Shown here: positions 1-20,323 of the stretch, in pieces
How positions within the stretch are numbered: position 1 is the first letter of the stretch
How the letters are laid out: each line of letters opens with the position of its first letter
Source of the DNA: a virus
Virus record (IMG/VR): IMGVR_UViG_3300030107_007203
Span: 17,187-37,509 of that record
Reading direction: 5' to 3' (one strand)
DNA length: 20,323 nt
Notes under the pieces: model-generated
Database searches by the model: none
Seen by the model: only the letters and a program-made list of their open reading frames with translations
What the model was told of the DNA's origin: nothing
Program-made: the position numbers and the translations under genes

Positions 1-40
1 CTATGCTGATGGAAAAAAAGATGTTGCTGTAATCGATTCT

Positions 41-325
41 TTACTTAAAGGCTACTGTAATTGGACGACCAAACTCATCATAAAAATAACCTATAAAGGG
101 TATAGAATCGTTTTTGTTGCGATTTTTCTCAATCCTACACATTACTTGTTTTTTTTGGTTTAAGTTTTTATTTAAGAGCGATCTAAGTGCTTTTAAGTCA
201 GTTGTGTTATTTAGGTTTAATTTTATTGTTTGAGCGGTGTATATTTTGAACCCTAAATCTAGCACTAGTTTGCATGAGGTGTCTTTCATTTCAAATATTT
301 TTTTTACAGGGAATGCGAATGGCAT
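41..325 (-). CDS. Hypothetical protein, 94 aa, at the far end of the minus-strand cluster
   Basis: I do not recognise this protein. It is Lys/Asn-rich with no clear motif; the C-terminus reads GRPITVAFK. There is no Shine-Dalgarno sequence upstream of the ATG. Instead, an AT stretch containing TATAAT lies within about 20 bases of it, so the start is uncertain. The Met at residue 13 is an alternative but also lacks a ribosome binding site. It is the last leftward gene in the window and is separated from the next gene by an inverted repeat, so it may be transcribed separately. A plus-strand frame entering from the left edge overlaps its 3' end, which lowers confidence further. Confidence 0.5.
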   Translation of the reverse strand: MPFAFPVKKIFEMKDTSCKLVLDLGFKIYTAQTIKLNLNNTTDLKALRSLLNKNLNQKKQVMCRIEKNRNKNDSIPFIGYFYDEFGRPITVAFK

Positions 326-347
326 GTTGTTATTATAATATTATAAA

Positions 348-400
348 TAACCCCCAAAAACATGCTTAAAATGAGCAGCATTAAAAAGGGTTGGGGGTTA
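348..400. repeat. Perfect 10-bp inverted repeat, candidate terminator or cruciform
   Basis: TAACCCCCAA at 348-357 is matched exactly by TTGGGGGTTA at 391-400, with a 33-base loop that contains a smaller ATGCT/AGCAT pair. The arms hold five G:C pairs in an AT-rich background and lie between two leftward genes. This fits a transcription terminator or processing site after the 418-849 gene. There is no long clean T-run, so the terminator call is inference. Confidence 0.5.
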
Positions 401-417
401 CTTAATTATACTATTTT

Positions 418-849
418 CTATACAAATTTCAATTGCATATTGAATTTTTTTATGGGTGGCGTAAATTTTTTTGGAGTGTACCCAGAAAAATTATTGCTTT
501 TTAAAACAGCATCAACTGAGTTATTGATAACTATTTGGCCGTTGCTAATAATTTTTTGGAAATTTTTGTTGATTTTAAAATTTTTAGGCTCTTTAATTCG
601 TAAGATAGGTTTTATTCTATAAAACATCGTGGATACCAAATTATCCATTGTATATATATTCACAGGGGATAAGCAAAATTCTGCAGGAAAATATTTTTGC
701 ATCAAAATAATTTTGTTGACATGGATAAACGTATTCAAATCAATAGTAATTAATTCGTATCGTTCAATCTCTAATTGTGTCGTATTTAAATGTATTTTCT
801 TTGAATTTGTGTTAAAAAATTGTTTTCCTTTTAGTATAAAATATTTCAT
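418..849 (-). CDS. Hypothetical protein, 143 aa
   Basis: I do not recognise this protein. It is rich in Lys, Asn, Ile and Phe, has no signal peptide or clear membrane segment, and carries a basic C-terminal third. On the minus strand the ATG is preceded by AAGGGGTATCAACA, an acceptable ribosome binding site about 9 bases away. The neighbouring upstream gene stops 16 bases before this start, in keeping with one operon. Two overlapping plus-strand open frames here have no ribosome binding site and run against the operon, so I take them as shadows. Being a gene is fairly likely; its function is unknown. Confidence 0.6.
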   Translation of the reverse strand: MKYFILKGKQFFNTNSKKIHLNTTQLEIERYELITIDLNTFIHVNKIILMQKYFPAEFCLSPVNIYTMDNLVSTMFYRIKPILRIKEPKNFKINKNFQKIISNGQIVINNSVDAVLKSNNFSGYTPKKFTPPIKKFNMQLKFV

Positions 850-865
850 TGTTGATACCCCTTAT

Positions 866-1036
866 TTATGTGGTTGTGATTGATATTAATTGACTTTCTC
901 TTAAAGAAAACCCTTGTATGTGCTTAACATCTAGTGATTTTCCAGATTTGTTTAGCACAAAAAACAGGTTTTTGTTTTGGTTAAGAAATTGCACGACCGT
1001 TTCTAAGTTTAAATTTTCTGATTTTTTATTTTTCAC
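866..1036 (-). CDS. Microprotein, 56 aa, GTG start
   Basis: This small minus-strand gene starts with GTG. The start is chosen because AAAGGAGGT, a near-perfect Shine-Dalgarno sequence, lies 3-4 bases upstream. The product starts with a Lys/Asn-rich stretch followed by a short hydrophobic run (NLFFVLNKSGKSLDV), and ends in TTT. No known family is recognised. It sits between the 44-aa gene at 1084-1218 and the 143-aa gene at 418-849, in line with operon organisation. The strength of the ribosome binding site is the main evidence that it is real. Confidence 0.6.
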   Translation of the reverse strand: MKNKKSENLNLETVVQFLNQNKNLFFVLNKSGKSLDVKHIQGFSLRESQLISITTT

Positions 1037-1083
1037 GATAACCTCCTTTCCTTATTATTATATTTAATTTTAACAAAAATCAA

Positions 1084-1218
1084 TCAGCAATTTGTTACAA
1101 TTTCTAACACGACTTTGTTATCTGGGTCATTAGAAAACTTTTCAAATGCATGTAAGGCCGTTTTATATTGCTTTTGGGTTTCTACTTGGCTTTTATCTAA
1201 GACAATGTATTTTTTCAT
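1084..1218 (-). CDS. Microprotein, 44 aa
   Basis: A short minus-strand gene starting MKKYIVLDKSQVETQ, with GAGGAG 8 bases before the ATG. The ribosome binding site overlaps the 3' end of the ribbon-helix-helix-like gene upstream, so translation of the two is probably coupled. The residues after the start look like an amphipathic helix, and the C-terminus is LEIVTNC with a terminal Cys. I do not recognise the family. The regular spacing and good ribosome binding site support a real gene; the short length keeps confidence moderate. Confidence 0.55.
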   Translation of the reverse strand: MKKYIVLDKSQVETQKQYKTALHAFEKFSNDPDNKVVLEIVTNC

Positions 1219-1230
1219 TATTTTTGCTCC

Positions 1231-1557
1231 TCACTTGGTTTTTTCTTTAAAACTATCATCATATACAAGCTGTTTAAGATTATTGCATAAAATTTTAAGA
1301 AATTTATCTGTATCTAAATAAGGATTAACATACTTCCTGTTACTACTCCACGGATTCTTTTTTAATTCTTTTTTTTCATCTGGCGTAAATTCACTATCAA
1401 GCCTATCAATGTACAGGTTACTATCCTTATATTCCCAATTAAGCCCTTCCGCTAATATAATGATGACTAAATCGTTAAGCCTTCTCCTATCTGCCTTAGC
1501 TACCCTAGCTAGATCGTTATAAATATCGTCTGTTACCTCTAATGTTATTTTTTTCAT
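1231..1557 (-). CDS. Ribbon-helix-helix-like DNA-binding protein, 108 aa
   Basis: The first 38 residues resemble a CopG/Arc-type ribbon-helix-helix fold. A short strand (KKITLEVTDDIY) is followed by a helix with a basic patch (LARVAKADRRRLND) and a second hydrophobic helix (LVIIILAEGL). Such proteins bind operators as dimers and often repress their own operon. The remaining 70 residues are charged, contain an NPWSS segment, and match nothing I know. The start is well set: AAAAAGGAGCAAAA precedes the ATG. Placed within the early operon, it may regulate phage or host genes. The fold call rests on pattern only and could be wrong. Confidence 0.55.
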   Translation of the reverse strand: MKKITLEVTDDIYNDLARVAKADRRRLNDLVIIILAEGLNWEYKDSNLYIDRLDSEFTPDEKKELKKNPWSSNRKYVNPYLDTDKFLKILCNNLKQLVYDDSFKEKTK

Positions 1558-1569
1558 TTTTGCTCCTTT

Positions 1570-1806
1570 TTATTTTTGGAAAAAAGCACGATTAATACTT
1601 TTTGTAAAATTTTCTGAGAATCCATTAATTTTTATCAAAACTTCTTTTAAAATATTTCTCAAATCATCCTCACTTAATTTTATGCTCGGATCTATAAGCT
1701 CTATTTCACCCTTATATTTTCCGTTTTCTTCCCATATCATTATTTTTTTTAATTTATTATGATTTAAGTTCATAATCAAATCAGGAATTTTATATTTCTT
1801 ATCCAT
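1570..1806 (-). CDS. Hypothetical protein, 78 aa
   Basis: A Lys/Ile-rich small soluble protein with alternating strand-like and helix-like segments (IMIWEENGKYKGEIEL, then LSEDDLRNILKEVLIKI). No family is recognised. The ATG lies inside the last codons of the upstream 50-aa gene (8-base overlap), and GAGGAAGG sits 5 bases upstream, so translation is coupled. The downstream ribbon-helix-helix-like gene follows after 12 bases. It is confidently part of the operon; its role is unknown. Confidence 0.65.
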   Translation of the reverse strand: MDKKYKIPDLIMNLNHNKLKKIMIWEENGKYKGEIELIDPSIKLSEDDLRNILKEVLIKINGFSENFTKSINRAFFQK

Positions 1807-1951
1807 TTATACCTTCCTCAACCCCCTTTAAATAAATATCTAGCTCTCGCAAGCTGTCTACAACATTTGCAGGAATAGAATACTTTGTGTAGGTTCCTGT
1901 TTTTTCGTCATAGACTGTGTATGTAATTTCACGGTTTGATATGTGTTTCAT
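1799..1951 (-). CDS. Microprotein, 50 aa, paralogue of the 58-aa protein at 2381-2557
   Basis: The product reads ITYTVYDEKTGTYTKYSIP in its first half and ends LRELDIYLKGVEEGING. It aligns along its length with the 58-aa protein encoded at 2381-2557 (IRYTVFDEKTKTYSDHNVS, then LKELEWYLDGIEEEF). The two are therefore paralogues with the layout strand, DEKT turn, strand, amphipathic helix. The start has AAAAGGAGCAATAGC upstream. The gene overlaps the next by 8 bases. The family has no name that I know; a small alpha-beta protein acting on a host target is only a guess. Confidence 0.7.
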   Translation of the reverse strand: MKHISNREITYTVYDEKTGTYTKYSIPANVVDSLRELDIYLKGVEEGING

Positions 1952-1978
1952 GCTATTGCTCCTTTTGTTTTTTTATTT

Positions 1979-2131
1979 TTAATTGTAACTATGTTTATGA
2001 CTCACATTGTAAGTTTTTTTAAAAGTAACATTCTCGTTAATAAAACACATATTGAAGCTGAAATAACCGTTACAAGATTCGTTCGTTTCTTTTGCACTGT
2101 TTAAGTGTAAGCTGTTATCTGTTAAATTCAT
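1979..2131 (-). CDS. Microprotein, 50 aa
   Basis: A short polar protein (MNLTDNSLHLNSAKETNES...) rich in Asn, Ser and His, with two cysteines (residues 20 and 29) and a C-terminus KHSYN. No family is recognised. The ATG overlaps the stop of the upstream 69-aa gene in an ATGA arrangement, and AAAAAGGAAAACAAAA precedes it, matching the leader pattern of its neighbours. This supports it as a real, coupled gene. Nothing more can be said about function. Confidence 0.55.
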   Translation of the reverse strand: MNLTDNSLHLNSAKETNESCNGYFSFNMCFINENVTFKKTYNVSHKHSYN

Positions 2132-2337
2132 TTTTGTTTTCCTTTTTTTTGTTCAGGAAAAAGTAAGTCACATACATAATCTATTTGATCCCAATTAATA
2201 CCTATCTCCGCATCATGGTTATGTAATAACCAATCTAATACAACTCTTGCCTGTTTTTTTGTAAGATCAGGTCTTATTTCTAAAACATCCCTAACTTCCC
2301 ACTCGATAGAGATTGTATCTTTGTCTATTTGTTTCAT
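2128..2337 (-). CDS. Conserved small phage protein of the HDAxIGINWD type, 69 aa
   Basis: The sequence (WEVRDVLEIRPDLTKKQARVV, then HDAEIGINWDQIDYVCDLLF) follows a pattern I recognise from many short uncharacterised phage and plasmid proteins: a helix near a WxxxDVLxxRPDLT motif, then a HDAxIGINWDxI segment. No function is established to my knowledge. The start is supported by an AAAAGGAAACAAAA leader. It ends in a Lys-rich tail (KKGKQK). It lies in the early operon and overlaps the downstream 50-aa gene by four bases. Recognition of the family is from memory and would need a database search. Confidence 0.7.
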   Translation of the reverse strand: MKQIDKDTISIEWEVRDVLEIRPDLTKKQARVVLDWLLHNHDAEIGINWDQIDYVCDLLFPEQKKGKQK

Positions 2338-2380
2338 TTTTGTTTCCTTTTTTTTGTTTTTTTTGCTTTAATTTATTTTA

Positions 2381-2557
2381 CTACTCGTCTTCATCTTCAT
2401 CTTCATAAAACTCCTCCTCGATGCCATCTAAATACCATTCAAGCTCCTTTAATCTTGCATTCTTCATGAAATCTTCGCTCACATTATGATCTGAATAAGT
2501 CTTTGTTTTTTCATCAAAAACCGTGTAACGGATAGAAAAAGATGTAATTTTTTTCAT
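2381..2557 (-). CDS. Microprotein, 58 aa, with acidic tail, paralogue of 1799-1951
   Basis: The N-terminal 48 residues match the 50-aa protein at 1799-1951 (see there). This copy adds a very acidic C-terminal tail, EDEDEDE, which the other lacks. The leader AAAAAGGAGAAAAC lies directly before the ATG. Acidic tails on small phage proteins often accompany DNA mimicry or basic-protein binding, but that is inference here. An internal duplication of the operon, with later change of the 3' end, would explain the pair. The two copies are separated by the 69-aa and 50-aa genes. Confidence 0.7.
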   Translation of the reverse strand: MKKITSFSIRYTVFDEKTKTYSDHNVSEDFMKNARLKELEWYLDGIEEEFYEDEDEDE

Positions 2558-2569
2558 GTTTTCTCCTTT

Positions 2570-2911
2570 TTATTTTTCTTCTTCTAAAGCTTTTTCAAAC
2601 GTAGACATAGCAAACCCTACTAATCTTTTTGAATCCTCTTTATCTTTAAAAGTCGAAACATAAATCATGCTTAGACTAAGAAAACCCGCAAACAAATTAA
2701 GCAAATCATAGACAGCTTCTTCGTCGTTTTCAGCGGTATTAGCAATATCCCACAATTTTTCCATACCAGACTCAGCAATTTCTTGCCCTAATTCAAAATT
2801 TTTTTTGGCTCCAGCACAGCACCCCACCATTTCAGATTTCTTTTTTATTTCATTTATGTTTAACGCTATTTTTGTTTTGTTTTTTTTCATTTTCTTTCCT
2901 TTTGTTGTCAT
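2570..2911 (-). CDS. Hypothetical helical protein, 113 aa
   Basis: A mostly helical soluble protein with a Lys-rich N-terminus (MTTKGKKMKKNKTK), a VGCCAGAKKNF segment near residue 30, and a long alternating helix region containing AVYDLLNLFAGFLSLSMIYV, then a charged C-terminus. The frame is open further upstream, but the start at 2911 is preferred: AAAGG sits 8 bases before it, as in neighbouring genes, and overlaps the stop of the DUF2958-like gene. A second Met eight codons on (2890) also has AAAGG upstream, so that start is possible too. No family is recognised. Confidence 0.6.
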   Translation of the reverse strand: MTTKGKKMKKNKTKIALNINEIKKKSEMVGCCAGAKKNFELGQEIAESGMEKLWDIANTAENDEEAVYDLLNLFAGFLSLSMIYVSTFKDKEDSKRLVGFAMSTFEKALEEEK

Positions 2912-2922
2912 TTTTTTTTCCT

Positions 2923-3279
2923 TTAAATATTTATAATTGATCCTTGCTTTTGTGCTTCTTCCCAATAATCCCACATATTCTTTGTGGGCTTCCATAATAA
3001 ATCTCTTTCAACTGGTAAATTAAAAGGGGGGAATTTTATGCTTTCAAGCTCAGATTTGCTAACGTAACCAAACTCAGGGGTGCCTAGGCCAAGATCACAC
3101 AATCCAAAAAACATATTTGAGGCTACGTCATATTCACTTATTAACCACGTACAAGAACCGCCCCCGAATAATTTTAAATATGGTTTGTGCTTTTTCCCCC
3201 AGTCTTTTTCTGGATCTTTCAATGTTTCATTCCCTTGTTTTATCAATTTTTTTTCAATTTCTTTTGTCATCAATTTCAT
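2923..3279 (-). CDS. DUF2958-type protein, 118 aa
   Basis: The sequence has the DUF2958 signature: an N-terminal LMTKEIEKKL, then KLFGGGSCTWLISEYD, a glycine-rich FGLCDLGLGTPEFGYVSKSEL block, and near the end LPVERDLLWKPT. Length (118 aa) is normal for the family. DUF2958 proteins are common on plasmids, integrative elements and phages; their biochemical role is not known to me. The family core (TWL, PEFGYVS, ERDL) is complete, so the gene appears intact. The start has an AAAAGGAAAAAAAGA leader. The placement two genes from ArdA fits an accessory or anti-defence cluster, but that is contextual inference. Confidence 0.8.
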   Translation of the reverse strand: MKLMTKEIEKKLIKQGNETLKDPEKDWGKKHKPYLKLFGGGSCTWLISEYDVASNMFFGLCDLGLGTPEFGYVSKSELESIKFPPFNLPVERDLLWKPTKNMWDYWEEAQKQGSIINI

Positions 3280-3312
3280 TCTTTTTTTCCTTTTGTTATT
3301 TGTTTTTTATTT

Positions 3313-3762
3313 TTAAGTTGTTTTAATGTCTTTTAACTCTTCATATAATATTTTAATCTCTAATGCTTGCTTTACTTCATGTTTTTTATGCCCTCTATAA
3401 TTTTTAATAAATTCGTGTGCTTCTTGCATTGTAAGGAAATAACAGCTATGAAGATCATATGAAATACAATCCATGGCACACTCTAATTTTGTAGGAGCTT
3501 CATTTTTTTTGTAAAAATCCCCCTCATGGCCATCATGTAAGCATACTTGTACAATTTCATCATTTTCTTTTAACTCAGATAAAATATGGTCAGGAATTGC
3601 ATTTTCTTCTTCATAGAAATCTATTGCCTTTTCTTTTGTCCACAACTCATACCAATAGCCTTTATTTACTGCGTGATTAATAATATCATCATCATTATAT
3701 GATACCCATATCTTAGGTTTTTTTTCGTGCGGTATTTCTATAATTATTTTTTTATTTTCCAT
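3313..3762 (-). CDS. Hypothetical protein, 149 aa
   Basis: I do not recognise this protein. It begins with a strand-like stretch (KKIIIEIPHEKKPKIWVSY), followed by an acidic helix-rich middle (EEENAIPDHILSELKENDEI) and a C-terminal helix region (LEIKILYEELKDI). Three cysteines and several histidines are scattered without a metal-site pattern. The start is set by an ACAAAAGGAAAAACAAAA leader shared with the neighbouring genes. It sits between a 45-aa gene and the DUF2958-like gene in the same direction. Overall acidic, as are several neighbours. Confidence 0.65.
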   Translation of the reverse strand: MENKKIIIEIPHEKKPKIWVSYNDDDIINHAVNKGYWYELWTKEKAIDFYEEENAIPDHILSELKENDEIVQVCLHDGHEGDFYKKNEAPTKLECAMDCISYDLHSCYFLTMQEAHEFIKNYRGHKKHEVKQALEIKILYEELKDIKTT

Positions 3763-3809
3763 TTTTGTTTTTCCTTTTGTTGTTTGTTTTTATTTACTAA
3801 AATTCTATC

Positions 3810-3947
3810 TTATTTTGTTATATAATCCGAATTTTTCAATAATGATAGGTAATTTTCCCATCTTGTATTGTTATCGTTGTTTGCTTGCATTCCAATTTCA
3901 GTTACCCTTACTTGAATATAAATTGGCTTGTCATTTTTTTTGTCCAT
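3810..3947 (-). CDS. Microprotein, 45 aa
   Basis: A short gene starting MDKKNDKPIYIQVRVTEIG, with an AAAAAGGAAAAAATAACA leader. It looks like one beta strand followed by a helix (RWENYLSLLKNSDYITK). No family is recognised. It lies just downstream of the ardA-like gene (27 bases) and upstream of the 149-aa gene. The leader match and codon use like its neighbours support it; length limits confidence. Confidence 0.5.
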   Translation of the reverse strand: MDKKNDKPIYIQVRVTEIGMQANNDNNTRWENYLSLLKNSDYITK

Positions 3948-3974
3948 TGTTATTTTTTCCTTTTTTTTTGTAGT

Positions 3975-4484
3975 TCAGTTTTTAAAAAACACATGCCCGT
4001 CCTCAAAAGAAAAGTCATGGTAGTAATCACGTTCAACTCGATCATAATCAATATAGCTATCTAAATGGGCAGGTATATCAGTAGTATCATTAAAATGTTC
4101 AAAGCAAAAATCAGAAAAACTTTCATACGTGCCGTAATATGCATCTTCGTATTTATCCATAGCTTCTTCAATATTACCCCCTATGCAGTTTAGGTAAGCG
4201 TCTAATATTTCTCTTTCACTGTCATTAAGATTTATATAATCGAATAAGGATTCACTTATACTACTTTCTGAATACAATTCTTTTGGGAAGTTTTCAAAAT
4301 CTTGATACATTAACTCAGGGTCATCTTCATCATTATGTAATTCTTCACAAGCTTCAATAAAGTCTTCTAAACAATCAAACTTTGTTAAATCAAACCAAGC
4401 CCCTTGAATTGAACCGTTATTGTATTTTTTATAGGTGCCTACATATATTGCAGGATTTTCTAAATTTCTCGTTTTTGTTGTCAT
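3975..4484 (-). CDS. ardA: ArdA-type antirestriction protein, 169 aa
   Basis: ArdA proteins are elongated acidic DNA mimics that bind and inhibit type I restriction enzymes, protecting incoming phage or plasmid DNA. The hallmark N-terminus is clear: PAIYVGTYKKYNNGSIQGAW at residues 11-30, then FIEACEELHNDEDDPELMYQDFENFP (about 42-67). A C-terminal part with AYYGTYESFSDF and YIDYDRVERDYYHD follows. Asp and Glu are abundant along the whole protein, as expected for DNA mimicry, and length is typical for the family. The leader is AACAAAAGGAGAAAATAAA. It is the second gene after the early promoter, the right place for a protein needed at once on entry. Confidence 0.9.
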   Translation of the reverse strand: MTTKTRNLENPAIYVGTYKKYNNGSIQGAWFDLTKFDCLEDFIEACEELHNDEDDPELMYQDFENFPKELYSESSISESLFDYINLNDSEREILDAYLNCIGGNIEEAMDKYEDAYYGTYESFSDFCFEHFNDTTDIPAHLDSYIDYDRVERDYYHDFSFEDGHVFFKN

Positions 4485-4507
4485 TTTATTTTCTCCTTTT
4501 GTTTTTG
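4485..4507 (-). repeat. Leader repeat copy 1 (23 bp), identical to 5079-5101
   Basis: The 23 bases before the ardA-like ATG are identical to the 23 bases before the 185-aa gene. The strand read as mRNA is purine-rich: AACAAAAGGAGAAAATAAA. Shorter, looser versions precede most other minus-strand genes. The block includes the ribosome binding site, and the copies could also support recombination between genes. Confidence 0.8.
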
Positions 4508-4520
4508 TTTTTCCGTTTAC

Positions 4521-5078
4521 TTAGGCCACTTTTTCACCTTGCAAGCTATCTATATACCTTTTAGCGTCTTTTAATGCCTCCTCTTCATCAAGATACCCTC
4601 CGCATTGCCCCCCATAATTCTCTTCTGTATAATACTCATCATTTCCGCAACATGGACACACGTCATATACCCGATATTCGTACACATGCCCATTAAAGTA
4701 AGCTGTCCAGTCTTCAAGAAAATTATCCATGTTAAACCATTGTTCATTATGATTTTTTGGAATTAATATAAAACCAATTTGCCCAGAATCCCATTGACAA
4801 GTCTTACTTAAATGAAAACTAACTAGGGTATGATCGTACATATATATACTTATGATATCGTAGTTTTTATATTCTATTTCTAGAGCTTTTTCTATTTCTT
4901 CCCAAGAATTGTAATGATCAAAATTAAAATCAGTATTATTTTCAAAATGATAATTTTTATGCTTTAAACAAACTTTACTTTTTTGTGGTAAGTTGTCCAG
5001 CATACTAAAATCGGAAAACTCATCATAAACAATTTTTATTGTTTTGTTTTTGTAATTAATCTTCTTTATTGTATCCAT
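4521..5078 (-). CDS. Conserved accessory protein with WDSGQ core and Cys cluster, 185 aa
   Basis: First gene of the early operon. The core reads ISIYMYDHTLVSFHL then CQWDSGQIGFILI (about residues 76-106), followed by a long W/Y-rich stretch (WFNMDNFLEDWTAYFNGHVYEY) and a cysteine cluster CPCC at 141-144 with GGQCGG near 157-161. I recognise the WDSGQxGFI and NGxVYxY pattern from uncharacterised phage and plasmid proteins that travel with antirestriction genes, but know no proven activity. It is acidic overall. The Cys cluster may bind a metal. The leader is the same 23 bases as that of ardA, and the start lies about 28 bases from the predicted transcription start. Confidence 0.75.
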   Translation of the reverse strand: MDTIKKINYKNKTIKIVYDEFSDFSMLDNLPQKSKVCLKHKNYHFENNTDFNFDHYNSWEEIEKALEIEYKNYDIISIYMYDHTLVSFHLSKTCQWDSGQIGFILIPKNHNEQWFNMDNFLEDWTAYFNGHVYEYRVYDVCPCCGNDEYYTEENYGGQCGGYLDEEEALKDAKRYIDSLQGEKVA

Positions 5079-5101
5079 TTTATTTTCTCCTTTTGTTTTT
5101 G
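5079..5101 (-). repeat. Leader repeat copy 2 (23 bp), identical to 4485-4507
   Basis: Second copy of the exact leader, here immediately downstream of the early promoter and containing the ribosome binding site AAAAGGAGAAAATAAA of the 185-aa gene. Confidence 0.8.
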
Positions 5102-5112
5102 CTTATATAAAT

Positions 5113-5141
5113 ATAATAAACCATATGCATAATTAAGTCAA
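5113..5141 (-). promoter_or_regulatory. Early leftward promoter (sigma70 type)
   Basis: On the minus strand, TTGACT (plus 5136-5141) and TATTAT (plus 5113-5118) are separated by exactly 17 bases; each differs from consensus at one position. Transcription would begin near 5106, giving a short leader of roughly 28 bases before the 185-aa gene. This is a strong candidate for the promoter of the whole leftward operon. Confidence 0.75.
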
Positions 5142-5169
5142 CATATATAATTAATACCACGTTTATAGC

Positions 5170-5180
5170 TGTTTTAAACA
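5170..5180. promoter_or_regulatory. Palindrome TGTTTTAAACA, possible operator half of a pair
   Basis: TGTTT and AAACA half-sites separated by one base. The same half-sites, with no spacer, recur at 5691-5700, so one lies on each side of the HTH gene. A shared binding protein is inference. Confidence 0.35.
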
Positions 5181-5181
5181 T

Positions 5182-5211
5182 TTATATATATATGTAAGCA
5201 TATATATATAA
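5182..5211. repeat. Perfect 13-bp AT hairpin or cruciform
   Basis: TTATATATATATG at 5182-5194 is followed by the loop TAAG and its exact complement at 5199-5211. It lies between the two divergent promoters. It could be a cruciform or easily melted site; pure TA content makes a chance origin possible. Confidence 0.55.
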
Positions 5212-5225
5212 GGTAACAGTTACCT
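5211..5225. promoter_or_regulatory. 15-bp perfect palindrome, candidate operator
   Basis: AGGTAACAGTTACCT is a perfect dyad with one central base, placed 4 bases upstream of the -35 box of the rightward promoter. That is where an activator or autoregulating repressor would bind. I saw no second copy elsewhere in the window. Confidence 0.55.
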
Positions 5226-5229
5226 GCTA

Positions 5230-5258
5230 TTGACATAAGCATTCAACTGTATTACTAT
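5230..5258 (+). promoter_or_regulatory. Rightward promoter of the HTH gene, giving a leaderless mRNA
   Basis: TTGACA at 5230-5235 is a perfect -35 box; 17 bases on, TACTAT at 5253-5258 matches the -10 consensus at four of six positions. Transcription would start about 5265-5266, that is, at or one base before the ATG at 5266. No Shine-Dalgarno sequence lies upstream, as expected for leaderless translation. Confidence 0.6.
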
Positions 5259-5265
5259 TGTTGTT

Positions 5266-5475
5266 ATGAATGATTATAATGATTATAATGATATTATCGA
5301 TTTTTTTCGCTTAGAGCTTATTAAAAGTAAATTATCATTTAATAAGCTTGAGGATAAGATCGGGCTAGTTAAGGGGTCTATAAGTCAAAAAACTAGGAAT
5401 GGCACCATTAGATTAAAGGATATAATTAAGTATCTTGATGCCTTAGACAAGAAACTTATTATTGTTGATAAATAA
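5266..5475 (+). CDS. Small XRE-type HTH protein, probable phage repressor or Cro-like regulator, 69 aa
   Basis: The protein is almost a bare helix-turn-helix domain: FFRLELIKSKLSFNKLEDKI forms the first helices, IGLVKGSISQKTRNG the recognition part, and LKDIIKYLDALDKKLIIV the last helices. This is the XRE/Cro-CI layout. The N-terminus has a small repeat (NDYNDYND) from a duplicated AATGATTAT. It lacks a C-terminal oligomerisation or cleavage domain, so it is Cro-sized. Its divergence from the early operon, with a palindrome between the promoters, suggests it controls both. The predicted mRNA has no leader, as for lambda cI. Whether it maintains lysogeny cannot be told. Confidence 0.7.
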   Translation: MNDYNDYNDIIDFFRLELIKSKLSFNKLEDKIGLVKGSISQKTRNGTIRLKDIIKYLDALDKKLIIVDK

Positions 5476-5672
5476 TATACCTAAATATTCTGTTTGATGT
5501 TTATTTATTCATTATTTTCTTTACTCTTATATTTTTTATGCTATAAAATTGAAAAGAAAGTATCTACTAGATATTTATTTTAAAACTTTCAAAAGCGATG
5601 GTCTCCAGCTCGTGCACCTAATTAAATGTAATCAAAAACTAATTAAATTAATATATGAACTATTAAGTTATT
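5476..5672. other. Non-coding gap with a GC-rich islet at about 5594-5618
   Basis: No gene is seen here. Most of the gap is extremely AT-rich, but GCGATGGTCTCCAGCTCGTG and the following CACC (about 5595-5618) are roughly two-thirds GC. The islet has no obvious stem or open frame. Such an isolated block might be a phage attachment core, a protein-binding site or a recombination scar. No integrase is present in the window. Confidence 0.4.
5520..5547 (+). promoter_or_regulatory. Possible promoter for the terminase and late genes
   Basis: TTTACT (5520-5525) and TATAAA (5542-5547) are separated by 16 bases. Each is an imperfect match in a very AT-rich stretch, so chance occurrence is quite possible. 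It is the best candidate I see before the small terminase gene. Confidence 0.3.
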
Positions 5673-5722
5673 AAAATAATATACTATGTTTGTTTAAACA
5701 CACCTTCATAGTGTATTATTTT
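5673..5722. repeat. 16-bp inverted repeat with central TGTTTAAACA palindrome, at the small terminase start
   Basis: AAAATAATATACTATG at 5673-5688 pairs with CATAGTGTATTATTTT at 5707-5722, with one T:G wobble. The 18-base loop contains the perfect palindrome TGTTTAAACA (5691-5700). The structure ends 3 bases before the chosen ATG of the small terminase, which has no Shine-Dalgarno sequence. It could be an operator, a translational control hairpin or an AT-rich terminator. Confidence 0.65.
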
Positions 5723-5725
5723 TGT

Positions 5726-6262
5726 ATGTCTAAAAAGAAAGCTGGGAAAACTAAAGCAGAATTAATTACCAATCAAAAAAATGTAACATTAAATAGGAAG
5801 GCAGGGAACTTTTACCCCAAAAGCATCAAAATTACATGTCTAGCTTACTACTCACTTGGGTATACTATGGACACTATATCAAAAAATTTAAGTATTCCTA
5901 AATCAACTATTCACGGCTGGGTACATGGTTCACTTAATCAAGAAGGTTCGGAGGATAGGGACGTTATCAGGAGCTGTGCCGAACAGCTAAACGAACAGCT
6001 ACAAAGCACCCTCACGATCACCGCTAACCGTTTATTTGTTCAGGCAATGGATCAGGACAAAATCGACCGTTCGTCAACGAAAGACTTGATTATAAGTGCG
6101 TCAGTGGCTTTAGATAAGGCAAGGTTATTGGCTGGGGCATCAACGGAAAACCATTCCCATTTTCATTGGAGTAGAAATAAGAAGGATGTATCAAAAGAAG
6201 TTGATAAAGATGAGCAATTATTGAATCAAATAAGGTCAGATATTGACGCTTTGAATCCGTAG
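5726..6262 (+). CDS. terS: Probable terminase small subunit, 178 aa
   Basis: Small terminases recognise phage DNA and hand it to the large subunit. The N-terminal part is basic (MSKKKAGKTKAELI). It is followed by a helix-turn-helix: LAYYSLGYTMDTISKNLSIP then KSTIHGWVHGS, about residues 38-68. The second half is helical and contains DLIISASVALDKARLLAGAS, a pattern seen in phage small terminases, then a charged tail. The ATG at 5726 is chosen over an upstream TTG at 5690, which would put translated sequence through the inverted repeat. No good ribosome binding site is present. Local GC content is higher in the middle of the gene than around it. It precedes terL by about 1.5 kb. Confidence 0.7.
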   Translation: MSKKKAGKTKAELITNQKNVTLNRKAGNFYPKSIKITCLAYYSLGYTMDTISKNLSIPKSTIHGWVHGSLNQEGSEDRDVIRSCAEQLNEQLQSTLTITANRLFVQAMDQDKIDRSSTKDLIISASVALDKARLLAGASTENHSHFHWSRNKKDVSKEVDKDEQLLNQIRSDIDALNP

Positions 6263-6316
6263 TTTACAGGAAATAAGTTCAGGAATACTTTTAAAACTAA
6301 TTATTTCATGCTTAAA

Positions 6317-6364
6317 TTGATATATATGGTTCATTAGTATTTCTAATGAACGAAACCATATCAA
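6317..6364. repeat. Long imperfect hairpin after the small terminase gene
   Basis: The inner stem GTTCATTAG (6329-6337) and CTAATGAAC (6343-6351) is perfect with a 5-base loop. An outer stem TTGATAT..ATGGTT / AACCATATCAA extends it with small bulges. It lies 55 bases after the terS stop and may be an attenuator or processing site; no T-run follows at once. Confidence 0.5.
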
Positions 6365-6384
6365 CAATAAAAGAGGATTTTTTC

Positions 6385-6504
6385 ATGTTTGATTTTTTGA
6401 TGGGGGGAGGGGGGTTTGCTCCTGTTTTGTTTTATATGGTCCCCCCACTGTTAAAAAAAAATCAAAAAGCAGTGATCGTATTGGTGAAGGCAGGGAAACG
6501 TTAA
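6385..6504 (+). CDS. Small hydrophobic protein, 39 aa, with poly-A tract in the coding region
   Basis: A tiny gene starting MFDFLMGGGGFAPVLFYMV, with AGAGGA 7 bases before the ATG. A glycine run is followed by one hydrophobic segment (about residues 11-23), then a basic tail (LLKKNQKA). It looks like a small membrane protein and may belong to a lysis cluster with the next genes. A run of nine A within codons 23-26 could allow slippage: one A fewer gives a shorter ending LLKKIKKQ, the same ending as encoded by the third downstream repeat. No family is recognised. Confidence 0.5.
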   Translation: MFDFLMGGGGFAPVLFYMVPPLLKKNQKAVIVLVKAGKR

Positions 6505-6559
6505 ATGCTGTTAAAAAAAAATCAAAAAGCGATGTTAAAAAAAATCAAAAAGCAGTGAT
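6448..6559 (+). repeat. Three direct repeats of a poly-A unit, TGTTAAAAAAAA(A)TCAAAAAGC
   Basis: Near-identical units at 6448-6476, 6508-6530 and 6533-6559. The first two have nine A, the third has eight. The first lies in the 39-aa gene. The second and third lie in a 17-codon frame (6505-6558) that starts directly after that gene's TAA. Tandem duplication by slipped pairing is likely; a regulatory role is possible. Confidence 0.8.
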
Positions 6560-6573
6560 ATAGGAGGCACACG

Positions 6574-6651
6574 ATGGATATTTTAGTGGGGTTAGTGTTA
6601 GTGGGATTAATTGTTGTTGTTTTGTATGTGGAGTGGTTTTTTTTTGGGTAA
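6574..6651 (+). CDS. Single-span membrane microprotein, 25 aa
   Basis: TAGGAGG lies 7 bases before the ATG, a strong ribosome binding site. The product is almost one hydrophobic helix (ILVGLVLVGLIVVVLYV) with an aromatic end (EWFFFG). Such peptides occur in phage lysis or membrane-modifying clusters, and a holin-like gene lies just downstream. The next frame overlaps its last 26 bases. It is short, but the combination of ribosome binding site and a clean transmembrane segment supports it. Confidence 0.6.
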   Translation: MDILVGLVLVGLIVVVLYVEWFFFG

Positions 6652-6787
6652 TAGAGATGAGTTGATAGAATTGTTGGAAGAGTATCAAGAGGAATTTTAT
6701 AGGGGGTTAAGTGTAGAAGAGAAAGGGGTAATTGAGTTAGAGAATGATAGGGGGATATGTGAGAGGAGTTATTTAAATGGTAGCTAA
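6626..6787 (+). CDS. Acidic small protein, 53 aa, overlapping the membrane microprotein
   Basis: This frame opens inside the 25-aa gene (ATG at 6626) and runs on as a charged helix-like protein (DELIELLEEYQEEFYRGLSV, then EEKGVIELENDRG). It has no ribosome binding site of its own, so it would depend on translation of the overlapping gene. A TTG at 6662 is another possible start. The stop lies within the left arm of a hairpin (6776-6857). Family unknown. The strongly helical, acidic character looks protein-like rather than random. Confidence 0.5.
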   Translation: MWSGFFLGNRDELIELLEEYQEEFYRGLSVEEKGVIELENDRGICERSYLNGS

Positions 6788-6857
6788 GAGTTTTTTTTGT
6801 AGCAAGATTTTTTTTTCTTTTGTTGGTTTTGTTACATTTGTTATCTTGGCTACCATT
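6776..6857. repeat. 14-bp inverted repeat with a T-rich 54-base loop
   Basis: AATGGTAGCTAAGA at 6776-6789 pairs with TCTTGGCTACCATT at 6844-6857, with one T:G wobble. The left arm contains the stop codon of the 53-aa gene; the loop is mostly T. It lies directly upstream of the holin-like gene and may control or separate the two. Confidence 0.6.
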
Positions 6858-6889
6858 AAGGTAATAAGAAGAAAAAAGGGAGGATATAG

Positions 6890-7360
6890 ATGATAAATTT
6901 GTTAGGGAAAGTTTCAAAGATGGGTAAGGTATTAGAGACGTTATCAGATATTAAGGAGAGTGGGGACAATTTAAAAATAGCAAAAATAGAAGCAGAGAAA
7001 GAGGTATTAGTTGAGAGGATACGGGATAAGAAAGCGTTTGATTTAGAGATATTGAATCAGAAGAAAGATAAGGTGGATGGGGCAGTGCTATGGGCGGTAT
7101 TGGTATGTGGTGTATTAACGTTTATACCTGCTACAGGTTCGTATTTATATTTAGGATGGTTACGATTCGAGATGATGCCAGAAGTATTTCAAGTAGCTGT
7201 GTATGGGTTACTGGTAAAAGCGTTTGGGGGTAGAAGGGTATGGGACATGTTTATGGGATTGAGTTCAGTTTTAAGTAAAGGTAAGAAAAAGCCTGTTTTA
7301 AGAAAATATGTACGACGTAGAGGTAGACCAAAAAAAAAGGGAGCTGTAAATAATGTATGA
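6890..7360 (+). CDS. Holin-like membrane protein with AT-hook-like tail, 156 aa
   Basis: The N-terminal 60 residues form a charged helix or coiled coil (AKIEAEKEVLVERIRDKKAF). Hydrophobic segments follow at about 64-90 and 99-118, with FGGRRVWDMF after the second. This layout resembles the 3TM/GTA-type holins: coiled coil, membrane segments, then a GGR motif. The C-terminus is highly basic and contains RRRGRPKKKG (142-151), which looks like an AT-hook; that is odd in a membrane protein. GGGAGG precedes the ATG by 7 bases. No endolysin is seen in the window, so the lysis role is inference. An alternative is a membrane anchor for DNA. Confidence 0.55.
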   Translation: MINLLGKVSKMGKVLETLSDIKESGDNLKIAKIEAEKEVLVERIRDKKAFDLEILNQKKDKVDGAVLWAVLVCGVLTFIPATGSYLYLGWLRFEMMPEVFQVAVYGLLVKAFGGRRVWDMFMGLSSVLSKGKKKPVLRKYVRRRGRPKKKGAVNNV

Positions 7361-7577
7361 GATACTGGTTCGTGAGAATGGGAAAGAGATTAAGAGGTTT
7401 AATATTGAAAAAGAAGAAACAATTTTTAGGGTATCTGAGGTGGAAGTACTTGAAGGAGATGATGTCATTTTTAGAAAAGTAGGATTTGTGAAACATAAAG
7501 AAGATGAAGGGATATTAAAGTTAATAGCAAAAGCATTATTACGAGGTTGGGGGAAAGAGTACAGTTGTGGAAAATAA
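7353..7577 (+). CDS. Hypothetical protein, 74 aa
   Basis: The ATG lies within the last codons of the holin-like gene, with GGGAG about 9 bases upstream, so translation is coupled. The protein appears beta-rich at first (YEILVRENGKEIKRFNI, VSEVEVLEGDDVIFRKVGFV), with a helix at the end (LKLIAKALLRGWGKEY). No family is recognised. It overlaps the Cys-rich gene downstream by 11 bases. Confidence 0.65.
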   Translation: MYEILVRENGKEIKRFNIEKEETIFRVSEVEVLEGDDVIFRKVGFVKHKEDEGILKLIAKALLRGWGKEYSCGK

Positions 7578-7743
7578 CAAGTTCTTTATGTGCCATTTTT
7601 GTGGGGAACAATTAATCCCTATGAGAGTTGAGAATGATGAGCATGGGGTATGTGTGTTGGGATATAAATGTGGTTGTATACACGATAGCCGACCGCCAGG
7701 GTGTCCTGAGTATGTAGTAAGGGTAAGCGATATAAAAAGATGA
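7567..7743 (+). CDS. Cys-rich zinc-ribbon-like microprotein, 58 aa, GTG start
   Basis: This frame fills the space between the 74-aa gene and terL and ends in an ATGA overlap with terL, which supports it. It starts with GTG (7567), with GGGGGAAAG upstream; an ATG at 7588 is an alternative. The product has a CHFC knuckle (residues 9-12) followed by Cys 29, 35, 37 and 46 (CGC and CPEY), likely a metal-binding fold. A role beside the terminase, such as DNA or protein binding in packaging, is inference. Confidence 0.6.
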   Translation: MENNKFFMCHFCGEQLIPMRVENDEHGVCVLGYKCGCIHDSRPPGCPEYVVRVSDIKR

Positions 7744-9296
7744 AAAAGAAACTTAGTGAGGCGGAAAGAAAAAAAGAGTTAGAGAGATTATTAAAGCTAA
7801 AAGAAGAAGTTGTTTTACGAATCGAAAAACGGAAGAAAGAAACCGCAGCTCTTGAGAAAAAAATCCAAACATATGAAAAGAATAACAAGCTTTTGTTTTT
7901 TGGTCACGAGGGGAAAGGGTATTTAGGCAGACAAGGGAGTTGGGAACCGAATAGTATTCAAAAACAGTTATTTAAAGCGTTAAAAAATCCTCAATATAAG
8001 CACTTTGTTTTATATGGGAGTAATAGGATCAGTAAAACGTTTAGTACAACAGGCGTTATTGCGTTACTGGCCATGAGAGGGCATTTTCCTTGGGAAGACC
8101 CTGAAATTGTTGGGAGATGGTTCTGGGAGATGCATGACTGGGAACCCCCAATTAAAATTAGAATAGTAGGTCAAGCATGGGAAAGTCACATTAAAGGCAC
8201 CATTTTAGCTACGATTAAAGAGCTATGGCCAGAATCCTACAAGATTACTTCAAGAAAAAACAATTTAGGTGTAGATGCATTTTGGACAGATTCATTAACT
8301 AAAAGCACAGTCGAGATCATGAGTAATAAATCAGAAAGCGATATGTTTGAAGGAAGTTCACAACATCTATGTTTGTTCGATGAACCACCACGTGAAGATG
8401 TATGGACAGCTTGTGTGCGTGGCCTTGTCGATCATAACGGCATTGCTGTTTATGCAGCCACTTTATTGAAAGAACCTTTCTTAGAAGAACGAATTATTGA
8501 GATGACAGACCCTGAAACGGGGCTACCTGATCCATCCGTATTTAGTGTTTTTGGAACAATGGATGACAATAAAGGCCATGGAATTAGTCAAGAAGGTATC
8601 GATAATTTCAAAAAAGGGTTAAGTAAAGAAGAATATGATAGACGAGTATTGGGTAAAACAGCATTTAGAAGCGGATTGTTATTAAATATAGATAAAAGTT
8701 TACATTATATTGAGAGATTTAAGATAGAAAGTCATGTTCTTGTCGACGTCGCAATCGATATAGGATTTTCAAAGGGAATGCATATTTTGTATCTCGCCAC
8801 TAATCAGCTCGGCTGTAAATTTGTATGTTTTGAAGAATTGGTTTTAGGTGATGGAACAGCAATAGCAGAAAGCATTATCGCTAAAAAACATCGGTATAAC
8901 TTACGTATAAATAGGGTGATTTGCGACCCCTTAGCAAAAGGAGATAAAACTAACTTCCATTCTACTTGGGAGAAGATTGATATTGCTTTGAATAGGCATG
9001 AAATGTACTTAGAGCCAGGAAGCAAAGATAAAGATGACGGAATTATTGCGATTAATAATCTGTTAATGACAGTCAACAAAATGCCAGCTTTATTTGTATT
9101 TAGAGATTTACCTATAGCGACAAAGCAATTGTATGGATGGCGACAAGAAGATGGCGTTATCAGCAAAAAAGATGATGATATGTGTGAGAATTTGTACAGA
9201 TTGATTTTATTAGGAACAGAATACGAAGAACCAAGAAACCCTGATTTCTTTTACAGCGGATTATCGGGGAATCGTGATTCTGTTACAGGATATTAA
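7740..9296 (+). CDS. terL: Terminase large subunit, 518 aa
   Basis: The packaging motor and nuclease of the phage. The N-terminus is a charged coiled coil (about 4-48). The ATPase follows, with Walker A GSNRISKT at 93-100, Walker B CLFDEP at 201-206 (Asp204, catalytic Glu205) and a coupling-motif-like AATLLKEP at 229-236. The RNase H-like nuclease contains DVAIDIGF (Asp326, Asp330), ICDPLAKGD (Asp386) and KKDDDMCENLYRL (467-479). All key acidic residues are present, and length is usual. The Ser in Walker A (RISKT where RxGKT is common) is a small departure. The start overlaps the preceding stop (ATGA). The methyltransferase gene follows after one base. Confidence 0.93.
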   Translation: MKKKLSEAERKKELERLLKLKEEVVLRIEKRKKETAALEKKIQTYEKNNKLLFFGHEGKGYLGRQGSWEPNSIQKQLFKALKNPQYKHFVLYGSNRISKTFSTTGVIALLAMRGHFPWEDPEIVGRWFWEMHDWEPPIKIRIVGQAWESHIKGTILATIKELWPESYKITSRKNNLGVDAFWTDSLTKSTVEIMSNKSESDMFEGSSQHLCLFDEPPREDVWTACVRGLVDHNGIAVYAATLLKEPFLEERIIEMTDPETGLPDPSVFSVFGTMDDNKGHGISQEGIDNFKKGLSKEEYDRRVLGKTAFRSGLLLNIDKSLHYIERFKIESHVLVDVAIDIGFSKGMHILYLATNQLGCKFVCFEELVLGDGTAIAESIIAKKHRYNLRINRVICDPLAKGDKTNFHSTWEKIDIALNRHEMYLEPGSKDKDDGIIAINNLLMTVNKMPALFVFRDLPIATKQLYGWRQEDGVISKKDDDMCENLYRLILLGTEYEEPRNPDFFYSGLSGNRDSVTGY

Positions 9297-9297
9297 A

Positions 9298-10167
9298 ATG
9301 AGAATACTTGATCTTTTTAGCGGTATTGGTGGATTTAGTTTAGCTGGAGAATGGGCAGGTTATGAAACTGTTGCATTTTGTGAGATTGAACCATTTGCCA
9401 AAAAAATACTAAAAAAGAATTTCCCTAACGTTCCAATCTTTGATGATATACGAAAATTAAAGAGGAGTGATATAAATGGAACAGTTGACGTTATTACCGG
9501 GGGATTTCCCTGTCAGCCCTTTAGTGTCGCAGGACGAAAAAAGGGAACGCAAGATAACCGTGATCTCTGGCCACAAATGTTTAGAGTTGTTAAAGAGTTT
9601 AAGCCCACTTGGATCATTGGTGAAAACGTTGCTAACTTCATCAGTATGGCATTCCAACGCACGAAAACTGACTTGGAAAGTCAAGGCTACGAAGTGCAAC
9701 CATTTATTATACCAGCTTGTGCCGTCGGAGCAAGACATAGACGAGATAGAGTCTGGATTGTGGGCTACTCCAAACACAATGGATCATTTACCACAGAGGA
9801 GCAAAGAGGCTTTGATAAGGCAAGCAACAACAACAAGGAAAGGAAGGAAAAAGCCTTCCAACTTAAGGGAGCAGGTAGACAAGGGAACGATGAGGCTATG
9901 GCCAACACCGACAGCATCAGACAATCGAGACAGGGGGAATTTATCAGACCCTTGTGTAAAAAGAAGGATAGAGAAAGGAAAGCAAATAGGACTGACTACA
10001 GCCGTCAAGAAGACCAAGACTGGTGGAAGTCTGAACCCAACGTGGGTCGAGTGGCTCATGGGGTATCCGATAGGGTGGACAGACTTAAAGGATTAGGAAA
10101 TGCCATAGTTCCACAAGTGGCTTATCAGATATTAAAAGCTATTAAGGAGAAACATAATGAAAATTAA
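9298..10167 (+). CDS. dcm: DNA cytosine-5 methyltransferase, 289 aa
   Basis: Transfers a methyl group from S-adenosylmethionine to cytosine C5 in DNA. Motif I is DLFSGIGGF (5-13); motif IV GGFPCQPFS (68-76) holds catalytic Cys72; motif VI is GENV (108-111). Motif VIII is RHRRDRVW (146-153), and GLGNAIVPQ (265-273) is the motif X region. The target-recognition part between about 155 and 245 is short and basic. All catalytic motifs are intact. No restriction partner is seen, so it likely protects phage DNA from host restriction, complementing ArdA. The start at 9298 follows the terL stop by one base; a longer frame starts inside terL. A second gene is nested inside it (9476-10096). Confidence 0.92.
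   Translation: MRILDLFSGIGGFSLAGEWAGYETVAFCEIEPFAKKILKKNFPNVPIFDDIRKLKRSDINGTVDVITGGFPCQPFSVAGRKKGTQDNRDLWPQMFRVVKEFKPTWIIGENVANFISMAFQRTKTDLESQGYEVQPFIIPACAVGARHRRDRVWIVGYSKHNGSFTTEEQRGFDKASNNNKERKEKAFQLKGAGRQGNDEAMANTDSIRQSRQGEFIRPLCKKKDRERKANRTDYSRQEDQDWWKSEPNVGRVAHGVSDRVDRLKGLGNAIVPQVAYQILKAIKEKHNEN
9461..9467 (+). promoter_or_regulatory. Internal ribosome binding site for the nested gene
   Basis: AGAGGAG lies 8 bases upstream of the ATG at 9476, inside the methyltransferase coding region. It is as good as the ribosome binding sites of the phage's other genes and is the main sequence sign that the nested frame is translated. Confidence 0.7.
9476..10096 (+). CDS. Overprinted protein nested within the methyltransferase gene, 206 aa
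   Basis: This open frame lies wholly inside the methyltransferase gene, shifted by one base, with a strong ribosome binding site. It reads like a genuine protein: VISGHKCLELLKSLSPLGSL (29-48), SVWHSNARKLTWKVKA (56-71), two related blocks LWATPNTMD (95-103) and LWPTPTASD (141-149), and NPTWVEWLMGYPIGWTDL (187-204). I recognise the last block and the LWPTP pattern from many proteins annotated near phage methyltransferases. NPTWVEW is read from the same DNA as EPNVGRVAHGV of the methyltransferase. No function is known to me. A methyltransferase partner or an anti-host protein are guesses. It could also be an untranslated by-product of conserved methyltransferase sequence. Confidence 0.65.
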   Translation: MEQLTLLPGDFPVSPLVSQDEKRERKITVISGHKCLELLKSLSPLGSLVKTLLTSSVWHSNARKLTWKVKATKCNHLLYQLVPSEQDIDEIESGLWATPNTMDHLPQRSKEALIRQATTTRKGRKKPSNLREQVDKGTMRLWPTPTASDNRDRGNLSDPCVKRRIEKGKQIGLTTAVKKTKTGGSLNPTWVEWLMGYPIGWTDLKD

Positions 10168-10450
10168 TTCAGCAGAAAACAATTTAACGCAATATTTAAG
10201 AAATTTTAATTTTGATACAACCAATTGTAAAAAAGCGTTATCTGATATCAAACAATTAAAAAAAGCAGATAAAACAGGGTTTTTTATGAGCGAGTATGGA
10301 GGTGACATTAAGTTAGATGTTTTAGAAGAATTATTGGATAGCATTATAAAAGCAAATGAAAGGGCGACTGATTTACCAATGGGGATTCCTGTAAAAGAAA
10401 TGAAAACACCATCAGCACCGCCATTAGAAGATTTAACGAATATTTATTAA
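10157..10450 (+). CDS. Hypothetical protein, 97 aa
   Basis: The ATG lies 11 bases before the end of the methyltransferase gene, with AAGGAG upstream. The protein is soluble and helical in the middle (KLDVLEELLDSIIKANERAT) with a Pro-rich C-terminus (MKTPSAPPLEDLTNIY). I do not recognise it. Its place between the terminase and methyltransferase genes and the portal gene suggests a packaging- or head-related accessory role, but nothing in the sequence proves that. Confidence 0.7.
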   Translation: MKINSAENNLTQYLRNFNFDTTNCKKALSDIKQLKKADKTGFFMSEYGGDIKLDVLEELLDSIIKANERATDLPMGIPVKEMKTPSAPPLEDLTNIY

Positions 10451-10459
10451 GGAGATTAT

Positions 10460-10654
10460 ATGAAAACACAATTATTAGAAAATCCAGTAGAAGTTGTTTG
10501 GGAAAACGTTAAAACAGTAGAAGATATTGTTTTGATAGCCAGACTAACTGGAATGAAAATTGACTTAGATTTAGAGTCAGAATTTTATAAAAATTTAGAC
10601 CCAAAGCTTATTGAAAAAGCAAAACAAATTGGGTTTTTAAAGGAGAAGAAATAA
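10460..10654 (+). CDS. Hypothetical protein, 64 aa
   Basis: A small, acidic-to-neutral helical protein (VEVVWENVKTVEDIVLIARL, then LESEFYKNLDPKLIEKAKQI). AAGGAG lies 5 bases before the ATG, and its stop shares a base with the next ATG (TAATG). No family is recognised. Part of the tight run of small genes leading to the portal. Confidence 0.7.
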   Translation: MKTQLLENPVEVVWENVKTVEDIVLIARLTGMKIDLDLESEFYKNLDPKLIEKAKQIGFLKEKK

Positions 10655-10734
10655 TGCCTTACGGACTTGGGAGTTATGGAACAAAAGTAGGAAGACCAAA
10701 AAAGAAGAAGAAAAAAGTTAAGGGGAAAAAATAA
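10654..10734 (+). CDS. Lysine-rich microprotein with GRPKKK motif, 26 aa
   Basis: A 26-codon gene between two one-base TAATG overlaps, with AAAGGAG upstream. It reads MPYGLGSYGTKVGRPKKKKK and ends with more lysines. Very similar MPxGxGxYGxKVGRPxKKK peptides occur before the portal gene in marine short-tailed phages, as far as I recall. It is far too basic for chance reading of this AT-rich DNA to be certain, but the exact gene fit is good. Possible DNA binding, or a packaged basic peptide. Confidence 0.65.
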   Translation: MPYGLGSYGTKVGRPKKKKKKVKGKK

Positions 10735-12641
10735 TGCAAGTACCAACACAAGACATACCAGTAGAAATGGCAGATGAGTATCAAGAAGATGAATATCAAG
10801 AAGATGACACTTACGCTAGTAAGAAAAAAGATGTATCAGAATCACCCGAATCATTTTATTTCGATAATTTAGCAGAAGGTATGAAAGATGCTGATTTGTT
10901 ACGGATATCAAATGAAGTTATAGAAGGGTTTAAGACGGATGAAGACAGCATTTCTGAACTAAAAGATATGCGTATTAGATACAACAAATTGTTTGATTTG
11001 ACTCATGAAGATAAGAACTTTCCTTGGGATGGGGCAGCTAGTGTAAAATTACCTAATTTAACGAAGGCATGTATCCAATTTGCTTCCAGAGCAGGGATAA
11101 ATAGTGAGGTGGGAGATGAAATTGCTAAGATCGATCCTGTATCCAATGATGAAGAAAGCTTTTATCGAGCTAAAAACGTAACAGCTCATTTTAATCATCA
11201 GCTTAAATATGGGAAACCTAACCATTATCTAAGTCACAGAAAAACACGAATACAATTAGCTAGAGATGGTTATGCGTTTAGAAAGGTGTATTGGGATAGT
11301 TTTAAAAAAGAAGTTGTTTCTGAGCATATTTTACCAGAAGATTTTGTGGTGAATTATTGGAGTCGCTCTTTAGAGAGTTGTTATAGATATACACATGTTT
11401 TGAAATTAAATGAGAACCAAATCAGATTAAAAATCGCTCAAGGGATATACAGAAATGTGGATATTGATGGCACGGAAAGCAAAATAGATACCGAAACCGA
11501 AACGAGCAGACAAAATATGGGGCAAACAGCACCCGAAGAAGATTTTACAGCAGTTAGAGATGTTCTTGAATGTCATACTTATATTTACATAAAAGAAAAC
11601 GATGATCTAAGAGTACCTGTTATTGTGACAGTCGATAGAGACAGTGAACAGGTATTACGGATTGTTAGACGATCGCATCCTGAGACAGGTCAAGAAATGT
11701 TTTATTTCACAAATTACTGTTTCATTCCTAATGATAAATCGATCTTTGGGTATGGATTCGGACATCTCCTCTACAATATCGTTGCTACAATGAATGCCTG
11801 TACTAATCAAATGATAAATGCAGGAACATTAAACACTACAAGTACAGGGTTAGTAAGTAAACATAGTGGACTAAAGGGTCAAAAGACTATGAAAATGGGG
11901 GAATTTATTGAGCTAGAAGGGCGTGTTGAAGATATTAAGAAAAACATCTTTCAAATGCAGTTTCCAGCACCAAGTTCTGTGTTGTTAAGTTTACTTCAAT
12001 ATTTAGGGGATCAGACAGATCAGCTTAGTACTATAACTGAGATCATGACAGGTCAACAAAAATCTGATACCACAGCTACGGCAGCCTCAATTGCCCAAAG
12101 TGAAGCCGTAAAATTATTCACGGATATACAAAAAGCCTATCATTTGAGTTTAGGAGAAGAGTTTCAATGCATGAAAATGATGTACTCGATCTTTTTAGAT
12201 GAGTCTCAAACTGTTGATATTCAAGGCATGACACCATTTCAAATAACAAGGCAAGATTATAAAACGAGTTTAACAATTATGCCTGTTGCCGATCCAAACG
12301 TGGTCAACAAACAAGAACAAGTGCAAAAAGCAGAATTTGTTTTGACTCTAATTAAGCAAGACCCTTTCTTACAACAAGACCCAAGAGCGTTATTATTAGG
12401 CACTACCAACCTTTTGGAAGCTATAGGCGTGAATCCGAAAAAAATAGCAACAATAGAAGCGATTTACGCAGAAAGTGTACAAAACGCCCAAAATCAAATG
12501 GCAGCAAACCAACAAGCAGCACAACAACAACAGTTGCAACAAGACCTTGGAAATATGGAACAGCAACAACAAGAAAACCTAGAAAAGGATTTAGCGGAAG
12601 TTGAGAAAAATGAAAAACAAGAAGGAGGTGAAAATGCTTAA
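10734..12641 (+). CDS. Portal protein, 635 aa
   Basis: Forms the dodecameric ring through which DNA enters and leaves the head. The family signature is clear: FPWDGAASVKLPNLTKACIQ (about 96-115), a long alpha-beta wing region, CFIPNDKSIFGYGFGHLLYN with TMNACTNQMINAGT further on, and a helical region containing TEIMTGQQKSDTTATAASIA. Size and pattern fit the P22-like portal group of podoviruses. The N-terminus is acidic with a repeated DEYQEDEYQED; the C-terminal 70 residues are Gln-rich and probably form a barrel or coiled coil. AAGGGG precedes the ATG. It overlaps the next gene by 8 bases. The neighbours (terL upstream, scaffold downstream) agree. Confidence 0.9.
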   Translation: MQVPTQDIPVEMADEYQEDEYQEDDTYASKKKDVSESPESFYFDNLAEGMKDADLLRISNEVIEGFKTDEDSISELKDMRIRYNKLFDLTHEDKNFPWDGAASVKLPNLTKACIQFASRAGINSEVGDEIAKIDPVSNDEESFYRAKNVTAHFNHQLKYGKPNHYLSHRKTRIQLARDGYAFRKVYWDSFKKEVVSEHILPEDFVVNYWSRSLESCYRYTHVLKLNENQIRLKIAQGIYRNVDIDGTESKIDTETETSRQNMGQTAPEEDFTAVRDVLECHTYIYIKENDDLRVPVIVTVDRDSEQVLRIVRRSHPETGQEMFYFTNYCFIPNDKSIFGYGFGHLLYNIVATMNACTNQMINAGTLNTTSTGLVSKHSGLKGQKTMKMGEFIELEGRVEDIKKNIFQMQFPAPSSVLLSLLQYLGDQTDQLSTITEIMTGQQKSDTTATAASIAQSEAVKLFTDIQKAYHLSLGEEFQCMKMMYSIFLDESQTVDIQGMTPFQITRQDYKTSLTIMPVADPNVVNKQEQVQKAEFVLTLIKQDPFLQQDPRALLLGTTNLLEAIGVNPKKIATIEAIYAESVQNAQNQMAANQQAAQQQQLQQDLGNMEQQQQENLEKDLAEVEKNEKQEGGENA

Positions 12642-12897
12642 AAATACGTTATTTGAAGACTATGAAAGTGTTATAAAAAGAACAGCAAGTCAGCTAGAAT
12701 CTGAGATGGTAGGGCATGATTATACATCGTGGACTAAAAACCCGTTGACTATTTTGTTTTTCAATTGGGTATTTACCAAGCGATTAGAAGCACAAGATGA
12801 TCTTGTACATGGCTTGATTAGTGAAGAAAAAACAAATAAAACGCTTGGGAATTATCAAGCATTTAGCGAAGTATTAGAAAAGTATAAGGAGCTATAA
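12634..12897 (+). CDS. Hypothetical protein, 87 aa
   Basis: The frame is open from 12601, but AAGGAGGTG directly before the ATG at 12634 marks that as the start. The protein contains WTKNPLTILFFNWVFTKRLE, a short hydrophobic stretch flanked by charges, then a helical C-terminus. I do not recognise a family. Small genes occupy this place after the portal in many podoviruses. It is followed without a gap by the co-chaperonin-like gene. Confidence 0.7.
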   Translation: MLKNTLFEDYESVIKRTASQLESEMVGHDYTSWTKNPLTILFFNWVFTKRLEAQDDLVHGLISEEKTNKTLGNYQAFSEVLEKYKEL

Positions 12898-13239
12898 ATG
12901 ACAAAATTAAAAGTCGCTAGGATTTTAGTGCCAACGGCGGTTGTTGTTAAACAAACAGTCGAGGAAACAACCAAAAGTGGTATCGTTCTTGCTAAAGAAG
13001 CCCTTGAAGGGGGAAGCATGGAAATGCACGAAGGTGAAGTTATTGCTGTCGGATGCGAGGTTTTGAAGGTTAAAGTAGGAGATTATGTATCTTTTGGTAG
13101 GCATTCTTACTCTATCAAAAAGTGGGATGGCGTAGAATATTTCTATTTATATGAAGATGCATTGCACACTATTCATGAAGAAGTTAAAGAAGATTATAAG
13201 CCATCAGAAGATGAATTTATCGTAGGAGAAGTTATATGA
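12898..13239 (+). CDS. GroES-like co-chaperonin, 113 aa
   Basis: The Cpn10 fold is recognisable: RILVPTAVVVKQ at the start; a mobile loop TTKSGIVLAKE with the GroEL-binding tripeptide IVL at 29-31; EGEVIAVG (45-52); VKVGDYVSFGRHS (58-70); and YLYEDALH (83-90), with a C-terminal extension of about 20 residues. Phage co-chaperonins, such as T4 gp31, replace GroES so that host GroEL folds the capsid protein. Its place between portal and scaffold genes fits that job. AAGGAG precedes the ATG. Length is slightly above the usual 97 residues. Host GroES substitution is inferred from family and place. Confidence 0.85.
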   Translation: MTKLKVARILVPTAVVVKQTVEETTKSGIVLAKEALEGGSMEMHEGEVIAVGCEVLKVKVGDYVSFGRHSYSIKKWDGVEYFYLYEDALHTIHEEVKEDYKPSEDEFIVGEVI

Positions 13240-14090
13240 GTGAAGAACCAGTTTATGATTTAGAATCGGTAAGTAAACTAATAAAAGGAAAAGAGGGCGG
13301 CGATGAAGGAGATGAAATTATTGTTGAGGAAGAGTCTAGCTCCGATAGTGATAATGACGTTGTCGTTGAAGAGGATGAGCAAGAAGCTGATGAAGCATCT
13401 GATACAGACGATGAAGGAGATTTGGTAGATGTTGTTGTAGAAGAAAAACCGAAAAAGAAAAAAGGTTTTAAACGTGATAAACGTATAGAAGGTTTAATCA
13501 AAAAAAACACTAAAAAAGATTCTGAGATTGAGGAATTAAAGAAACAGATTGAACTCCTAATGCAAAAAGACGCAGAGCGTACGAACAAAGAAAACGAAGT
13601 TACGTTATCTGAGTTAGAAGTTAAGAAACGTGAAGCGTTTGAGTCATCTGATTATGATGAGTACAAGAAGTATGAACAAGAAATGAGTAAGATTCAAAGC
13701 TCTAACCAAGATATGTCACCACAAGAAATTGCAGATTATTTTAAGCAGAAAAACCCTTGGTATCAGGTCGATGAAGCTAGATCAAATGTAGCTGAAAACA
13801 TTCATTCTAAGATGATTAATGATCCTGCTTATCAGCATATGAGCATTAAGCAACAACTTGATTTAGTGTCACAGCGAGTCAACGATATGCCCCAGTTCAA
13901 GCAGAATCCTTATCAAGCAAGTTCACCCAGCGAAGGAGCTCCATTACAACGTCCAAGTACAAAAGTGACACGAATTAGTCGTGCTGAACTGGAATCCGTT
14001 AGACGAATGTTCCCAGAACTAGATGACAAAGCGTTAAGGTTGAGAGCAAAAGAATTGGTCGAAGCTGTAAATAAAAATCAGGAGCAATAA
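13236..14090 (+). CDS. Probable scaffold protein, 284 aa
   Basis: Scaffold proteins guide capsid assembly and leave the head. This one has a very acidic N-terminal third (about 18-75, many EEDE and SDSDND runs), then a basic patch (KPKKKKGFKRDKRIEGLIKK), a coiled coil (EIEELKKQIELLMQKDAERT, about 96-150), and a C-terminal part with a helical RRMFPELDDKALRLRAKELV. There is no membrane segment. The pattern and position (after the portal, before the decoration and capsid genes) match podovirus scaffolds. AGGAG precedes the ATG, and it overlaps the preceding stop (ATGA). Confidence 0.75.
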   Translation: MSEEPVYDLESVSKLIKGKEGGDEGDEIIVEEESSSDSDNDVVVEEDEQEADEASDTDDEGDLVDVVVEEKPKKKKGFKRDKRIEGLIKKNTKKDSEIEELKKQIELLMQKDAERTNKENEVTLSELEVKKREAFESSDYDEYKKYEQEMSKIQSSNQDMSPQEIADYFKQKNPWYQVDEARSNVAENIHSKMINDPAYQHMSIKQQLDLVSQRVNDMPQFKQNPYQASSPSEGAPLQRPSTKVTRISRAELESVRRMFPELDDKALRLRAKELVEAVNKNQEQ

Positions 14091-14091
14091 T

Positions 14092-14679
14092 ATGGAATCA
14101 ATAACAATCAAAAACAAAGAAATTAAATTAAGCGAAATAAAAAAACTTGCGAAGCTTAAAAACGGAGTCTATAGTATAATATATAAAGACGGTAAAACCA
14201 TAAAATCTTTTATGATGAAAGATTCGATTGGAAATGCTGCTATAAAAATACTATCGGAAAGAGACAACGAGTCTCAATCTGCTTCACAGGTATCAGATAC
14301 GCCTATAACAAAATCTGCTTCCAAGATAGATGGGACTGACATCAACAAAGCTATAGAACGAATCGAAAAGAATTTTGGATCGTTTTTAGACGTTGAATAC
14401 AAAGATTCTAATCTAGTTGGGTATTGGGAATCCTCAGAAGGGATTCCAAAACGTTTGGCGTTAGGATACACGTTCTCACGACCAGATGATTTATTGGATT
14501 TTGAAGCTCAGTTTGCTGATATTAAATTTGGATTAGAAAGTAATCCAGATGGGTACATCAAAAGGGGCGATCTCACGTTAATGCACACAACGAGAGAAAT
14601 TAAAGAAGCTATTTTGAAACATCATTACAACAATCGTTCAAAAACGCATTTAGTAAATGGTTATCAGGAGGCTTACTAA
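14092..14679 (+). CDS. Hypothetical head-region protein, 195 aa
   Basis: Lies one base after the scaffold gene, with AGGAG 5 bases before its ATG. The first 60 residues are basic with strand-like pieces (GVYSIIYKDGKTIKSFMMKD), followed by a Ser/Thr-rich linker. The C-terminal half is a separate globular part (WESSEGIPKRLALGYTFSRP, then LEAQFADIKF-like acidic helices and ILKHHYNNRSKTHLVNGYQE). I recognise no family. By place it is likely a head-completion, internal or capsid-associated protein. It is followed by the decoration gene after 16 bases. Confidence 0.65.
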   Translation: MESITIKNKEIKLSEIKKLAKLKNGVYSIIYKDGKTIKSFMMKDSIGNAAIKILSERDNESQSASQVSDTPITKSASKIDGTDINKAIERIEKNFGSFLDVEYKDSNLVGYWESSEGIPKRLALGYTFSRPDDLLDFEAQFADIKFGLESNPDGYIKRGDLTLMHTTREIKEAILKHHYNNRSKTHLVNGYQEAY

Positions 14680-14695
14680 AACAGGAGGATAAATT

Positions 14696-15226
14696 ATGGC
14701 AAATGTAGATTATGCATTTGGGTTCGAGCTTCACGCAGGCCCAGCCGAAGTTATAGAGTTAGAAATTGATGCATCTAATGCAACAACAATAGGAAAAGGT
14801 GACCCCTTAACTATTGAAGCAGATGGTGGAAATAAACGATCTGTTGCTGGAGATGGTGTAGCTGTGGGTTACGTGGCTCAATCATTTAAAAATTCAGATG
14901 GAGAGAGTATCTCTTATTTACCAGCCTCAACAGCTGGAACAATTACTGGAATCAAATGTGTTCCAGGCCAAATCTGGAGAGTTCAGTTAGATTCTGGAAC
15001 AGCAGGTGCTGCCACTATGGTTGGTGCAACATGCGATTTTGTTGCAGGAAATGCTGATACAAATACAGGGCGTTCTATCTACGAAGCTGATTCTTCAAAC
15101 GTAGGAACTGGCAATCAATTGAAGATCGTTGGCTTATTCAAAGAACAAGGTAACTCTTGGGCAGAACATGCAGTTGTTTTATGCGAATTTGCAGAAAATA
15201 ATGCAATTTCTAGTGCAAGTATATAA
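14696..15226 (+). CDS. Probable capsid decoration protein, 176 aa
   Basis: A beta-rich, Gly/Ala/Thr-rich protein (DASNATTIGKGDPLTIEADG, GVAVGYVAQSFKN, GQIWRVQLDSGTAGAATMVG) lying directly before the major capsid gene. This layout, small size and beta character fit a head-stabilising or decoration protein. Four small motif groups recur (hydrophobic strand, Gly turn), but no catalytic residues are seen. AGGAGGATAAATT precedes the ATG. It could also be a fibrous head protein; the call is from place and composition. Confidence 0.6.
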   Translation: MANVDYAFGFELHAGPAEVIELEIDASNATTIGKGDPLTIEADGGNKRSVAGDGVAVGYVAQSFKNSDGESISYLPASTAGTITGIKCVPGQIWRVQLDSGTAGAATMVGATCDFVAGNADTNTGRSIYEADSSNVGTGNQLKIVGLFKEQGNSWAEHAVVLCEFAENNAISSASI

Positions 15227-15237
15227 GGAGATAAAAT

Positions 15238-16152
15238 ATGAGTAATACTACAAGATCATCAGTAGCTAATCTCCTTGTAGAAGGGATTAAGCTTAATTTC
15301 GGAACAGGGTATGACCGTTACGACAAAACATTTTTAAAAATATTTGATTATGTGAAAAGTGAGAAAGAAACTGAGCAATATCAGGAGCTCGCAGGATTTT
15401 CCGTGCACAGTGAGAAACAGGAAGGGGCAACTGCTGCATTACAAGGCATTGCACAATCTTATAAGACCTATATCGAAAATAAGGCGTATAGCTTGCGATA
15501 CAATGTAAGTCATGAATTGCTTGTCGATAACAGGTTCCCACAGGCGTTGCAAGAAGCATTAGATTTAGGATTTTCAGCTGCAAACACAATGGAAGTTGTA
15601 GCAATTGATCGTCTTAACACAGCTTTTTCAACAGATAGTGCAGACGTATTAGCTGACGGCGTAGCCATGTGTTCAGCAAGTCACCCATCAGTAGGTGGTG
15701 GAACCCAATCAAACTTAGCTGGAACAGCAGCAGCCTTATCAGAAACAAGTTTGACAGCAGCAATTACAGGTATTGCAGGATTTGAAGACCCAAGAGGAAA
15801 CAAAATCCAAGCAAAAGGACGATTATTAATTGTTCCTAAAGATACAGATGTAACGGCTCAAAAGTTACTTTTCTCAACATTAACTGTTGGATCAGCTAAC
15901 AATGATTTAAACCCATTTGGACGTACAAATGGTCGGATTCCTGATGGCTACGTTTCAGTACCAAATATGACTGACACCAACGCCTTTTTTATTCGGACAA
16001 ATGTTCGTGGATTAGTATTCCAAGAACGTGAAAAGCCAAGAATAATGGAAGACTTTAAAAACGCTCAGATGACTAAAGAGATGGTTTCATATCTTCGTTT
16101 TGGCGTAGGTTGCTATGACCATAGAAGTATTTACGGTAACGCTGGGGCATAA
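15238..16152 (+). CDS. Major capsid protein, Mu gpT-like, 304 aa
   Basis: Forms the icosahedral shell. The sequence follows the Mu gpT-type HK97-fold pattern: an N-terminal helix region, then GATAALQGIAQSYKTYIENK (63-82) and RYNVSHELLVDNRF (87-100). A long middle helix (ALDLGFSAANTMEVVAIDRL) follows, then SASHPSVGGGTQSNL (146-160), LIVPKDTDVTAQKLLFS, and a C-terminal RTNVRGLVFQEREKPRI. Length (304) equals the usual gpT length. No long delta domain is present, in agreement with a separate scaffold gene. The ribosome binding site is AAGGAGATAAAAT. Members of this family occur in both short- and long-tailed phages. Confidence 0.88.
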   Translation: MSNTTRSSVANLLVEGIKLNFGTGYDRYDKTFLKIFDYVKSEKETEQYQELAGFSVHSEKQEGATAALQGIAQSYKTYIENKAYSLRYNVSHELLVDNRFPQALQEALDLGFSAANTMEVVAIDRLNTAFSTDSADVLADGVAMCSASHPSVGGGTQSNLAGTAAALSETSLTAAITGIAGFEDPRGNKIQAKGRLLIVPKDTDVTAQKLLFSTLTVGSANNDLNPFGRTNGRIPDGYVSVPNMTDTNAFFIRTNVRGLVFQEREKPRIMEDFKNAQMTKEMVSYLRFGVGCYDHRSIYGNAGA

Positions 16153-16368
16153 GTGACTCGGATTTTAAAATCCAAAAAAAAACATGGCCGTTTGTTTGAT
16201 TACAAGCGGTCATGTGATCGTTGTGGGGGGACTGTTTTTTTGAGAAGCGATTTACAGGTTGAGCAACAAACACAAAAATTGGTTTGCGAACATTGTTTAG
16301 ATAAACCAAGTTATGATGACAACCTCGCTAACTTTAAAATGGTAAATAGAAATTTTAAATTTGAATAA
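16153..16368 (+). CDS. Zinc-ribbon-like small protein, 71 aa, GTG start
   Basis: The GTG follows directly after the capsid stop codon, so translation is likely coupled; no strong ribosome binding site is seen. Two knuckles, CDRC (21-24) and CEHC (45-48), are 20 residues apart, the classical zinc-ribbon layout. The N-terminus is basic (RILKSKKKHGRLFDYKRS). Similar small zinc-ribbon proteins lie between capsid and adaptor genes in some phages. It may bind DNA or another structural protein; the exact role is unknown. Confidence 0.7.
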   Translation: MTRILKSKKKHGRLFDYKRSCDRCGGTVFLRSDLQVEQQTQKLVCEHCLDKPSYDDNLANFKMVNRNFKFE

Positions 16369-16377
16369 GGATATTTT

Positions 16378-16740
16378 ATGAAACTTGGACTTTTAGTAAA
16401 CTCACAGAACAGCTTAGAGATTATCTCAAACCTAAAATTCAAAGCAACAGAATTATTTAAAGTGACGAAATTTGTTCAGCTTGCAATTGAAGAAATTAAT
16501 TCATTTAATAAAATTAAAGAGAAAAAAATAAAAGAATTTGGTGAAGAGAAAACAATAAATAACAAACCAGTTTTTGAAGTAAAACCAGAAAATAAAGAAC
16601 AGTTTTTTGCTGAGATGGAAGAGCTTTTAAATCAAGATATTGAATTAGAAGTCCCAGAAATAAGTTTAGATGCATTTGGAGATATTGAGATGTCGCCCAA
16701 AGAATTTTTATCACTTAAATGGTTAATCAAGGAGGACTAG
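16378..16740 (+). CDS. Hypothetical protein, 120 aa, weakly DUF1617-like
   Basis: A helical protein. The start has LGLLVNSQNSLEIISNLKFK, then a helix (ELFKVTKFVQLAIEEINSFN), a charged segment, and an acidic helix (EQFFAEMEELLNQDIELEVP). The layout, a short strand then LKFKATELFKVTK, reminds me of DUF1617 proteins in the tail-assembly region of some phages, but similarity is faint. AAGGATATTTT precedes the ATG. It lies between the zinc-ribbon gene and the adaptor gene, and its stop abuts the next start. Confidence 0.6.
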   Translation: MKLGLLVNSQNSLEIISNLKFKATELFKVTKFVQLAIEEINSFNKIKEKKIKEFGEEKTINNKPVFEVKPENKEQFFAEMEELLNQDIELEVPEISLDAFGDIEMSPKEFLSLKWLIKED

Positions 16741-17583
16741 ATGGCGACATCAAGTAGTTATGATTTTGATGTAACAACAAACACCATTATCGAAATGGCG
16801 TATAAAGTTATTAACGTTTTGCCCGAAGGTCAGACATTATCAAATGAGCAGTACGATACAGGGAAAAAGATGCTTAATATGATGGTTAAGTTATGGCGTG
16901 CTAGAGGCGTTTTTCTTTGGAAGCAAGACAATATTACAGTGGCTTTGACAGCTAGTAGCAAAGTTAGAGGTACAGATAATATTGATTATGAATGTATTCG
17001 TAATCATACAGCTGCTGCTGAAAATAAACCGATAACTGGAGCAAAATACAAAACATATTGGAAAAAACTTACTACTGCTGCTGCTGGTAGTTGGGTATCT
17101 GGAACGGCTTATACCAATATTGGACAAGTTAGTTTAGATACTAACATTATTTCATTAGATGATGGGATGGTAAGAGATACAGGTGATGAAATAAACACTC
17201 AAATACACAAGATCACTAGAACGGAATATTTGAATCGCTTTGATTCTAATAATTCTGGTAAACCAATTCAGTATTATTTTAAGCGTGAAACAACACCTCA
17301 ATTATACATTCACCCAATACCAGATTCTGCTACGGACTATGTTTTAGAGTTTGTGGCTAATACATTTCCAGAAGATTTTGATAGCTCAAGTAACAACCCT
17401 GATTTTTTTCAGGAATGGCATGAGCCTTTGGTTTTAGGATTAGCTGAAAGGCTTGCGTTACAAAATGGTGTAACAGGTCAAGAGTTAAAAGATATCCAAA
17501 CAAGAGCATTTCGATCATATGAAGACGCAAAGTATATCGATAACGAAAGTGGGGGATTACAATTTTCCCCACAATTAAGGTAA
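16741..17583 (+). CDS. Head-to-tail adaptor (tail accessory) protein, P22 gp4-like, 280 aa
   Basis: Adaptors sit under the portal and close the DNA channel. The N-terminal helix pair is typical (NTIIEMAYKVINVLPEGQTL, then YDTGKKMLNMMVKLWRARGV). So is the C-terminal region (PQLYIHPIPDSATDYVLEFV; WHEPLVLGLAERLALQNGV, LKDIQTRAFRSYEDAKYIDN). Inserted at about 77-128 is an extra module, IDYECIRNHTAAAENKPITG followed by YWKK, which resembles small carbohydrate-binding-type folds. AAGGAGGACTAG precedes the ATG, which directly follows the previous stop. Length is greater than P22 gp4 (166 aa) because of the insert. Confidence 0.75.
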   Translation: MATSSSYDFDVTTNTIIEMAYKVINVLPEGQTLSNEQYDTGKKMLNMMVKLWRARGVFLWKQDNITVALTASSKVRGTDNIDYECIRNHTAAAENKPITGAKYKTYWKKLTTAAAGSWVSGTAYTNIGQVSLDTNIISLDDGMVRDTGDEINTQIHKITRTEYLNRFDSNNSGKPIQYYFKRETTPQLYIHPIPDSATDYVLEFVANTFPEDFDSSSNNPDFFQEWHEPLVLGLAERLALQNGVTGQELKDIQTRAFRSYEDAKYIDNESGGLQFSPQLR

Positions 17584-17593
17584 GGAGGGAATT

Positions 17594-20020
17594 ATGCCAC
17601 AGGCAGTACAAGTTGAATATTTAGTTTCAGGGATTATGCATAGCGGAGAACCACTAGCATCAGGACAAGTTTATTTTTACGAAACAGACGGAACAACAGC
17701 AAAAACTATTTGGAATGACGCTAACAAAAGCAGTACAGCGAGTAATCCTGTTACGTTAGATTCTAATGGAAAAGGAGAAATCTTTGCCGATGGTACATAC
17801 ACGGTTTTAATTAAAACAAGTGCAGGATCAACGATACAGACGTTAGAAAATCAGTATTTTTTCCCTAACTCTGGAACTGTCAGTACATCAGAAATTGATG
17901 CTTCTAGTTTTGGGGCTGCAACAAACGCAACAATTTCTACTGCTGTTTCAAGTGCATCAGGAGCAGATCGGACCGTTTATTTAAATCCTGGCAATTGGGC
18001 TATATCAGATAATTTAACTATACCAAGTAATATTAATTTAAAGTTTCTTATGGGAGCTTATGTCACTGTGGCAAATACTAAAACCTTAACAATACAAGGT
18101 ACTGTTGAAGGTCCCAATTACAATATTTTCAGAGGGGATGGCACGGTAACTTACGATGACAGGACAAATATTATTCCTAGCATTTGGGCTATCGGAGGCT
18201 CTCATGATAACTTAACTTTGGATGGAACAATAACGGTAAAAGACGGTTTGTCTATTACGGGAACATCAGCAATTCCTATTAGCATTCAAAGAAATGAAGA
18301 TGGAGCATCTACTACTCTCATTAAGTTGGATAGAACTTCCGCAAGTCCAGCAGATAATGACTATTATGACATTTCTTTTAATGCTGAAAATGATAACAAT
18401 CAACAACATGAATTTGCACGAATTAGAATGACGCAGCTAGATGTTTCAGATGGAACAGAAAAAGGACAATTTTTATTTAGTTTAGCAGATGGGGCAGATG
18501 GTAGCGTTGATGATGTTTTAGCTTTAAATAAAACAGGTGCTACCGTAACTGGGGCTTTAACGGTTAGTGGCGATTTAACAGTGAATGGAACGACAACAAC
18601 AGTAAATTCAAGCACATTAACAGTTGTTGACCCTTTAATCCATTTACAAACAGCATCAGGGGGTGGCAATTTAAGTGCTGATACAAATAAAGATGTTGGT
18701 ATCGTCATGGAATATTATGATGGGTCAGCCAAAGAAGCGTTTCTTGGTTGGGATGATTCTGCTGGAAAACTGACATTTATACCTGATGCTTCCTTGTCAT
18801 CTGAGGTGGTGTCTGGAAGTGTTGGTACAATCGTAGCAAATTTAGAAGGAAACGTTACTGGCACAGCGACAAATGCAACTCATGTAACGGTAACTGACAA
18901 CGAATCTACGGATGAAGACAATTTAATTACGTTTGTTGAAGATGCGACCAGCTCTACTGGTAATGTTGGCTTAGAAATGGATGGAAACCTTACATATAAT
19001 CCCAGTACAGGCCGATTAACTGCTACCCAACTTGCAGGAACATTACAAACAGCAGCTCAAGCTAATATTACTAGTGTTGGTACGCTATCTAGCCTTACAG
19101 TTTCGGGAGATGCCACGTTTGACACCTCGACCCTTAAGGTAGATTCTACTAATAATAGAGTAGGTGTTGGTACAGCCTCACCTTTGACTATACTAGACAT
19201 ATCTTCTGGTGATTCAGGGGGAGATGCAGGGGCAGGCAGTCCGACTTTGCGGATAACAAATACAACAGATTCGTCAGATTGGGATTCAGGCGATGTTGTT
19301 GGCACATTAGAGTTTTATTCAGCAGATCCAAGTGGCAACGCACCATATGTTACAAATTTTATTAAATCGGTTGCTGATAACGATAATGGCACTTTGCCAG
19401 CAGGAAGCCTTCAATTTGGAACATGCCCATATAATCAAAGTGGGGGAGCTACTGAAACAATGAGAATTTCTAGTTCAGGCAGAGTTGGAATTAATCATGA
19501 TACAAGTGGTTACGCTGAACGATTGCAGGTTAAAACTGACCAAGATGATGGTTATGGTATTGCCGTTAGACACACTCATGATTCGGCAGGTTCATTGATG
19601 CGGTTTGCAACATCTATTGGACTTTGTGGAAGTATAACTGCAAGTGGCACAACAACTAGCTATAATACATCTTCTGACTATCGTTTAAAAGAAAACGAAG
19701 TAGCTATATCTGATGGAATAACAAGATTAAAATTACTTAAACCTTATAGATTTAATTGGAAATCTGAACCAAGCAGAACTATAGATGGTTTCTTTGCTCA
19801 TGAAGTTACCCCAGCTGTTCCAGAAGCAATTTCTGGTGAGAAAGATGCTCCGATTAATGAAATAGGATCAGGGTATCAACAGATAGATTATGGCAAGATT
19901 GTTCCTCTTTTAACAGCATCATTACAGGAAGCAATCACAAAAATCGAAACACTAGAAACAAAAGTTGCCACATCTGTACAAGAACTAAAACAAGAATTGG
20001 ACTTAATCAAAAATGGCTAA
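17594..20020 (+). CDS. Tail fibre with beta-rich body and S74 self-cleaving chaperone domain, 808 aa
   Basis: Host-binding fibre. The N-terminus (VEYLVSGIMHSGEPLASGQV, about 7-26) is a conserved fibre-attachment-like domain up to about residue 95. A beta-helix-like block follows (DRTVYLNPGNWAISDNLTIP), then long Gly/Thr/Ser-rich repeats (GALTVSGDLTVNGTTTTVNS). The C-terminal 115 residues are a peptidase-S74 intramolecular chaperone: SSDYRLKEN at 693-701, then KLLKPYRFNW, and a terminal coiled coil (ITKIETLETKVATSVQELKQ). Such domains trimerise the fibre and cleave themselves off just before the Ser of the SD pair (here Ser694), with Lys699 as partner. AAGGAGGGAATT precedes the ATG. Confidence 0.85.
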   Translation: MPQAVQVEYLVSGIMHSGEPLASGQVYFYETDGTTAKTIWNDANKSSTASNPVTLDSNGKGEIFADGTYTVLIKTSAGSTIQTLENQYFFPNSGTVSTSEIDASSFGAATNATISTAVSSASGADRTVYLNPGNWAISDNLTIPSNINLKFLMGAYVTVANTKTLTIQGTVEGPNYNIFRGDGTVTYDDRTNIIPSIWAIGGSHDNLTLDGTITVKDGLSITGTSAIPISIQRNEDGASTTLIKLDRTSASPADNDYYDISFNAENDNNQQHEFARIRMTQLDVSDGTEKGQFLFSLADGADGSVDDVLALNKTGATVTGALTVSGDLTVNGTTTTVNSSTLTVVDPLIHLQTASGGGNLSADTNKDVGIVMEYYDGSAKEAFLGWDDSAGKLTFIPDASLSSEVVSGSVGTIVANLEGNVTGTATNATHVTVTDNESTDEDNLITFVEDATSSTGNVGLEMDGNLTYNPSTGRLTATQLAGTLQTAAQANITSVGTLSSLTVSGDATFDTSTLKVDSTNNRVGVGTASPLTILDISSGDSGGDAGAGSPTLRITNTTDSSDWDSGDVVGTLEFYSADPSGNAPYVTNFIKSVADNDNGTLPAGSLQFGTCPYNQSGGATETMRISSSGRVGINHDTSGYAERLQVKTDQDDGYGIAVRHTHDSAGSLMRFATSIGLCGSITASGTTTSYNTSSDYRLKENEVAISDGITRLKLLKPYRFNWKSEPSRTIDGFFAHEVTPAVPEAISGEKDAPINEIGSGYQQIDYGKIVPLLTASLQEAITKIETLETKVATSVQELKQELDLIKNG

Positions 20021-20323
20021 AAAAGCAGTTACGCTTCCAATAAATACACCCCCTCTACAAAACGTAGATGGGATGGTTTTGGATCAATTAAGTGAAACAT
20101 TATATGATGGATTCATTGATGAACTTGGTAACACGAACAAACGTGCTGGGCTAACACCGCACACTGATTTAGGCTCATTTAAACGCTCAGAAGGTGCTTA
20201 TTGGTTCGAGAATCAAGCAATAGGCTTGTTTCATAGTGATGGCAGCATTTATAAGGTCACAGACGCTTCTGGGACTGTGGTCAATATTACAAATACTGGT
20301 GATAAAATTTCAAGTGATGGAAG
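20013..20323 (+). CDS. Tail hub or DNA-stabilisation protein, N-terminal part, cut by the window end
   Basis: Starts with ATG at 20013, overlapping the fibre stop by 8 bases, and stays open to the right edge (about 103 codons). It reads AVTLPINTPPLQNVDGMVLD, then TNKRAGLTPHTDL and a GSIYKVTDASG turn. This order (a short N-terminal arm, R-GLT, then beta-propeller-like blades) is reminiscent of P22 gp10-type packaged-DNA stabilisation proteins. The family call is uncertain because most of the gene is missing. Confidence 0.6.
   Translation, partial: MAKKAVTLPINTPPLQNVDGMVLDQLSETLYDGFIDELGNTNKRAGLTPHTDLGSFKRSEGAYWFENQAIGLFHSDGSIYKVTDASGTVVNITNTGDKISSDG

Follow-up and report, generated by a model that had tools for sequence, protein, structure and literature searches.

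The window analysed here is a stretch of 20,323 nucleotides of viral DNA, corresponding to positions 17,187 to 37,509 of IMG/VR record IMGVR_UViG_3300030107_007203. It carries an intact DNA (cytosine-5) methyltransferase gene, which has a terminase-like phage gene on one side and a portal- or adaptor-like one on the other and the product of which is called alpha below. A second open reading frame (9476-10096), the product of which is called beta, lies wholly within this gene (9298-10167) at an offset of +1. The features used in the following are given one per line, where TRD means target recognition and Z values are medians from the reciprocal shuffle test described below.

9298..10167, plus strand: alpha chain, C5-cytosine DNA methyltransferase catalytic polypeptide of 289 aa with motifs I-VIII and X (PF00145, AlphaFold2)
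9461..9467, plus strand: AGAGGAG, Shine-Dalgarno sequence of the nested gene, read directly, with an 8-nt spacer to the ATG
9476..10096, plus strand: beta chain, nested +1-frame gene of 206 aa with an ATG start (phrog_1008; open in all homologues, compared with the synonymous-shuffle expectation)
9476..9757, plus strand: N-terminal region of beta, residues 1-94, overlapping alpha motifs IV-VIII (alpha Z 15.8, beta Z 5.1)
9758..9895, plus strand: TRD module 1 in beta, LWATPNTMDHLPQR...SNLREQVD (in-frame counterpart in Spartoi gp40; beta Z 10.4, alpha Z 1.5)
9778..10083, plus strand: alpha linker, about residues 161-262, the out-of-frame image of the TRDs and motif IX (predicted disordered, stop-free)
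9896..10021, plus strand: TRD module 2 in beta, LWPTPTASDNRDRGNLSDP... (block catalogue; beta Z 5.5, alpha Z 0.8)
10031..10078, plus strand: motif IX in beta, LNPTWVEWLMGYPIGW (hhalign; beta Z 9.1; 59% of substitutions at beta third positions)
10093..10119, plus strand: motif X in alpha, LGNAIVPQV (ordered helix in the model; 58% of differences at alpha third positions in the 3' part)

Alpha is a C5-cytosine DNA methyltransferase (PF00145, Dcm superfamily) by its motifs I-VIII with PCQ and ENV, its motif X and its M.HhaI-like fold. The match to PF00145 covers residues 1-208 (E 2.2e-51), and the score for TIGR00675 is above the cut-off. In the AlphaFold2 model residues 1-160 are largely predicted with a pLDDT above 90 and residues 270-288, holding motif X, form an ordered helix; a structural search matched the model to M.HhaI (Z 22, rmsd 2.8, 189 residues). 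Residues 161-268 have a pLDDT below 50, and alpha thus shows no folded recognition domain of its own.

The nested frame and its start signal

The initial annotation had reported a 206-codon frame inside an intact methyltransferase gene and an internal ribosome binding site (AGAGGAG with an 8-base gap), both of which are found as described, and had called so long a stop-free frame notable. Synonymous shuffling of the methyltransferase codons agrees with the latter, as it gave a mean of 3.7 stops in the nested frame, which was open in only 0.2% of the shuffles. Stops in relatives had been suggested as a check; the frame is open in 55 of 55 non-redundant homologues, where 0.06 would be expected from synonymous shuffles. 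From these two results together, the nested frame is real and not a product of chance.

Conservation of a GGAG-type site before the nested ATG had been suggested as a further check. A Shine-Dalgarno core (at least 5 nt) before the first in-frame beta ATG was found in 37 of 48 loci, compared with 16.5 expected from synonymous resampling. An earlier count of 42/49 was set aside in favour of this one, as the starts had there been chosen by Shine-Dalgarno strength. The RNA fold at the beta start is unremarkable (z -1.6). In the loci L063, L072, L077, L079 and L082 the nested frame is open nearly to the first alpha codon, and beta might therefore begin further upstream there.

The excess of Shine-Dalgarno cores favours internal initiation over frameshifting. 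A programmed frameshift, acting instead of or besides internal initiation and fusing alpha motifs I-VIII to the TRDs and motif IX of beta, would fit the constant +1 relation of the two frames, and in relatives of the Andrew and BellusTerra type it would yield a complete I-X chain. We nevertheless consider it very unlikely: beta has a Shine-Dalgarno sequence of its own beyond expectation, a conserved N-terminal region of beta precedes the TRDs, and in the window the fusion would lack motif X, whereas alpha stays open to reach it. No slippery site was noticed.

In a profile search the nested protein matched the PHROG family phrog_1008 over residues 2-204 (E 2.7e-30). With the same protein as query, tblastn gave matches in 84 phage records and 12 plasmids, and matches were further found in viral contigs (at least 599 stretches) and in prokaryote genomes of many phyla (347 stretches); the proposal that the nested gene is widespread is borne out. 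In viral and bacterial scans the nested frame was the +1 frame of a methyltransferase in 180 of 182 loci. As these loci had mostly been gathered using the nested protein as query, a further scan used only the methyltransferase as its seed, and the nested frame was present in all of the best 80 loci, of which 79 were plain and one (L231), on a single viral contig, was a tandem of two alpha/beta units.

The same layout is found in the E. coli phages N15 and K1H (annotated 'Mte8-like'), in the mycobacteriophages Nitzel and Rhynn and in cyanophages. Records of Paenibacillus larvae phages (e.g. MH454077, KP296793) have both frames annotated as separate genes, the nested one being labelled variously 'DNA cytosine methyltransferase' or 'hypothetical protein'. 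In one close relative of the window (L007:679-1470, 76-97% by segment) both frames are shifted by a deletion within TRD1, and TRD2 is ~100% identical to that of the window; this locus is a broken copy, an assembly error or a recombinant. Among the papers searched, none was found that describes this overlap in phages.

Selection on the two frames

Two tests were used for deciding which frame is selected where. The reciprocal synonymous-shuffle test was run on 51 homologues and is given as the median Z per region. The codon-position test was made on 56 disjoint close pairs and shows how their differences are divided among positions 1/2/3 of the alpha codons.

In the reciprocal shuffle, the region of beta residues 1-93 has a median Z of 5.1 for beta and 15.8 for alpha. 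The corresponding values are 10.4 and 1.5 in TRD1, 5.5 and 0.8 in TRD2, and 9.1 and 4.1 in motif IX. The differences at alpha positions 1/2/3 are distributed as.21/.11/.67 upstream of the overlap and.22/.20/.58 downstream of it, and as.31/.16/.53 over motifs IV-VIII, where ordinary enzymes have.31/.09/.59. The distribution is.58/.25/.17 in the TRDs and.59/.22/.18 in motif IX, and a nucleotide alignment without frame bias gave.63/.23/.15 for the TRDs. The first position of an alpha codon is the third of a beta codon, and the TRDs and motif IX therefore evolve in the manner of DNA that codes for beta. For motifs IV-VIII the signal is near that of ordinary enzymes, and dual coding there therefore rests mainly on the reciprocal shuffle and the open frame.

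The motifs IV-VIII stretch is thus alpha-dominated with a weaker beta signal, and from the first LWxTP to motif IX the amino acids are selected mainly in the nested frame, alpha being merely stop-free. The initial annotation had supposed that both frames might be under selection. This holds only in part: over motifs IV-VIII the beta signal is the weaker one, and in the TRDs the alpha residues are not selected (Z 1.5 and 0.8). By the same two tests EPNVGRVAHGV, which had been taken for a conserved methyltransferase part, is largely an out-of-frame image of motif IX in the nested frame.

Constraint at synonymous sites of the methyltransferase, another check that had been suggested, is present as a contrast between a rate of 0.37 inside and 0.71 outside the overlap (105/114 pairs), but it is not diagnostic: ordinary methyltransferases of Streptococcus phages show it likewise, and it was dropped as evidence. 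In these ordinary single-chain enzymes (L269, L271-L325) the +1 frame is open over part of motifs IV-VIII, and synonymous divergence is low there relative to the 5' end. The third frame (+2), used as a control for shared ancestry, showed some excess in TRD1 and motif IX. This is expected because nearly all nucleotides are constrained, and it means that the reciprocal shuffle and the codon-position test carry the argument.

The ordinary Streptococcus-phage enzymes, with their partly open +1 frame and low synonymous divergence, would speak for a nested frame that is a chance or passive image of conserved methyltransferase sequence. We regard this as extremely unlikely, as the substitution periodicity over the TRDs and motif IX belongs to the nested frame, and openness and similarity are far above those of synonymous shuffles. 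For the C-terminal half of beta a passive image is contradicted by the codon-position tests, while for part of residues 1-94 it could still hold.

The reciprocal question is why alpha remains open. In shuffles that keep the beta codons synonymous, 3.5 alpha stops are expected across the beta-coded stretch of the window and 0 are seen, and alpha is open across this stretch in 52 of 52 loci, where 0.48 would be expected. The economical reading is that alpha is read through the beta-coded stretch as a linker so as to reach motif X.

TRD modules and motif IX in beta and its relatives

Rothia phage Spartoi gp40 is a single chain with motifs I-VIII, a TRD block, motif IX and motif X in one frame, and PF00145 covers the whole of it. 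The alpha chain of the window aligns only with its catalytic part (residues 12-220). Residues 95-206 of beta align with residues 226-321, between motifs VIII and X (33% identity, E 5e-10, including TPNTMD...NLRE), which puts the LWxTP blocks at the place of the TRD. The two modules of the window begin LWATP and LWPTP. At the C-terminal end of beta, hhalign paired LNPTWVEWLMGYPIGW (96%, E 4e-9) with the LNPEFSEWMMGLPKGW region found in single-chain methyltransferases. This region directly precedes motif X in those enzymes, which is the expected place of motif IX. In the window, motif IX is in the +1 frame and motif X in the +0 frame. Split relatives are also found: in Andrew gp43/gp44 and BellusTerra gp80/gp79 one gene has motifs I-VIII, and the other has LPTP blocks followed by motifs IX and X.

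Searches of PDB, Pfam, NCBIfam and PADLOC with beta gave nothing useful (a sub-threshold C2 match with E 0.009 was disregarded), and the beta profile had no sequence match in PDB. The AlphaFold model of beta alone was poor (pLDDT 59.9) and had no match in PDB; fold matches of this model were discarded as meaningless. The TRD assignment therefore rests on position and homology.

On this basis beta and alpha most probably belong to one enzyme, beta being the subunit for target recognition and motif IX, and residues 1-94 of beta have a putative role in the start, in folding or in docking on alpha. The initial annotation had offered two readings of the nested gene. A methyltransferase partner is the best of them, given the homology to the in-frame TRD-IX part of single-chain enzymes, and what had alternatively been suggested to be an anti-host factor is most probably this subunit instead. 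As a separate conserved reading frame with its own ribosome-binding site, beta could have been an independent overprinted protein outside the enzyme, such as an anti-restriction or host-takeover factor. This is highly improbable, since single-chain and split methyltransferases have a TRD-IX part homologous to the C-terminal half of beta, and not one of the 182 loci has a stand-alone beta.

By pattern, the block catalogue gives 1-8 TRD-like blocks for most relatives and two for the window. Between loci whose alpha N-terminal domains are less than 50% identical we found 966 pairs of blocks that are at least 70% identical, a count that includes related loci and is not one of independent events; 586 of these pairs are at different array positions. 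Blocks of the same class as the first window module are over-represented, since that class is present in the query.

The frame in which each part is encoded differs between relatives. Motif IX is in +1 and motif X in the catalytic frame for the window, K1H, N15 and Nitzel. In Andrew the +1 frame holds the TRDs together with both IX and X. For MidnightRain and a Megaera plasmid the TRDs are in +1, with IX and X in the catalytic frame, and in Spartoi a single frame holds every part. TRD-like blocks in both frames are found in Derg, PFR1 and Martik.

In Arthrobacter phage MidnightRain gp84 (L266:1001-2455) the blocks in +1 number five by pattern and about seven by eye, and this frame would be a TRD-only partner. 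Blocks first in +1 and then in the catalytic frame are seen in Gordonia phage Derg gp4 (L268:992-2377), PFR1 (L265), Martik (L264) and L267. The Candidatus Megaera plasmid (L092:2301-3323) has motif IX in the alpha frame and three LPTP/FPTP blocks in +1, with stops upstream there; it is a frame-swapped, possibly decaying copy.

The proposed enzyme and known systems

We propose, with a probability of roughly 0.88, that the two overlapping frames of 9298-10167 code for the two subunits of a single DNA (cytosine-5) methyltransferase. In alpha, the catalytic large domain (motifs I-VIII) would be connected to motif X by a disordered linker, an out-of-frame reading of the beta gene. Beta, initiated internally at 9476 from its own Shine-Dalgarno sequence, would supply the small domain, in which the N-terminal region is followed by a tandem of two target-recognition modules and by motif IX. 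The two chains may assemble as a heterodimer like a split M.HhaI, in which beta would pick the target site or sites and alpha would flip out and methylate the cytosine. With two TRD modules, probably two sequence types would be methylated, and the methylation may shield the phage DNA from host restriction.

Lee, Kam and Shaw reportedly found in 1995 that the coding sequence of the M.EcoHK31I small chain lies inside the gene of the large one, in another frame, and beta is likewise encoded in an overlapping frame inside the alpha gene. M.EcoHK31I (YGGCCR) is made of two polypeptides, the larger one having motifs I-VIII, X and a predicted TRD and the smaller one having motif IX (PMC3404938). The window resembles it in having a large chain with motifs I-VIII and X and motif IX on a separate small polypeptide. 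By comparison with the published description of M.EcoHK31I, the window differs in that its TRD modules are in the nested frame and not in the large subunit. These modules number two, with up to eight by pattern in relatives, and the system is phage-borne with no restriction enzyme noticed adjacent. As the TRD is in beta, we treat the window as a variant working like M.EcoHK31I and do not file it as the same type.

M.AquI (CYCGRG) is also split; its small subunit carries motif X as well as motif IX, and each subunit has a portion of the variable region (PMC3404938). The window shares with it the distribution of catalytic and recognition parts over two polypeptides, but has motif X in the alpha frame; the phages Andrew and BellusTerra look M.AquI-like. 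The single-chain phage enzymes with TRDs of the LLPTP type (Spartoi gp40, Propionibacterium phage PFR1, Mycobacterium phage Martik) have homologous motifs I-VIII and IX, and Spartoi gp40 has one TRD block type in common with the window. Unlike the window, they have the TRD and motif IX in the catalytic frame of one chain, although PFR1 and Martik also have TRD-like blocks in +1.

The multispecific methyltransferases of Bacillus phages (SPbeta and phi3T family) have several tandem TRDs in frame with one catalytic domain. The window, with two TRD modules by sequence (1-8 in most relatives), is alike in combining tandem TRDs with one catalytic domain and unlike in having them out of frame. A reading frame out of frame within a phage methylase gene is also known from phage ShiLan, where it is an HNH insertion, a mobile homing endonuclease (PMC11855218), whereas beta would be a structural part of the enzyme.

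With M.EcoHK31I there is thus already an enzyme in which motif IX sits on a small polypeptide of its own. What appears to be new is the recognition domain in the nested frame, the 1-8 exchangeable modules, the wide spread, and the occurrence of modules in either frame among relatives. We lean, if only slightly, towards the view that these genes form a large class of C5 methyltransferases, in phages and prokaryotes, that has gone mostly unrecognised. In such a class the whole specificity function (1-8 exchangeable TRD cassettes, usually with motif IX) would be in the +1 frame of the catalytic gene. The cassettes would recombine between divergent backbones and migrate between frames over evolution, giving nested, split, single-chain and both-frame genes. 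If this is true, a single gene could express catalytic chains with alternative specificity chains.

The usual view of overlapping genes is that one piece of DNA serves two proteins that have nothing to do with each other. In the present case both frames seem to encode portions of a single enzyme, and for the greater part the overlap is apparently not truly dual coding, as one chain would read through the sequence of the other as a linker. The layout is seen in hundreds of phage and bacterial sequences. Annotation pipelines drop the recognition half or misname it, calling it either a hypothetical protein or another 'DNA cytosine methyltransferase', and the targets of hundreds of phage methyltransferases would therefore be unpredictable from the annotated frame. 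Recognising the beta frame would make their specificity testable, and may offer naturally split enzymes with modular target recognition.
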